Below, piece by piece: positions 1 through 64,000 of a stretch of DNA of 64,000 bases. Within the stretch, counting starts at the first letter, position 1, and every line of letters begins with the position of its first letter. The position numbers and the translations under genes were made by a program. This DNA is from Mycolicibacterium sp. MU0050 (GTDB taxonomy: Bacteria > Actinomycetota > Actinomycetes > Mycobacteriales > Mycobacteriaceae), in contig NZ_OY726395.1 in assembly GCF_963378085.1 (NCBI RefSeq), forward strand, positions 4,340,001 through 4,404,000, read 5' to 3'. The notes under the pieces were generated by a model that did no database searches, was not told the origin of the DNA, and saw only the letters and a list, made by a program, of their open reading frames with translations.

Positions 1-1380
1 CGGCTCGCCGGTGGCAGTGACGCCGATCGGGACCCGCAGCTCGTCCTCGCGGCGGCGCGGCGCCCACAGCGTCGGCACGTCGAGCTGCGTCGCGTCGGGG
101 ATGTCGAGCAGCGTCGTGAAGGTCGCGCCGCTGGTCGCCGCCGAACGCAGGCCGGCGTGCGTGGGGTTGGAGTCCCACCGCGACAACAGCCGGGCCAGAT
201 GCGCGGCCTCGTCGGTGGACAGCGCGTCGGCCTTGTTGACCGCCGGCTGCCAGCCCTTGGCGCCCCAGCGCTCGATGCGGCCGTCGGCGATCTGGAAGAC
301 CGGCTTCTCCGGATCCGGGTACTGCTCGCGGTGCGGCTGGGTGTCGGAGATCTGGATGACCGTGACGCCGGCCAGACCGGCGGACAACACCGATGCCGAC
401 AAGTCGTAACCCGGGTCGTCCACCACGATCAGCAGGTGTCGCAGCCCCAGGGCCACGGGGTCCGCGCCGTCGAACAACGGCCGTTCGGCCAGCACCGGCC
501 CGATCTTGGCGATCAGTTCGTCGGGGTTGGCGGTCAGGTAGCGCGCCGGCCCGACGCCGTCGACCGCACCCGGGATGTCCACGTGCGGCAGCCATTTGAG
601 CCAGGACCAGCTGTCGGATTCCAGTTCTGGGCTGGCCAGGGCGAGCCCAAGGACGCCGGGGTCATGCCAGGTGACGGCCTGCGCGATCCAGGACCGCACC
701 GCGGCGTGCACCTCCTCGGCGTCACCCAACACCGTGATCCGGGACAGCTTGGTCAGGTCCAGGCCGGTCGGGGCGTTGCGCACGGTGCGCTGCGCGTCCA
801 GCAGGCTGCGCAATGCGCTGTGCGACACCGGTTCCAGGTCGATCTCGTCGACGGTGTCCTTGACCCGCAGACCGGTGTCCAGCGGAACGTCGTTGAGGCC
901 GGTGCGGATCAGCAGGAAATCGGAGTCGTGCGGATCGCGCTCCCACTGCCGCCGCGAGCCGGGGATGGTCGCGAGTTCCTCGGGCTCGGGGTGCGACCAC
1001 TGGAGCGCGGCGCGCTGATCGGCGGCCTGGGCGCGGATGTTGTCGCGCACCACCGACAGGTACCGCAGGTAGTCGGCGCGCTCGGCGTCGATCTCCTCGG
1101 TGCGCAGATTGTTGTTGTTGCCGCGGTAGAGCGCAGTCGCGGCCAGCAGCAGCACGAACGGGAAGAACAGCATCTGCGGGGAGATCAGCCGCATCCCGGT
1201 GGCCACCATCGCGACGATCATGCCGACGATCAGGATCACGATCATGTACGGCAGGGCCCGGCGCAGCAGCGACGGCGGGACCGCGCGCGGCAGTTCCGGG
1301 GGCGCCTCGATGGTGATGGTGCCCTTGCGAACCTCGGGCCGGGGCAGTCGCCGACGGGCCTCGAAAATCAACCTGCTCAT
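1..1380 (-). CDS. eccC3: ESX-3 type VII secretion ATPase EccC3, N-terminal part
   Basis: Membrane-anchored FtsK/SpoIIIE-type ATPase that drives substrate export through ESX-3, the mycobacterial system for iron and zinc acquisition. The reading frame opens at ATG 1380 ([17 protein letters not shown]) and runs off the left edge after about 460 codons. Two membrane segments are visible at about residues 38-58 ([15 protein letters not shown]) and 64-82 ([15 protein letters not shown]). They are followed by the ESX-3-typical [17 protein letters not shown] and the stalk domain. The fragment stops just before the first Walker A, so none of the three ATPase domains is in the window. The start overlaps the eccB3 stop as ATGA, showing translational coupling. 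N-terminal similarity to Rv0284 (from memory) makes the family assignment firm. Confidence 0.96.
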
Positions 1381-2936
1381 CGGTTCTCCATCCCGCCCGT
1401 GGTGTACGCGGTCAGCGCATCGCTCTTCGACAGTGCGGGACCTGCGCTGAACAGTGACAGAACCGACCACGGGATGGCCGTCGCGGGCGGGGTCAACCCC
1501 AGTGCCTCAACGGTTTTGGCCAGTTCGTCTTGATTGGCACCCTCGATGCCGTAACGCACGCCGGTGTCGGCCACCCAGAACAGCGAGCCGGCGATCGGCG
1601 AGGTGGGCTCCTGCCCCACGGTCTGGGTGAAGAAGCCGGTGCCCACGGGCATCGCGACCCGGGCGGCGGTGATGCCGGACCGGCTGGGCGTCAGGTCCAG
1701 CGGACGCACGTCGTCGGCGATCGGCAGGGCCGCACCCGACAGCAGGCTCAGGGAGCTGGTGCTGGCGTCGACGGCCTTGGCCCACCGCACGCAGCTGATG
1801 GGCGCGGAGTCGGCGTCGACGATGGTCATCCGCTGCGCCGGGAAGCTTGCGGTGTCCAGCAGCCGCGACTCCGGCAGCCGGGCGATCTCGTCGGCATCCA
1901 GCCGCGGCGGCTGGTCCAGCCCGAAGGAGTCGGTGTTGCGCATCAGGGTGGCGAACGTCTGGGAGACCGGTTGTAGCCCGTCGGGCAGCACCGCGTAGTG
2001 CAGCAGGGTGCCGTCGGCGCCATAGGCCACGACGACCGCGCCGACCGGTGCCGGGACCGACAGCGGGAACTGCGGGGCGGCACCGGCTTCCGGGATGGCC
2101 GGCGGGCGCAGCGGCGCGCCTTCCGGGATGGCGTTGAACAGGCCCGGCGAAATGTACCGGGGGGCAGGAACATTGGCCTCGAAGCCCAGCGCCGCGGTGA
2201 CGGCCCGGTCGGCCAGGTCGATCGCGCTGCGACGGCCGTTCCACAGCAGCCAGGTGCCCGCGCCGCCGTCGACCAGGATGGCCTCGTCCTCGGCCAACGC
2301 CGCGGCCCGCTCGCTGCCCTCGGCCGGGGCGCCGGCGATCACGGTGACGCCAGGGTTGGTGGCGCCGACGCCGTCGCAGACGGTCCAGTCCGCGTCGCGC
2401 ACCGGGTTCTGCACCATCCGCTCGGGCGCGCCGGGAATCCCGACCATGTTGCCGCGCGGCAACTTGTCCAGTTGGGCACTGCGCACGCCGGCGGGCTTGG
2501 CGGCCTCGCCGGCGATCAGGCGCGCCGAGGTGAGGTTGAGCACCGGATGCAGCCGGTCGTTGACCCGGACGTACATCGCCGAGCTGTCGCGGTCGGTGAG
2601 GACCACGCTGTTGCCCACGTCGCCGCCGGGCCGGATCCACGAGAACACCAGGCAGCCAAGCAAACCCGTCACCACAGCGAGGACGCCGACGAGCACGCCG
2701 CGGGTCTGGGTGCGCAGCGGGTCCACCAACATGCGGGTGTCGTGCAGCGCGACGCCCGAGGCCAACCGGCGCACCACGAAGCGCCAGCCGGTGACCTGAT
2801 GCTTGGTGACGAAACCGCGGCGGTAGGTGACCCCTTCGGGGTTCTTGTTCTCCGGGGTCCGCGACGCGAAGGACCGCCGGTCCTCGAGGTTGTCGCCCTC
2901 GTCCTCGCCGAGGGGGCGACGTCCGGTGCCGCTCAT
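1377..2936 (-). CDS. eccB3: ESX-3 type VII secretion membrane protein EccB3
   Basis: Core subunit of the ESX-3 membrane complex, with one transmembrane helix and a large periplasmic domain. At 519 aa the length is usual for EccB. The cytoplasmic N terminus ([32 protein letters not shown], in two parts around residues 20-51) matches the EccB3 signature. The membrane helix lies at about residues 80-100 ([20 protein letters not shown]). The periplasmic repeats include [14 protein letters not shown] and [19 protein letters not shown], and the C terminus carries [16 protein letters not shown]. The start overlaps the eccA3 stop (ATGA) and the stop overlaps the eccC3 start, so eccA3-eccB3-eccC3 is one tightly coupled operon. 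Confidence 0.96.
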
Positions 2937-4789
2937 GCGGGCACCGTCAGGCCGAGTCCGCGCAGCAACGGCGTGACCGCGTTGCTCACATCGCTGGCGG
3001 TGATGGTCATCAGCTCCTCATCCGTGAATTCATGCGCTCCGCCTGTCGCGGAGGTGTCCAGATGGTCGAGGCGGAACTCGCGCTCCTCCTCCGAACGCTC
3101 GACCACGTTGCGGACAAAGCGGCCGTTACCGGCGATGTCGAGGCTGCGGCGGTCCACCCCGTTGGCGTCGGGCATGGTTGTCGACGCCAGGTGGTTGCAC
3201 AGCACCTGCAGGTCGTCGAGGGCGGCCTGCTCGAACACGCTGTCGCGCTGGCGGGCCATGGCGCTCGCGATCTCGACGAGTTCGCCCGGGGTGTACGACG
3301 GGAAGTCGATGCTGCGGGTGAAGCGCGAGCGCAGACCCTCGTTGGTGTCCAGGAAGCGGTCCAGGTCGGCCCGGTAGCCGGCGATGATGACGACGAGGCG
3401 GTCGCGGTCGTTCTCCATGCGGGCCAGCAGGGTATCGATGGCGACCAGACCGAAGTCGTTCTTGGCGCCGGTGGCCACCAGGGCGTAGGCCTCGTCGAGG
3501 AACAACACGCCGTCCAGGGCGCTGTCGATGATGGCGTTGGTCTTGGCCTCGGTCTCACCGATGTGCTGACCGATCAGGTCCGCCCGGTGCACCTCGCGGA
3601 CGTTCTCCTTCTTCAGCAGCCCTAGGCCGCAGTAGATCTTGGCAACGACACGGGCGATGGTCGTCTTGCCGGTTCCGGGCGGGCCGGCGAACACCAGGTG
3701 ATGGGAGCGCTGCGCGACGGCCAGTCCGCGCTCCTGGCGCAGCAGCGCCATGGCCACCGAGCTCTTCAGCCGCGCGACCTGATCCTTGACCTCTTCGAGG
3801 CCGATGAATTCGCCGAGCTGTTCTTCGGCCTCCGCCAGCAGCGCGGCCTTGCGTTCGTGCGCATCGGGATCGACGAAATCGGCGTCGGTGGGCTCGGTTT
3901 CGGGATCCCACGGGTCGGTGCGTGCGTCGATGCGCGCCGCGGTCGTGGTGACGATGCCGAACGTCGGGTCCGACAAAGCCTCGGACACCTGCTCGTTCTC
4001 CGGGTTGGCCGCATAGAGATCCTGCAGCACCTCGGCGGCGTCTTCCTCGAGGCCGTGCGCACGCAGGGCCAGCGCCTTGGCCAGCGAACCGTCGACCACG
4101 GCGACGGCGATGGGCCCCTCGGGGTCCTCGAGATAGGACAGCGCGGGCGCGAACATGCCCAGTCGGGCCAGCGCGGTGCCCAGCGCGACCTTGACCGCGT
4201 GGGCGAACGTCTCGTCGAGCGCCTTGTCGTTGACGATGGGGGTCAGCAGCTTGACCACGTCGGCCCACCGCTCGGCGCGGAACTGGATGGCGGTGCGCAC
4301 CCAGCGGGCGTCGTGCCAGTCCGGGCGCCGCTCGGCGACCTCGGCGACGACGGCGTCGGCCTCGGCGAGCTGACCGTCCGCGGCCAGGGTGGCGGCGTAG
4401 GCGATCCGGAAGTCGTCGGGTTCGCATGCCCGCAGCTGCAGGTACAGCCCGGTGTCATAGGTGAACCCGAGCGTCTTGGGGGCGAGTTCGATCTTGCGCT
4501 GCAGGAGACCGGCGGTGTTGACGGTGGCGGCGACGTTGCGCAGCACCTGCGGCGAGGTGTCGCCGGCGGCGGCGAGGCCGATCCAGGCGTCGCACTGCTC
4601 GTGGGCGATTCGGGTGAGCGCGGTGAAGCCGGTGCGGGCCGCGGTGAGGTCCGCGGGCCGTTGGCGTTCGTACACCTTCAGGCCGAGCGCTTTGGCGCAC
4701 GTCGCAAACCGGCTGACGACGTCGTCGTCGACCCGGGTGGCGTGCACCGTGAGGATGTCACTCCCGATTTCTGCGGTTCCCATAGTCAT
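2933..4789 (-). CDS. eccA3: ESX-3 AAA+ ATPase EccA3
   Basis: Cytosolic CbxX/CfqX-type AAA+ ATPase of ESX-3, thought to handle substrates or disassemble substrate-chaperone complexes. It has 618 aa, the usual length. Residues 1-290 form a helical TPR-like region. The AAA+ domain follows, with Walker A GPPGTGKT at about 369-376, Walker B VLFLDEA at about 428-434, and arginine-rich sensor segments after that. It is the first gene of the operon and starts 86 bp downstream of an IdeR-type box, in line with iron control of ESX-3 in mycobacteria. The orthologue is Rv0282 (family knowledge). The start ATG 4789 lacks a strong ribosome site; MTMGTAEIGS contains a second Met two codons later. Confidence 0.95.
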   Translation of the reverse strand: MTMGTAEIGSDILTVHATRVDDDVVSRFATCAKALGLKVYERQRPADLTAARTGFTALTRIAHEQCDAWIGLAAAGDTSPQVLRNVAATVNTAGLLQRKIELAPKTLGFTYDTGLYLQLRACEPDDFRIAYAATLAADGQLAEADAVVAEVAERRPDWHDARWVRTAIQFRAERWADVVKLLTPIVNDKALDETFAHAVKVALGTALARLGMFAPALSYLEDPEGPIAVAVVDGSLAKALALRAHGLEEDAAEVLQDLYAANPENEQVSEALSDPTFGIVTTTAARIDARTDPWDPETEPTDADFVDPDAHERKAALLAEAEEQLGEFIGLEEVKDQVARLKSSVAMALLRQERGLAVAQRSHHLVFAGPPGTGKTTIARVVAKIYCGLGLLKKENVREVHRADLIGQHIGETEAKTNAIIDSALDGVLFLDEAYALVATGAKNDFGLVAIDTLLARMENDRDRLVVIIAGYRADLDRFLDTNEGLRSRFTRSIDFPSYTPGELVEIASAMARQRDSVFEQAALDDLQVLCNHLASTTMPDANGVDRRSLDIAGNGRFVRNVVERSEEEREFRLDHLDTSATGGAHEFTDEELMTITASDVSNAVTPLLRGLGLTVPA

Positions 4790-4845
4790 TTCCGGTGGGA
4801 CGCAGCGTGCGGCCGCCCCACCCGTTCTCCTAGGCCTCTTACTGG

Positions 4846-4878
4846 CGTGAAGTAGTTCACGTTAACTTGCAGAAGTTA
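4846..4878. promoter_or_regulatory. Two further inverted repeats beside the IdeR box
   Basis: CGTGAA-gtag-TTCACG (4846-4861) and TAACTT-gcag-AAGTTA (4863-4878) stand side by side between the IdeR box and eccA3, the second sharing three bases with the IdeR box. Both have 6-bp arms around a 4-bp centre. They could be extra metal-regulator operators. Neither matches the TGAAAATNATTTTCA-like Zur box, so the regulator is unknown. Confidence 0.45.
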
Positions 4879-4894
4879 GCATTGCATAAGCTAA
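4876..4894. promoter_or_regulatory. IdeR-type iron box upstream of ESX-3 operon
   Basis: The 19-bp sequence TTAGCATTGCATAAGCTAA is an inverted repeat (TTAGC/GCTAA arms) and fits the spacing and outer bases of the IdeR consensus TTAGGTTAGGCTAACCTAA. It lies 87 bp in front of the eccA3 start codon. IdeR control of the ESX-3 promoter is established in M. tuberculosis and M. smegmatis; binding here is inferred. Confidence 0.75.
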
Positions 4895-5038
4895 CTGTCG
4901 AGACGTTCGGTCGGGTGACATCGACGCGCGGGGAAACCGCCAGCAGCCTGCTGAGCTGCACTTATGCGAAAACTGGCGAAGTGACCGCCCGGGGTGTGGC
5001 CAGAGCCACAACGCGAGTTCGCTCAGACGCCCCGGGGG

Positions 5039-5917
5039 CTAAACCAGCGGCCGGCCGGTACGCACCCGCCAGTCCAGATCCTTGAGCAGCACGTTGAACG
5101 GGAACCGCCGCAGGAATCCGGGCAACAGGTTGTTGACGGTCCGAAGCACACCCATCAGGCGGTCGAAGCGGCGCTGCCGCTGCGGATCCCAGGGCAGCTG
5201 CATCTCGTCGCGGAACCGCTGCGGCAGGAAACCCGTCGTGATCAACAGCCAGAGCGCCTCGTGGCGCTTCTGCAGGAAGCCGGGCAACGTGAGGCCGCGC
5301 AGGCGGTTGGCCGCGATCGGGTACAGGTACTCCCGCACGGCGTCGTCGATGTGGACCTGTTCCAGGGAGTCCTGCCAGTACCGCTCGAAGGCGGCGCGGT
5401 CGGCCGGCCACATCTCCTCGGGCACCTGCAAGGTGGTGGCCAGCGGCATGCCGTCGGCGTAGTGCCGGTCGGCGGTCTGCTCGTCCATCTCACCGATGAA
5501 GGTGCGGTAGACGTCGACGCCGCCCTTGTACAGGCAGGCCCCGACCCACAGCTGCAGATCCTTGTCGAAGGCGTTGTAGGCGACCGGGCTCTTGCTGTCC
5601 TCGTTCGAGTACACCTGCGCGTGGGCGCGGTTGACCGCGCGGCGGAAGGCGGCCTTCTGCTCGTCGGAGCCGCGGCTGGCCACGGCCAGGTAGGTGAACG
5701 TGGTGCGGGCCCGCTTGATGGGGTGCCGGTCCACCCGGCCGCTTTCCACTCGGCTCTCCATCACGCCGTAGCCCACGCCGGGCCGGGCCAGCTGCATGAT
5801 GACGTTCGCGGGTCCCGCGAGCAGCGCGACGCCCATCAGGCCGTCGTCGATGCTCGCTCCCCGGCCCAGCACCGGACGGCGTCGCACGGGTGCGGGACTT
5901 ACTTCGCTGATCGTCAT
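5039..5917 (-). CDS. MpaB-like oxygenase family protein (DUF2236)
   Basis: Protein of 292 aa of the MpaB/DUF2236 family, whose members include latex-clearing and mycophenolic-acid pathway oxygenases. It resembles Rv0276. Visible family features are GVALLAGPANVIMQLARPGVG near residues 29-49, SRVESGRVDRHPIKRARTTFTYLA, and the central WVGACLYKGGVDVYRTF. The conserved Arg/His pattern suggests a haem-type cofactor, but the substrate is unknown. The gene is divergent from a TetR gene with only 81 bp between, so that regulator is its likely repressor, as in the Rv0275c-Rv0276 pair. The C-terminal stop is followed by the ESX-3 promoter region. Confidence 0.85.
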   Translation of the reverse strand: MTISEVSPAPVRRRPVLGRGASIDDGLMGVALLAGPANVIMQLARPGVGYGVMESRVESGRVDRHPIKRARTTFTYLAVASRGSDEQKAAFRRAVNRAHAQVYSNEDSKSPVAYNAFDKDLQLWVGACLYKGGVDVYRTFIGEMDEQTADRHYADGMPLATTLQVPEEMWPADRAAFERYWQDSLEQVHIDDAVREYLYPIAANRLRGLTLPGFLQKRHEALWLLITTGFLPQRFRDEMQLPWDPQRQRRFDRLMGVLRTVNNLLPGFLRRFPFNVLLKDLDWRVRTGRPLV

Positions 5918-5998
5918 GGGCCACCTGATCGACTAAATGTGAGAACGGTTGTTTCCTGATATTGCCCGAGGCGCGGATTGAGTGTCAAGATGGAGGAC

Positions 5999-6613
5999 AT
6001 GGCTCGCCCGTACCGCGGGGTCGATGCCTCCGAGCGGCTGGCCCAGCGTCGGCAGCGGTTTCTGGACGCCGGCCTGGAACTGCTCGGCGGCCAGGTGAAC
6101 CCCGATGACCTCACCGTGCGGGCCATCTGTGCGCAATCCGGCCTCACCGTGCGCTACTTCTACGAGAACTTCACCGACAAGGACGCCTTCGTCGAGGCGG
6201 TCTTCGACTCCGTCACCGCGCAGTTGGCCACCACCACCCAGGCCGCCGTCGCCACCGCTGCACCCGGCCAGCAAAACCGGGCCGGCATCACCAACATGAT
6301 CCGCACCATCGCCGAGGACACCCGCGTGGGACGGCTGCTGTTCAGCAAGCAGCTGTCCAACGCGACGCTGTTGCGGCTACGGCTCAAGCATCAGGGGATG
6401 TTCATCGCCCTGGCCGGCCAGCACATCCAGGACGCCCTGCACGTGGGCGGTAGCAACCGGTTGGCCGGCACCACCCACTTCGTCCTCGGCGGCATGCAAC
6501 AGGCGATCAGCGCCTGGCTGGCCGGCGAGGTCAAGCTCACCGCGGACCAACTCGTGGACCTGCTGGTGGACGTCCTCGCCGACCTCAACGACCCCGGCCT
6601 GTTTCGCGGCTAG
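5999..6613 (+). CDS. TetR family transcriptional regulator (Rv0275c-like)
   Basis: DNA-binding repressor of 204 aa with an N-terminal helix-turn-helix (LTVRAICAQSGLTVRYFYENF, about residues 36-56, then TDKDAFVEAVF) and a helical ligand-binding domain. The start is uncertain: TTG 5978, ATG 5990 and ATG 5999 are all in frame. I prefer 5999 (MARPYRGVDASERL) because GGAGG lies directly before it and the protein then has normal TetR length. It is divergent from the MpaB-like gene and probably controls it. The stop codon overlaps that of the convergent VOC gene in the four bases CTAG at 6610-6613. Confidence 0.88.
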   Translation: MARPYRGVDASERLAQRRQRFLDAGLELLGGQVNPDDLTVRAICAQSGLTVRYFYENFTDKDAFVEAVFDSVTAQLATTTQAAVATAAPGQQNRAGITNMIRTIAEDTRVGRLLFSKQLSNATLLRLRLKHQGMFIALAGQHIQDALHVGGSNRLAGTTHFVLGGMQQAISAWLAGEVKLTADQLVDLLVDVLADLNDPGLFRG

Positions 6614-7182
6614 CTCGCCGGCACCCGCCGGTCGGCGGCCGTCTTCGGCACCGTGACGGTGTCGCCGGCCTCGAACTGCCGTGTCCAACAGGCGAACTCG
6701 AGGGTGATGCCGTCCGGGTCCAGGAAGTAGAAGGACCGCACGTAGACCCCGGGGTGCACCTCGCGGGCCACCTGCCACTCGCTCTCGTCGTGATTGAGGA
6801 CCGGACCTACCCGCACCCCCTTGTCCTTGAGCTTGCGTCGGTACTCGTCGAACTTCTCCTCGGGCACGTGGAAAGCGAGGTGATTCATGGTGCTCACCGC
6901 CGACACGATCTCGCCCAGCCCGGGCAGGGCGTCCGGCGAGGAGACCAGGGGCACCCGGTCGGGCGCCTCGGCAAACCAGAAGAACGCCACGCAGGACCCG
7001 CCCCCGGCGTCGAAGAAGAAGTGCTGGCCCATCCCGCCGGGCAGGTCCAGTGACTTGATGAGCGGCATGCCGAGGACCCCGGAGTAGAAGTCCACCGTGC
7101 GTTGCATGTCCGAGCAGACCAGGGCGGTGTGGTGGATGCCGCCCAGTTCGAACTCGGTGTTGGTGTTGTGCGGCTTGATCAT
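6610..7182 (-). CDS. VOC family (glyoxalase/extradiol dioxygenase fold) protein
   Basis: Protein of 190 aa with paired beta-alpha-beta-beta-beta modules of the vicinal oxygen chelate fold. The first metal ligand is likely the His in GGIHHTALVCSDMQRTVDFY (about residue 18). A central His lies in MNHLAFHVPEEKFDEY, and the acidic ligand is the Glu in DPDGITLEFACW. The organisation resembles ring-cleavage dioxygenases and Rv0274-like proteins. The substrate is unknown. It is divergent from the TetR gene at 7241, with 58 bp between and an inverted repeat at 7186-7207 that could serve both genes. Confidence 0.87.
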   Translation of the reverse strand: MIKPHNTNTEFELGGIHHTALVCSDMQRTVDFYSGVLGMPLIKSLDLPGGMGQHFFFDAGGGSCVAFFWFAEAPDRVPLVSSPDALPGLGEIVSAVSTMNHLAFHVPEEKFDEYRRKLKDKGVRVGPVLNHDESEWQVAREVHPGVYVRSFYFLDPDGITLEFACWTRQFEAGDTVTVPKTAADRRVPAS

Positions 7183-7185
7183 AAT

Positions 7186-7207
7186 CTGAATGTAACATCA
7201 GGTTCAG
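7186..7207. promoter_or_regulatory. Candidate TetR operator between VOC and TetR genes
   Basis: An imperfect palindrome with CTGAA/TTCAG ends spans 22 bp. It sits 4 bp upstream of the VOC start codon and 34 bp before the GTG start of the divergent TetR gene, a typical position for an autoregulated operator. The inner bases are only partly symmetric. Confidence 0.4.
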
Positions 7208-7240
7208 TTGTGCCCAAGCAAATCGGCGTGAGGACATTCG

Positions 7241-7849
7241 GTGACCCAACCGACCCGACGGGGTAGGGCGACCCAGGCCGCCATCGACGCGGCGGCCCGC
7301 GCGGTGATCGCCCGAAAGGGCATCCTGGCCGCCACCGTGGCCGACATCGCCGCCGAGGCCGGCCGCTCCACGGCGTCGTTCTACAACTATTACGACTCCA
7401 AGGAAGCCATGGTCCGCGCCTGGGCGCTGCGGTTCCGGGACGAGGCCACCGACCGCGCGCGCGGCGCCACCCGGCACGGCCTGACCGACGCCGAGCGCGT
7501 GCACGAGGCCGCGGCCGCGCACTGGCACACCTACCGGCGCCGGCTCGCGGAGATGATCAGCGTCTCGCAGCTGGCCATGGTGAACGCCGACTTCGCCCGC
7601 CACTGGGAACAGATGTGCGCCATCCCCACCGACTACATCACCGACATGGTCACCCGCGCCCAGCAGCGGGGCTACTGCCCCGACGACGACCCCCGCCTGC
7701 TGGCCCAGGCCATCGTGTCGATGCTCAACCAGTTCTGCTACCTGCAACTGGCCGGCCGACCCGACGGCGCCGCGGACGTCGACGACCAGGCCTGCATCCG
7801 CACGCTGACGAACATCTTCTACCGCGCCATCTTCAGCAAGGAGCCGTGA
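7241..7849 (+). CDS. TetR family transcriptional regulator (Rv0273c-like)
   Basis: Repressor of 202 aa starting at GTG 7241, with AGGA seven bases upstream. The helix-turn-helix is at about residues 27-55 (ATVADIAAEAGRSTASFYNYYDS, in two parts, then KEAMVRAWALRF). The ligand domain is helical and typical in length. Its TGA stop overlaps the ATG of the following alpha/beta hydrolase gene (TGATG), so regulator and enzyme are co-translated. It probably controls itself, the divergent VOC gene, and the hydrolase-dehydrogenase pair downstream. Confidence 0.9.
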   Translation: MTQPTRRGRATQAAIDAAARAVIARKGILAATVADIAAEAGRSTASFYNYYDSKEAMVRAWALRFRDEATDRARGATRHGLTDAERVHEAAAAHWHTYRRRLAEMISVSQLAMVNADFARHWEQMCAIPTDYITDMVTRAQQRGYCPDDDPRLLAQAIVSMLNQFCYLQLAGRPDGAADVDDQACIRTLTNIFYRAIFSKEP

Positions 7850-8934
7850 TGACCACCGAGATTGTCCGCAAGTTCATCGGCATGGAATCCCCCACCGGCG
7901 AACGCCAGGGCGCCGGCGGGCACCCCTGCCAGGGGCTTTATCACCACGCGGCGGGGCAACGCCCCCGCGTCGCGATGATCGCCACGCATTATCAGATCGA
8001 CTTCTCCGAGCATTACCTCGCCGAGTACATGGCCGCCCGCGGCATCGGCTTCCTGGGCTGGAACACCCGGTTCCGCGGCTTCGAGAGCAGCTTCGTCCTG
8101 GATCACGCGCTGGTGGACATCGGCGTCGGGGTGCGCTGGCTGCGCGAGGTCGCCGGGGTGGACACCGTTGTGCTGCTGGGCAATTCCGGCGGCGGTTCGC
8201 TGATGGCGGCCTACCAGGCGCACGCCGCGCACGGCGAGGGTCTGGCCGAACTGCTGCCGGCCGACGCCTACATCGCCAGCGCGGCCCACCCCGGTCGCCC
8301 CGAGGTGTTGACCGCGTGGATGGACGCCGCCGTCGTCGACGAGAACGACCCGGTGGCCACCGACCCCGAACTGGATCTGTTCGACGGCCGGCACCGCCCG
8401 CCGTTCTCGTCGGAGTTCGTGGCCCGCTACCGAGAAGCCCAGATCGCCCGCAACGAGGCCATCACCGACTGGGCCGAGGCCGAACTGCAACGGGTGCGCG
8501 CCGCAGGCTTTTCCGATCGGCCGTTCACGGTGTGCCGGACCTGGGCCGACCCGCGGATGGTCGACCCGACCATCGAACCCACCAACCGCGCCCCCAACCT
8601 CTGCTACGCCGGCGAACCCCGGCAGGCGAACCGCTCGACCCGCGGCATCGCCGCGGCCACCACGCTGCGCAACTGGCTGGGCATGTGGAGCCTGCGGCAT
8701 GCCAAGACCCGCGCCGAACCGCACCTGGCGCGCATCGACTGCCCCGCCCTGGTGATCAACGCCGATCAGGACACCGGCGTTTTCCCGTCCGACGCCGCGC
8801 GCATCCACGACGCGCTGGCCAGCACCGACAAGTCCCGGGCGGCCATCGACACCGACCACTACTTCACGACCCCGGGGGCCCGCGACGAGCAGGCGGATAC
8901 CATCGCCGCATGGATCAGGAAAAGATGGGCTTGA
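7849..8934 (+). CDS. Alpha/beta hydrolase (Rv0272c-like)
   Basis: Hydrolase of 361 aa. The nucleophile elbow is GNSGGGS (G-x-S-x-G, about residues 109-115), preceded by a beta strand VDTVVLLG. A likely acid residue lies in CPALVINADQDTGVFP, and the catalytic His may be in DTDHYFTTPGARDEQ near the C terminus. The true start is ATG 7849, overlapping the TetR stop; an upstream in-frame extension lies inside the TetR gene and is not credible. Its 3' end overlaps the next dehydrogenase gene by about 10 bp. The substrate is unknown; an ester or CoA-linked intermediate is plausible from context. Confidence 0.88.
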   Translation: MTTEIVRKFIGMESPTGERQGAGGHPCQGLYHHAAGQRPRVAMIATHYQIDFSEHYLAEYMAARGIGFLGWNTRFRGFESSFVLDHALVDIGVGVRWLREVAGVDTVVLLGNSGGGSLMAAYQAHAAHGEGLAELLPADAYIASAAHPGRPEVLTAWMDAAVVDENDPVATDPELDLFDGRHRPPFSSEFVARYREAQIARNEAITDWAEAELQRVRAAGFSDRPFTVCRTWADPRMVDPTIEPTNRAPNLCYAGEPRQANRSTRGIAAATTLRNWLGMWSLRHAKTRAEPHLARIDCPALVINADQDTGVFPSDAARIHDALASTDKSRAAIDTDHYFTTPGARDEQADTIAAWIRKRWA

Positions 8935-9899
8935 GGGTCCTCGCACACTTCAAGCCGGGCGAACGCGCGACCGAACGCATCGCCGCCGAATCCGATTGGC
9001 TGGACGTGCGCTGGGTCGCCGAGGACGACGACGAGGCGTTCTACCGGGAACTGCCCGAGGCCGAGGTGCTCTGGCACGTGTTGCGCCCGCTGTCGGGTTC
9101 GGATCTGGAGCAGGCGCCGAAGCTCAAGCTGATCCACAAGCTCGGTGCCGGCGTCAACACCATCGACGTCGAGACCGCAGCCCAGCGCGGCATCGTCGTC
9201 GCCAACATACCCGGCGCCAACGCCGCCTCGGTGGCCGAGTGCACCGTCATGCTGATGCTCGCCGCGCTGCGCCGCCTGCCCGAGCTGGACCGGGCCACCC
9301 GCGCCGGGACCGGCTGGCCGCACGACCCGACCCTGGGTGACCGGATCCGCGACCTCGGCAGCTGCACCGTCGGCCTGGTCGGGTTCGGCAGCGTCGCCAA
9401 ACGCGTCGAGCAGATCCTGCGCTCGATGGGCACCCAGGTCCTGCACACCTCGACCAAGCGCGACGAACACAGCGTCAGCTGGATGACCCTCGACGACCTG
9501 CTGGCCAAGAGCGACATCATCTCCATCCACGCGCCGCTGACCGACGCCACCTCGGGCCTGTTCGACGCCGACAAGCTGGCGAAGATGAAGCCCGGCGCCA
9601 TCCTGGTCAACACCGCGCGCGGCGACATCGTCGACCAGGACGCGCTGGTCGCCGCGCTGCAGTCCGGACAACTGGCCGCCGCCGGCCTCGACGTCTACGC
9701 CGAGGAGCCCGTCGGGGCCGACAACCCGCTGCTGGGCCTGGACAACGTGCTGCTGATGCCGCACGTCAGCTGGTACACCGCCGACACCCTGGACCGCTAC
9801 CTGGACGCGGCGCTGCAGAACTGCCGGCGCCTGCGCGACGGGCAGCCGCCATACTTCGTGGTCGCCGACGCGGCGCGCGACTCGGCCACCACGACCTGA
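8925..9899 (+). CDS. D-isomer-specific 2-hydroxyacid dehydrogenase
   Basis: NAD-dependent dehydrogenase of 324 aa in the D-3-phosphoglycerate dehydrogenase-like superfamily. The Rossmann motif is VGLVGFGSVAKRV (GxGxxx variant, about residues 147-159). The catalytic Arg region is LVNTARGDIVDQDALVAAL, the Glu lies in GAAGLDVYAEEP-like AAAGLDVYAEEP, and the His in NVLLMPHVSWYT. ATG 8925 is chosen because AGGA stands at the right distance before it; ATG 8910 is an alternative. It overlaps the upstream hydrolase gene, so the two are coupled. I recall no gene at this position in the M. tuberculosis Rv0271c-Rv0272c order, so it may be an insertion specific to this lineage. Confidence 0.9.
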   Translation: MGLRVLAHFKPGERATERIAAESDWLDVRWVAEDDDEAFYRELPEAEVLWHVLRPLSGSDLEQAPKLKLIHKLGAGVNTIDVETAAQRGIVVANIPGANAASVAECTVMLMLAALRRLPELDRATRAGTGWPHDPTLGDRIRDLGSCTVGLVGFGSVAKRVEQILRSMGTQVLHTSTKRDEHSVSWMTLDDLLAKSDIISIHAPLTDATSGLFDADKLAKMKPGAILVNTARGDIVDQDALVAALQSGQLAAAGLDVYAEEPVGADNPLLGLDNVLLMPHVSWYTADTLDRYLDAALQNCRRLRDGQPPYFVVADAARDSATTT

Positions 9900-9946
9900 C
9901 TCCCGAGTAAGCTCGTCGCCAGCCGACCGGAGGGAAGGGCAAAGCG

Positions 9947-12157
9947 ATGCCGATCGCAATCAATCCTGAGCACGTAGACCTGGCCGACTCGGTGCGCTCC
10001 CTGGTGGCGCGCGTCGCGCCCGCCGAGGTGCTGCACGAGGCGCTCGAGACACCGATCTCCAACCCGCCGCCGTACTGGAAGGCGGCCGCCGACCAAGGGT
10101 TGCAGGGGCTGCACCTGGCCGAGGAAGTCGGCGGACAGGGCTTCGGCATCCTCGAATTGGCCGTCGTGCTCGCCGAATTCGGCTACGGCGCGGTGCCGGG
10201 ACCGTTCGTGCCGTCGGCGATCGCCAGCGCGCTGATCGCCGCGCACGACCCAGGCGCGGAGATGCTGTCCGGGCTGGCGAGCGGGGAGACGATCGCGGCC
10301 TACGCCATCGACTCCGGTCTGACCGCCACCCGGCAGGGCGACGCCCTGGTGATCCGCGGCGAGGTCCGCGCGGTGCCGGCCGCCGCCCAGGCGTCGGTGC
10401 TGGTGCTGCCGGTCGCCGGCCTGGATTCGACCACCTCCGGCGCCGAGTGGGTGGTCTTCGACGCCGACGCCCTCGAAATCGAACCCGCGCAGAGCATCGA
10501 TCCGCTGCGCCCCGTGGCGCACGTGCGGGCCAACGCCGTCGAGATCGGCGACGACAGGGTGTTGTCGAACCTGAGCCGCTCGGCCGCCCACGCGCTGATG
10601 TCGACCCTGCTGTCCGCCGAGGCCGTCGGCGTGGCACGGTGGGCCACCGACACCGCCTCGGAGTACGCCAAGATCCGCGAACAGTTCGGCCGGCCCATCG
10701 GGCAGTTCCAGGCCGTGAAGCACAAGTGCGCCAACATGATCGCCGTCACCGAGCGGGCCACCGCCGCGGTGTGGGACGCCGCCCGCGCCATCGACGAGGT
10801 CGCCCGCGGGGAGTCCGACCTGGTGACCGCGCACGTCGACTTTGCCGCCGCCGTCGCGGCCACCCTGGCCCCGGCCGCGGCCCAGCACTGCGCCGAGGAC
10901 TGCATCCAGGTGCACGGCGGCATCGGGTTCACCTGGGAGCACGACACCAACGTGTACTACCGCCGCGCGCTGGTGCTCGCGGCGTCGTTCGGCCGCGCCG
11001 CGGACTACCCGCAGCGGGTGGTCGACGCCGCCACCGCCACCGGGCTGCGGGGCATCGAGATCGACCTCGATCCCGACACCGAGAAGCTGCGCGAGGAGAT
11101 CCGCGCGGAGGTCGCCGGCCTGAAAGCGATTGCGCGCGAAGAGCGCAACACCGCGATCGCCGAGGGCGGCTGGGTGCAGCCGCACCTGCCCAAGCCGTGG
11201 GGCCGCGACGCCAGTCCGGTCGAGCAGATCATCATCGCCCAGGAGTTCACCACCGGCCGGGTCAAGCGCCCGCAGATGGGGATCGCGGCCTGGATCATCC
11301 CGTCGATCGTGGCGTTCGGCACCGACGAGCAGAAGCAGCGCTTCCTGCCGCCGACGTTCCGCGGCGAGATGATCTGGTGCCAGCTGTTTTCCGAGCCCGG
11401 GGCCGGCTCCGACCTCGCCAGCCTGACCACCAAGGCCACCAAGGTGGACGGCGGCTGGCGGATCACCGGGCAGAAGATCTGGACCACCGGCGCGCAGTTC
11501 TCGCAGTGGGGCGCCCTGCTGGCCCGCACGGATCCCAGCGCGCCCAAGCACAACGGCATCACCTACTTCCTGCTGGACATGGCCAGCGAGGGCGTGGAGA
11601 TCAAGCCGCTGCGCGAACTGACCGGCAACGCGATGTTCAACACCGTCTTCATCGACGACGTCTTCGTCCCCGACGACATGGTGCTCGGCGAGGTGGACCG
11701 CGGCTGGGAGGTCAGCCGCAACACCCTTACGGCCGAACGGGTTTCGATCGGCAGCAGCGAGCCGCCGTTTTTGCCCAGCCTGGACAAGTTCGTCGAGTTC
11801 CTGGCCGAGGGCCACTTCGACCAGATCGAGCAGAACCGCGCCGGGCAGCTGATCGCCGAGGGCCACGCGGCCAAGCTGCTCAACATGCGCTCCACGCTGT
11901 TGACGCTGGCCGGCGGTGACGCGATGCCGTCGGCGGCGATCTCCAAGCTGCTGTCGATGAAGACCGGCCAGGGGTACGCGGAGTTCGCGGTGGCCTCGTT
12001 CGGCACCGACGGGGTGCTCGGCGACGAGCAGACCCCCCAGGGCATCTGGGCGCAGTACCTGCTGGCCAGCCGGGCGACCACGATCTACGGCGGCACCTCG
12101 GAGGTGCAGTTGAACATCATCGCCGAGCGGCTGCTGGGCCTCCCTCGGGACCCGTAG
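9947..12157 (+). CDS. fadE6: Two-domain acyl-CoA dehydrogenase FadE6
   Basis: Flavoprotein of 736 aa made of two fused acyl-CoA dehydrogenase units, about twice the usual length. The first half (residues 1-365) keeps the C-terminal helical domain with ECIQVHGGIGFTWEHD. The second half (about 370-736) has a full set: LFSEPGAGSDLASLTTKA for FAD and substrate contact, WRITGQKIWTTGAQ, and YGGTSEVQLNIIAERLLG at the end. It would oxidise an acyl-CoA at C2-C3 in fatty acid or sterol-type catabolism. The start ATG 9947 follows GGAGGGAAGGG. The orthologue is Rv0271c by length and neighbours. Confidence 0.92.
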   Translation: MPIAINPEHVDLADSVRSLVARVAPAEVLHEALETPISNPPPYWKAAADQGLQGLHLAEEVGGQGFGILELAVVLAEFGYGAVPGPFVPSAIASALIAAHDPGAEMLSGLASGETIAAYAIDSGLTATRQGDALVIRGEVRAVPAAAQASVLVLPVAGLDSTTSGAEWVVFDADALEIEPAQSIDPLRPVAHVRANAVEIGDDRVLSNLSRSAAHALMSTLLSAEAVGVARWATDTASEYAKIREQFGRPIGQFQAVKHKCANMIAVTERATAAVWDAARAIDEVARGESDLVTAHVDFAAAVAATLAPAAAQHCAEDCIQVHGGIGFTWEHDTNVYYRRALVLAASFGRAADYPQRVVDAATATGLRGIEIDLDPDTEKLREEIRAEVAGLKAIAREERNTAIAEGGWVQPHLPKPWGRDASPVEQIIIAQEFTTGRVKRPQMGIAAWIIPSIVAFGTDEQKQRFLPPTFRGEMIWCQLFSEPGAGSDLASLTTKATKVDGGWRITGQKIWTTGAQFSQWGALLARTDPSAPKHNGITYFLLDMASEGVEIKPLRELTGNAMFNTVFIDDVFVPDDMVLGEVDRGWEVSRNTLTAERVSIGSSEPPFLPSLDKFVEFLAEGHFDQIEQNRAGQLIAEGHAAKLLNMRSTLLTLAGGDAMPSAAISKLLSMKTGQGYAEFAVASFGTDGVLGDEQTPQGIWAQYLLASRATTIYGGTSEVQLNIIAERLLGLPRDP

Positions 12158-12198
12158 GCCGCGCTTTCCCCCGCGGGCAGACGGGTATACCGCCACCC

Positions 12199-12924
12199 AT
12201 GGCGGTGCACATCGGTACCTCGGGCTGGTCCTACGACCACTGGAACGGCGTGCTCTACGAGCAGGGCCTGCCCAAGACCAAGCGGTTGTATCGCTACACC
12301 CAGGAGTTCGACACGGTAGAGCTGAACACCAGCTTCTACCACTGGCCGCGGGCGACGGCGTTCGCACGCTGGCGCGACGAACTGCCCGAGGGCTTCTTGA
12401 TGACGGTCAAGGCGCCGCGCGGATTGACCCACGCCCGCCGGCTGCGCAACCCCGAGCAGTGGATCGAGCGGATCGCCGACAGCTGGCCCGAACTCGGCGA
12501 CCGGCGTGCCGCGCTGCTGGTGCAGCTGCACCCGGGCCTGCAGCGCGACGAGGCCCGCCTGGAGCACTTCCTGAAGCTGCTTCCGGAACCCACCGCGGTG
12601 GCCGTGGAGTTCCGGCATCCGTCCTGGGACGCCCCGGCGGTCTACGACCTGTTGGAACGCTACGGCGCGGCGTACGTAGTGATGAGCGGCGCGGGGATGC
12701 CGTGCGTGCTGCGGGCCACCGCCGAACTGGTCTACGTGCGGCTGCACGGTCCGGACGACTCGCCGCTGTACGCGGGCTCCTACAGTCCGGCGGATCTGCG
12801 TTGGTGGGCGCAGCGCATCGACGAGTGGCGGCAGCAGGGCCGCTCGGTGCTGGTGTATTTCAACAACGACGGGGGCGGCAACGCCGTGCGCAACGCCCGC
12901 GACCTGCGGGCCCTGCTCGGCTGA
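12199..12924 (+). CDS. DUF72 domain protein
   Basis: Protein of 241 aa of the DUF72 (YecE-like) TIM-barrel family, biochemical role unknown. Typical motifs are HIGTSGWSYDHWNG at the N terminus, FDTVELNTSFYHWPR near residue 37, FLMTVKAPRGLTHARRL, VAVEFRHPSWD, and the closing SVLVYFNNDGGGNAVRNA. The length is normal. It starts 41 bp after fadE6 and ends one base before the convergent F420-dependent oxidoreductase, so no room exists for a separate terminator between them. Confidence 0.9.
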   Translation: MAVHIGTSGWSYDHWNGVLYEQGLPKTKRLYRYTQEFDTVELNTSFYHWPRATAFARWRDELPEGFLMTVKAPRGLTHARRLRNPEQWIERIADSWPELGDRRAALLVQLHPGLQRDEARLEHFLKLLPEPTAVAVEFRHPSWDAPAVYDLLERYGAAYVVMSGAGMPCVLRATAELVYVRLHGPDDSPLYAGSYSPADLRWWAQRIDEWRQQGRSVLVYFNNDGGGNAVRNARDLRALLG

Positions 12925-12925
12925 C

Positions 12926-13918
12926 TCAGGCCTTGGGCGCCGCGGCGCGCAGCGCGCCCAGCAGTGGTTGCGCCGCCTCCTCGAGGAACCGCTGCTGTCC
13001 CTCGTCGCCGATCTGCACCAGCGCGATGTCGGTGAACCCCGCCTCCCAGTAGGCGCGCACGGCGTCGACGATGGCGTCGAGGTCGGGTCCGCACGGGATG
13101 TTCTGCGCGACGTCCTCGGGCCGCACGAATTGGGTGGCCCCCGCGAAGCCGGCCGGCGTCGGCAGGTCGGCGTTGACGTCCCAGCCGCCGGCGAACCACC
13201 GGAACTGCTCATGGGCGCGCTGCACTGCGGTGTCCCGGTCGGGGTCCCAGCAGATGGGGATCTGCCCCACCACGCGGGATTCGCCGGGCAGGCCGTAGGT
13301 CTTGCGGGTGTCGTGCCAACTCGTCACCAAGTCCCGCTCGGGTTGCACCGCGATCAGGTGATCGGCCAGCGGCGCGAACGCCTCGATCGACTTGTCCCCC
13401 GATACCGCCACGCCGATGGCCACCGGGATCTCGGGCAAGTCCCACAGCCGCGCCGAGTCCACCTCGTAGTAGGTGCCCTTCCAGTCGAGCAGTTCCCCGC
13501 TGAGCAGTTCCCGGATGATGCGGATGGCCTCCCGCAGCATGTCGTGGCGCCGCTTCACGGTGGGCCAGCCCTTGCCGACCACGTGCTCGTTGAGGTTCTC
13601 CCCGCTGCCCAGGCCAAGGGTGAACCGGCCGTCGGCCAGGATCTGCAGCGTCGCGGCCTGCTGTGCCACCACCGCCGGGTGATACCGCATCGTCGGGCAG
13701 GTCACGTAGGTGAACAGCTCGACCCGCTCGGTGGCGTGGGCGACCGCGCCCAGGGTCACCCACGCGTTGGGGGAATGTCCCTGTGTGGTCAGCCACGGTG
13801 AGTAGTGGTCGCTGGAAACCTCGAAATCGAAGCCCGCCTGCTCTGCCGAAATCGCGTACTGGACAAGATTTTTGGGCGGGCTCTGCTCGGTCATCAGCGT
13901 GTATCCGAAGCGTGTCAT
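12926..13918 (-). CDS. F420-dependent LLM-class oxidoreductase (glucose-6-phosphate dehydrogenase-like group)
   Basis: Luciferase-like TIM-barrel enzyme of 330 aa that would use the deazaflavin F420. The sequence TRFGYTLMTEQSPPKNLV at the N terminus, SSDHYSPWLTTQGHSPNAW near residue 40, CPTMRYHPAVVAQQAATL, and GLGSGENLNEHVVGKGWP resemble the Fgd-related family. The substrate is not predictable. I start it at ATG 13918 because family members begin at this residue; a 40-residue in-frame extension upstream has no family features. It is convergent with the DUF72 gene and lies downstream of fadD2 on the same strand with a 132-bp gap. Confidence 0.9.
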   Translation of the reverse strand: MTRFGYTLMTEQSPPKNLVQYAISAEQAGFDFEVSSDHYSPWLTTQGHSPNAWVTLGAVAHATERVELFTYVTCPTMRYHPAVVAQQAATLQILADGRFTLGLGSGENLNEHVVGKGWPTVKRRHDMLREAIRIIRELLSGELLDWKGTYYEVDSARLWDLPEIPVAIGVAVSGDKSIEAFAPLADHLIAVQPERDLVTSWHDTRKTYGLPGESRVVGQIPICWDPDRDTAVQRAHEQFRWFAGGWDVNADLPTPAGFAGATQFVRPEDVAQNIPCGPDLDAIVDAVRAYWEAGFTDIALVQIGDEGQQRFLEEAAQPLLGALRAAAPKA

Positions 13919-14050
13919 GCCAGCCCGGATACCCGCGCGCGCCATGAGGGTAAACAGCGGCGCGCCTACCCGCGCGAACGTGCGCAAACCACGTGATTTG
14001 CCCGGTGTGTCGCCCGGGGACACGCACGGTCGGCGCAAAGGGGGGTGCCC

Positions 14051-15745
14051 TCAGTCGAACATCTCCCGCAGTTCGCGCTTGAGGATCTTGCCGGTCGGGT
14101 TGCGCGGGAGCTCGTCGATGAAGATGACCTCGCGGGGCACCTTGTAGCGCGCCAGATTGCTCTTCACGTACTCCTTGAGGGCGGCCTCGTCGATGGTGGC
14201 CCCTTCGGCCTTCACCACGAACGCCCGCAGCCGGTGGCCCCACTCCTTGTCCTCCACGCCGAGCGCGGTGGCCTCGACCACCTCGGGATGGCCGCTGAGC
14301 AGGTCCTCGACTTCGGCCGGGAACACGTTCTCGCCGCCGGAGACAATCATCTCGTCGTCGCGGCCGCTGACGTAGAGCAGGCCGTCCTCGTCGAAGTAGC
14401 CGACGTCGCCGGAGGACATCAGGCCGTCGATGATCTGCTTGCCGCCGCCCCCGGTGTAACCCTCGAACGGGAAGGTGTTGCCCACGAAGATGCGACCCAC
14501 CTCGCCCTTGGGCACCTCCTTGCCGTTCTCGTCGAACAACTTGACGGTGATGCCCTTGACCACCGGACCTACGGTGGCCGGGTTCTTCTGCAGGTCCTGC
14601 GGCCGCGCGATCGAGGCGAACGCGATTTCGGTTGAGCCGTAAAGGTTGTAGACCACCGGGCCCAGATCGTTCATCGCCCGGGTGGCCAGCTCGGCGCCCA
14701 GCTGGGAGCCGGAGACGAACACGATCCGCAGCGACGACAGGTCCGGCTTGGGGTCGGTCTTCTCCAGCTCGTCGAGGATCCGCGAGAGCATCACCGGCAC
14801 CACGACCACCGCGGTGACCCTGTGCTTTTCGATGTCGGCGAGCACCGTGGCCGGCTTGAACCGCCGGCGCAGCACCAGCGTGCAGCCGAGCATCATCGCG
14901 ATGGTGGCGTGCAGGAAGCCCAGCGCGTGGAACATCGGCGCCGGCAGCGACGTCACCTCGCCGGCCTTGAACGGCACGTGCGAGAGCACGCCGCCGATCG
15001 GCGCCAGCGACGGCGGGGTGCTGCGGTTGGCGCCCTTAGGCGTCCCGGTGGTGCCGCTGGTCAGGATGATGATCTTGGCGTGGTGGCTGACCTTCGGGGC
15101 GTGCGCGGTGCTGCTGCGGGCGATCAACTCGGCGAGCGTCTCGTCGGTCGACCCGGACGGCTCCGGCTTGTCTGGGTTGGTGGCCAGGGCCCGCAGCTTG
15201 CCCAACGGCGGCTCCGCCACACCCACGGCCTCGGTGTACTCGTCGTCGTAGATGATGACCTTGGCGCCCTCCCGCTCGGAGACCTCCTTGATCTGCGGGC
15301 CGGAGAATTCGCTGTTGAGCAGGATCATCCGGGCCCCGACGCGGGCGGTGCCGTACAGCGCGACCAGGAACCAGCGGTGGTTGCGGATCAGCAGGGCAAC
15401 CCCGTCGCCGCCCCGGACGCCCATCTCCAGCAACCCGTTGGCCACCGCGTGCGCGGCCCGGTCCAACTCGGCGAAGGTGATCTCGCCGTCGTCGTCGATC
15501 ACGGCGACGCCGTCGGGGTTGCGCCGCGCGTTGAGCGCCGGGATCATGCCGAATTCACCCCATCGCCGGATGTCGGCCAGCATGGCCGCCATGTTCTGCG
15601 GGGCTTCGATCTTCAACGCGCCGGCCTCGAACATCTTGCGCGCGTAGTGCAACTCGGCCGCGCCGCGCTCGGCGTACTTGCCGACCGATTGCTGCAATTT
15701 CGCGGCTGCCAGCAACGGCAGATCCATGAGCTTCGCCATGAGCAC
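14051..15745 (-). CDS. fadD2: Fatty-acid-CoA ligase FadD2
   Basis: Acyl-activating enzyme of 564 aa of the ANL superfamily. The P-loop is IIILTSGTTGTPKGANRS near residues 227-244. The A5-type motif VVYNLYGSTEIAFASI, the GDVGYFDEDGLLYVSGRDDEM hinge region (in two parts), and the catalytic Lys in LPRNPTGKILKRELRE at the C terminus are all present. It converts a fatty acid to acyl-AMP and then acyl-CoA. The start may be codon 1 or the Met two codons later (MAKLMDLPLL). It is divergent from the polymerase gene at 15798 with only 52 bp between. The order fadD2 next to the polymerase matches Rv0270-Rv0269c. Confidence 0.93.
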   Translation of the reverse strand: MLMAKLMDLPLLAAAKLQQSVGKYAERGAAELHYARKMFEAGALKIEAPQNMAAMLADIRRWGEFGMIPALNARRNPDGVAVIDDDGEITFAELDRAAHAVANGLLEMGVRGGDGVALLIRNHRWFLVALYGTARVGARMILLNSEFSGPQIKEVSEREGAKVIIYDDEYTEAVGVAEPPLGKLRALATNPDKPEPSGSTDETLAELIARSSTAHAPKVSHHAKIIILTSGTTGTPKGANRSTPPSLAPIGGVLSHVPFKAGEVTSLPAPMFHALGFLHATIAMMLGCTLVLRRRFKPATVLADIEKHRVTAVVVVPVMLSRILDELEKTDPKPDLSSLRIVFVSGSQLGAELATRAMNDLGPVVYNLYGSTEIAFASIARPQDLQKNPATVGPVVKGITVKLFDENGKEVPKGEVGRIFVGNTFPFEGYTGGGGKQIIDGLMSSGDVGYFDEDGLLYVSGRDDEMIVSGGENVFPAEVEDLLSGHPEVVEATALGVEDKEWGHRLRAFVVKAEGATIDEAALKEYVKSNLARYKVPREVIFIDELPRNPTGKILKRELREMFD

Positions 15746-15797
15746 AGCCTAAGGGGAACGGCGAGGTCACCGACCCGAAACCGGCGGCGGATTTACC

Positions 15798-17042
15798 ATG
15801 GTCGACATGGCCGGAGCCGGCGGGAAAAGCAGCAGCAAGCTCACACTGGAGGTCGCCGGTCACGAGGTCACCGTCAGCCACCCCGCCAAGGTCGTCTTCC
15901 CCGAGGCGGGCGTCACCAAGCTGGACCTGATCAACTACTACCTCGCGGTTGCCGACGGCGCGCTGCGCGGGGTTGCCGGGCGCCCCATGATCCTCAAGCG
16001 GTTCGTCAAGGGCATCGACGAGGAAGCGATCTTCCAGAAGCGGGCCCCGAAGAACCGACCCGACTGGGTCGACGTCGCCGAGCTCAAGTACCGCTCCGGG
16101 ACCTCGGCCGAGGAGGCGGTCATCCACGACGCCGCCGGGCTGGTCTGGGCGGTCAACCTGGGCTGCATCGACTTCAACCCGCATCCGGTCCGCGCCGAGG
16201 ACCTCGACCATCCCGACGAGCTGCGCGTCGATCTGGACCCGATGCCCGGCGTCGAGTGGCCGCAGATCCTGGACGTGGCGATGGTGGTCCGCGAGGTGCT
16301 CGGCGATCACGGGCTGACCGGCTGGCCCAAGACCTCGGGGTCGCGCGGGTTCCACATCTACGCCCGCATCGACCCGCGCTGGCCGTATCGCCAGGTGCGG
16401 TTGGCCGCCGAGACCGTGGCCCGCGAGGTGGAACGACGGGCACCGGACCTGGCGACCAGCCGCTGGTGGAAGGAGGAACGCCGGGGCGTCTTCGTCGACT
16501 TCAACCAGAACGCCAAGGACCGCACGGTGGCCTCGGCGTACTCGGTGCGCTCCCGTCCCGATGCCCGGGTGTCGACGCCGTTGCACTGGGACGAGGTGCC
16601 CGGCTGCCGGCCCGAGGACTTCACCGTGGCCACCGTCCCCGACCGGTACGCAGAGGTCGGGGACCCGTGGGCCGACATGGACGCCGCCGCCGGCGGCCTG
16701 GACAGCCTGCTCGAGCTGGCCGAGGAGGTGGGTCCGGCCGAGAAGGCACCCAAGGCGCAGCGCGACGCGAACCTGATCGAGGTGGCCCGGACCAAGACCC
16801 GGGATGAGGCGATGGCGGCCCTGGAGACCTGGAAGTCCCGGCACCCCGAGGCGGCCGCGCTGCTCGAGCCCATCGACGTGCTCGTCGACGGGATGCGGGG
16901 GCCGTCGTCCATCTGGTACCGGATCCGGATCAATCTGCAGCACGTTCCCGCCGCCAAGCGGCCCCCGCAGGAGGAGCTGATCGCCGACTATTCGCCCTGG
17001 CAGGGCTATACCGGGGCGCAGGGGCGCAGGCCGGCGACCTGA
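15798..17042 (+). CDS. LigD-like polymerase/primase domain protein (PolDom, Rv0269c-like)
   Basis: Stand-alone archaeo-eukaryotic primase-type polymerase of 414 aa, related to the polymerase domain of the non-homologous end-joining ligase LigD. The N terminus has HPAKVVFPEAGVTKLDLINYY and RPMILKRFVKGI. The metal-binding D-x-D is in LRVDLDPMPGVEW (about residues 143-155). SGSRGFHIYARI and FVDFNQNAKDRTVASAYSVR follow. There is no ligase or nuclease domain. The C-terminal third (VARTKTRDEAMAALETWK onward) is a linker plus the WYRIRINLQHVP segment typical of the mycobacterial paralogues. The start could be ATG 15798 or 15807. Confidence 0.9.
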   Translation: MVDMAGAGGKSSSKLTLEVAGHEVTVSHPAKVVFPEAGVTKLDLINYYLAVADGALRGVAGRPMILKRFVKGIDEEAIFQKRAPKNRPDWVDVAELKYRSGTSAEEAVIHDAAGLVWAVNLGCIDFNPHPVRAEDLDHPDELRVDLDPMPGVEWPQILDVAMVVREVLGDHGLTGWPKTSGSRGFHIYARIDPRWPYRQVRLAAETVAREVERRAPDLATSRWWKEERRGVFVDFNQNAKDRTVASAYSVRSRPDARVSTPLHWDEVPGCRPEDFTVATVPDRYAEVGDPWADMDAAAGGLDSLLELAEEVGPAEKAPKAQRDANLIEVARTKTRDEAMAALETWKSRHPEAAALLEPIDVLVDGMRGPSSIWYRIRINLQHVPAAKRPPQEELIADYSPWQGYTGAQGRRPAT

Positions 17043-17049
17043 AGTCTTA

Positions 17050-17067
17050 CCGAAGAATTACCTTCGG
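17050..17067 (+). terminator. Short hairpin after the polymerase gene
   Basis: CCGAAG-aattac-CTTCGG forms a 6-bp stem eight bases past the polymerase stop codon. A second small stem, CCGC/GCGG, follows at about 17075-17090. No U-tract is present, so it is a weak terminator or a processing site. Confidence 0.35.
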
Positions 17068-17150
17068 CTTCCTACCGCCTTAAAGAGCGGCATTAGTTTC
17101 GTCATCAAGAGTCAAGTACTGGCTCGCCGCGTATGACCCGAAGGCAGGTG

Positions 17151-17219
17151 ATGACCGTGTTGCTCGACATTCGTTGGTTGCGGTTCCGTTTCTTCAACCG
17201 GCACCCCGCCGCGCGCTAG
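17151..17219 (+). CDS. Possible micro-ORF, 22-28 aa
   Basis: The frame ATG 17151 to TAG 17217-17219 encodes MTVLLDIRWLRFRFFNRHPA followed by AR, a strongly basic 22-residue peptide. AAGGCAGG stands two bases before the ATG. An in-frame ATG at 17133 would lengthen it to 28 aa. It resembles a leader peptide in length, and two mutually exclusive hairpins follow it directly, but the next gene on this strand is nearly 600 bp away behind a gene on the other strand. I do not recognise it in any known leader family. It may be an isolated micro-protein gene or chance. Confidence 0.35.
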   Translation: MTVLLDIRWLRFRFFNRHPAAR

Positions 17220-17236
17220 CGGCCAAGCCGAGAAAC

Positions 17237-17277
17237 GGCTTATGTCACGCAGATTCGACGACGGCGTGGCATAAGCC
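17237..17277 (+). terminator. Strong hairpin terminator with a competing upstream hairpin
   Basis: GGCTTATGTCACGC (17237-17250) pairs with GCGTGGCATAAGCC (17264-17277) in a 14-bp stem with one G-U pair and a 13-nt loop, followed by TTTCTTTATG. An alternative stem, AAGCCG (17225-17230) with CGGCTT (17236-17241), uses the same 5' bases, so only one can form at a time. It ends the polymerase/micro-ORF transcript and lies five bases from the stop of the convergent VOC gene. Confidence 0.7.
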
Positions 17278-17282
17278 TTTCT

Positions 17283-17744
17283 TTATGCCTTTTTCATCTG
17301 CTGCAGGAATTTTGTCCAGTCGCCGAACATGGCGCGGTTGACCAATTCGATCCGGACCCCCAGTGGGTCCAGGTAATACGCGAACGCCGGCGCGTCTCCG
17401 GCGGCGCGAACTTCCCACGTGTAACCCACATCTTCCAGCGCGGCTCCGGTGGCGGCGACGTCGTCGGTCCAGTACCCGAGGTGATGGACCGCGTTGCGCG
17501 CGGCGCTGACCCACGGCGTATCCGGCACCTCCTGCAGGATCTCCACGTGCGGGGCCTGCAGGGAGTACGCGAGCTTGAAGGGGATGTCGGCCGGCCCGTC
17601 GGCGGTGAGGACGGGCACGGTGTGCTCCATGGTCTGCGTCCACTGGTAGCCCGCCGCGGCCGTCAGCCGCTGCAGCGCGGCATCGAAGTCGGTGACCACG
17701 ACGCCGACGTGGTACAGGTCGGCGGCGGATAAAGCTGTAGCCAT
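17283..17744 (-). CDS. VOC family protein
   Basis: Small vicinal-oxygen-chelate protein of 153 aa. Metal ligands are suggested by the His in LYHVGVVVTDFDAALQRL (about residue 12), the His in VHHLGYWTDDVAATGAAL, and the Glu in LDPLGVRIELVNRAMF. The fold is that of glyoxalase I and lactoylglutathione lyases; the substrate is unknown. It is divergent from the DUF808 gene, with a 64-bp spacer that carries the inverted repeat GAAAC/GTTTC. Its 3' end abuts a strong hairpin. Confidence 0.85.
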   Translation of the reverse strand: MATALSAADLYHVGVVVTDFDAALQRLTAAAGYQWTQTMEHTVPVLTADGPADIPFKLAYSLQAPHVEILQEVPDTPWVSAARNAVHHLGYWTDDVAATGAALEDVGYTWEVRAAGDAPAFAYYLDPLGVRIELVNRAMFGDWTKFLQQMKKA

Positions 17745-17773
17745 CAGGGTTCCTTGTCGTTCGAGGTCCGTAA

Positions 17774-17794
17774 GAAACGGTAACCTTCGGTTTC
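17774..17794. promoter_or_regulatory. Inverted repeat in VOC/DUF808 divergent promoter
   Basis: GAAAC and GTTTC arms flank an 11-bp centre that contains TAACCTTCGG. The sequence ACCTTCGG followed by TTC or CTTC also occurs at 17060-17070, in the hairpin behind the polymerase gene. It may be an operator; the regulator is unknown. Confidence 0.35.
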
Positions 17795-17808
17795 ATGACG
17801 GAGCTGCG

Positions 17809-18747
17809 ATGAGCGCTGGCCTTTTCGGACTTCTCGACGACGTCGCCGCGCTGGCCCGCCTGGCCGCGGCCTCGGTCGACGACATCGGCGCGGCAGCGGG
17901 TAGGGCCACCGCCAAGGCCGCCGGCGTGGTCATCGACGACACCGCGGTGACGCCCCAGTACGTGCACGGGCTGGCCGCCGAGCGCGAGCTGCCGATCATC
18001 AAGAAGATCGCGATCGGCTCGCTGCGCAACAAGCTGCTGTTCATCCTGCCGGTGGCGCTGCTGCTCAGCCAGTTCGCGCCGATTCTGCTGACCCCGATCC
18101 TTATGATCGGCGCCACCTACCTGTGCTACGAGGGCGCCCACAAGGTCTGGGGGTGGTTCCGCGGCGGCGCCGACCACGCCGTCCCGACCACCGCCGTCGG
18201 CGGCGACGCGGAGAAGTACATGGTGACCGGGGCCATCCGCACCGACTTCATCCTGTCCGCGGAGATCATGGTGATCGCGCTCAACGAAGTCGCCGACCAG
18301 CCCTTCCTGCCGCGGCTGATCATCCTCGTGGTCGTCGCCCTGGTCATCACGCTCGCGGTGTACGGCGTGGTGGCCGGCATCGTGAAGATGGACGACATCG
18401 GCCTGCACCTGGCCCAGCGGGCCTCGCGGTTGTCCCAGAAGGTGGGGCGCGCGCTGGTTGCCGGAATGCCCAAGCTGCTCACCGCGCTGTCGGTGATCGG
18501 GACCGTGGCGATGCTCTGGGTCGGCGGGCACATCCTGCTGCTCGGCACCGACACCCTGGGCTGGCACACGCTCTACGGGGTGGTGCACCACGCCGAAGAG
18601 GCGGTGCGCGGCGCCGTCGCCGGGTTCGGGGCGGTGCTGGCCTGGCTGGTGAACACCGCGGCGTCGGCGGTCATCGGCCTGGTGGTCGGCTCGGTGGTGG
18701 TCGGCATCATGCACGTGCTGCCGATCGGCAACAAGGCCGCGCACTAG
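17809..18747 (+). CDS. DUF808 family integral membrane protein
   Basis: Membrane protein of 312 aa of the DUF808 (E. coli YedI-like) family, function unknown. The start ATG 17809 gives the family N terminus MSAGLFGLLDDVAALARLAA and agrees with GGAG upstream. Hydrophobic segments are seen at about residues 75-115 (LLFILPVALLLSQFAPILLT and PILMIGATYL), 165-190 (LIILVVVALVITLAVYGVVA), 225-250 and 285-312. The conserved EGAHKVWGWF follows the second segment. It is divergent from the VOC gene and convergent with the fadE gene downstream. Confidence 0.88.
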   Translation: MSAGLFGLLDDVAALARLAAASVDDIGAAAGRATAKAAGVVIDDTAVTPQYVHGLAAERELPIIKKIAIGSLRNKLLFILPVALLLSQFAPILLTPILMIGATYLCYEGAHKVWGWFRGGADHAVPTTAVGGDAEKYMVTGAIRTDFILSAEIMVIALNEVADQPFLPRLIILVVVALVITLAVYGVVAGIVKMDDIGLHLAQRASRLSQKVGRALVAGMPKLLTALSVIGTVAMLWVGGHILLLGTDTLGWHTLYGVVHHAEEAVRGAVAGFGAVLAWLVNTAASAVIGLVVGSVVVGIMHVLPIGNKAAH

Positions 18748-18775
18748 GCGACGGCAACACGCACCCGCTCGAGGG

Positions 18776-19918
18776 TCACAGACCCAGATTGCGGCCGATG
18801 ATGTCCTTCATGATCTCGGTGGTGCCACCGAAGATCGTCATGATGCGGTTGTCCATGTAGTCGCGCGCGACCCGGTACTCCGTCATGTAGCCGTATCCAC
18901 CGTGGAGCTGCACGCAGCCGTCGATGACCTTCTTGGCGGTCTCCGTGCACCACCACTTCGCCTTCGCGGCCTCCACGGCGGTGAGTTCGCCATCGACGAC
19001 CGCCTGCAGGCAGCGGTCGATGTACTGCTGACCGATCTCGAGTTCGGTGTCCATCTCGGCCAACAGGAAACGGTTGTGCTGGAAGTTGCCGATCGACTGG
19101 CCGAACGCCTTGCGGTCCTTGGCGTACTGCAGCGTCTGCCGGAACGTCTCGCGGGCGCCGGCGATGGCGGAGATGGCGATCGACAGTCGCTCCGAGGGCA
19201 GGTTGGCCATCAGGTGATAGAAGCCGCGGCCCTCCGTACCGAGCAGGTTCGCCGCCGGCACCCGCACGTTCTCGAAGACGAGTTCCGCGGTGTCCTGGTA
19301 GTGCAGCCCCATCTTTTCGAGCTTGCGGCCGCGACTGAACCCCTCCATGCCGTCCTCGACGACCAGCAGCGTGAAGCCCTTGTGGCCGGCCTCGGGGTCG
19401 GTGCGGCAGACGACCACGACCAGGTCGCAGTTGATGCCGGAGGAGATGAACGTCTTGGTGCCGTTGACAATCCAGTCGTCGCCGTCGCGCACGGCTGACG
19501 TCCGGATGCCGGCGAGGTCGCTACCGGCGCCGGGTTCGGTCATCGCGACGGCGACAATCAACTCACCGCTGGTGATGCCGGGCAACCAGCGTCGCTTCTG
19601 CTCGTCGTTGGACAACGACGAGAAGTACGGGCCGACGACGTCGTTCTGCAGACTCAGCGACGGCCCGGGCCCGCCGTAGCGGGCGATCTCCTCGTCGATG
19701 ACGGCATTGAACCGGAAGTCGTCCACGCCCCCGCCGCCGAACTCCTCGGGCATGTTGAACCCGATCAGCCCGTACTTGCCGGCCGTGACGTAGGCCGAGC
19801 GGTCGACGATCCGTTCGGCCTCCCAGCGCTGCGCGTTCGGCTCGAGTTCCCGCTCGATGAACTGCCGCACCGTTTCGCGGAACGCCTCGTGCTCGGGTTC
19901 CAGGACGAGTCGCTTCAT
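18776..19918 (-). CDS. Acyl-CoA dehydrogenase
   Basis: FAD-dependent acyl-CoA dehydrogenase of 380 aa, normal length. The substrate and flavin motifs are VAMTEPGAGSDLAGIRTSAV (about residues 127-146), WIVNGTKTFISSGINCDLVV, DRKAFGQSIGNFQHNRF, QLHGGYGYMTEYRVARDYMD and the closing FGGTTEIMKDIIGRNLGL. The catalytic Glu is expected in the last motif or in helix G as in short/medium-chain enzymes. It probably acts on a long-chain or branched acyl-CoA. It stands alone on the minus strand between the DUF808 gene and a divergent dioxygenase gene. Confidence 0.92.
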   Translation of the reverse strand: MKRLVLEPEHEAFRETVRQFIERELEPNAQRWEAERIVDRSAYVTAGKYGLIGFNMPEEFGGGGVDDFRFNAVIDEEIARYGGPGPSLSLQNDVVGPYFSSLSNDEQKRRWLPGITSGELIVAVAMTEPGAGSDLAGIRTSAVRDGDDWIVNGTKTFISSGINCDLVVVVCRTDPEAGHKGFTLLVVEDGMEGFSRGRKLEKMGLHYQDTAELVFENVRVPAANLLGTEGRGFYHLMANLPSERLSIAISAIAGARETFRQTLQYAKDRKAFGQSIGNFQHNRFLLAEMDTELEIGQQYIDRCLQAVVDGELTAVEAAKAKWWCTETAKKVIDGCVQLHGGYGYMTEYRVARDYMDNRIMTIFGGTTEIMKDIIGRNLGL

Positions 19919-20052
19919 GTGATTCTCACTCTCCGTACAGTCGATGCAGCTCAGCGCCGGTTGCGCTCGACGGTAGCAATACCGGGGCGGAGTCGCGCGT
20001 GCCGTCCGGCGTTTGCACGCTCCCCCCGTTCATTCGCGGGGATGATGGCCCC

Positions 20053-20919
20053 ATGGCCGACAACCCTGACGTGCTGCCCGCGGCGTTCATCGGCCACGGC
20101 AGCCCGATGAACGCCCTGGAACTCAACAAGTACACCGCCGCCTGGCGGGCCTTCGGCCGGGCGGTTCCCCGGCCCCGGGCCATCCTGGTGGTCAGCGCGC
20201 ACTGGTACATCAACGCCACCGCGGTCACCGCCATGTCCCGGCCCCGCACCATCCATGACTTCTACGGCTTCCCCCAGGAACTGTTCGACATCGACTATCC
20301 CGCGTCCGGAATGCCCGAATTGGTCGGCGAGATCCAGGAGCTCGTGCAGCCCACCTGGGTGGGGGCCGATGTCGACAGCTGGGGCATCGACCACGGGACC
20401 TGGTCGGTGCTGGTGCACGCCTTCCCCGACGCGTCGATTCCGGTGGTGCAGCTGTCCATCAACGCCGACAAGCCGCTGGACTACCACCTGGAATTGGGCG
20501 CCAAGCTGGCCGGGCTGCGGGAGCGCGGCGTCCTGCTCATCGGCAGCGGCAACATCGTGCACAACCTGCGGCAGATGAGCCAACAACATCCGGACACCGG
20601 CTACGGGTGGGCGCAGCGCTTCGACGAGGCGGCCCGGGAGGTGTTGACGGCGGCACCCGACACCGCGGTCGGGCTGCGCGACCATGCGGACTACGCCGCC
20701 GCGGTGCCGACCCCCGACCACTTCATCCCGATGCTCTACGTCGCCGGCGCCGCCGGGGCCGTCGGGGCGCCGTTGACCGAACTGGTCGATGGCTACTGCT
20801 ACGGCTCGCTGTCGATGACGTCCTACACCGTGGGGATAAAGGTACCTCCCACGGAGACAACGGAATTCACCGGATCGCAGGCACCGTTGGACGTGCCGGC
20901 CGACCAGTCGAATATCTGA
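20053..20919 (+). CDS. 4,5-DOPA-extradiol dioxygenase family protein (YgiD-like)
   Basis: Class III extradiol dioxygenase-fold protein of 288 aa, like E. coli YgiD and plant DODA. Zinc ligands are expected at the His in AFIGHGSPMNAL (about residue 14), the His in LVVSAHWYINAT (about 50) and a His near the C terminus in TPDHFIPMLYVAGA. DHGTWSVLVHAFPDASIP and LLIGSGNIVHNLRQM are family signatures. ATG 20053 (MADNPDVLPAAF) is chosen because the 18-residue in-frame extension lacks family sequence. It is convergent with the membrane protein gene at 20921, one base apart. Confidence 0.9.
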   Translation: MADNPDVLPAAFIGHGSPMNALELNKYTAAWRAFGRAVPRPRAILVVSAHWYINATAVTAMSRPRTIHDFYGFPQELFDIDYPASGMPELVGEIQELVQPTWVGADVDSWGIDHGTWSVLVHAFPDASIPVVQLSINADKPLDYHLELGAKLAGLRERGVLLIGSGNIVHNLRQMSQQHPDTGYGWAQRFDEAAREVLTAAPDTAVGLRDHADYAAAVPTPDHFIPMLYVAGAAGAVGAPLTELVDGYCYGSLSMTSYTVGIKVPPTETTEFTGSQAPLDVPADQSNI

Positions 20920-20920
20920 G

Positions 20921-21355
20921 TCAGCCGGCGGGCTGCTCGGCTGCCTGGCGCGCCATACGTTCCTCGTAGCGGTCGACGAGTTCGCGGAAGCCCAACCGGT
21001 CGTAGCCCGGAATCGGTTGCACACCCCACTCGTCGCGTGCGGTGTCCTTGCCCTCGGCACCCTCGGGCGGCCCCAACGGCGGGTACGGATACTTACATTC
21101 CAGCGCGTCGTCGGAGAACCTGACCTTGAGCAGCTCGCTGCAGATCTGGGTGAGGCTCAACGTCGGGTACCCGTAGTAGACCGCCATGAACGGAAGGGTG
21201 AATGCGCCCTCGATGACCAGCGCGATCAGGCACACCAGGACCGCGCGTTTGATCCACTTGTGCATCCGGGCGTAGTACGGCGTGGTACCCGGCGGCAGGT
21301 CCTCGGCCGGGTCCTTCTCCTCGGCCGACGGCGGGGTCGAAGATGGTGTGGTCAC
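20921..21355 (-). CDS. Single-span membrane protein of the NorQ/NorD-linked module
   Basis: Protein of 144 aa starting at GTG 21355 behind AAGGAG. An acidic, proline-rich N terminus (residues 1-28) is followed by one hydrophobic helix at about residues 38-62 ([20 protein letters not shown] then AVYYG). A region with two cysteines follows ([27 protein letters not shown]), which might form a disulphide outside the membrane. The C-terminal tail is soluble and charged. I recognise no family. It is the last gene of the minus-strand run that begins with the TetR gene at 25324, and lies 34 bp behind the polytopic membrane protein, so it is probably a subunit of the same assembly. Confidence 0.75.
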
Positions 21356-21389
21356 TCTGGTTCTCCTTTGCAGTGCGCCGCAAACACGT

Positions 21390-22085
21390 TCAGTCCGTGA
21401 ATATTTCGCGGTTCACCGTGTGCAGATACGGGATCGCGAGGAAGGGGGTGATGTAGAAGATGTCGTAGAGCCACCAACCGATGACCGGGAACACCACGCC
21501 GGCGAAACGCACGTCCGCGAACATCGTCATGTTCAGGATGTAGACCGGCCAGATGACCACGCCCATCCAGCAGGTGATGATCATCCACTGATGGCCCCAG
21601 CGCTTCATCTGCAAGAAGCCGATGGCCGCCGCGACGCGCATCGAGAACACCGTGAGGATGAAACCGATGACGAAGGCCTTCTCGCCGGGCGCCGCGGCAC
21701 CGCCGACCCACAGTTCGTTGTAATGCCAGAAGTAGCCGGCGTCGAACATGTTGCCCCAGCCGATCATCAGCACCCGGTTGATCAGCGTGTGGTTGCCCAC
21801 CATGTCCAGCGCCCAGCCGAGGCTGTTGAGCATGCCGTCGATCAGCACCAGGTATCCGATGAGGGTGACGATCATCGGCCGCACCGACAGTCCCGCGCGC
21901 TGGGCCTGGCGCTGCAGCCAGACCCCGCGCATGAAGATCGGGAAGCCGATCAGGCCCGGCGCCCACATCCCCATCAGCGCGGCGCCGACGATCATCCACT
22001 TGTCGGCACGTCGCTGCGCCCGCTTCGACTCCTCGTGGTGGTCCTCGAGGCTCACCCCGCCGACAGCGGTCGGCGACGTGCTCAC
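21390..22085 (-). CDS. Polytopic membrane protein of the NorQ/NorD-linked module (copy A)
   Basis: Integral membrane protein of 231 aa with about five or six hydrophobic segments: [20 protein letters not shown] near residue 30, [16 protein letters not shown] near 73, [19 protein letters not shown] near 135, [20 protein letters not shown] near 165, and [20 protein letters not shown] near 200. Polar residues in or near the membrane ([20 protein letters not shown]) could bind a metal or substrate. I cannot name the family. It starts at GTG 22085, overlapping the stop of the 43-aa gene. A close paralogue lies at 25547-26245. It is a candidate catalytic or transport subunit served by the NorQ/NorD pair. 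Confidence 0.85.
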
Positions 22086-22213
22086 AGATACCACCATCCA
22101 CGGTCGAACGACATCCACAGCTGGATGAGGAACATCGTCAGCAGAAAGCCGTAGATGACGACCTGGAAGACGATCAGCGCCTTCTTGCGGTTCTTTTCCT
22201 TCTGGTCGACCAT
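22082..22213 (-). CDS. 43-aa single-span membrane micro-protein
   Basis: ATG 22213 is preceded by AGGAGGGACAC, an excellent ribosome site. The product starts MVDQKEKNRKKALIV with a lysine-rich cytoplasmic head, then one membrane helix (FQVVIYGFLLTMFLIQLWM, about residues 16-34), then SFDRGWWYL. Its TGA overlaps the GTG of the polytopic protein gene, and it begins nine bases after the NorQ stop codon. The basic head before the helix predicts the N terminus inside. The spacing, ribosome site and overlap make it a real gene and a likely small subunit of the membrane complex. Confidence 0.82.
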   Translation of the reverse strand: MVDQKEKNRKKALIVFQVVIYGFLLTMFLIQLWMSFDRGWWYL

Positions 22214-22222
22214 GTGTCCCTC

Positions 22223-23023
22223 CTAGGGTTGAGCCGGGGTATCGGCGGCGAGCAGGCTGGCGGCGGCCACCTCGCGCAGGCCGTCGCTGATGGCGCCGTC
22301 GGTGCTCAGCGGCGCGAGGATGCAGGCCTCCGCGGCCTCCAGTTCGCTCGCACCGGCAGCGATCAGTTGGGCCGCGGTGACGAGCACGCGGGTCGACGGC
22401 GGCTCGAAATGAAAGGCCTCGTCGGCGGTGCGGATGGCGATGGCGCACTGGATAAGTCGTTGCGCGACGGCGAGGTCCACCCCGGTTTCGGAGACCACCG
22501 CCTGGGCCTCTCGTTCCGGTGGCAGGTAGCCCATCGGCAAGGTGACGAAGCGCTGCCGGAACGACGGCTTGAGTTCCTTCAACGAGCTGCGGTAGGCCGG
22601 GTTGTAGGAGCACACCAGCATGAACTCGTCCGGCGCGTGGACCACCTCGTCGGCGCGGTCCAGGTACAGGGCGCGGCGGTGATCGGTCAACGAGTGCAGG
22701 ATGGCCAGCGAGTCGTGCCTGGCCTCGACCACCTCGTCGAGGTAGCAGATGGCCCCGGTCTTGACGGCCCGGGTCAGCGGGCCGTCGGTCCAGACGACGT
22801 CGCCGCCGGTGACCATGAAGCGCCCCACCAGATCCGAGCTGGTCAGGTCGTCGTGGCAACTGATGGTGATGACGGGGCGACGCAGCAGCGTGCCCATGTG
22901 CTCGACGAACCGCGTCTTGCCGCACCCCGTCGGTCCGGTGAGCATCACCGGGATCTTGCGGGTGAAGGCCTGTTCGAACAGTTGGACTTCGTGGCCGTTG
23001 GCGTAGTAGCTGTCGTTGCTCAT
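22223..23023 (-). CDS. norQ: MoxR-type AAA+ ATPase, NorQ/CbbQ family
   Basis: ATPase of 266 aa. Walker A is GPTGCGKT at residues 30-37, and Walker B-like GAICYLDEVVEARHD lies at about 106-120. The NorQ/CbbQ sequence ISCHDDLTSSDLVGRF and the sensor-type CSYNPAYRSSLKELKPSFRQ are present. NorQ/CbbQ proteins work with a VWA partner to remodel or load metal into a target enzyme, for example NO reductase or Rubisco. No norB, norC or Rubisco gene is in the window, so the target here is probably one of the adjacent membrane proteins. It is followed nine bases later by the 43-aa gene and lies 27 bp behind the VWA gene. Confidence 0.9.
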   Translation of the reverse strand: MSNDSYYANGHEVQLFEQAFTRKIPVMLTGPTGCGKTRFVEHMGTLLRRPVITISCHDDLTSSDLVGRFMVTGGDVVWTDGPLTRAVKTGAICYLDEVVEARHDSLAILHSLTDHRRALYLDRADEVVHAPDEFMLVCSYNPAYRSSLKELKPSFRQRFVTLPMGYLPPEREAQAVVSETGVDLAVAQRLIQCAIAIRTADEAFHFEPPSTRVLVTAAQLIAAGASELEAAEACILAPLSTDGAISDGLREVAAASLLAADTPAQP

Positions 23024-23050
23024 GGCGGTGTCGATGTCCTCCTCGGACGG

Positions 23051-24583
23051 TTATGCGGTGACCAATTCGCGATGGACGTGGGCCAGCACCCGGGGTAGTT
23101 CCTCGACCCGCCGAATGCGTTGGGAGCGACGAGGTCCGAAGACCTCCGGCAGCGGGTCGACCCGGGCGGGGCCGACGCCCACGTAGTAGACGGAGACGCC
23201 GGCGTCGTTGGCTTCCTCGACGGCATGCGCGGCGTCCGCCCAGGCGTAGCGCCCCTCGTATCCCTCGTCGGAGATCATCCCGTCCCCGATGATGATGAGC
23301 AGGCGCCGCTCCGAGGGCTGGTCGAGCAGTCGGCTGGTCAGATGCCGGATGGGAGCGCCGAGGCGGGTGTACCCGCCGGTGGACAGGCCCAGGCCGCTGG
23401 GCGGGATGAATCGTGGGTCCGGGAAATCTTTGAGGCAACGGACTTCCACGCGGTGGCGGGTGTTGCCGGTGAACACGAAGATGCCGTGCCGCTCGCGGGC
23501 CCGCTTCATCGCCCGGGACAGGGCGTCGGCGCAGGCCAGCTCCAACCGGAAGACTTGGCCACCGTGCACCCCGAGCGACGAGCTGCCGTCGAGCAGCAGC
23601 GCGGTGCTGACGTCGCGGCTGCTCGGCAGCAGCTCACGGAAGACCCGTGGCTCGGTGGCCTCGCCGGTCCGCAGGTCGACGTAATGGCGCACGTACTGGT
23701 CGATGTCGAGGTCGGAGCCGTCCTCGAGTCGGTTCGTCATGGCGCGGTGGGTGTGCTCCTCGAACCATTTGTGCAGATCGGCCGACGAGGTCGTCGACGC
23801 GCCGATCCGGGCGTCCCGGGCCAGCTCGAGCACCGCGACATGGTCGGGCATGAAGCTCTTCGTCCACTGGTTCCACTCCGGATACGGGATGCCGGGCCGG
23901 TGTTCCGGGGTGACGTCCATGTCGTTGTCCTCGGGCCGGCTCGGCGGCGGCAGGTTCGGGTTGCGCACCCCGCCGTCGCCGCCGACCGGCACCGAATACG
24001 GCCGCGGCATCCGCTTCTCCGATGTGGTCCACGGCATCCGGCCGAACTGTCGGCGCATCTTGTCCAGCATCCCGGCGGGGGCGGTGAACACCGCGGGCAG
24101 CGCACCGAGCAGCGGGTGTGGGCTGATCCCGTCGGGCCCGCGGGCCAGCTCGATGGCCCGGCTCACCATGGCGCGGGCCTCCGTATCCGGGTCGGCGGGC
24201 TCCAACTCCGGTAGCAGCCGGGCGAATTCGGGCATCAAGCCCGGCCAGCGCACGGCGATCCAGCCGAGCGCGACGCCCGCCTCGACGACCGTCAGGGCGC
24301 GCAGCTCGCGGCCGGACAATTCGTTGAGTCGGTACTCGCCCACCCGGTCCTTCGACTCGGCGCACTGCAGAGCGATGCCGCACGTCAGGCTCCGGCGGGT
24401 CCAGTCGGAACCCAGCGGCGGGTAGGGCACATGGACGAACCGGCGCGCCGAGCTGAGGCCGAACGCGCGGTGTTCGCCGGTCACCAGACGCACGCCCTCG
24501 CGGCGCTGCTCGCTGAGCGCCATGGCGGTCAGCGCACAGCTGCGTTCGATGGCCAGGGCCGTCAGGTCGGCGGACTCAGCCAC
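23051..24583 (-). CDS. norD: VWA domain protein, NorD/CbbO family
   Basis: Protein of 510 aa starting at GTG 24583. The C-terminal von Willebrand factor A domain carries the MIDAS metal site D-x-S-x-S in TALLLDGSSSLGVHGGQ (Asp 332). Further VWA features are ERHGIFVFTGNTRHRVEVRC, YTRLGAPIRHLTSRLL and LLIIIGDGMISDEGYEGRY. The N-terminal 300 residues are helical and lack a recognisable enzyme motif. NorD-type proteins are adaptors that bring the AAA+ partner NorQ to its substrate. The next gene upstream is a 35-aa membrane micro-protein six bases away, and NorQ follows downstream. Confidence 0.9.
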   Translation of the reverse strand: MAESADLTALAIERSCALTAMALSEQRREGVRLVTGEHRAFGLSSARRFVHVPYPPLGSDWTRRSLTCGIALQCAESKDRVGEYRLNELSGRELRALTVVEAGVALGWIAVRWPGLMPEFARLLPELEPADPDTEARAMVSRAIELARGPDGISPHPLLGALPAVFTAPAGMLDKMRRQFGRMPWTTSEKRMPRPYSVPVGGDGGVRNPNLPPPSRPEDNDMDVTPEHRPGIPYPEWNQWTKSFMPDHVAVLELARDARIGASTTSSADLHKWFEEHTHRAMTNRLEDGSDLDIDQYVRHYVDLRTGEATEPRVFRELLPSSRDVSTALLLDGSSSLGVHGGQVFRLELACADALSRAMKRARERHGIFVFTGNTRHRVEVRCLKDFPDPRFIPPSGLGLSTGGYTRLGAPIRHLTSRLLDQPSERRLLIIIGDGMISDEGYEGRYAWADAAHAVEEANDAGVSVYYVGVGPARVDPLPEVFGPRRSQRIRRVEELPRVLAHVHRELVTA

Positions 24584-24589
24584 GTCGGC

Positions 24590-24697
24590 TCAGAACGTTC
24601 CGAGGTTGGAGAACATCCAGTACCAGAACCAGATGACCAGCGCGGTGCCGCCCCAGGCACCCACGTACCGAAGTATCTCCCAGACGTATCCCCACAC
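24590..24697 (-). CDS. 35-aa tryptophan-rich membrane micro-protein
   Basis: GTG 24697 is preceded by AAGGAGGTCACACG, a near-perfect ribosome site. The product reads MWGYVWEILRYVGAWGGTAL, then VIWFWYWMFSNLGTF. Six of 35 residues are Trp, and nearly all of it is one membrane helix. It lies 24 bp behind the TetR stop and its TGA is six bases before the NorD start, so it is the first structural gene of the operon. I know no family for it. The ribosome site and the tight packing support a real gene. Confidence 0.78.
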   Translation of the reverse strand: MWGYVWEILRYVGAWGGTALVIWFWYWMFSNLGTF

Positions 24698-24721
24698 CGT
24701 GTGACCTCCTTGTTGACGAAT

Positions 24722-25324
24722 TCATCGGATCTCCAGTCCGCGCAGCGCGGAGGCGACCAGCTTTTCGAGCATCCCGTCGCGGGTGTCGGCGCTCTCTCCT
24801 GCGCTGAGCACCCCGTAGACCCCGAGCAGGAAGAACACCGCGTTGGAGAACGGGTCCACCTCCGGATGCACCGAGCCCTGGGCGCGGGACAGTTCGATCT
24901 CGCGGACCAGCTGGACGATCACCGGATGGTCGGTCCAGTTCTCCGACGCCGGCCGGGACGGCGAGAAGTGCAACGCCACAAGTTCCCTGAAAAGGGGACT
25001 GCCGAACCGGCGTTCGATGCCCTGCACCAACGCCACCACCTCGGCGAGTGCGCCGGCAAGTTCGTGCGGGCCGGCGAGGAACCGCTCGAACTGCGCGGCG
25101 ACCCGCGCTTCCTCCCGCTGTTCCAGTTCCAGCAGGACGTGCTCCTTGGTGGGGAAATGGAAGTAGAAGGTGCCGTGCGCCACGCCCGCGGCCGCCGCGA
25201 TCGAGTGCACCTCGGCATCAGCCATGCCCGAGCGTTTGAACTCGGCGATCGCCGCACCGAGGATCCGTTCCCGCGTCTGCAGACGCTGGACGTCCCGCGC
25301 GGTCGGCTTGACCTGTGCCGTCAT
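24722..25324 (-). CDS. TetR family regulator of the NorQ/NorD-linked operon (copy A)
   Basis: Repressor of 200 aa. The helix-turn-helix is at about residues 40-65 (HSIAAAAGVAHGTFYFHFPT then KEHVLLELEQRE). The ligand domain is helical. It heads a minus-strand run of seven closely spaced genes down to 20921 and is likely autoregulated through the perfect palindrome TGACTTAAGTCA at 25351-25362, 26 bp before its start codon. A paralogue with the same recognition helix (AAAGVAHGTF) is encoded at 26365-26964, and a sister palindrome lies before the second membrane protein gene. Confidence 0.9.
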   Translation of the reverse strand: MTAQVKPTARDVQRLQTRERILGAAIAEFKRSGMADAEVHSIAAAAGVAHGTFYFHFPTKEHVLLELEQREEARVAAQFERFLAGPHELAGALAEVVALVQGIERRFGSPLFRELVALHFSPSRPASENWTDHPVIVQLVREIELSRAQGSVHPEVDPFSNAVFFLLGVYGVLSAGESADTRDGMLEKLVASALRGLEIR

Positions 25325-25350
25325 GATGTGATGTTTCTAGTCCAATGTAC

Positions 25351-25362
25351 TGACTTAAGTCA
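25351..25362. promoter_or_regulatory. TetR operator candidate 1 (perfect palindrome)
   Basis: TGACTTAAGTCA is a perfect 12-bp palindrome 26 bp upstream of the TetR copy A start. It differs at only two central positions from TGACTCTAGTCA at 26252-26263, before the paralogous membrane protein gene. Confidence 0.65.
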
Positions 25363-25456
25363 ATAGATACCGCGGGCATGGTCGGACTGATCTCCTGCTG
25401 AATGGGTTCTACCAGGTTTTATCGAACGCAGCTGTCCCAGCAGAGTGGCACGTCAA

Positions 25457-25482
25457 CTGATATCTGTCACTGATACATGTCA
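25457..25482. promoter_or_regulatory. Tandem TGA-N6-TCA repeats
   Basis: CTGATATCTGTCA (25457-25469) and CTGATACATGTCA (25470-25482) are two adjacent 13-bp direct repeats. Each keeps the TGA-N6-TCA outline of the operators at 25351 and 26252. They lie about 135-160 bp upstream of the TetR copy A start, and downstream of the second membrane protein gene. They may be extra operators or a site for another regulator. The rest of 25363-25546 shows no gene. Confidence 0.45.
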
Positions 25483-25546
25483 GCCTAGTTGTCGCGCGAC
25501 TAGCCTTGCGTCGCCCGTCGACGAGGGTTGAGGCGGCGGAAACCGC

Positions 25547-26245
25547 TCAGTCGGTGAAGATCTCGCGGTTCACCGAATGGAGATATGGGATCGCGAGGAA
25601 CGGCGTGATGTAGAAGATGTCGTAGATCCACCAGCCGACCACCGGGAAAACCACCCCTGCGTAGCGAACGTCGGCGAACATCGTCATGTTGATGACGTAG
25701 CCGACCCAAATGACGACGCCCATCCAGCAGGTGATGACCATCCATTGATGGCCCCAGCGCTTCATCTGGAGAAATCCGATCCCGGCGGCGATCCGCATGG
25801 TGAAGACAGTGAAGATCAGCGCGATCTCCCAGGCCTTTTCGCCCGGGGCGGCCGCGCCGCCGACCCACAGTTCGTTGTAGTGCCAGAAGTAACCGGCGTC
25901 GAACATGTTGCCCCAGCCGTTCAGAAGCACTCGGGCCAAAAGACTGTGGCTTGCAAAGACATCGAGCGCCCAGCCCACGGTGTTGATGGCGGCGTCGACG
26001 ATTACGCAGTAGCCCAGCAGCGTCACCAGCATGGGCCGCACCGTCAACCCGTTGCGATGCGCGCGGCGCAGCAACCAGACGCCGCGCAGGAACAGCGGCA
26101 ACCCGAAGATCCCCAGGGCTGCGGTGCCGATCAACAGGCTGCCGGAGATCAGCCATTTGTCGGCCTGACGCTGGGCCAGCCGAGACTCCTCCATGTGGTC
26201 CTCGAGGGACAAGCCCGACGTGCTCGCCGCGGTGGTGGGACGCAT
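25547..26245 (-). CDS. Polytopic membrane protein (copy B, paralogue of 21390-22085)
   Basis: Membrane protein of 232 aa. It aligns over its whole length with the copy at 21390. Both contain [52 protein letters not shown] and the C terminus REIFTD, with differences mostly in membrane segments. The start is ATG 26245. It has no NorQ, NorD or micro-protein genes beside it and stands alone between the two TetR genes. An alternative subunit expressed under other conditions or with other substrate range is plausible. The palindrome TGACTCTAGTCA lies seven bases before its start codon. Confidence 0.87.
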   Translation of the reverse strand: MRPTTAASTSGLSLEDHMEESRLAQRQADKWLISGSLLIGTAALGIFGLPLFLRGVWLLRRAHRNGLTVRPMLVTLLGYCVIVDAAINTVGWALDVFASHSLLARVLLNGWGNMFDAGYFWHYNELWVGGAAAPGEKAWEIALIFTVFTMRIAAGIGFLQMKRWGHQWMVITCWMGVVIWVGYVINMTMFADVRYAGVVFPVVGWWIYDIFYITPFLAIPYLHSVNREIFTD

Positions 26246-26251
26246 GTTCGC

Positions 26252-26263
26252 TGACTCTAGTCA
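26252..26263. promoter_or_regulatory. TetR operator candidate 2
   Basis: TGACTCTAGTCA ends right before the start codon of membrane protein copy B (six bases between). It matches operator candidate 1 at ten of twelve positions, which suggests that the same or the paralogous TetR protein controls both parts of the module. Such a location would block initiation or a leaderless transcript. Confidence 0.6.
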
Positions 26264-26364
26264 TGTAAAACCAGAAATGCCAAGCACGACGAGCGGCCGC
26301 TCAGGTACACGGCACGGCGATGTGGATGTTGGTCAGTGAGCGCTCGCGCTCGAACGTGGAGTGC

Positions 26365-26964
26365 TCAGTTTGGGGCGATGCTGCGCAGCGTGCGCTTCAC
26401 CAGATCGTCGAGCAACTCTTTGCGCATCGGGTCGTTGGTGGTGATCGCCAGCGCGTAGAGGCACAGCAGGAAGAACACCGCACTGTTCATCGAGTTGACC
26501 TCGGGGTCGACCTCACCGCGTTCGCGGGCGCGGTCGATGTGCTCGGCGAGCAACACCACCAGCGAGTGGTCGCCGCCCCCCTCCGCAGGTGGCCTGGTCT
26601 GCGAAAAGTGTAGCGCCAGAAAGTCTTTGAACAGCACCGCACCCAGTCGGCGCTCCAGGCCCAGTACCAGCCGGGCGGCCTCGGTCAGCGCGGCCTCCAG
26701 GTCATGGCCCTTGTCCAGGAACTTGCCGAACTGCTTGGCCATCCGGTCTTCCTCGCGCTTCTCGAGCTCGAGCAGGACATGTTCCTTGGTGGGGAAATGA
26801 AAGAAGAAGGTGCCGTGGGCGACCCCGGCCGCGGCGACGATGGCGCCGACGTCGGCCTCGGCCATGCCCGCTCGTTTGAACTCGGCCACCGCGGCGCCCA
26901 TCAGCCGCTCCCTGGTTTGCAGGCGCTTAGTCTCGCGCGCAGAGGGCCCGTTCGCCACCGCCAT
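26365..26964 (-). CDS. TetR family regulator (copy B, paralogue of 24722-25324)
   Basis: Repressor of 199 aa with helix-turn-helix at about residues 37-62 (GAIVAAAGVAHGTFFFHFPT then KEHVLLELEKRE). Its N-terminal DNA-binding part is nearly the same as that of copy A, and the ligand domain has diverged (ALHFSQTRPPAEGGGDHSLV against ALHFSPSRPASENWTDHPVI). It lies 119 bp upstream of membrane protein copy B on the same strand. A shared recognition helix with a different ligand pocket would let two signals act on one operator type. Confidence 0.9.
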   Translation of the reverse strand: MAVANGPSARETKRLQTRERLMGAAVAEFKRAGMAEADVGAIVAAAGVAHGTFFFHFPTKEHVLLELEKREEDRMAKQFGKFLDKGHDLEAALTEAARLVLGLERRLGAVLFKDFLALHFSQTRPPAEGGGDHSLVVLLAEHIDRARERGEVDPEVNSMNSAVFFLLCLYALAITTNDPMRKELLDDLVKRTLRSIAPN

Positions 26965-27031
26965 GTCGCTCCGTCTCGTCTACCCCGGATCCTTCCCCGA
27001 CGACAATATCGTCTGGCCCGGGCCGGCTACG

Positions 27032-27631
27032 TCAGCGCTGCGCCTCGTATCCGCGGGTCAACCAGTACACCGTGCGTTCGAGTCCGGGCAGGATGTCGGT
27101 GATCGCGATCTCCCCGGCGGCAAATCTCCCCAGGAGCCCATAAACCACGTTGGTGACGATGACCTCGAGGTCGGCGACGAAACCCTCGCCAACCTCGGCG
27201 AGCACCTCACCAAAGGCCGGTATGACCGCGTCCAGGCCGCGCTGCACCAGTTGTTCGCCACCGGGCGCCGCACGCGCGCGGAAGTATGCTTTGAGCATGG
27301 CGGGGTGCTGTTCCCACGGCTCGAAAATGGTGCGCAGCAACCGCATCTGACCGTCGTATAACGACTCCCCCGCTACAGGGGTCTGCTCGGCCAGCCCCGC
27401 GTACCGGTTCTCGTCGAGCCACAACTGCAGCGCCGCCAGGATCAGTTCGTCGCGGTTGGCGTAGTGCTTGTAGATCGTCGCCAACGATGTCCGCGCCCGC
27501 CGGGCCACCTCGCGGAGTTGGACCCCCTCATAGCCATCGGCCTCGAGGATTTCGACGACGATGCCGAGGATGCGGCGATCGTGCCCCGACGGCGCGTCCC
27601 GCTCGCGCACCGCAGCACCGGATGCCTTCAT
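27032..27631 (-). CDS. TetR family regulator divergent from the SDR gene
   Basis: Repressor of 199 aa. The helix-turn-helix is at about residues 38-62 (VQLREVARRARTSLATIYKH then YANRDELILAAL). The C-terminal domain (FAAGEIAITDILPGLERTVY) is of the type seen in TetR proteins that bind steroid- or terpenoid-like acyl ligands, but the ligand is unknown. The 90 bp between it and the SDR gene hold two GTAAC-N3-GTTA(C/T) palindromes, a clear pair of operators for control of both directions. Confidence 0.9.
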   Translation of the reverse strand: MKASGAAVRERDAPSGHDRRILGIVVEILEADGYEGVQLREVARRARTSLATIYKHYANRDELILAALQLWLDENRYAGLAEQTPVAGESLYDGQMRLLRTIFEPWEQHPAMLKAYFRARAAPGGEQLVQRGLDAVIPAFGEVLAEVGEGFVADLEVIVTNVVYGLLGRFAAGEIAITDILPGLERTVYWLTRGYEAQR

Positions 27632-27662
27632 CGTTTTCTCAGATCCCCTTGCCGAAGACGGT

Positions 27663-27698
27663 GTAACGAGGTTATCGTACTGCCTGTAACACGGTTAC
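27663..27698. promoter_or_regulatory. Two TetR operators (GTAAC-N3-GTTAC)
   Basis: GTAACGAGGTTAT (27663-27675) and the perfect palindrome GTAACACGGTTAC (27686-27698) lie 23 bp apart centre to centre, about two helical turns, in the divergent promoter of the TetR and SDR genes. The spacing puts both sites on nearly the same DNA face. Confidence 0.7.
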
Positions 27699-27721
27699 TC
27701 ACGCAACGGAGCGAGCTGACA

Positions 27722-28552
27722 ATGAGTTCTTTGGCCGGCAAGGTCGCCTTCATCACCGGCGTGGCCCGCGGACAGGGACGCAGTCACGCGCTGCGGCTCG
27801 CGGCCGACGGCGCCGACATCATCGGCGTGGACATCTGCGCCGACATCGCCTCGAACAGTTACCCCCTGGCCAGCCGGGCGGAACTCGACGAGACCATTGA
27901 GCTGGTGGAGGCCCAGGGCGGGAAGATGCTCGGCACCGTGGCCGATGTACGCGACTTCGCGGCGGTGCAGTCCGCGATGGATGTGGGCGTCGCACACTTC
28001 GGGCGCCTCGACATCGTGTGCGCGAACGCCGGGATCGCGCCGACGGCGTTTCGCGAGGTGAGCATCGAGGAGGAACTCGAGATGTGGGCCGATGCCGTCG
28101 ACGTCAACCTCAACGGGGCGTTCCACACAGCCAAGGCCGCCATCCCACATCTGCTGGCCGGGGATCGCGGCGGGGCGATCGTCTTCACCAGCTCAACCGC
28201 CGGTCTGCGCGGCTTCGGCGGCATGCAGGGCGGGGGCCTGGGCTATGCAGCCGCCAAACACGGCATCGTCGGACTGATGCGCACTCTTTCGAATGCGTTG
28301 GCGCCATACAGCATTCGCGTCAACACCGTCCATCCCACCGCGGTCAACACCATGATGGCAGTCAACCCCGCGATGACGGCGTTCCTGGAGGCTTATCCCG
28401 ACGGCGGTCCGCACCTGCAGAACCCGATGCCGGTCGAACTGCTGGAACCGGAGGACATCAGCGCTGCGATCGCCTATCTGGTCTCCGACGCCGCCAAGTA
28501 CGTCACCGGGGTTGCCTTCCCCGTTGACGCCGGGTTCTGCAACAAGCTATGA
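27722..28552 (+). CDS. Mycofactocin-coupled type SDR oxidoreductase
   Basis: Short-chain dehydrogenase of 276 aa. The cofactor motif is TGVARGQGRSHALRLAADGA (TGxxxGxG at residues 12-19) and the active site SSTAGLRG with Y-x-x-x-K in GYAAAKHGIVG. Between beta-2 and beta-3 it has the insertion DICADIASNSYPLASRAELD then ETIELVEAQGG, which marks SDRs with a buried NAD that need mycofactocin for turnover. It would oxidise a secondary alcohol such as a terpene or carveol-type compound. ATG 27722 gives the proper start. It is controlled by the divergent TetR gene. Confidence 0.9.
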   Translation: MSSLAGKVAFITGVARGQGRSHALRLAADGADIIGVDICADIASNSYPLASRAELDETIELVEAQGGKMLGTVADVRDFAAVQSAMDVGVAHFGRLDIVCANAGIAPTAFREVSIEEELEMWADAVDVNLNGAFHTAKAAIPHLLAGDRGGAIVFTSSTAGLRGFGGMQGGGLGYAAAKHGIVGLMRTLSNALAPYSIRVNTVHPTAVNTMMAVNPAMTAFLEAYPDGGPHLQNPMPVELLEPEDISAAIAYLVSDAAKYVTGVAFPVDAGFCNKL

Positions 28553-28710
28553 CCTGGCGCGTTCCGGGCAAGCGGGTCCCGATCGCCGGGGCCGTCCGCA
28601 GGCTGGGCCGCAGCCACGGGACGAATCCCGCTATGTCACCGCGCTCGAATTCAAGGGTGACGCCGGCGTCACCACCCGGTGAGCCGACTCCACGGAAGTA
28701 GGGAACACGC

Positions 28711-29511
28711 ATGGTCGCCGAGTCAGCCGCCCGCGGCAGCACCGCCTTCACCGAAGTGATGACCACTCCGCCGCCGGCGGACACCAGCGGGCCCCTCACC
28801 GGGTTGCTCGACTTCGTCTTTGCCGACGTCTGGCAGCGTCCCGTGCTGAGTCGGCGCGATCGCCGGTTCATCACCCTCGCGTGTGTCGCCGACGCCGACG
28901 CCGACCGCCCGCTGCGAGACCACGTGTATGCCGCGCTGAACAGCGGCGACCTTACCTTCACCGAAATGCAGGAAACGGTATTGCATTTCGCCGTATACGG
29001 CGGTTGGCCGAAGGCCTCTCGCCTGGCGATGATGGTCGACGAGCAGTGGCAGCACATTCACGACGAACGGGGAGAACCGGTGCCGCCACCCGCCTCGCTG
29101 TTGCCGCTGAGCACACCCAGCGACCCAGAGCGGCGATTGGCGCTCGGGGAGCAGGCGTTCAAGGACATCAACTGCCTGGAGTTCGCCCCGCCGAGGGACC
29201 ACCCCTTTCACGGGGCGGGCATTTTGAACTTCGTCTTCGGCGAGATGTGGTTGCGGCCCGGGCTGGGCATGCGCGAGCGCCGGCTGGTGACGGTCGCGTG
29301 CGTAGCGTTCCAGGACGCACCGTTCCCGATCATGAGCCACGTCTACGCCGCGCTGAAAAGTCGTGACCTGTCGTTCGACGAGATGGACGAGCTGGCACTG
29401 CAGTTCGGTGCGTACTGCGGTTGGCCCAAGGCGGCCAGCCTTGGTCAGGTGGTCGAGGAGCAGAAGCAGCGCGTGACGGCGGAGTGGGCCGCCGAACAGC
29501 GGACACCGTAG
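28711..29511 (+). CDS. Tandem carboxymuconolactone decarboxylase-like protein
   Basis: Protein of 266 aa made of two similar halves of the CMD/AhpD-like helical fold. Residues 22-107 and 150-250 share the pattern L-D/N-F-V-F-x-D/E-x-W-x-R-P, then RRF/RRL, then HVYAALNSGDLTFTEM or HVYAALKSRDLSFDEM, then F-x-x-Y-x-GWPKA. The C-x-x-C peroxidase pair of AhpD is absent; each half has only single Cys residues. It may be a lactone-handling enzyme in ring degradation or a non-redox relative. It follows the SDR gene after 158 bp that show no other gene. Confidence 0.82.
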   Translation: MVAESAARGSTAFTEVMTTPPPADTSGPLTGLLDFVFADVWQRPVLSRRDRRFITLACVADADADRPLRDHVYAALNSGDLTFTEMQETVLHFAVYGGWPKASRLAMMVDEQWQHIHDERGEPVPPPASLLPLSTPSDPERRLALGEQAFKDINCLEFAPPRDHPFHGAGILNFVFGEMWLRPGLGMRERRLVTVACVAFQDAPFPIMSHVYAALKSRDLSFDEMDELALQFGAYCGWPKAASLGQVVEEQKQRVTAEWAAEQRTP

Positions 29512-29568
29512 AGCCGTCGCACCGAAGACATCGGTCGCGCGGCAGGTGAGTACACTGCCGAAATTGGC

Positions 29569-30471
29569 ATGATGTCGACAAACCCGCGCGATAGCGACGC
29601 TCCACCGCCGTGGTTCCAGCGAGCGCTGGACCACCGGCCGAGCGAACTCGCCGTCGAGGTCGAGGGCGCCCGGATCCACAGTCGAACCTGGGGAGAGCCG
29701 GGGCAGCCACTGCTGATGCTGGTTCACGGTGGCGGTGCGCATTCGGGATGGTGGGATCACATCGCTCCGTTCTTCGCCGCCACGCATCACGTCGTGGCCC
29801 CTGACCTCAGCGGACACGGAGACAGCGAGACCCGGCCCAGCTATGGCCTGGGGAGCTGGTCCCGCGAAGTGCTGGCGGTGGCGGCCGCCGCGAACCCGTC
29901 GGCCCGACCGGTGATCGTGGGTCACAGCATGGGCGGCTGGGTCACCGGCACCGCGGCGATCCGCGAAGGCGACAAGATCGACGGGATCGTCGTGCTCGAT
30001 TCACCGCTGCGCGACCGCGCACCCGAGGCCGGCCACCTACGCCAAGTCGGCCAACACGAGGGACACCTGACGCGTGAGGCGATCATGTCACGGTTCCGGC
30101 CGGTGCCGGGACAAGACGTGATCCTGCCCTACGTCGCCGAACACATCGCACGGGAATCGGTGCGGCGCAAGGGCTTGCGCTGGCGCTGGAAGTTCGACCC
30201 GGCCATCTTCCAAGGGCGCTGGGTCTCGGAAGGCCCCGGCGAAGCCGACACCATGGAGCACATCTTTGCGCAGATGCCCTGCCGGATAGCCTATTTGCGT
30301 TGCGAATACGGCTCGATCGACATCGACATGGCCGAGCGCATCCGTGAGATGCTGCAGTTGCGCGGCCCCTTCATCCACCTTCCCGAAGCGGGCCATCACC
30401 CCATGCTGGATCAGCCGCTGGCATTGGTGGCCGCGCTGCGCACGCTGGTGGAGATGTGGTCGATCACCTGA
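29569..30471 (+). CDS. Alpha/beta hydrolase
   Basis: Hydrolase of 300 aa. The oxyanion motif is LLMLVHGGGAHSGWWDHI (HGG at about residue 50), the nucleophile elbow VIVGHSMGGWVTG (Ser near 118), and the catalytic His is in HLPEAGHHPMLDQPLAL near the C terminus. FAATHHVVAPDLSGHGDS is the usual strand after the oxyanion loop. The enzyme type is like epoxide hydrolases, haloalkane dehalogenases or ring-cleavage product hydrolases; the residue pattern favours a Ser hydrolase. MM at the N terminus leaves the start uncertain by one codon. It follows the CMD-like gene by 57 bp. Confidence 0.88.
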   Translation: MMSTNPRDSDAPPPWFQRALDHRPSELAVEVEGARIHSRTWGEPGQPLLMLVHGGGAHSGWWDHIAPFFAATHHVVAPDLSGHGDSETRPSYGLGSWSREVLAVAAAANPSARPVIVGHSMGGWVTGTAAIREGDKIDGIVVLDSPLRDRAPEAGHLRQVGQHEGHLTREAIMSRFRPVPGQDVILPYVAEHIARESVRRKGLRWRWKFDPAIFQGRWVSEGPGEADTMEHIFAQMPCRIAYLRCEYGSIDIDMAERIREMLQLRGPFIHLPEAGHHPMLDQPLALVAALRTLVEMWSIT

Positions 30472-30510
30472 CCGGACGTCTCCCACCGCGCATCCCGTAA
30501 TCTGCCCCTC

Positions 30511-30915
30511 ATGACGACCACGCCCGAAACCCCACCGGTGATCGCCCGCTGGCTGGACTTCATGTCCGGTCCCGAGTCCACCGACCTGGCCGAGCTGCTC
30601 GACGACGACGTGGTCTTCTACTCCCCCGCGGTCTTCACCCCGCAGGCCGGACGCGACAAGACCACCGCCTACCTGCGGGCCGCCGAGCGGGTCTTCGCCG
30701 ACGCCGACTTCCGGTATGTGGACCAGTGGTACGCCGAGCGCTCGGCGGTGCTGCAGTTCAACGCCAACCTCGACGGGACCGTGGTGGACGGCATCGACAT
30801 GATCGCCTGGAACGACGCCGGCAAGATCACGTCGTTCAAGGTGATGGTGCGGCCGCTGAAGGGCCTGCAGGCGCTCATCCCGCGGATGGCGCAGTTGCTC
30901 GCCGAATCCGGCTGA
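30511..30915 (+). CDS. NTF2-like (SnoaL-type) protein
   Basis: Protein of 134 aa of the NTF2-like fold, which covers SnoaL-type cyclases, ketosteroid isomerase-like enzymes and binding proteins. The cone fold is seen in LAELLDDDVVFYSPAVFTPQ, TTAYLRAAERVFADADFRYV, VLQFNANLDGTVVDGIDMIA and the final GKITSFKVMVRPLKGLQALI. No catalytic pair can be named. It lies between the hydrolase and the acyl-CoA dehydrogenase genes on the same strand and may act in the same catabolic route. Confidence 0.83.
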   Translation: MTTTPETPPVIARWLDFMSGPESTDLAELLDDDVVFYSPAVFTPQAGRDKTTAYLRAAERVFADADFRYVDQWYAERSAVLQFNANLDGTVVDGIDMIAWNDAGKITSFKVMVRPLKGLQALIPRMAQLLAESG

Positions 30916-30954
30916 CCACGTTTCGACCCGCCGCCCACGGGTTAACCGCAGCGG

Positions 30955-32349
30955 GTGAGCTTCGATCTGCGGCCCACCGTCGCGCAACACGATCTGGCTC
31001 GGCGCACCCACGAGTTCGCCGAGCAGGTCATCCGGCCGGTGGCGGCCGACTACGACGAGCGCCAGGAGTTCCCCTGGCCGGTGCTGGAGGAGGCCGCCGA
31101 GCGCGGGTTCTACAGCCCCCTGTTCTATCGGGACCTGATCGGCGATCCGACCGGCCTGTCGCTGCCGATGTTCATGGAGGAGCTGTTCTGGGGGTGCGCC
31201 GGCATCGGCCTGGCGATCGTGATGCCGGCCCTCGCCCTGTCGGCCATCGGGCAGGCGGCCTCCCCCGAGCAGATGCTGCAGTGGGCCCCCGAATGCTTCG
31301 GCACCCCCGGCGACCTGAAGCTGGCGGCGCTGGCCATCTCCGAACCCGAGGGCGGCAGCGACGTCCGCAACCTCCGCACGACGGCACACCGCGCGGGCCC
31401 GGGACCCGACGCCGACTGGGTGCTCAACGGCCACAAGATGTGGATCGGCAACGGCGGCATCGCCAACGTGCACGTGGTCAACGCCGTCGTCGACCAGGAA
31501 CTCGGCCACCGGGGACAGGCGCTGTTCTTCGTACCCGGCGGCACCCCGGGCCTGGAGCTGGTGCGCAAGCTCGACAAGTTGGGTTGCCGCGCCTCGCACA
31601 CCGCGGAACTGCGCTTCACCGACGTGCGCATCCCGGCCGAGAACCTGCTGGGCGGCCCGGAGAAGCTCGAGCACAAGCTCGCCAAGGCCCGCGAGGTGGT
31701 CGCCGGCGGCGCGAAGTCCGGTTCGGCGGCGCTGGGCACCTTCGAGCAGACCCGGCCGATGGTCGCCGCGCAGGCACTCGGGATCGCCCGCGCCGCACTG
31801 GAATACATGACGGAGTACGCCAATCGGCGCGAGGCCTTCGGCGCCCCGATCATCGACAACCAGGGCGTCTCCTTCCCGATCGCTGACCTGGCCACGCAGC
31901 TCGACGCTGCCCGGCTGCTGACCTGGCGGGCGTCCTGGATGGCGGCCACGGGCGTCCCCTTCGACCGCGGCGAGGGATCGATGTCGAAGCTCGCCGCCAG
32001 CGAACTGGCGGTCAAGGCCACCGAGCGGGCCGTCCAGACCCTGGGCGGCTGGGGGTACATCAAGGACCATCCGGTGGAAAAGTGGTACCGCGACGCCAAG
32101 CTCTACACCATCTTCGAGGGCACCAGCGAGATCCAGCGAATGGTGATCGCCCGCGCACTCGGCGCCGCCGACGGCGCGCCCCCGCTGCACGTCGAGCTAG
32201 AACCCTCCGGCGGTGCGCTCAACCGGTGGTTCGGCCGGGGCACGCCGCTACGCGGCCGCGCCGCCGAGGCGATGCTCTCAGCAAAGGACAAGGTCCCCGA
32301 GCCGGTCATGCGGGTGGCAATGAAGGTGCTCGCGCCGCCCCGCCGATAG
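30955..32349 (+). CDS. Acyl-CoA dehydrogenase with C-terminal extension
   Basis: FAD-dependent dehydrogenase of 464 aa starting at GTG 30955 (MSFDLRPTVAQHDLARRT). The motifs are ALAISEPEGGSDVRNLRTTA (about residues 123-142), WVLNGHKMWIGNGGIANVHV, NRREAFGAPIIDNQGVSFPI, TLGGWGYIKDHPVEKWYRD and IFEGTSEIQRMVIARALG, where a normal enzyme would end. About 65 further residues (VELEPSGGALNRWFGRGTPL onward) form a charged tail that I do not recognise. The substrate is unknown. It lies 39 bp after the NTF2-like gene and 53 bp before a TetR gene on the same strand. Confidence 0.9.
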   Translation: MSFDLRPTVAQHDLARRTHEFAEQVIRPVAADYDERQEFPWPVLEEAAERGFYSPLFYRDLIGDPTGLSLPMFMEELFWGCAGIGLAIVMPALALSAIGQAASPEQMLQWAPECFGTPGDLKLAALAISEPEGGSDVRNLRTTAHRAGPGPDADWVLNGHKMWIGNGGIANVHVVNAVVDQELGHRGQALFFVPGGTPGLELVRKLDKLGCRASHTAELRFTDVRIPAENLLGGPEKLEHKLAKAREVVAGGAKSGSAALGTFEQTRPMVAAQALGIARAALEYMTEYANRREAFGAPIIDNQGVSFPIADLATQLDAARLLTWRASWMAATGVPFDRGEGSMSKLAASELAVKATERAVQTLGGWGYIKDHPVEKWYRDAKLYTIFEGTSEIQRMVIARALGAADGAPPLHVELEPSGGALNRWFGRGTPLRGRAAEAMLSAKDKVPEPVMRVAMKVLAPPRR

Positions 32350-32402
32350 GAACGGCTGCGGGCCTGGTGGCCGCGGCGCGCGCTACTGGGACAATCGACG
32401 AC

Positions 32403-33008
32403 ATGGATGCCAGCGAACCGCTCGGGCTGCGGGAACGCAAGAAGCTGCGCACCCGCGAAACCATCCGCCGGGAGGCGTTCCGGCTGTTCGAGACCAACGG
32501 CTACCCGAACACCACCGTCGAGCAGATCGCCGAGGCCGCCGAGGTCTCGCCGCGCACCTTCTTCCGCTACTTCCCCGCCAAAGAGCACGTGCTCATCGAC
32601 GACAATCAGATTCCGCCGATCATCGCGGCCTTCGCCGCGGCCCCGCCCGAGATGTCGTTCGTCGCGGCGTACAAGCACGCGGTGCTGAGCACGTTCGCCG
32701 CCCTCACCCCGGAGGAGCGCGACAACGCGATCCGGGGCCAACGGCTGATGTATTCGGTCCCGGAGGCCCGCGGCATCCTGTACTCGAATTACGTCCGCCT
32801 GATCGGACAGATCGCCGAGGCCGCCAAGGACCGGCTCCCCGACACCATCGAGGAGTTCGAACGCCGGGTACTGGCCGGGACGATCGTGGGGGTGCTGATG
32901 ACCTGTGCCGACGGCACCCCGATGCCCGGTGACCCGATCTCGGCCGGGCTGGAGATCCTCGAGCGCCGACTGAATCTCGATGCGCAGCCGGAGCCCGGTT
33001 TATTCTGA
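32403..33008 (+). CDS. TetR family transcriptional regulator
   Basis: Repressor of 201 aa. The helix-turn-helix is at about residues 34-60 (TTVEQIAEAAEVSPRTFFRY then FPAKEHVLIDD), a common mycobacterial type. The start ATG 32403 gives MDASEPLGLRERKKLRTRET. The C-terminal ligand domain is helical and ends EILERRLNLDAQPEPGLF. It follows the acyl-CoA dehydrogenase gene on the same strand and may regulate that gene cluster. The YdeI-like gene starts five bases after its stop. Confidence 0.89.
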   Translation: MDASEPLGLRERKKLRTRETIRREAFRLFETNGYPNTTVEQIAEAAEVSPRTFFRYFPAKEHVLIDDNQIPPIIAAFAAAPPEMSFVAAYKHAVLSTFAALTPEERDNAIRGQRLMYSVPEARGILYSNYVRLIGQIAEAAKDRLPDTIEEFERRVLAGTIVGVLMTCADGTPMPGDPISAGLEILERRLNLDAQPEPGLF

Positions 33009-33012
33009 GCCG

Positions 33013-33282
33013 ATGAGCAGCCCGCGCGTACCCGGCGGAGTCGTCCACAAGTTGCCCGCCGACCTGCGCACGGCGCTGCTGGCCAACTCCACCGCCTTCG
33101 CGGCCTGGAAGGACATCACCCCGCTGGCCCGCAACGAGTTCATCTGCTGGGTCGAGAACGCCAAACAGCCCGCCACCCGCGAGCGGCGGATTCGCCGCAC
33201 CCAGGAGGAACTCGAAGAGGGCATGCGGCGCCCCTGTTGCTGGCCGGGGTGCAAGCACCGGGAACGCAACGGTAAGGCCTGA
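33013..33282 (+). CDS. YdeI/OmpD-associated family protein
   Basis: Small protein of 89 aa with the YdeI-type C-terminal helical domain: LPADLRTALLANSTAFAAWK, DITPLARNEFICWVENAKQP and TRERRIRRTQEELEEGMRRP. It ends in CCWPGCKHRERNGKA, with three Cys that could bind a metal. The family is named for weak links to outer membrane proteins and bacteriocin protection; its function is unknown. The start ATG 33013 is chosen five bases after the TetR stop. A longer in-frame start inside the TetR gene is less likely. Confidence 0.82.
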   Translation: MSSPRVPGGVVHKLPADLRTALLANSTAFAAWKDITPLARNEFICWVENAKQPATRERRIRRTQEELEEGMRRPCCWPGCKHRERNGKA

Positions 33283-33375
33283 CCCATCGTCGAGGCAGAA
33301 CTCACGCAGCAGAAGTACGAGAGCACCTCGGCGCCAGTTCTGACTCGCTGCATCGGAGAACTGCCATGATGGGCT

Positions 33376-34170
33376 ATGGCTAAATCTGTGTTCATCACCG
33401 GCGCGGCCGCCGGGATCGGCCGCGTGACCGCGTTGAAGTTCGCCGCGAAGGGCTACACGGTCGGCGGGTACGACGTCGACGAGGCCGGGCTGGCCTCGCT
33501 GCGCGACGAGATCACCAAGCTGGGTGCCACCGCCGTCACCGGACACCTCGACGTCACCGATCACGACCAGATGGTCACCCGCCTGGACGAGTTCGTCGCC
33601 GCGGCCGGCGGCCGCTTGGACGTGTTCATCAACAACGCCGGCATCCTGGTGGCCGGGCCGTTCGAGGAGCTCGCAGTCCCGGTGCAGCACAGGATGATCG
33701 ACATCAACTGCAAGGGCGTGGTCAACGGCCTGCACGCGGCCCACCCGCATCTGCGGCGCACCCCGGGTTCGGTGGTGGTCAACCTCGCGTCGGCCTCCGC
33801 GATCTACGGCCAGGCCGAACTGGCCGTGTACAGCGCCACCAAGTTCTTCGTCCGGGCCATGACCGAGGCACTCGACGTGGAGTGGGGGCCGCAAGGCATC
33901 CGGGTGATCTCGATGTGGCCGCTGTATGTGCAGACCGCCATGACCCACGGCGTCAGCACGGGCACCACGAAGTCGCTCGGGATCAACCTCACCGCCGAGG
34001 ACGTGGCCACCGACATCATCGCGGCGGTCGAACCGTCCTGGTTGCGGCGGCGCCTGCACCAGGTGCACTTTCCGGTCGGCCGTCCCGCCAAGCTGTTCGC
34101 GGCGGGCTCCCGGTTCAGCCCGGCGTGGCTGACCCGTCTACTCAACAAGCGACTGGCCGGCACCGAATAG
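33376..34170 (+). CDS. Short-chain dehydrogenase/reductase
   Basis: Classical SDR of 264 aa. The cofactor motif is FITGAAAGIGRVTALKFAAK (TGxxxGIG, residues 6-13), and GYDVDEAGLASL suggests Asp after beta-2, so NAD is likely. NNAGILVAGPFEEL is the NNAG motif, and the active site is NLASASAIYGQAELAVYSATKFF, shown here as Ser in LASASA and Tyr-Lys in YSATK. The C terminus (VHFPVGRPAKLFAAGSRFSP) is the kind found in mycobacterial SDRs linked to lipid or sterol metabolism. The substrate is unknown. It precedes the broken YeiH gene. Confidence 0.9.
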   Translation: MAKSVFITGAAAGIGRVTALKFAAKGYTVGGYDVDEAGLASLRDEITKLGATAVTGHLDVTDHDQMVTRLDEFVAAAGGRLDVFINNAGILVAGPFEELAVPVQHRMIDINCKGVVNGLHAAHPHLRRTPGSVVVNLASASAIYGQAELAVYSATKFFVRAMTEALDVEWGPQGIRVISMWPLYVQTAMTHGVSTGTTKSLGINLTAEDVATDIIAAVEPSWLRRRLHQVHFPVGRPAKLFAAGSRFSPAWLTRLLNKRLAGTE

Positions 34171-34203
34171 ATTCCCGCTGAGCGCAACCGTGTCGGCGGC
34201 GCG

Positions 34204-34826
34204 GTGCAGGCCAAACGCGAACAGCTGGCATACGCCGCCTCGCTGGTCATCGCGTTCGCGCTGCCCTCGATCTTCCTGCTGCCCTGGTTGGCGAAACTTT
34301 TCGGGCTGCCCGACGCGGTGGCCGGCGCGTGGATCGCGGAAACATCGACACCACCGCCGCCGTCGCGGCCGCCGGCGCGATCGCCGGTGAGGACGCGCTG
34401 CAGATCGCCACCATCGTCAAGACCACCCAGAACGCGCTGATCGGCATCGTGGCCATCGCGCTGACCGCATACTTCGCGTTGAAGGTGGAGCGCCGCACCG
34501 ACGCCGCCGCCCGGCCCACCATCGGTGAATTCTGGCGCCGCTTCCCCAATTTCGTGCTCGGCTTCATCGCCGCCTCGATCATCGGGACGCTCTACCTGCA
34601 GTACGCAGGCTCGGACGGCAAGGCCACCATCGGCGTCGTCAACGACCTGCGCACCTGGTTCCTGATCTTCGCGTTCGTCGCAATCGGTTTGGAGTTCTCG
34701 CTCAAGGGGATTCGCGAGGCGGGTTGGCGGCCGATCGGGGTCTTCGCCTCGGCGACGGTGGTGAACATCATCGTGGCGCTCGGTCTGGCGCTGGTGCTCT
34801 TCGGCAATTTCACGGTCGGCGGCTGA
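34204..34826 (+). pseudogene. YeiH-type putative sulfate exporter, truncated and frameshifted remnant
   Basis: Two overlapping frames give the C-terminal half of a YeiH/UPF0324 membrane transporter. The first (34204 on) reads YAASLVIAFALPSIFLLPWL and LPDAVAGAWI. The second (34338 on) reads GNIDTTAAVAAAGAIAGEDA, LQIATIVKTTQNALIGIVAI and further helices to TVGG. Intact family members read AWIGG-type sequence across the join; here one G appears lost at about 34336-34337. The N-terminal half of about 150-200 residues is missing upstream. A shortened gene starting in the second frame cannot be excluded, but it would begin in the middle of the fold. Confidence 0.7.
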
Positions 34827-34848
34827 TCCGCGGACATAGTCTCGCGCA

Positions 34849-35835
34849 ATGAACACGCAATACACCCGGCGCGGCTTCTTCGCCCTGACCGGGGCCGCGG
34901 GACTGCTGGTGGCCGCGGCCTGCTCCGCCGAGGGGCAGTCGGCGGAGGGCGGGGAAGTCACCATCGCCCACGCCTTCGGCGAGACGACCATCCCGGCGAA
35001 ACCCTCGCGGGTGGTCAGCGCCGGCTTCACCGAACAGGACAGCCTGCTCGCCCTCGGGCTGGTCCCGATCGCCACCACGGAATGGTGGGGTCAGGAGCCC
35101 TACGCCGTATGGCCGTGGGCCCAAGCCGCACTCGGCGGGGCGCAGCCGACGGTGCTGAGCCTGGCCGACGGCATCGACGTCGACCAGATCGCCTCGCTGA
35201 CACCGGATCTCATCGTCGCGATCAACGCCGGCTGCGACGAGGAGACCTACCAGCGGCTGTCGGCGATCGCCCCGACCGTCCCGCAGTCCGGGCCCGCACC
35301 CTTCTTCGAGCCGTGGAAGGACCAGGCCGCCACCATCGGCCGGGCGCTGTCGGCCGGCGAGCAGATGACGTCGCTGATCGCCGGCGTCGACGACCGGTTC
35401 GCCGCCGCCGCGGCGGCCAACCCGGATTTCCAGGCCAAGAAGGTCCTGCTACTGCAGGGCAGCACGTACTGGGAGAACAGCGTCATCGCCACCCGGCCCG
35501 GCTGGCGGACCGACTTTCTGACGCAGCTGGGTTTCACGATCTCCGACGCGATCGGGCCGTTCGGCCGCGAACACGACCATCGCGCCTTCATCCCGATTGC
35601 CGAGATCGGCCCCGTCCTCGACGACGCCGACGTCCTGATCTGGACCACCGAGAGCGACGAGGACCAAGCCAAGCTGCTCGCCGACCCCAACGTCGCAGCC
35701 CTGCGTGCCACCCGGGAGAACCGCAACGTGTTCACCGGCAAGGAGCTCAGCGGCGCGATTGCGTTCAGCTCGGTGCTCTCCTACCCGGTGGTGGCCGACC
35801 GGCTGCCGCCGCTGCTGGCCGCGGCGCTGGCCTGA
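34849..35835 (+). CDS. fecB2: Iron-siderophore ABC transporter substrate-binding lipoprotein (FecB2-like)
   Basis: Periplasmic binding protein of 328 aa. The N terminus has a twin-arginine signal (TRRGFFALTGAAGLLVAAAC) that ends in a lipobox with Cys 25, so it is exported folded and lipid-anchored. The mature part has the two-lobe FepB/FecB fold: PSRVVSAGFTEQDSLLALGL, PDLIVAINAGCDEETYQRL, LLLQGSTYWENSVIATRPG and VLSYPVVADRLPPLLAAALA. It resembles Rv0265c. No permease or ATPase gene is adjacent, as is common in mycobacteria. It would bind a ferric siderophore or haem-type ligand. Confidence 0.9.
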   Translation: MNTQYTRRGFFALTGAAGLLVAAACSAEGQSAEGGEVTIAHAFGETTIPAKPSRVVSAGFTEQDSLLALGLVPIATTEWWGQEPYAVWPWAQAALGGAQPTVLSLADGIDVDQIASLTPDLIVAINAGCDEETYQRLSAIAPTVPQSGPAPFFEPWKDQAATIGRALSAGEQMTSLIAGVDDRFAAAAAANPDFQAKKVLLLQGSTYWENSVIATRPGWRTDFLTQLGFTISDAIGPFGREHDHRAFIPIAEIGPVLDDADVLIWTTESDEDQAKLLADPNVAALRATRENRNVFTGKELSGAIAFSSVLSYPVVADRLPPLLAAALA

Positions 35836-35881
35836 GCGGCGCCCGCCGCCGGGGCATTTACGGGCGTGCTTGGATGTCCAC

Positions 35882-36559
35882 GTGAACCACGCAGGCGAAC
35901 CCACCGGATTCGCCAGGGTCGGCTCGGTCTACTACCCGTCCCTGGTGGCGGTCTTCACCGCGCTGGTGATCATCTCCAACGTCACCGCCACCAAGGGCGT
36001 CGAGTTCGGCCCGATCATCACCGACGGCGGCTTCCTGGTCTTCCCGCTGACCTACATCATCGGCGACGTGCTCTCGGAGGTGTACGGCTTCAAGGCAGCC
36101 CGGCGGGCGGTGTTCCTCGGGTTCACGATGAACGCGCTGGCGGCCTTCGTCTTCTGGGTGACGCTGTATCTGCCGGCCGCCGGCTTCTACGAGAATCAGA
36201 CCGCGCTCGAGACCGTCGTGCACGCCTACACCCAGCTCATCGTCGCCGGGCTGGCCGGGTTCCTGGTCGGGCAGACGCTCAACGCGTGGGTCGTCGTCAA
36301 GATCAAGGAACGCACCAAGGAGAAGCACCTCTGGGCGCGGCTGATCGGATCCTCGGTGGTGGGACAGCTCGGCGACACCGTGGTGTTCTGCGCCATCGCG
36401 GCAAGTGCCATCGGTATCAACACATTTCGTGACTTCGCGGTCTATACCGCCCTGGGCTGGCTGTACAAGACCGTGGTCGAGATCGTCATCCTCCCGGTGA
36501 CCTACCGGGTGATCGGGTACATCAAACGACACGAGCCCACATACCAGCCGATGTTGTGA
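35882..36559 (+). CDS. VUT family (queuosine precursor transporter-like) membrane protein
   Basis: Integral membrane protein of about 225 aa with six hydrophobic segments, of the YhhQ/VUT family that imports queuosine precursors in E. coli. Segments include SLVAVFTALVIISNVTATKG, FLVFPLTYIIGDVLSEVYGF (family signature), RRAVFLGFTMNALAAFVFWV, LIVAGLAGFLVGQTLNAWVV, VVGQLGDTVVFCAIAASAIG, and YKTVVEIVILPVTYRVIGYI. The start is uncertain: GTG 35882 (MNHAGEPTG) fits best; TTG 35870 is the alternative. The actual substrate in mycobacteria is unproven. Confidence 0.87.
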   Translation: MNHAGEPTGFARVGSVYYPSLVAVFTALVIISNVTATKGVEFGPIITDGGFLVFPLTYIIGDVLSEVYGFKAARRAVFLGFTMNALAAFVFWVTLYLPAAGFYENQTALETVVHAYTQLIVAGLAGFLVGQTLNAWVVVKIKERTKEKHLWARLIGSSVVGQLGDTVVFCAIAASAIGINTFRDFAVYTALGWLYKTVVEIVILPVTYRVIGYIKRHEPTYQPML

Positions 36560-36650
36560 ATTCTCGCAGGCTCTGAGCCGTTGGTAAGGCTCCTCTGGCG
36601 GGGCCGTAAAGCCACGGGACACGAAGGCTACTCGACGGTAACGTTAGGTC

Positions 36651-37313
36651 ATGAGCGTCACGGTGGATCCTGAAGTAAGGGCCTCCAAGGAGGCCATGGT
36701 GCGCGATTACGGCGACTGCGCCCTGCTGATCGAGTGCGGGAGCACAGCCGAGGTACTCGCTTGGACGGCGGCCCTGACGGGTGCCGAGTTGCCCGGTGTC
36801 CTCGACATCGTGCCGGCCTACCGCACGGTGCTGGTGAAGCTGGATGGCCCGCGGTATCAGGCCCCGACCCGGCAGCGCCTCAAGAAGCTGCCGGTCAGCA
36901 TCGATGAGCAACAGCAGTCGGCGGACGGTCATGCCCCCGACGTCGTCATCGACGTGGTCTACGACGGTGCCGACCTGGTCGAGGTCGGCCGGCTCACCGG
37001 ACTCGATCCGGTGGGCGTCATCGCCGCGCACACCGGCTCGCTGTGGCGGGTCGGATTCGGCGGCTTCGCACCGGGATTCAGCTATCTCATCGGCGGCGAC
37101 CCGCGCCTGCAGGTGCCGCGGCGCGACGAGCCGCGCACCAAGGTGCCGGCCGGCGCCGTGGGCCTGGCCGGTGAGTTCAGCGGCGTCTATCCGCGGGAGT
37201 CCCCCGGCGGCTGGCAGCTGATCGGCCGCACCGAGGCCGTGCTGTGGGACATCGAACGGCCGGAGCCGGCGTTGCTGACTCCCGGCATGTGGGTGCAGTT
37301 CAGGGCGGTATGA
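36651..37313 (+). CDS. pxpB: 5-oxoprolinase subunit PxpB (KipI/allophanate hydrolase subunit 1 family)
   Basis: Protein of 220 aa that with PxpC and PxpA hydrolyses 5-oxoproline to glutamate with ATP. The family motifs are [11 protein letters not shown] near the N terminus, [20 protein letters not shown], the signature [20 protein letters not shown] then [19 protein letters not shown], and [20 protein letters not shown]. It is followed 11 bp later by pxpC. The PxpA partner (LamB/YcsF family) is not in the window. Older names are allophanate hydrolase subunit 1 or KipI homologue; Rv0264c is the likely orthologue. Confidence 0.92.
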
Positions 37314-37324
37314 GGAGAGCAATC

Positions 37325-38805
<1,481 letters not shown>

Positions 38806-38918
38806 CCGTCGACGGCCGGCCGTCGCCTGTGGTGCACGCCACCCGGCTCGGCTGAATTCACACGCCCCGGCAACGGTCGGTTAACACCGGCGAAATATCC
38901 GCTGCATACACAGGAACC

Positions 38919-40055
38919 ATGACTGCGCCCGATGGGGCCCCGCTGACCGGATACCGGGTGGCGGTGACCTCCGCCCGCCGCTCCGAGGAGCTCTGCACGC
39001 TGCTGCGCCGACGGGGCGCCACGGTGTGCGCGGCCCCCGCGATCGAGATGGTGTCGCTGCCCGACGACGACGAACTGCGCCACCACACCGAGGCACTGAT
39101 CGCGCAGCCGCCGGACATCGTGGTGGCCACCACCGGGATCGGCTTCCGCGGGTGGATGGCCGCCGCCGACGGCTGGGGGCTGGCCACCGCGCTCACCGAG
39201 GTGCTGGCCGGGGCGCGGGTGGTGTCTCGCGGCCCGAAGGCCACCGGCGCCCTGCGCGCCGCCGACCTGCCCGAGGAGTGGTCACCGGATTCCGAGTCCT
39301 CCCGCGAGGTGCTCAGCTACCTGCTCTCCGGCGGGATCGCCGGTCTGCGCATCGCCGTGCAACTGCACGGCGCCACCGACGAATGGGACCCGTTCCCCGA
39401 GTTCCTCGACGAACTGCGCGCCGCGGGCGCCGACGTCGTCCCCATCCGGGTGTACCGGTGGCGCGCCGCGCCGGCCGGCGGACCCTTCGACGCGTTGGTC
39501 CACAGCATCGCCGACGAGCAGTTCGACGCCGTCAGCTTCACCTCCGCCCCGGCCGTGGCGGCCACCCTGCTGCGCGCCGCCGAACTCGGCGTCTCCGACA
39601 AACTGCTCGCCGCGCTGTGCGGACCCGTGCACGCCATGTGCGTGGGCCCGGTCACCGCACGACCGCTCACCCGGCTCGGTGTACCCACCTCCGCGCCGGA
39701 GCGAATGCGGTTGGGGGCGTTGGCCCGTCACATCACCGACGAGCTTCCGCTGTTGCGGTCCCGCAAACTGGTCGCGGCCGGCCATCAGGTGGAGATCCGC
39801 GGCACCTGCGTGGTGGTCGACGGCGCGGTGAAGTCGCTATCGCCGGCGAGCATGGCCACCCTGCGGGCGTTGGCGGACAAACCCGGATTCGTGGTGTCCC
39901 GCAACGACCTGCTGGCCGCGCTGCCCGGCGCGGGCACCGACACCCACGCGGTGGAAACGGCCGTCCTGCGCCTGCGAACCGCGTTGGGCGACAAGAACAT
40001 TGTCGCCACCGTCGTCAAGCGCGGCTACCGGCTGGCCATCGAGGAAGACGCATGA
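38919..40055 (+). CDS. nnaR: HemD-winged-helix regulator of nitrogen assimilation (NnaR-like)
   Basis: Protein of 378 aa with an N-terminal uroporphyrinogen-III synthase domain (residues 1-265; TGYRVAVTSARRSEELCTLL, PDIVVATTGIGFRGWMAAAD, FDAVSFTSAPAVAATLLRAA) and a C-terminal OmpR/PhoB-type winged helix (about 275-375; KSLSPASMATLRALADKPGF, VETAVLRLRTALGDK, VVKRGYRLA). The homologue in M. smegmatis, NnaR, works with GlnR to switch on nirBD and narK. ATG 38919 follows AGGAACC. Its last codons overlap the chelatase-like gene (ATGA). I saw no narK gene beside it, unlike in M. tuberculosis. Confidence 0.9.
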   Translation: MTAPDGAPLTGYRVAVTSARRSEELCTLLRRRGATVCAAPAIEMVSLPDDDELRHHTEALIAQPPDIVVATTGIGFRGWMAAADGWGLATALTEVLAGARVVSRGPKATGALRAADLPEEWSPDSESSREVLSYLLSGGIAGLRIAVQLHGATDEWDPFPEFLDELRAAGADVVPIRVYRWRAAPAGGPFDALVHSIADEQFDAVSFTSAPAVAATLLRAAELGVSDKLLAALCGPVHAMCVGPVTARPLTRLGVPTSAPERMRLGALARHITDELPLLRSRKLVAAGHQVEIRGTCVVVDGAVKSLSPASMATLRALADKPGFVVSRNDLLAALPGAGTDTHAVETAVLRLRTALGDKNIVATVVKRGYRLAIEEDA

Positions 40056-40744
40056 GAGCACTGGTGATGGTGGCCCACGGGACCCGCAAACCCGGCGGCG
40101 TCGCGATGAGCGGCGAGCTCGCGGATCGGGTGGGCGCCGCGTTGGCGCAGCCCGTGCGGGTCGCTTTCGTGGACGTCCTGGGTCCCACCCCCGCCGAGGT
40201 GCTGCACGGCCTCGACGGGGAACCGGCCGTCGTGGTTCCGGCGTTCCTGTCCAGCGGCTACCACGTGCGCGAAGACCTGCCCGCCCACATCGCAGCCAGC
40301 GGTCATCCCCGGGTGACCGTCACCGCGGCTCTGGGGCCGTGTCCGCAGATGGTGCGGGTGCTGACCGAGCGGCTGTGGGAATCCGGCTGGCGGCCCGGCG
40401 ATTCGGTCGTGCTGGCAGCTGCCGGCACCTCGGACCGGGGCGCCCAGCGGGACCTGCGCGTCACCGCCACCCTGCTGTCCGCCGCGCTGGGCGCACGCGT
40501 GGAGCTGGCATACGCGGCGACCGGGGAGCCGCGGGTGGCCGACGCGGTGCGGCGGCTGCGAGCCGCCGGGTCCCGTCGCGTCGTGGTGGCCTCATATCTG
40601 CTGGCCGAGGGGCTGTTCCAGGACCGGCTGCGGGACTCCGGCGCCGACGTGGTCACCGCGCCGCTGGGCCTGCACCCGGGCACCGCGCGGCTGATCGCGG
40701 CGCGGTTTCGCCGGGCGGTGCTGCCCGCGCCGGCCGGGGTCTAG
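40052..40744 (+). CDS. Sirohydrochlorin chelatase-like protein (Rv0259c-like)
   Basis: Class II chelatase-fold protein of 230 aa. The N terminus MRALVMVAHGTRKPGGVAM has the catalytic His of CbiX/SirB enzymes, and a second His lies in FLSSGYHVREDLPAHIAASG. The second half repeats the fold (VVLAAAGTSDRGAQRDLRVT, VVVASYLLAEGLFQDRL). It would insert ferrous iron into sirohydrochlorin to form siroheme, the cofactor of NirB, fitting with the HemD domain of the overlapping upstream gene. Its TAG shares three bases with the stop of the convergent secreted protein gene (CTAG at 40741-40744). Confidence 0.87.
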   Translation: MRALVMVAHGTRKPGGVAMSGELADRVGAALAQPVRVAFVDVLGPTPAEVLHGLDGEPAVVVPAFLSSGYHVREDLPAHIAASGHPRVTVTAALGPCPQMVRVLTERLWESGWRPGDSVVLAAAGTSDRGAQRDLRVTATLLSAALGARVELAYAATGEPRVADAVRRLRAAGSRRVVVASYLLAEGLFQDRLRDSGADVVTAPLGLHPGTARLIAARFRRAVLPAPAGV

Positions 40745-41064
40745 ATACAGCCGCTGACGCTGATCCGCCGACCGAAGTTGGCGCACACGTTGACGTTCGG
40801 GGCCGGTGGCGGCGGTGGAGGCGGCGGTGCGGCCGTCTCGTAGTCCTCGGGCAGCGGCGCGTACGCCGACGGTGGCGGCACCCAGGGCGCGATGGCGTCG
40901 GCGACGTTGCCGCAGCCGCTCACCGAGACATGCCGGCCGCCGGCGCCTACGCAGACGTCGGCCCGACTGGTGGCAGGCGCGACGACGGTGCCGAACCCCT
41001 GCACCCCGGTGGCCAGGGCGATGGCGAAGACACCGACGACGCCGGCTCGGGTCCAGCGCTTCAT
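40741..41064 (-). CDS. Small secreted protein with duplicated Cys motif
   Basis: Protein of 107 aa starting at ATG 41064 behind AGGAGG. A signal peptide covers about residues 1-36 (AGVVGVFAIALATGVQGFGT then VVAPATSRA, cleavage after ADA-type SRA). The mature protein has two copies of one motif, VCVGAGGRHVSVSGCG and VCANFGRRISVSGCI, joined by a proline-rich linker (PPPPPPPPAP). Each copy has two Cys 13 residues apart, likely two disulphide loops. I do not recognise the family. It is downstream of nirD on the same strand, with a long inverted repeat between them. Confidence 0.82.
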   Translation of the reverse strand: MKRWTRAGVVGVFAIALATGVQGFGTVVAPATSRADVCVGAGGRHVSVSGCGNVADAIAPWVPPPSAYAPLPEDYETAAPPPPPPPPAPNVNVCANFGRRISVSGCI

Positions 41065-41086
41065 CTGGAGCCTCCTACCAATTCGG

Positions 41087-41144
41087 CGAGCAGACATGGA
41101 ATCGCACCCTTTGGCGTGCGATGGTGCGATTCTATGTCTGCTCG
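41087..41144. repeat. Inverted repeat of 22 bp between nirD and the secreted protein gene
   Basis: Arms at 41087-41108 and 41123-41144 match at 21 of 22 positions (the odd pair would be G-U in RNA), around a 14-base loop. Key ends are CGAGCAGACAT and ATGTCTGCTCG. No U-tract follows in either direction. It can act as a terminator or RNA stabiliser behind nirD, or as part of the 5' leader of the secreted protein gene 23 bp downstream. Confidence 0.75.
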
Positions 41145-41160
41145 GCCGGGTCAGGTGGCG

Positions 41161-41508
41161 CTAATAGCCGATCTCGATCACACCGTCGGCGGTGGCGCGG
41201 GTGGCGTAGACCGGGATGGTGACGGTGGCATCCTCGAGGCACACCCCGTCCTGCAGGCCGAACGCCTGCTTCTTGATGGGCGACTGGACCACCGGGCGGC
41301 CGCCACGGTCCCCGACGATGCCGCGGGACAACACCGCTGCGCCAGAGAAGGGGTCCACGTTGCCGACCGCGTGCAGGCTGCCGTCGGCAAGCCGGAACAG
41401 CGCGGCCTGGGAGCCGTCATCGAGTAGGACCGCCACGCCGCGGTCGGGGATCAGATGGTCATACCGGCAGGCCGCGGTCCAGGTCTGGATGTCGTTGAGC
41501 AGCATCAT
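41161..41508 (-). CDS. nirD: Nitrite reductase small subunit NirD
   Basis: Rieske-fold subunit of 115 aa of the assimilatory NADH-nitrite reductase. WTAACRYDHLIPDRGVAVLL begins the fold; FRLADGSLHAVGNVDPFSGA and IVGDRGGRPVVQSPIKKQAF follow, and GLQDGVCLEDATVTIPVYAT ends it. As in other NirD proteins the Rieske Cys-His ligands are not conserved, so no iron-sulphur cluster is expected. The start overlaps the nirB stop by four bases. It cooperates with NirB to reduce nitrite to ammonium in the cytoplasm. Confidence 0.94.
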   Translation of the reverse strand: MMLLNDIQTWTAACRYDHLIPDRGVAVLLDDGSQAALFRLADGSLHAVGNVDPFSGAAVLSRGIVGDRGGRPVVQSPIKKQAFGLQDGVCLEDATVTIPVYATRATADGVIEIGY

Positions 41509-44069
41509 GATTGTTCCTCTCGGGGCGTGAACACGGGCATACCGATGGGCACCTTGCGGCCGGATCGTTCGGCGAACTGCACGGTGGGGTCCTCGATGTC
41601 GGGGGCGTTGACGAACGACACGAACCGCGACAGCTTGTCGGGATCGTCGAGCACGCCCTTCCACTCGCAGGCGTAGCCGTCGACGTGGCGGGCCATCGCC
41701 GCCTCGAATTCCGCGGCCAGGCCCAGGGAGTCGCCGCACACCACGTCGCGCAGATGGTCCAGGCCGCCGGCCAGCCCCTCCACCCACGGCGCGGTGCGCT
41801 GCAACCGGTCGGCGGTCCGGATGTAGAACATCAGGAAGCGGTCGATGTAGCGGATCAGCGTCTCGGTATCGAGATCGCTTGCGAGCAGTTGGGCGTGCTT
41901 GGGCGTCATGCCGCCGTTGCCGCCGACGTAGAGGTTCCAGCCGGTTTCGGTGGCGATGACCCCGACGTCCTTGCTGCGCGCCTCGGCACATTCGCGGGCG
42001 CAGCCGGACACCCCCATCTTGATCTTGTGCGGGGCCCGCAGACCGCGGTAACGCAGTTCGAGGTCGATGGCCAGCTGCACCGAATCCTGTTGGCCGTAGC
42101 GGCACCAGTCGCTGCCGACGCAACTCTTGACGGTGCGCAGGGACTTGCCGTAGGCCTGCCCGGACTCCATGCCGCCGTCGACCAGACGACGCCAGATCTG
42201 CGGGAGCTGCTCCACCCTGGCCCCGAACAGGTCGATCCGCTGGCCGCCGGTGATCTTGGTGTAAAGCCCGAAATCCTTGGCGATCTGGCCGATCAGGATC
42301 AGCTGATCGGGCGTGATGTCGCCGCCGGGCACCCGCGGCACCACCGAGTAGCTGCCGTTGCGCTGGATGTTGGCCAGGAAGTGGTCGTTGGAATCCTGCA
42401 GCGCGGCCTGTTCCCCGTCGAGGATGTGGTCGGAACTGGTCGACGCCAGGATCGAGGCGACCACCGGCTTGCAGATGTCGCAACCGGCCCCGCTGCCGAA
42501 CCGGGCGATCAGGGCGCTGAAGGTGCGGGTGCCGGTCGCGGTGATGATCTCGAACAACTCCGCGCGCGACTGTCCGAAGTGTTCGCACAGCGACTTGGAC
42601 TGCTCGACCCCCTCGGCCTCGAGCAGCTGCTTGAGCAACGGAACGCAGGATCCGCAGGAGGTGCCCGCGCCCGTGCACGCCTTCAGCGCCGGAACGTCCG
42701 TGCAGCCGCCGCCGATCGCGTTCTTCAGATCGCACTTGGTGACGTTGTTGCACGAACAGATCTGCGCGTCGTCCGGCAGCGCCCCGATGCCCAGACCGGC
42801 TGCGCCCGAACCCGACTCGACCGCGGCGATCAACGCCAGCGGGTCGCCGGGCAGCTGGCTGCCGACCATCGGCCGCAGCACACCGTAGGCCGACGCGTCC
42901 CCGACGAGCACGCCGCCCAACAGGGTGCTGGCGTCATCGGAGAGCACCAGCTTGGCGTAAGTCTGCTTGACGGGATCGTTGACCACGACCTCGAGGCAGT
43001 CCGGGGTGAGCCCCATGGCGTCACCGAAGCTGGCGACGTCGACGCCGAGCAGCTTCAATTTGGTCGACAGGTCCGCACCCGGGAACTCGGCGGTCCCGCC
43101 GACCAGCCGGTCCGCGGCGACCTCGGCCGAGGTATAGCCCGGGGCCACCAGGCCGTAGCACCGCCCCTCGATGGCGGCCACCTCGCCGATCGCGTAGACG
43201 CTGGGATCGCTGGTGACACAGGACAAGTCGGTGAGCACGCCGCCGCGCTCGGCGATCTGCAGGCCGGCCTCGCGGGCCAGCTCGTCACGCGGACGCACCC
43301 CGGCGGCGAAGACCACCACCCCCGCGTCGATGAAGCTCCCGTCACTGAGCACCACCCGCAGCGCATCGCTGTCGGCGGAGCGCCGGACGGGGCGGTTGCG
43401 TTGCGCCGGCTTGATCATCTCGGTGCCGACCTCGGTGTGCACGGTGATGCCCAGCTTGCTGATCATGGTGCCCAGCAGCGCGCCGCCGGCCTCGTCGACC
43501 TGCTGGGACATCAGCCGCGACGACCGCTCGACCACGTGCGCGTCGAGCCCGAACCCGCGCAGCGCGTTGGCGGCCTCCAGGCCCAGCAGGCCCCCGCCGA
43601 TCACCACCCCGACGGGCGCGGACCCGCCGCTGAGCGCCCGGGTGGCGGCGGCCCGGATGGCGTCGAGGTCGTCGAGGGTGCGGTAGACGTGGCAGGCGGG
43701 CAGGTCGCGGCCGGGCACCGGCGGCACGAACGCGTACGAGCCGGTGGCCAGCACCAGCGCGTCGTAGTCGATCCGCGCGCCACTGGCCGTCGTCACGGCT
43801 TTTGCCGCCGCATCGATGTGGACCACCGGGTCACCCAGCCGGACGTCGACCCTCTCGTCGTCGCGATAGTCGTTGCCGGGCAGCGCCAGCCGGGTCCGGT
43901 CCCAATGCTCGGTATACGAGGTCAGGCCCACCCGGTCGTAGGCCGCATCGGCCTCCTCGCCGATCGCGGTGATCCGCCAGCGCCCCTCGGTGTCGCGGGC
44001 CCGCAACGCTTCCACGAAGCGGTGCCCGACCATGCCGTGACCGACCACGACGCACTTCTGTGACTCCAT
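41505..44069 (-). CDS. nirB: Nitrite reductase large subunit NirB
   Basis: Siroheme enzyme of 854 aa. The N-terminal FAD/NADH module has VVVGHGMVGHRFVEALRARD and GVVIGGGLLGLEAANALRGF. The BFD-type [2Fe-2S] region is CSCNNVTKCDLKNAIGGGC then CGSCVPLLKQLLEAEG at about residues 430-490. The siroheme-[4Fe-4S] ligands are CVGSDWC and SGCARECAEARSKD at about 645-690. It reduces nitrite to ammonium with six electrons from NADH. Transcription is probably activated by NnaR and GlnR (established in M. smegmatis). It is divergent from hsp20 across 199 bp. Confidence 0.95.
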   Translation of the reverse strand: MESQKCVVVGHGMVGHRFVEALRARDTEGRWRITAIGEEADAAYDRVGLTSYTEHWDRTRLALPGNDYRDDERVDVRLGDPVVHIDAAAKAVTTASGARIDYDALVLATGSYAFVPPVPGRDLPACHVYRTLDDLDAIRAAATRALSGGSAPVGVVIGGGLLGLEAANALRGFGLDAHVVERSSRLMSQQVDEAGGALLGTMISKLGITVHTEVGTEMIKPAQRNRPVRRSADSDALRVVLSDGSFIDAGVVVFAAGVRPRDELAREAGLQIAERGGVLTDLSCVTSDPSVYAIGEVAAIEGRCYGLVAPGYTSAEVAADRLVGGTAEFPGADLSTKLKLLGVDVASFGDAMGLTPDCLEVVVNDPVKQTYAKLVLSDDASTLLGGVLVGDASAYGVLRPMVGSQLPGDPLALIAAVESGSGAAGLGIGALPDDAQICSCNNVTKCDLKNAIGGGCTDVPALKACTGAGTSCGSCVPLLKQLLEAEGVEQSKSLCEHFGQSRAELFEIITATGTRTFSALIARFGSGAGCDICKPVVASILASTSSDHILDGEQAALQDSNDHFLANIQRNGSYSVVPRVPGGDITPDQLILIGQIAKDFGLYTKITGGQRIDLFGARVEQLPQIWRRLVDGGMESGQAYGKSLRTVKSCVGSDWCRYGQQDSVQLAIDLELRYRGLRAPHKIKMGVSGCARECAEARSKDVGVIATETGWNLYVGGNGGMTPKHAQLLASDLDTETLIRYIDRFLMFYIRTADRLQRTAPWVEGLAGGLDHLRDVVCGDSLGLAAEFEAAMARHVDGYACEWKGVLDDPDKLSRFVSFVNAPDIEDPTVQFAERSGRKVPIGMPVFTPREEQS

Positions 44070-44195
44070 GGCGCCGACGCTAGGAACCGCGTATTTCCGC
44101 GATGTCGTCTCGGTGTGAACCGGCCATCACGGTGTGCTCACATCCGCATGGACCCGCTGTGAGCCGGTTCGCCGCCGGCGAAACCCCAGGTGGAA

Positions 44196-44216
44196 TATGA
44201 GCGTGGTCGACTCAAG
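44196..44216 (+). promoter_or_regulatory. HAIR-like HspR site before hsp20
   Basis: The exact half-site ACTCAAG (44210-44216) stands seven bases from TATGAGC, keeping the TGAG-N9-CTCA core of the HAIR consensus CTTGAGT-N7-ACTCAAG. It lies 53 bp before the hsp20 start. HspR repression of acr2 is known in M. tuberculosis. Confidence 0.5.
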
Positions 44217-44268
44217 TTAGTACGAGATAGCGGGCCGGCATGGGGCCGGCCCAGGGAGGAGACGAAAC

Positions 44269-44739
44269 ATGAGCAGTCAGAAGACCATGACGCTGTGGGA
44301 CCGTCCGGCCTTCAACCTTGACCGTTGGGTGCGCGACTTCTTCGGCCCCGCAGCCGCGGACGATTGGTTCAAGCCGCTGAACCCGCAGAGCACGGGGTTC
44401 CACCCGGCAGCCGAGGCCATCCGGGACGGCGACGACGCGGTGGTTCGCCTTGAACTACCGGGGGTCGACGTGGACAAGGATGTGACCGTCGTGGTCCGGG
44501 ACGGCCGACTGATGATTCACGGCGAACGCCGCGATGAACACAGCTCCGAGGAGGACGGCCGGACCTTGCGCGAGGTGCGCTACGGCGCATTCCGCCGCTC
44601 GTTTGCGCTGCCCGAGCACGTCACCGGCGACGACGTCACCGCGTCGTACCACGCCGGCGTGCTGACCGTCCGGGTCCGCGGGGCGCACGAGCAGCGGGAG
44701 GTCCCCGGCGCGCAGCGCATCGCGATCGAAAGCAAATAA
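44269..44739 (+). CDS. hsp20: Small heat-shock protein Hsp20 (Acr2-like)
   Basis: Alpha-crystallin-type chaperone of 156 aa that holds unfolding proteins without ATP. The N-terminal arm MTLWDRPAFNLDRWVRDFFG is followed by the crystallin domain at about residues 52-145: AIRDGDDAVVRLELPGVDVD, VRDGRLMIHGERRDEHSSEE, REVRYGAFRRSFALPEHVTG and the signature ASYHAGVLTVRVRGAHEQRE (A-x-x-x-x-G-V-L). It resembles Rv0251c, which is induced by heat and oxidative stress. ATG 44269 follows GGGAGGAGACGAAAC. A perfect hairpin terminator lies 37 bp after the stop. Confidence 0.93.
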   Translation: MSSQKTMTLWDRPAFNLDRWVRDFFGPAAADDWFKPLNPQSTGFHPAAEAIRDGDDAVVRLELPGVDVDKDVTVVVRDGRLMIHGERRDEHSSEEDGRTLREVRYGAFRRSFALPEHVTGDDVTASYHAGVLTVRVRGAHEQREVPGAQRIAIESK

Positions 44740-44776
44740 CCGAACCGCCGGCCGCCGGATGGTGGCCGGCGCGAGG

Positions 44777-44823
44777 ATGCCGTCAGGGTCGTGATCCACC
44801 ACGGGTCACGACCCTGACGGCAT
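44777..44823. terminator. Perfect 18-bp hairpin between hsp20 and the PEP mutase-like gene
   Basis: ATGCCGTCAGGGTCGTGA (44777-44794) pairs perfectly with 44806-44823 around an 11-base loop. TTT follows on the plus strand. It can terminate both convergent genes. Confidence 0.85.
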
Positions 44824-44855
44824 TTTCGGGTCGTTTGCGCCCCGGTGAACCCGAC

Positions 44856-45614
44856 TCAGCGCCAGCGGCCGAGGATCTCGTTGGCGCGGGTGGCGAGCGC
44901 AGCCTGGAAGAACGGCCCGAAGCTGATCCGCCCCACGCCCAACGGCCCGAACGACGCCGGGTCGTCCTGGTCGGGCATCCCGATGGCGTTGATCGGCAAG
45001 GGCAGTTCGGACGCCAGCCGCGCCAACGTGTCCGGGTCGTGGCGGCCGACCGGGTAGAGGCAGTCCGCGCCGGCCGCGGCGGCCTCCTTCAACCGGGCGA
45101 TCGCGCGGTCGACGCGGTCGCCCTCGTCGCCGTCCTTGCGCAGGAACAGGTCGGTGCGGGCGTTGACCACCACGTGCACCCCCGCCTTGTCGGCGGCCTC
45201 GCGCAGCGCGCCGACCAACGCCGCGTGCTCGCCGGAGGACCGCAACCGCTTGCCCTCGCTGTGCACCGAGTCCTCGATGTTGAGCCCCACCGCACCGGCG
45301 CGCAGCAGGCCGCCGATCAGATCCTCGGCCGGCAGGCCGTAGCCCGACTCGACGTCGACCGAGATCGGGACGTCGACCTTCGCGGTGATCTGGGCGACGC
45401 GGGTCAGCAGGTCGTCGAATGCCATCCCTTCCCCGTCGGGCTTGCCCACCGAGTCGGCCACCGGGTGGCTGCCCACGGTCAACGCGCCGAACCCCGCCTC
45501 GACCGCCAGGTTCGCCGACCAGGCGTCCCACACGGTCGGCAGCACCACCGGGTCGCCGGGCTTGTGCAGGCCCAGCAACGTTTCGGCCCGCTGGGCCAGG
45601 ACTTCGTTACTCAT
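44856..45614 (-). CDS. Isocitrate lyase/PEP mutase family enzyme
   Basis: TIM-barrel enzyme of 252 aa of the PEP mutase/isocitrate lyase superfamily, close to oxaloacetate decarboxylase or carboxyphosphonoenolpyruvate mutase types. Metal and substrate residues are expected in PTVWDAWSANLAVEAGFGAL, TVGSHPVADSVG, VPISVDVESGYG (Asp-x-Glu) and AVGLNIEDSVHSEGKRL. The K-K-C-G-H lyase motif is absent, so it is not an isocitrate lyase. ATG 45614 is chosen because GGAGGAGAACGA precedes it. The substrate is unknown. It is divergent from the Rv0250c-like gene. Confidence 0.87.
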   Translation of the reverse strand: MSNEVLAQRAETLLGLHKPGDPVVLPTVWDAWSANLAVEAGFGALTVGSHPVADSVGKPDGEGMAFDDLLTRVAQITAKVDVPISVDVESGYGLPAEDLIGGLLRAGAVGLNIEDSVHSEGKRLRSSGEHAALVGALREAADKAGVHVVVNARTDLFLRKDGDEGDRVDRAIARLKEAAAAGADCLYPVGRHDPDTLARLASELPLPINAIGMPDQDDPASFGPLGVGRISFGPFFQAALATRANEILGRWR

Positions 45615-45730
45615 TCGTTCTCCTCCGATCAACGGCCGCGGACGTGATGTGAGTCACGCCCCGATCATGATGTGGCTAGCATCAGGTGTCGTAATGTGAT
45701 CCATGACACCCTTCAGCCCAAGGAGGTCAC

Positions 45731-46027
45731 TTGTCCAGTACCACCGAACTCGCCGAATTGCACGATCTCGTCTCCAACCTGCGCCGTTGCGTCACCTCGC
45801 TGCGGTCCCGGTTCGGCGAGAGCCCGGCGATGCGCAGGATCGTGCTCGACGCCGAACGCATCCTCGACGACGTCGAGTTGCTCAACACCGACGCCAACGA
45901 CCTCGACCTGTCGCGCTGCACCCAGCAACACACCGGGGAGAAGATCCCGGTTCCGGACACGCAGTACGACACCGAATTCTGGCGCGATGTCGACGACGAA
46001 GGGGTCGGTGGTCACAGCCGTCGGTGA
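45731..46027 (+). CDS. Conserved hypothetical protein (Rv0250c-like)
   Basis: Protein of 98 aa starting at TTG 45731, fixed by the ideal ribosome site AAGGAGGT five bases upstream. The sequence is mainly helical: TTELAELHDLVSNLRRCVTS, AMRRIVLDAERILDDVELLN, then IPVPDTQYDTEFWRDVDDEG near the C terminus. I know no function. It always precedes the sdh1 genes in the mycobacterial order I recall (Rv0250c before Rv0249c), so a link to succinate dehydrogenase assembly or regulation is possible. A short hairpin lies between it and sdhC. Confidence 0.85.
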   Translation: MSSTTELAELHDLVSNLRRCVTSLRSRFGESPAMRRIVLDAERILDDVELLNTDANDLDLSRCTQQHTGEKIPVPDTQYDTEFWRDVDDEGVGGHSRR

Positions 46028-46068
46028 GCCGAGCCTGCTGACCCCACCGCAGTAGCAGTCAGTACCGG

Positions 46069-46091
46069 GGGGTGCGCACACCACGCACCCC
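46069..46091 (+). terminator. Hairpin between the Rv0250c-like gene and sdhC
   Basis: GGGGTGCG (46069-46076) pairs with CGCACCCC (46084-46091) around seven bases, followed by TCGTCCTCCT. It may partly end transcription or protect the sdh messenger. Confidence 0.5.
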
Positions 46092-46142
46092 TCGTCCTCC
46101 TGAGCCCAACGACGCTCGACGTCGAAGAAGGGAACCGATGCC

Positions 46143-46958
46143 ATGAGCGCGCCCACCTCCGACCGGTCGAAGACCGGCGTCTTCTCGCCCACCCGGGCCC
46201 AGATCCCGTACCGCACCCTGCGGACAGACTTCTGGCTCAAGGCGCCGATCCTGACCAACCTCGGGCTGGCGGCGTTCGTCATCTACGCCACCGTCCGCGC
46301 GTTCATGAAGCAGGACTACTTCGTCGCCGAGTACAACTACCTGACGCCGTTCTACTCGCCGTGCGTGAGCACCGCCTGCATCCCGGAGGCCTCCCACTTC
46401 GGTCAGTTCCTCCCCGAGTTCTGGTGGCTGCCCTACGCCGCGATCTCGCTTCCGTTCCTGCTGCTGTTCCGCGTGACCTGCTACTACTACCGCCGGGCCT
46501 ACTACCGTTCGGTCTGGCAGTCGCCGACGGCGTGCGCGGTCGCCGAACCGCACTCCAAGTACACCGGCGAGACCCGGCTGCCACTGATCATCCAGAACTC
46601 GCACCGCTACTTCTTCTATGCGGCCGTGTTGATTTCGTTGGTCAACACCTACGACGCGATTCTCGCCTTCAGCACGCCGACCGGGTTCCGAATCGGCCTG
46701 GGCAACATCATCCTGGTCGTCAACATCACGTTGCTGTGGGTCTACACGCTGTCCTGCCACTCCTGCCGGCACGTCACCGGCGGACGACTCAAGCATTTCT
46801 CGAAACACCCGATCCGGTACTGGATTTGGACCCAGGTGTCGAAGATCAACACCCGGCACATGGAGTTCGCCTGGATCACCCTGGGCACGCTGATGCTCAC
46901 CGACTTCTACATCATGTTGGTGGCGCGCGGCATGACCGACCTGACGATCATCGGCTGA
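46143..46958 (+). CDS. sdhC: Succinate dehydrogenase 1 membrane anchor subunit SdhC
   Basis: Membrane subunit of 271 aa with five hydrophobic segments: LTNLGLAAFVIYATVRAFMK near residue 38, WWLPYAAISLPFLLLFRVTC near 95, YFFYAAVLISLVNTYDAILA near 157, IGLGNIILVVNITLLWVYTL near 182, and FAWITLGTLMLTDFYIMLVA near 240. It anchors SdhAB and passes electrons to menaquinone. The segments YSPCVSTACIPEASHF and LSCHSCRHVTGG supply Cys and His that fit the membrane-embedded Rieske-type cluster described for mycobacterial Sdh1. ATG 46143 follows AAGAAGGGAACCG. The orthologue is Rv0249c. Confidence 0.92.
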   Translation: MSAPTSDRSKTGVFSPTRAQIPYRTLRTDFWLKAPILTNLGLAAFVIYATVRAFMKQDYFVAEYNYLTPFYSPCVSTACIPEASHFGQFLPEFWWLPYAAISLPFLLLFRVTCYYYRRAYYRSVWQSPTACAVAEPHSKYTGETRLPLIIQNSHRYFFYAAVLISLVNTYDAILAFSTPTGFRIGLGNIILVVNITLLWVYTLSCHSCRHVTGGRLKHFSKHPIRYWIWTQVSKINTRHMEFAWITLGTLMLTDFYIMLVARGMTDLTIIG

Positions 46959-47009
46959 CAAAAATTATCTTCGGCTGCAACATCGATGCGAAAAGGCAAG
47001 TGAGGTTTC

Positions 47010-48929
47010 ATGGTTGAGCTGGAACGGCACCAATACGACGTCGTCGTGATCGGTGCCGGCGGTGCGGGATTACGTGCGGTCATCGAGGCGCGCGAACGCG
47101 GCCTGCGGGTAGCCGTCGTCACCAAGTCGCTGTTCGGCAAGGCCCACACCGTGATGGCCGAGGGCGGCTGCGCCGCGGCGATGCGCAACGTGAACACCAA
47201 GGACTCCTGGCAGGTGCACTTCGGTGACACCATGCGCGGCGGCAAGTTCCTGAACAACTGGCGGATGGCTGAACTGCACGCGCAGGAAGCACCGGACCGG
47301 GTGTGGGAGCTCGAGACCTACGGCGCGCTGTTCGACCGCACCAAGGACGGCCGGATCAGCCAGCGCAACTTCGGCGGCCACACCTACCCTCGGTTGGCCC
47401 ACGTGGGCGACCGCACCGGACTGGAGATCATCCGCACGCTGCAGCAGAAGATCGTCTCGCTGCAGCAGGAGGACAAGGCCGAACTCGGCGACTACGAGGC
47501 GCGCATCAAAGTCTTCCACGAGTGCTCGATCACCGAGCTGATCCTGGACAACGGCGCGGTGGCCGGGGCATTCGGTTACTGGCGCGAGACCGGCAACTTC
47601 GTCCTGTTCGAGGCGCCGGCCGTGGTGCTGGCCACCGGCGGAATCGGCAAGTCGTTCAAGGTGTCGTCGAACTCCTGGGAGTACACCGGCGACGGCCACG
47701 CGCTGGCGCTGCGCGCGGGTTCGGCACTGATCAACATGGAGTTCATCCAGTTCCACCCGACCGGCATGGTCTGGCCGCTGTCGGTCAAGGGCATCCTCGT
47801 CACCGAGGGGGTGCGCGGCGACGGCGGGGTGCTCAAGAACTCCGAGGGCAAGCGGTTCATGTTCGACTACATCCCCTCGGTGTTCAAGGGCCAGTACGCC
47901 GAAACCGAGGAAGAAGCCGACCAGTGGCTCAAGGACAACGACTCGGCGCGCCGCACCCCGGACCTGCTGCCCCGTGACGAGGTGGCCCGCGCGATCAACT
48001 CCGAGGTCAAGGCGGGCCGCGGTTCGCCGCACGGCGGCGTCTACCTCGACATCGCCTCGCGGATGCCGACCGAGGAGATCAAGCGGCGGTTGCCGTCGAT
48101 GTATCACCAGTTCATGGAGCTGGCCGAGGTCGACATCACCAAGGACGAGATGGAGGTCGGACCCACCTGCCATTACGTGATGGGCGGCATCGAGGTGGAT
48201 CCCGACACCGGTGGCGCGAGCACCCCGGGGCTGTTCGCCGCCGGGGAGTGCTCGGGCGGCATGCACGGCTCCAACCGGCTGGGCGGCAACTCACTTTCCG
48301 ACCTGCTGGTCTTCGGCCGACGGGCCGGGCTGGGCGCCGCCGACTACGTCCAGAAGCTGTCGAATCGCCCGGCGGTCACCGACGAGTCGATCGACGCCGC
48401 GACCAAGCTGGCGTTGGCCCCGTTCGAGAAGCGCGACAACCCGGAGAACCCCTACACGCTGCATGCGGAACTGCAGCAGGCCATGAACGACCTCGTGGGG
48501 ATCATCCGCAAGGAGGACGAGATCCAGGAGGCGCTGGCCAAGCTCCAGGAACTCAAGAAGCGCTACGAGAACGTCATGGTGGAGGGCGGCCGGGTGTTCA
48601 ACCCCGGCTGGCATCTGGCCATCGACCTGCGCAACATGCTGCTGGTCAGCGAGTGCGTCGCCAAGGCCGCGCTGCAGCGCACCGAGAGCCGCGGCGGCCA
48701 CACCCGCGACGACCACCCGGAGATGGACGCCAACTGGCGCAACACGTTGTTGGTGTGCCGGACGCGCCCGGCCACCGACGCCGCGACGACGGTGGTGCCG
48801 GAGGTCGAGGTGACGGCCGAGGAGCAGGAGCCGATGCGGCCGGACCTGCTGAACCTGTTCGAGCTGTCCGAGCTCGAGAAGTACTACACCGACGCCGAGT
48901 TGGCCGACCACGCGGAACGGAGAAGCTGA
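47010..48929 (+). CDS. sdhA: Succinate dehydrogenase 1 flavoprotein subunit SdhA
   Basis: FAD-containing subunit of 639 aa that oxidises succinate to fumarate. The dinucleotide-binding start is DVVVIGAGGAGLRAVIEARE. The FAD-attachment region is KAHTVMAEGGCAAAMRNVNT (His near residue 47). Substrate residues lie in FIQFHPTGMVWPLSVKGILV, VTEGVRGDGGVLKNSEGKRF and the Arg in GSNRLGGNSLSDLLVFGRRA. The C-terminal helical domain is complete. It follows sdhC by 51 bp and precedes sdhB by one base. The orthologue is Rv0248c. Confidence 0.95.
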   Translation: MVELERHQYDVVVIGAGGAGLRAVIEARERGLRVAVVTKSLFGKAHTVMAEGGCAAAMRNVNTKDSWQVHFGDTMRGGKFLNNWRMAELHAQEAPDRVWELETYGALFDRTKDGRISQRNFGGHTYPRLAHVGDRTGLEIIRTLQQKIVSLQQEDKAELGDYEARIKVFHECSITELILDNGAVAGAFGYWRETGNFVLFEAPAVVLATGGIGKSFKVSSNSWEYTGDGHALALRAGSALINMEFIQFHPTGMVWPLSVKGILVTEGVRGDGGVLKNSEGKRFMFDYIPSVFKGQYAETEEEADQWLKDNDSARRTPDLLPRDEVARAINSEVKAGRGSPHGGVYLDIASRMPTEEIKRRLPSMYHQFMELAEVDITKDEMEVGPTCHYVMGGIEVDPDTGGASTPGLFAAGECSGGMHGSNRLGGNSLSDLLVFGRRAGLGAADYVQKLSNRPAVTDESIDAATKLALAPFEKRDNPENPYTLHAELQQAMNDLVGIIRKEDEIQEALAKLQELKKRYENVMVEGGRVFNPGWHLAIDLRNMLLVSECVAKAALQRTESRGGHTRDDHPEMDANWRNTLLVCRTRPATDAATTVVPEVEVTAEEQEPMRPDLLNLFELSELEKYYTDAELADHAERRS

Positions 48930-48930
48930 G

Positions 48931-49686
48931 ATGGCTACCTACAACGCAAGCCTGCGGGTCTGGCGCGGAGATGACACCGGCGGCGAACTGCAGGATTACA
49001 CCGTCGAGGTCAACGACGGCGAGGTGGTGCTCGACATCATCCATCGCCTGCAGGCCACGCAGACCCCGGACCTGGCGGTCCGGTGGAACTGCAAGGCCGG
49101 CAAGTGCGGCTCCTGTTCGGCGGAGATCAACGGCAAACCCCGCCTGCTGTGCATGACCCGGATGTCGACGTTCGACCCGGAGGAGACCGTCACCGTCACG
49201 CCGATCCGGACCTTCCCGGTGATGCGCGACCTGGTGACCGACGTGTCGTTCAACTACCAGAAGGCGCGCGAGATCCCGTCGTTCACGCCGCCGAAGGACC
49301 TGCAGCCCGGCGAGTACCGGATGCAGCAGGAGGACATTCAGCGCAGCCAGGAGTTCCGCAAGTGCATCGAATGTTTCCTGTGCCAGAACGTCTGTCACGT
49401 CATCCGCGACCACGAGGAGAACAAGGAGGCCTTCGCCGGCCCCCGGTACTTCATCCGCCTCGCCGAACTCGACATGCACCCGCTGGACACCGCGGACCGC
49501 CAGCTGTTGGCTCAGGAAGAGGCCGGCCTGGGGTACTGCAACATCACCAAGTGCTGCACCGAGGTCTGCCCCGAGCACATCAAGATCACCGACAACGCCA
49601 TCATCCCGATGAAGGAACGCGTCGCCGACCGCAAGTACGACCCGATCGTGTGGCTGGGCGACAAGTTGTTCCGGCGACGAACCTGA
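48931..49686 (+). CDS. sdhB: Succinate dehydrogenase 1 iron-sulphur subunit SdhB
   Basis: Iron-sulphur subunit of 251 aa. The [2Fe-2S] ligands are in WNCKAGKCGSCSAEINGKPR and LLC (about residues 53-75). The other two clusters are bound by CIECFLCQNVCHV (about 145-157) and CNITKCCTEVCPEHI (about 203-217). It carries electrons from FAD to the SdhC anchor. It ends RRT* inside the first copy of a 53-bp tandem repeat, which therefore supplies the last codons. The orthologue is Rv0247c. Confidence 0.94.
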   Translation: MATYNASLRVWRGDDTGGELQDYTVEVNDGEVVLDIIHRLQATQTPDLAVRWNCKAGKCGSCSAEINGKPRLLCMTRMSTFDPEETVTVTPIRTFPVMRDLVTDVSFNYQKAREIPSFTPPKDLQPGEYRMQQEDIQRSQEFRKCIECFLCQNVCHVIRDHEENKEAFAGPRYFIRLAELDMHPLDTADRQLLAQEEAGLGYCNITKCCTEVCPEHIKITDNAIIPMKERVADRKYDPIVWLGDKLFRRRT

Positions 49687-49790
49687 GCGCAGCGAAGGTG
49701 AGGAGCGGAACCTACCAACCCAGTCGGCGACGAACCTGAGCGCAGCGAAGGTGAGGAGCGGAACCGACAAACCCAGTCGGCGAAAGTGAG
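49672..49790 (+). repeat. 53-bp tandem repeat at the end of sdhB
   Basis: A 53-bp unit starting CGGCGACGAACCTGAG occurs at 49672-49724 and 49725-49777, with a third partial copy (CGGCGA-AAGTGAG) to 49790. Copies differ at only a few bases near their ends. The first copy contains the last SdhB codons and stop; the second repeats them outside the gene. The core GAGCGCAGCGAAGGTGAGGA resembles intergenic repeats seen in other mycobacteria. Confidence 0.85.
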
Positions 49791-49843
49791 TACGGCGTAA
49801 CGAGTCTTATCCCCTGATCCGGCACCCGCATGGGATCCGGATC

Positions 49844-49905
49844 GTCGAGCCTGTCATTGCCCAACCAGCCGTTTCGACGGTGCCGGCGGCAACGACAGGC
49901 TCGAC
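49844..49905. repeat. 12-bp perfect inverted repeat downstream of sdhB
   Basis: GTCGAGCCTGTC (49844-49855) and GACAGGCTCGAC (49894-49905) flank 38 bases that contain a further small GC-rich hairpin. TTCTTTG follows the right arm. It may be the operon terminator or a small mobile repeat. Confidence 0.65.
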
Positions 49906-49983
49906 GCTTCTTTGCGGGCTGGCTTTATCTCCGATCCCGCGTACCCTCGGGGAAAAGCGGCCGATCACGCGAAAGGCGTCGCC

Positions 49984-50145
49984 ATGGTCATGGGAAAAAT
50001 GCTCAGCGTCAATGATATTCGCACTGCGATCCGTGAGCTATCGCTGCGCGCGCAGCTCGCCCGCAAGGAGGGCAGGCTCGAGGATGCGGACGAACTCGAA
50101 CAGCGCGTCGACACCTACCGCGAGGAGCTTGCGGCGCGCCCCTGA
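49984..50145 (+). CDS. Small conserved helical protein, 53 aa
   Basis: The product reads MVMGKMLSVNDIRTAIREL, SLRAQLARKEGRLEDADEL and EQRVDTYREELAARP, a highly charged helical protein that could form a short coiled coil. Codon use is typical of the genome (GC-rich third positions). ATG 49984 is preceded by GAAAGGCGTC; a longer in-frame start exists but has no ribosome site. I do not recognise the family. It lies alone between the sdhB repeats and the convergent flavin reductase gene. Confidence 0.65.
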   Translation: MVMGKMLSVNDIRTAIRELSLRAQLARKEGRLEDADELEQRVDTYREELAARP

Positions 50146-50182
50146 GCGCTCCGCAAGCGGCCGCCCCACCAGCTTGGACGGG

Positions 50183-52634
<2,452 letters not shown>

Positions 52635-52682
52635 GCCCGCCCACGCCCCACAATCACTCGCCCAACACACTTGCCGCGAACC

Positions 52683-54485
52683 TTACTCCGCATCGGCGTC
52701 CAGCCGATCGAACTCCCGCCGCCGGTACTGCTCGATGCAGGCAGCGCGCCGGATCTTTCCGCTCGTGGTGGTGGGGATCGCGCCGGCCGGCACCAACACC
52801 AGATCCGCGACGCTCAGCCCGTGGGCGTTGGCGACCGCGGCGGTGACCTCGCCCCTGATCGCGGCGAGCCGCGCGCGGGTCTCGTCGTCGAGGGTGGGCG
52901 GCTTCTTGAGTTCGACGACGGCGACGAGTTCCTCGGTGCCGTCGACCGGGACCGAGATCGCCGCGACGCGCCCCGCGCTGATCGCCTGCACGGTCGCCTC
53001 GATGTCCTCGGGGTAGTAGTTGCGGCCGCGGATGATCAGCACGTCCTTGATCCGGCCGACGATGAACAACTCGCCGTCGTGCAGGAACCCGAGATCGCCG
53101 GTGCGCAGCCACGGTCCGGCCGGGGTTCCCGGCGACGGCTCGGCCAGCGTCGCGCCGAAGCCGCCGTCGGACGTCGGCTTGCCCCAGTAGCCGTCGGCCA
53201 CGTTCTCGCCGTGCACCCAGATCTCGCCGACCCGGTCGGGCGGGCTTTCCCGCAGCGTCGCCTCGTCCACGATCCGCAGCAGCGGCGACTGCGGCACGCG
53301 GTACCTGACCAGCTTCGTGACCGTCCCGGCGGCGCCGCCGCGCCCCGGCGGGCACGGTCGAACCCGGCCGGCGGACAGTTCGGCCGCGTCGAAGTACCCG
53401 GCCGGGGCGTTCTCATCCCAGGTGCCCGCCGCCACGTACACCGTGGCTTCGGCCAGGCCGTACGCGGGCCGCATCATGTGGTCGGCGAAGTTGAAGTGCG
53501 CGAACCGGTCGACGAAGCGGTGCAGCGTGGCCGGCTCCACCCGTTCGGCCCCGCTGATGATGCCCAGCACGCCGCCGAGGTCGAGGCCGGCCAGGTCCTC
53601 GTCGCTGATCTTGCGGGCCGCCAGATCGAACGCGAAGTTCGGCGCCGACGACCATGCGTGCGGGTTCTGGGCCAGCGCCCGCATCCACCGGGCCGGGCGC
53701 TCCAGAAACGCGACCGGGCTCATCAGCTCGGCGCGGTAACCGCACAGGATGGGGGCGCAGACGCCGAGCACCAGCCCCATGTCGTGGTAGAACGGCAGCC
53801 ACGAGACCAGCGTGGTGTCCGGGGACAGCGTGGTCTGCCCGAAGAAGCCGCGCATCAACTGATCGAAATTCACCGTCAGGTTGCGGTGCGAGACCATCAC
53901 CCCGGTGGGCGCTCGGGTCGATCCGGAGCTGTACTGCAGGTAGGCCAGGCTCGGCAGATCGACCGGCAGCCGGTCGGTGTCGACGGCGGCGTCGAGGTCC
54001 ACCCCGTCGACCTCGACGATCGTCACGCCCGATCCGGCCTGCGCGACGAAGTCCCCGACGTCGTCGGCCGCCGCGGAGGTGGTCAGCACCACCGCCGGCG
54101 CGGTGTCGGCGAGGACCGCCCCCACGCGGTCGTGCCCCGAGCCGCGGTGCGGCAGCGGCAGCGGCACCGCCACCAGTCCGGCCTGCAACGAGCCCAGGAA
54201 CGCCAGGATGTACTCGAGTCCCTGCGGCGCCAGGATCAACGCGCGATCCCCGACGTCCCCGTGCCGGCGCAACTCGGCCGCCAGATTCTGCGTGCGGCGG
54301 GCCAGCTGCGACCAGGTCAGGCTCTCCCGGACGCCGGCCGGGTCGCGGTCGTAGTCGGTGAAGGTGAACCCGACATCGTCGGGGCGCAGGGCCGCGCGGC
54401 CGTGCAACACCGACAGGATCGACGAGGTGGACGCCGCGGCCGACGTCGACGCGAACTGATTCAGCGTGTCCTCCGAGATCGCAAT
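52683..54485 (-). CDS. fadD23: Fatty acyl-AMP ligase FadD23 of the TPP locus
   Basis: Long-chain fatty acyl-AMP ligase of about 600 aa that loads the starter acid on the polyketide synthase. The adenylation loop is LQYSSGSTRAPTGVMVSHRN, and LVSWLPFYHDMGLVLGVCAP, RPAYGLAEATVYVAAG, RTGDLGFLHDGELFIVGRIK and DVLIIRGRNYYPEDIEATVQ are FAAL-type motifs. The start is unusual: no ATG, GTG or TTG lies in frame before GTG 54410, but homologous N-terminal sequence (AISEDTLNQFASTSAAAST) extends back to ATT 54485, one base after the mmpL10 stop. An ATT start gives 600 aa; GTG 54410 would give 575 aa. Confidence 0.9.
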   Translation of the reverse strand: MAISEDTLNQFASTSAAASTSSILSVLHGRAALRPDDVGFTFTDYDRDPAGVRESLTWSQLARRTQNLAAELRRHGDVGDRALILAPQGLEYILAFLGSLQAGLVAVPLPLPHRGSGHDRVGAVLADTAPAVVLTTSAAADDVGDFVAQAGSGVTIVEVDGVDLDAAVDTDRLPVDLPSLAYLQYSSGSTRAPTGVMVSHRNLTVNFDQLMRGFFGQTTLSPDTTLVSWLPFYHDMGLVLGVCAPILCGYRAELMSPVAFLERPARWMRALAQNPHAWSSAPNFAFDLAARKISDEDLAGLDLGGVLGIISGAERVEPATLHRFVDRFAHFNFADHMMRPAYGLAEATVYVAAGTWDENAPAGYFDAAELSAGRVRPCPPGRGGAAGTVTKLVRYRVPQSPLLRIVDEATLRESPPDRVGEIWVHGENVADGYWGKPTSDGGFGATLAEPSPGTPAGPWLRTGDLGFLHDGELFIVGRIKDVLIIRGRNYYPEDIEATVQAISAGRVAAISVPVDGTEELVAVVELKKPPTLDDETRARLAAIRGEVTAAVANAHGLSVADLVLVPAGAIPTTTSGKIRRAACIEQYRRREFDRLDADAE

Positions 54486-54486
54486 G

Positions 54487-57400
54487 TCATTCGCGCTCCT
54501 GACCTTCTGCGGCCGCGGCGACCGGCTCCTGCGGTTCCGCCCGCGGACCGAGTCTTGCCGGCCACCAGTTCGCCCGCCCGATCAGCGTGGCGATGGCGGG
54601 CACCGTGATGGTACGTACCACGAAGGTATCCAACAGGATTCCCACGCCGATCACGAAGCCGCCCTGGACCACGAGGCCGATGCTGGAGAACAGCAGACCG
54701 GCCATGGAGGCCGCGAAAATCAGACCCGCCGCGGTGATCACCCCGCCGGTGGACCCCAGGGTGCGGATGACGCCGAACCGCCCGCTGTGGGCGGACTCGT
54801 CGCGCAGTCGGGATACGAACAGCATGTTGTAGTCCGCCCCCACGGCGACAAGCACCACGAACGCCAACGGGGCCACGCTCCAATGCAACTGCTGGTCGAA
54901 TATCACCTGGAACACCAGCACGCCGATGCCGATCGCGGCGAAGAACGACAGCACCACGGTGCCGACCAGGTACCACGGCGCGACCAGCGACCGCAGCAAC
55001 AACATCAGCACCAACAGCACGACGATCAGGGTGACGATGATGATGAAGCGGATGTCGCGCTCGTAGTAGTCGCGGGTGTCCCGCAGCGCCGCGGGGAAAC
55101 CGCCCATCGAGATCGACGCATCGGCCAGCGTGGTGTTGGGCTGGGCGCCGCGGGCGATGTCGTTGATGGTGTTGACCTGGTCCATGGCCGCCGAGCTGAA
55201 CGGATTGAGCTTGGTCTGCACCAGGTAGCGCACCGAGTGCCCGTCCGGGGAGATGAACGCTTGGGCGGCCATCTGGAATTCCTTGGCGCTCAACACCTCC
55301 GCGGGAATGTTGAACCCCGCCATCGAGGCGGCCGCCGCGTCGTGCCGCATCGTCAACAGGAACGTCGAGGCCTGGCTGAGCCCGCCGGCCATCACCTTGA
55401 TCTGCTCGACCAGTTCGTCGACGCCGCCGGCCACCTGCCGGCTGCCGCTGGCCAACCGGTCGGCCCCCTGCCGGAGGTCTCGCAGGCCCGCCTGGGCGCC
55501 GCCCGGACTGTCCAGGCCCATCGCGTTGGTGGCCTTGACGATGTCGTTGAGCGCGCGGTTGAGCTTGGTCACCGTCGCGTCGAGCGTTTGCCGGTCCTCG
55601 AACCCCTCGAGTTGACCGGCCAGGGTGTTGATCCGGTCCAAACGCCCGTCGTCGCGGGCCTCGACGAGCCGCTGGAACTGCATCCGGGTGTCGCGGCAGG
55701 ACGGATTGGCGTCGCACACCGCGTTGTTGTCGAGTGCGGCCAGCACCGGGCCGATCCAGCCGAACATGTCCTTCACCGTGGCGAAGTTGACGCCCATCGA
55801 GTTACCGAGTTCGTTGACCGCCTGCACCAGCTTGGCCGCGGTCTCGACGTCGCGCACCAGCTTGTCGCCGCCGTAGTCGGTCCGCACCGACGTGAACGCG
55901 TCCAGCAGCGTCTGCAGGCTGGGGGCGATGGCGTTGACCTGCCTGCGCACGTCGGCGAGGCTGTCGGCCAGCGTGTTGGCGCCGGCCGTGAGCTCCTGGA
56001 GGTCGCCGCTGCGCTCGCCGATCATGGCCGTCCCCTCGGCCAGACGGGCGCCGACGATGCCGGCCTGGAAGGTGGCCCGGAACTCCGGCGGCACCTCCCC
56101 CAGCGGCCGGGTGACACCGCTGACCAGAGCGATGTCCGGCAGCTGCGCGATCCGCGAGGCCATCTGCTCCAGGTCCGCGAGCGCCTGCGGGGTGCGCAGG
56201 TCGCGCTCGGACTGCACCAGCAGGTACTGCGGGATCGACTGGCTGATGGGGAAGTGTTCTTCCAGCGCCGCGTAGCCGATCGAACTCGGCGCCGACGCCG
56301 CGACGACCTTCCGGTCGTCGTAGTTGAACTCGGCCCCGACGGCCAGACCGGCCAGCAGCACCAGCACCAGGATGCTGCCGACCAGGTGCGGCACCGGCCG
56401 GCGCACGATGCGGATGCCGGACCGCCGCCAGAACCGCGAGGTCAGTTCGCGCCGCGGACTGATCCAGCCGCGCGGGCCGGCCAGCACCATGATGGCCGGC
56501 AGCAGCGTCATCCCGGCCAGGTACGCCACGCCGATGCCGATGGCGGCCGAGACGCCGACGGTCCGGAACACGCCCATCTGGGCGAAGTTCATGACCAGGA
56601 AAGTGATGCCCACCATGGCGGCCGAAGCGGTGATGACCTTGCCGATCGACATCATCGCCGACGTGACGGCCTCGTCGAAGTCCGCGCCGCGGCGCAGATA
56701 GTCGTGGTAGCGGCTGATCATGAAGACCGCGTAGTCGGTGCCGGCGCCGGCCATGATCGCGCTGAGAAACACGATGGACTGGTTGGAGACGCCCGCGCCG
56801 GTCAGATACGAGTACCCGGCCACCATGCCCTGCGCGATCATCAGCGACGAGCCGATGGTGACCAGCGGCAGCATCATCGTCCGCGGATTGCGGTACACCA
56901 GCAGCAGGACCCCGAGGACCAGAACAGCGATCGCGATCTCGATGGGCAGGCGGTCCTGCTCGCCGGCAACGGTCAGGTCGGCGACGGTGGCCGCGGGGCC
57001 GGTGACGTACACCGCGAGCGGGTTGCCGCTCGCGGCGTGGTTGTCGCCCAGCGCCGCGGCGTCGCCCACGGTCCGGGTGACGATGTCGGCGGCCCGGTTG
57101 AACGCCTCGTAGGCCCGGGGCGTGCCCAGCTCGCCGGTCAGGCTGACCGGCAGCACCCAGGTCGTCTTGTCCTCGCTGGTCAGGAACTGGCGCAGCTGGG
57201 GTGTGCTGACGAAGTCCTGCACCGCGACCACGTCGTCGCCGTCGTCGTCGTCGCGCAACGCGTCGACCACCTTGCGGTAGGTGGCTTCGTCGTCGGGCCG
57301 CAGACCGTCCTCGTTGATGAACGCGACCACCAGGAGGTTGTCCGAACCGGCCTCCTGGAACGCCTCGGCCATGTTCCGGGCGGTGACGCTCGAGGGGGCA

Positions 57401-57543
57401 CCCTCGGGCAGGATGACCAGCGGATTGCGTTCGGCCATCGTGGCCAGCGACGGGAACGACAGCGGCAGGGCAACCGCCATCGCGACCCAGACCCCGATGA
57501 CCACCCAGGGCCACCGCGCCACGAAACCAGCTAGCCGCCGCAT
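54487..57543 (-). CDS. mmpL10: RND-type glycolipid transporter MmpL10
   Basis: Membrane transporter of 1018 aa with 12 hydrophobic segments in the MmpL pattern: one N-terminal helix (WPWVVIGVWVAMAVALPLSF), a long periplasmic loop (about 30-190), five helices (about 195-345), a second loop with coiled-coil-like sequence (about 420-740), and a final block of five to six helices. VFLSAIMAGAGTDYAVFMIS and LAFVVLVAVGADYNMLFVSR hold the Asp-Tyr pairs for proton relay. The M. smegmatis homologue carries diacyltrehalose precursors across the membrane in trehalose polyphleate synthesis. It lies between papA3 and fadD23. Confidence 0.93.
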   Translation of the reverse strand: MRRLAGFVARWPWVVIGVWVAMAVALPLSFPSLATMAERNPLVILPEGAPSSVTARNMAEAFQEAGSDNLLVVAFINEDGLRPDDEATYRKVVDALRDDDDGDDVVAVQDFVSTPQLRQFLTSEDKTTWVLPVSLTGELGTPRAYEAFNRAADIVTRTVGDAAALGDNHAASGNPLAVYVTGPAATVADLTVAGEQDRLPIEIAIAVLVLGVLLLVYRNPRTMMLPLVTIGSSLMIAQGMVAGYSYLTGAGVSNQSIVFLSAIMAGAGTDYAVFMISRYHDYLRRGADFDEAVTSAMMSIGKVITASAAMVGITFLVMNFAQMGVFRTVGVSAAIGIGVAYLAGMTLLPAIMVLAGPRGWISPRRELTSRFWRRSGIRIVRRPVPHLVGSILVLVLLAGLAVGAEFNYDDRKVVAASAPSSIGYAALEEHFPISQSIPQYLLVQSERDLRTPQALADLEQMASRIAQLPDIALVSGVTRPLGEVPPEFRATFQAGIVGARLAEGTAMIGERSGDLQELTAGANTLADSLADVRRQVNAIAPSLQTLLDAFTSVRTDYGGDKLVRDVETAAKLVQAVNELGNSMGVNFATVKDMFGWIGPVLAALDNNAVCDANPSCRDTRMQFQRLVEARDDGRLDRINTLAGQLEGFEDRQTLDATVTKLNRALNDIVKATNAMGLDSPGGAQAGLRDLRQGADRLASGSRQVAGGVDELVEQIKVMAGGLSQASTFLLTMRHDAAAASMAGFNIPAEVLSAKEFQMAAQAFISPDGHSVRYLVQTKLNPFSSAAMDQVNTINDIARGAQPNTTLADASISMGGFPAALRDTRDYYERDIRFIIIVTLIVVLLVLMLLLRSLVAPWYLVGTVVLSFFAAIGIGVLVFQVIFDQQLHWSVAPLAFVVLVAVGADYNMLFVSRLRDESAHSGRFGVIRTLGSTGGVITAAGLIFAASMAGLLFSSIGLVVQGGFVIGVGILLDTFVVRTITVPAIATLIGRANWWPARLGPRAEPQEPVAAAAEGQERE

Positions 57544-57569
57544 ACCGCCCTCATCCTCGCCGCTTCACG

Positions 57570-58991
57570 CTATGCGACGCGCCCCCAGTGCCCGCTGTCG
57601 GCGACCTGCGCGGCCACCGACCGCATTGCCGCCAGGTAGCGGGACACCGATTTCCGGGCCACCGAATTGTCGGGGTGCATGATCGCCATCGCCGTGCCCT
57701 CGCCATAACGGAATATGTAAATGGTCAGCTGATAGGAGAAACGTCCGTCCGGATAGATGCCGATGTTGTTGGCCAGCCCCATATCTGCGGCGGCCAGCAC
57801 CGCGTTCAGGGGCGCCGCGCCGCCGTGGAAGAAATTCGACACCGGGAAGTTCGGCTGCGGCCAGTTCAACTCCGGCGCCAATTCCAGTACCCGGTAATAG
57901 GGGACCTTCGCCATGTTCAGATTCGCGTCGAACGATTCCTGCGCTGCCCACGCCGCCTCGGCAAAGGAGGCGGCGCCGATCGGGACGGTGATCGGGATGA
58001 GCCCGGTGAACCATCCCTGCGTCATGAAGTTGTCGGTGGCGTTGCGGGAATCCCGCGGGGTCAGACCGTAGTAGGTCAGGGCGCCGGTCAGCTCGTGCTC
58101 CACCTGCGCCAGGCAGGCGAACAGCCCGCCGACGAACCGCGCCCCGGCCGCCCCGCACGCGGCGTCGAAGCGTTCGGTCTGCGCGGGGTCCAACAGGAAT
58201 TCGGTGGTCATGTCGCTGCGGGTCGCTTCCTGCGGATCACCCAGCGGCAACGGGAATTCCGGAAAACCCCCGTCGTTGTTTTCGGCGAATTCGATCCAGG
58301 CCCGCACTTCGGGCGAATCGGTGGTCAGGTCCGCGGTGCGTTCGCGCTCACGAATGCAGAATTCGTCGAAACTGCCGGCCTCGGGAAGCGTCAGCGCCAT
58401 ACCGGTGCCGCTCAACGCCGAATACATGCCATTGGCTTCCAGCATGGTGGTGCCGATCAGCGTCGCGTCCCCGTGCACGTGATCCATCGCGGCGAAAAAC
58501 GTGAAATTGTCCTCGTTCTGGATGATCCCGAAGGTGAAACACCCCCATTCCAGCGGACTCGGGATGGCCACGACGTGCGCCAGGATCTCGTCGATGCTCA
58601 GGCTGCCGTGGTCGATCGGCACGAACTCGATGTCGGCCGGGTCCTCCAGCGCGTGCCGGATGAACTCTCCTTCGCCGGTGCGCTCGAACCAGCTGCGGAA
58701 GGTGTCGTGCCGGCGCAGGTAGGCGTTCACGGCGTGGTCCATGGCCGCGATGTCGCAATGGCCGGCAACTTCGCAGCTGGCGATGATCTGCCGGGAGAAG
58801 TTCAGACCCGCCGCGGTTCGCTCCGAATAGTTGCGCAGATGCTGGTGCTGCATGAAGCTGACCGGCACCGCACTGACCGGCGCCTGCCGTGCCTTCTCCG
58901 CCGAGGCCGCGGTCGGGTGCCAGGAGGTGACAACGCCCGGTTTCAGTGCCCACTCGTCGAGTGGACCCACGGTGATCTTGCCGATGCGCAA
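57570..58991 (-). CDS. papA3: Polyketide-associated acyltransferase PapA3 of the TPP locus
   Basis: Condensation-fold acyltransferase that would put acyl groups on trehalose. The catalytic H-x-x-x-D is in AAMDHVHGDATLIGTTML (about residue 180). Other features are HQHLRNYSERTAAGLNFSRQ, VNAYLRRHDTFRSWFERTGE and the C-terminal NFFHGGAAPLNAVLAAADMG, TIYIFRYGEGTAMAIMHPDN. TTG 58991 is chosen because GGAGGACC stands seven bases upstream and the product LRIGKITVGPLDEW then matches the usual Pap start, giving 473 aa. GTG 59036 would give 488 aa without a ribosome site. The gene is divergent from pks. Confidence 0.9.
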   Translation of the reverse strand: MRIGKITVGPLDEWALKPGVVTSWHPTAASAEKARQAPVSAVPVSFMQHQHLRNYSERTAAGLNFSRQIIASCEVAGHCDIAAMDHAVNAYLRRHDTFRSWFERTGEGEFIRHALEDPADIEFVPIDHGSLSIDEILAHVVAIPSPLEWGCFTFGIIQNEDNFTFFAAMDHVHGDATLIGTTMLEANGMYSALSGTGMALTLPEAGSFDEFCIRERERTADLTTDSPEVRAWIEFAENNDGGFPEFPLPLGDPQEATRSDMTTEFLLDPAQTERFDAACGAAGARFVGGLFACLAQVEHELTGALTYYGLTPRDSRNATDNFMTQGWFTGLIPITVPIGAASFAEAAWAAQESFDANLNMAKVPYYRVLELAPELNWPQPNFPVSNFFHGGAAPLNAVLAAADMGLANNIGIYPDGRFSYQLTIYIFRYGEGTAMAIMHPDNSVARKSVSRYLAAMRSVAAQVADSGHWGRVA

Positions 58992-59230
58992 CGCTTGGTC
59001 CTCCAGTATTTTCCACTCGGCCGGCGCTGAATCCACCCATCAGCCAACGCGGGACCAACATACTGCCAGCTTTGACGTCTGCCCCCGGTGCCGGCCCAAG
59101 CCCCCTTCGAGGGATCCCCATAGGCCGCAGGTGAACAATGCCATAGTGTGCTTCCGAGGAGTAGCTTTTCGGACGCGCCAATTTGGACCACCGGACCACG
59201 TCCGAGCGCCGCCTCAGGGAGGGAAACGGC

Positions 59231-64000
<4,770 letters not shown>

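Follow-up and report, generated by a model that had tools for sequence, protein, structure and literature searches.

Which protein does a NorQ/NorD-type motor serve when its genes lie among those of small membrane proteins? Few clients have been described for motors of this type. In Mycolicibacterium sp. MU0050, one NorQ/NorD pair is encoded in a compact minus-strand run inside the window, i.e., the whole stretch of 64,000 nucleotides analysed here. Many mycobacteria and relatives keep this fixed gene set for an unnamed, putative membrane complex. Our preferred reading, held with limited confidence but judged probable, is of a heteromeric enzyme, integral to the membrane and specified by the cassette, that acts on a hydrophobic substrate and is activated by its dedicated NorQ/NorD.

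Gene content and layout of the module

The seven minus-strand genes described in an earlier, sequence-only reading of this DNA were all recovered at the positions it gave (Table 1). Their tight spacing was confirmed as well, the gaps down the operon being 24, 6, 27, 9, -4 and 34 bp. The GTG start of poly overlaps the p43 stop by 4 bp; the list of open reading frames fuses poly with an upstream TTG frame, and the poly searches were run without residue 1. The strong ribosome sites reported for both micro-genes correspond to AAGGAGG before the p35 GTG and AGGAGG before the p43 ATG. Directly upstream of the seven genes lie poly2 and a second TetR gene, both absent from that reading. They are part of the module in relatives, and a tetR2-type gene precedes poly2 in most of 80 relatives, as read from the locus listing.

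Table 1. Features of the module and its surroundings (positions in the window).
Feature	Position	Strand	Remarks
sp144, single-span protein, 144 aa	20921..21355	-	conserved two-Cys domain (CSEL.K.R.SDD..EC..PYP) and GFRELV
poly, EXPERA-like polytopic membrane protein, 231 aa	21390..22085	-	length counted from GTG
p43, single-span micro-protein, 43 aa	22082..22213	-	
NorQ/CbbQ-type AAA+ ATPase, 266 aa	22223..23023	-	Walker A GPTGCGKT, Walker B LDEV
NorD-like VWA-domain protein, 510 aa	23051..24583	-	MIDAS complete (DGSSS, GGYTRLG, GDG)
p35, Trp-rich probable membrane micro-protein, 35 aa	24590..24697	-	GTG start; C-terminal FWYW...N.GTF
TetR-family regulator, 200 aa	24722..25324	-	matches ScbR model, below cut-off (65.9 of 150 bits)
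Imperfect palindrome, 24 bp, candidate operator	25345..25368	.	20-44 bp upstream of first TetR gene
poly2, second EXPERA-like polytopic membrane protein, 232 aa	25547..26245	-	71% identical to poly
Second TetR-family regulator	26365..26964	-	TetR_N over cut-off; upstream of poly2
Mycofactocin-coupled SDR, possible pathway partner	27722..28552	+	TIGR03971, 355 bits, cut-off 300

Conservation of the cassette and its small proteins

Of 80 relatives, 79 have the genes in the order p35-NorD-NorQ-p43-polytopic-sp144, and each of these 79 has two polytopic genes; in the remaining one the locus is cut by the end of its contig. The 80 were selected for resemblance to the polytopic protein, a choice biased towards complete cassettes. 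Elsewhere in the family, versions with a single polytopic gene retain p35-NorD-NorQ-p43-poly-sp144. In the distant genome G367, genes of the p35, polytopic, NorD and NorQ types are present with 35-49% identity. Mycolicibacterium frederiksbergense LB501T, a soil isolate, is among the carriers of the cassette (locus L052). The figure of 27/251 includes one weak partial match (G104), which is probably spurious. A plasmid search with the polytopic protein returned one record. Extra copies in two genomes (L133 and L134), which hold two further polytopic genes elsewhere, consist of p35-p43-poly-sp144 with no adjoining NorQ/NorD, and this marks the four-gene set as the functional unit.

Among loci of the polytopic family, p35, p43 and sp144 were present in 95, 94 and 93 of 96 related loci. 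In a codon-position test, differences at third codon positions outnumbered those at second positions about threefold in both micro-genes, and p35 and p43 are conserved coding genes. Both had been described as membrane peptides. For p43 the description stood, a Kyte-Doolittle scan giving one span each in p43 and sp144, whereas p35 showed no span above threshold in this simple scan; its probable membrane nature therefore rests on a Trp/Phe-rich stretch.

NorQ, NorD and the comparison with nitric oxide reductase

The assignment of the ATPase to the NorQ type was borne out by Pfam, with 123.6 bits for AAA_5 (cut-off 22) and 74.8 bits for CbbQ_C (cut-off 20.6), and its Walker motifs are intact in 93/93 relatives. 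The assignment of NorD as a VWA protein held for its complete MIDAS, but the Pfam VWA match fell just below the cut-off (23.6 against 23.8 bits). All three pieces of the MIDAS (DxSxS-T-D) were found by regular expressions in 92/92 relatives; a stricter expression with GGYTR matched 50/92, the rest, where inspected, differing in the residue preceding GYTR. In studies of nitric oxide reductase, the NorQ/NorD pair inserts iron, and active cNOR needs the NorD MIDAS and the NorQ Walker B (PMC9976466).

The window module shares with the NorQ/NorD of norCBQDEF a CbbQ/NorQ-family AAA+ protein with Walker motifs, a VWA partner with MIDAS and an operon-linked membrane protein as (here putative) client. 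It differs in that the linked genes encode EXPERA-like proteins and micro-proteins, with no norB-type gene among them. The earlier remark that no NO reductase is nearby proved accurate: the genome has just two COX1-family genes, and both lie more than 1 Mb from each of its three NorQs. An identity as a nor operon was rejected, there being no norB-type (COX1 family) gene within 1 Mb of any NorQ.

Fold and family of the polytopic proteins

The fold and family evidence for poly was taken from its paralogue poly2 and from relatives. An AlphaFold model of poly2 built from an 81-row alignment reached a pLDDT of 86.4 and a pTM of 0.83; a first model, from 37 close homologues (pLDDT 73.9), had given no useful structural match. 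With the 81-row model, a Foldseek search against the PDB returned nothing at E <0.001, and a second look at this search with VIA-align gave EBP and the sigma-2 receptor as best fold matches, model residues 1-40 falling outside the EBP structural alignment. Neither window protein matches Pfam EBP (PF05241) at E up to 1. Among the 81 relatives, 18 do so with an E limit of 0.5, the lowest E being 8.1e-5, and the best of ten relatives scanned singly scored 19.3 bits for a cut-off of 25.7. Two runs of a family profile against PDB sequences found no relative (one gave a chance match at E 1.7, the other no match), and hhalign of the polytopic family against EBP gave a probability below 1%. In a control, however, two Pfam-recognised EXPERA groups reached only 29% against each other; hhalign is therefore insensitive here. 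Judging from the modelled fold, the polytopic proteins are apparently sterol-isomerase-like.

Eleven residues are invariant in 81/81 sequences (poly2 numbering: D29, R70, D84, D95, D116, Y119, E136, K137, Y183, R194 and W206). Among these, D116-x-x-Y119 and E136 are in register with D108, Y111 and E122 of EBP, in low-scoring alignments of probability below 1%. A study of EBP lists these three among the residues important by alanine scanning and calls E80 a conserved acidic position (PMC4263179). By spacing only, E80 falls on N88 (Asn in 80/81) and H76 on D84, four residues before N88; hence, the chemistry would not simply be that of EBP.

Resemblance to the EXPERA superfamily (EBP, TMEM97/sigma-2) lies in the best structural matches, in the sub-threshold Pfam matches and in a D-x-x-Y motif with a following Glu whose register comes from a low-scoring alignment. 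The window differs in its two paralogues, which come with a NorQ/NorD motor and three small proteins. In UniProt, close homologues of the polytopic protein are named "Emopamil-binding protein". PF05241 has been recorded in print for Mycobacterium and Nocardia (PMC9903846), and Mycobacterium sp. UM_CSW has been noted to have EBP homologues (PMC4818103); both may refer to the cassette family or to another EXPERA protein. The accessible portions of these two papers are silent on NorQ/NorD, on the micro-proteins and on the cassette.

These features could also be those of a metal-free acid-base isomerase or dehydratase of sterols/steroids or terpenoids, as EBP is, with NorQ/NorD only remodelling or assembling it. 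The EBP-like fold, the sub-threshold profile matches and the register of D116-x-x-Y119 and E136 in the low-scoring alignments all agree with this, as do the invariant residues, which are mostly carboxylates, Tyr and Trp rather than His. The placing of E80 on Asn and of H76 on Asp, by spacing, speaks against it, and the studied NorQ/NorD pair inserts iron (PMC9976466). We regard it as somewhat unlikely, though the strongest competitor of an enzyme activated by its motor.

Genomic neighbourhood

P450, SDR, acyl-CoA dehydrogenase and acyl-CoA ligase genes are recurrent neighbours of the cassette. One P450 family occurs near 42 of 96 related loci, and a DAP_DH_C-type dehydrogenase near 56. A mycofactocin link had been suggested from the nearby SDR gene. 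That SDR does exceed the NCBIfam cut-off, but the link is weak: SDRs over the TIGR03971 cut-off lie within 10 kb of a polytopic gene in only 3 of the 14 genomes examined. This genome has 14 such SDRs, of which about 0.05 would be expected within 10 kb of a locus by chance. A mycofactocin-coupled SDR also lies near the polytopic locus on one plasmid, and G367 has none over the NCBIfam cut-off.

The surroundings bear on a further alternative, in which the membrane proteins are no enzyme but serve as a lipid transporter, sensor or scaffold whose state is set by NorQ/NorD; sigma-2/TMEM97 may be a protein of this kind. The leading fold matches include the sigma-2 receptor, and one distant locus (L131) adjoins MlaD-domain (mce-type) genes. 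Nevertheless, the recurrent neighbours suit a pathway enzyme better, and the many invariant charged residues argue in the same direction, so that a transporter, sensor or scaffold appears decidedly unlikely.

NorQ lineages and their linked membrane proteins

A sample of 60 genomes of the genus, free of the selection bias towards polytopic similarity, contained 96 NorQ loci. Thirty of these sit 172-265 bp from a polytopic gene, at least 63 lie within 4 kb of an AveC-like protein, and three are near neither family among the matches listed. NorQ was present in 30/30 genomes having the polytopic family. In a NorQ tree, 29 polytopic-linked sequences were separated from 62 AveC-linked ones and one other by a branch with 100/100 support (UFBoot/SH-aLRT); the tree comprises 92 of the 96 rows, omitting two of the neither class (no NorQ gene called), one AveC-linked (120 aa) and one polytopic-linked sequence (163 aa). 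The distant G367 fell on the polytopic-linked side of a smaller tree, in which the split is partly built in by the choice of sequences (18 chosen polytopic-linked loci, the window and 30 NorQ-centred loci).

Co-occurrence of NorQ/NorD with the membrane genes had been set beforehand as a test of the sequence-only reading. For window-type NorQ the outcome favoured that reading: on the window's side of the NorQ tree, 29/29 sit beside a polytopic gene. At least 63 of the 96 NorQs of the genus sample have an AveC-like protein as their neighbour. The genes for the membrane proteins and micro-proteins thus travel with window-type NorQ/NorD and, as had been proposed, their products are the likely clients. 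That the pair instead serves an unlinked client such as a respiratory oxidase, the linkage being co-inheritance only, would fit the 7 of 68 polytopic places without NorQ within 6 kb (at least three of these seven are cut short in assembly), but is most improbable given a linkage kept across genera and in G367, a NorQ tree that splits exactly by linked membrane family, the distance of the only two COX1-family genes and the presence of a NorQ in every genome of the sample that has the polytopic family.

The AveC-like (PF17198) systems have in common with the window a polytopic membrane protein clustered with NorQ and NorD; at one locus of the same genome, the AveC-like, NorQ and NorD genes abut. 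They differ in that the window family has no detectable sequence relation to AveC-like proteins and that the NorQs lie on opposite sides of the tree. Kinship between the two families was rejected (hhalign 0.3% and 1.8%), and Pfam gave no AveC-like match for the window proteins or among the families listed for the 81 relatives.

A proposed role for the motor

For the membrane enzyme activated by NorQ/NorD, the following mechanism can be envisaged. The two paralogous EXPERA-like subunits would form the enzyme together with p35, p43 and sp144. NorD, by way of its MIDAS site, would hold on to this complex, which the NorQ hexamer would open at the cost of ATP so that its completion can occur. By analogy with nitric oxide reductase, completion would most simply be the insertion of a metal or another cofactor. 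The finished complex may modify a steroid-, isoprenoid- or fatty-acid-like substrate and share its pathway with P450s, dehydrogenases and acyl-CoA enzymes. The sequence-only reading had proposed a metal-dependent oxidoreductase. Metal dependence of the complex is plausible; the fold match points to a sterol-isomerase-like protein and, to our knowledge, no metal is known for that class. A literature search found no report of NorQ/NorD paired with an EXPERA-like polytopic and micro-protein cassette.

Implications for mycobacterial lipid metabolism

Our results suggest that a motor known for iron loading of nitric oxide reductase also serves an uncharacterised lipid-modifying enzyme. A bolder proposal, which we put forward tentatively, is that NorQ/NorD is the maturation motor both of new metal-dependent, multi-subunit membrane enzymes of the EXPERA fold and of the AveC-like proteins of the parallel clade. 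As part of that same tentative proposal, the window enzyme might act on steroid- or terpenoid-like lipids as a hydroxylase, desaturase or oxidase. If so, the names "spirocyclase" and "emopamil-binding protein" would both be wrong, and the two families so called would be membrane metalloenzymes matured by a motor.

Across the 60 genomes of one genus, at least 93 of 96 NorQ loci are tied to two polytopic membrane protein families, and we know of no biochemistry for either in these organisms. If these proteins are clients, the motors point to two classes of membrane enzyme in mycobacterial lipid metabolism that are still unexplored. Such membrane proteins may then be inactive when produced alone, and their reconstitution should include both conserved micro-proteins.

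Organization of the cassette in the window

The seven minus-strand ORFs of the sequence-only reading (TetR, p35, NorD, NorQ, p43, the polytopic protein poly and sp144) were all found as described in an ORF listing of the window. The claimed tight spacing holds: one pair overlaps by 4 bp, and the other gaps measure 24, 6, 27, 9 and 34 bp. The strong Shine-Dalgarno sequences upstream of both micro-ORFs were likewise confirmed. The AAA+ protein, typed as NorQ, indeed belongs to the CbbQ/NorQ family (AAA_5, 123.6 bits; CbbQ_C, 74.8 bits), and the 510-aa NorD-like protein carries a full MIDAS motif, with a Pfam VWA score 0.2 bits below the cut-off. No Pfam or NCBIfam family was found above cut-off for poly, sp144, p35 or p43. 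An upstream second polytopic gene, poly2 (71% identity to poly), had been overlooked; the window's own genome contains no third copy. Identity between poly and poly2 rises from 58% over the first half to 85% over the second, which may mean that gene conversion keeps their C-terminal halves alike.

Coordinates of the features (locus positions are relative to the locus)
Feature	Sequence	Position	Remark
poly	window	21390-22085	minus strand
Imperfect 24-bp palindrome	window	25345-25368	just upstream of the TetR gene; candidate operator
poly2	window	25547-26245	
Second TetR gene	window	26365-26964	beside poly2, as its own TetR
AveC-like/NorQ/NorD cluster L139	own genome, C1 4746000-4765900	7034-12165	one other gene between AveC-like and NorQ genes; NorD in cluster
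AveC-like/NorQ/NorD cluster L140	own genome, C1 5078000-5097900	7919-11644	AveC-like, NorQ and NorD genes abut or overlap
NorQ locus L233	genome G656	7945-9672	in a cluster of P450-type and enoyl-CoA hydratase-like genes
Pfam-recognised EXPERA protein, 184 aa	locus L208, genome G659	6781-7335	second EXPERA protein, downstream of cassette, between P450-type and SDR-like genes
Polytopic copies	genome G655, contig C62	207411-212475	each matched as two pieces, both breaking at the same alignment position

Conservation and distribution

Among 80 named relatives, picked by similarity to the polytopic protein, the six structural genes treated as one module in the sequence-only reading (p35, norD, norQ, p43, poly, sp144) co-occur in unchanged order in 79, the same 79 that carry two polytopic genes; the sole exception (L013) is cut by a contig end. 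In other genera of the bacterial family, loci with a single polytopic gene show otherwise the same order, either with a TetR gene (L119, L120, L121, L122, L128, L129) or without a TetR match (L123, L127), while in L126 and L130 two polytopic copies flank p43 on both sides. Among 96 loci, p35 was present in 95, p43 in 94 and sp144 in 93. Codon-position substitution rates (first, second, third) were 0.17, 0.11 and 0.34 for p35 and 0.20, 0.11 and 0.34 for p43, the pattern of protein-coding genes.

The polytopic family occurs in 30/60 genomes of the genus, 27/251 of the bacterial family (one a weak partial match), 26/298 of the order and 9/396 of the phylum. The one phylum genome outside the bacterial family, the distant actinobacterial G367, has a p35-like ORF and polytopic, NorD and NorQ proteins of 37%, 35% and 49% identity; two more small ORFs (86 and 83 aa) resemble, by eye only, counterparts of p43 and sp144. 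Matches in a protein search also included a Nevskiaceae metagenome bin.

NorQ genes and their possible partners

The C-terminal family of NorQ matched 96 times in the 60 genus genomes, and all 30 genomes of this sample with the polytopic family also have NorQ. Thirty of the 96 NorQ loci sit 172-265 bp from a polytopic gene. Among the matches listed, at least 63 lie within 4 kb (383-3184 bp) of a gene for an AveC-like membrane protein (PF17198), about 0.007 per NorQ being expected by chance, which suggests that AveC-like proteins are a second client family for NorQ/NorD. Three, among the matches listed, adjoin neither: that of G085 is short and contains a stop codon, that of G099 lies in an open frame of 114 aa, and the NorQ of G656 is next to two small membrane proteins that look by eye COX3/COX4-type (NorE/NorF-like). 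When 92 of the 96 NorQs were placed in a tree, a 100/100 branch separated exactly the 29 polytopic-linked sequences from 62 AveC-linked ones and one other, and none of 500 label shuffles scored as low as observed. A smaller, partly circular tree gave the same split; there, the G367 NorQ falls with the polytopic-linked sequences, as a long branch.

The window's own genome has three NorQs: that of the cassette and two whose clusters include AveC-like genes scoring 220 and 347.8 bits (cut-off 26.6). Its two COX1-family genes, at 1.19 and 3.22 Mb, are more than 1 Mb from every NorQ. Among the papers listed by searches of the open-licence literature, no title or abstract opening connects NorQ/NorD with EXPERA-like or AveC-like proteins.

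No NorQ lies within 6 kb of seven polytopic places in the genus sample, two of these being short fragments at the end of a contig. The remaining five, including one that ends before the C-terminus, lie in four genomes, each with another polytopic gene adjoining a NorQ. Two genomes (L133, L134) carry an extra p35-p43-poly-sp144 copy with no adjoining NorQ/NorD match and two more polytopic genes elsewhere. The unit thus seems to be this membrane set, with NorQ/NorD possibly acting in trans.

Proposed mechanism and metabolic context

To our knowledge, EBP-type sterol isomerase chemistry needs no metal. The polytopic family has invariant carboxylates (D84, D95, D116 and E136, poly2 numbering) that could hold a metal, and no invariant histidine. 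The NorD MIDAS and NorQ Walker motifs are intact in the cassette family. In cNOR maturation, active enzyme requires the MIDAS of NorD and the Walker B of NorQ, and iron has been proposed to be inserted by a twisting mechanism (PMC9976466 and PMC13036017). NorD is accordingly proposed, by analogy, to attach to the membrane complex, with NorQ acting to open it. Because of the known work of this motor, insertion of a metal or cofactor into the complex is slightly favoured. EBP annotation in mycobacteria is already mentioned in passages of PMC9903846 and PMC4818103.

Across 96 loci, recurrent neighbours were a DAP_DH_C-type dehydrogenase (56), two P450 families (42 and 19) and a small protein without Pfam match (48). 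Of the 74 loci with a called gene next after sp144, 50 have it in the same orientation and no more than 30 bp away; in the window this neighbour is convergent. In L208, a P450-type gene overlapping sp144 precedes the recurrent dehydrogenase and small protein; further on come another P450-type gene, the EXPERA protein that Pfam recognises and an SDR-like gene. Such an EXPERA protein recurred among the 96 loci in L075 only. The NorQ-less copies lie beside P450, CoA-transferase, AMP-ligase, mycofactocin-coupled SDR and AveC-like genes (L133) or acyl-CoA dehydrogenase, enoyl-CoA hydratases and acyl-CoA ligase (L134), and the G367 locus beside MlaD-domain genes and a P450. A plasmid copy in M. branderi (34% identity) neighbours a GMC oxidoreductase, an aldehyde dehydrogenase, acyl-CoA enzymes and a mycofactocin-coupled SDR. 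The window's own genome encodes 14 mycofactocin-coupled SDRs (TIGR03971) above cut-off. The neighbourhoods point to a context for the module in which hydrophobic compounds are oxidised and broken down.
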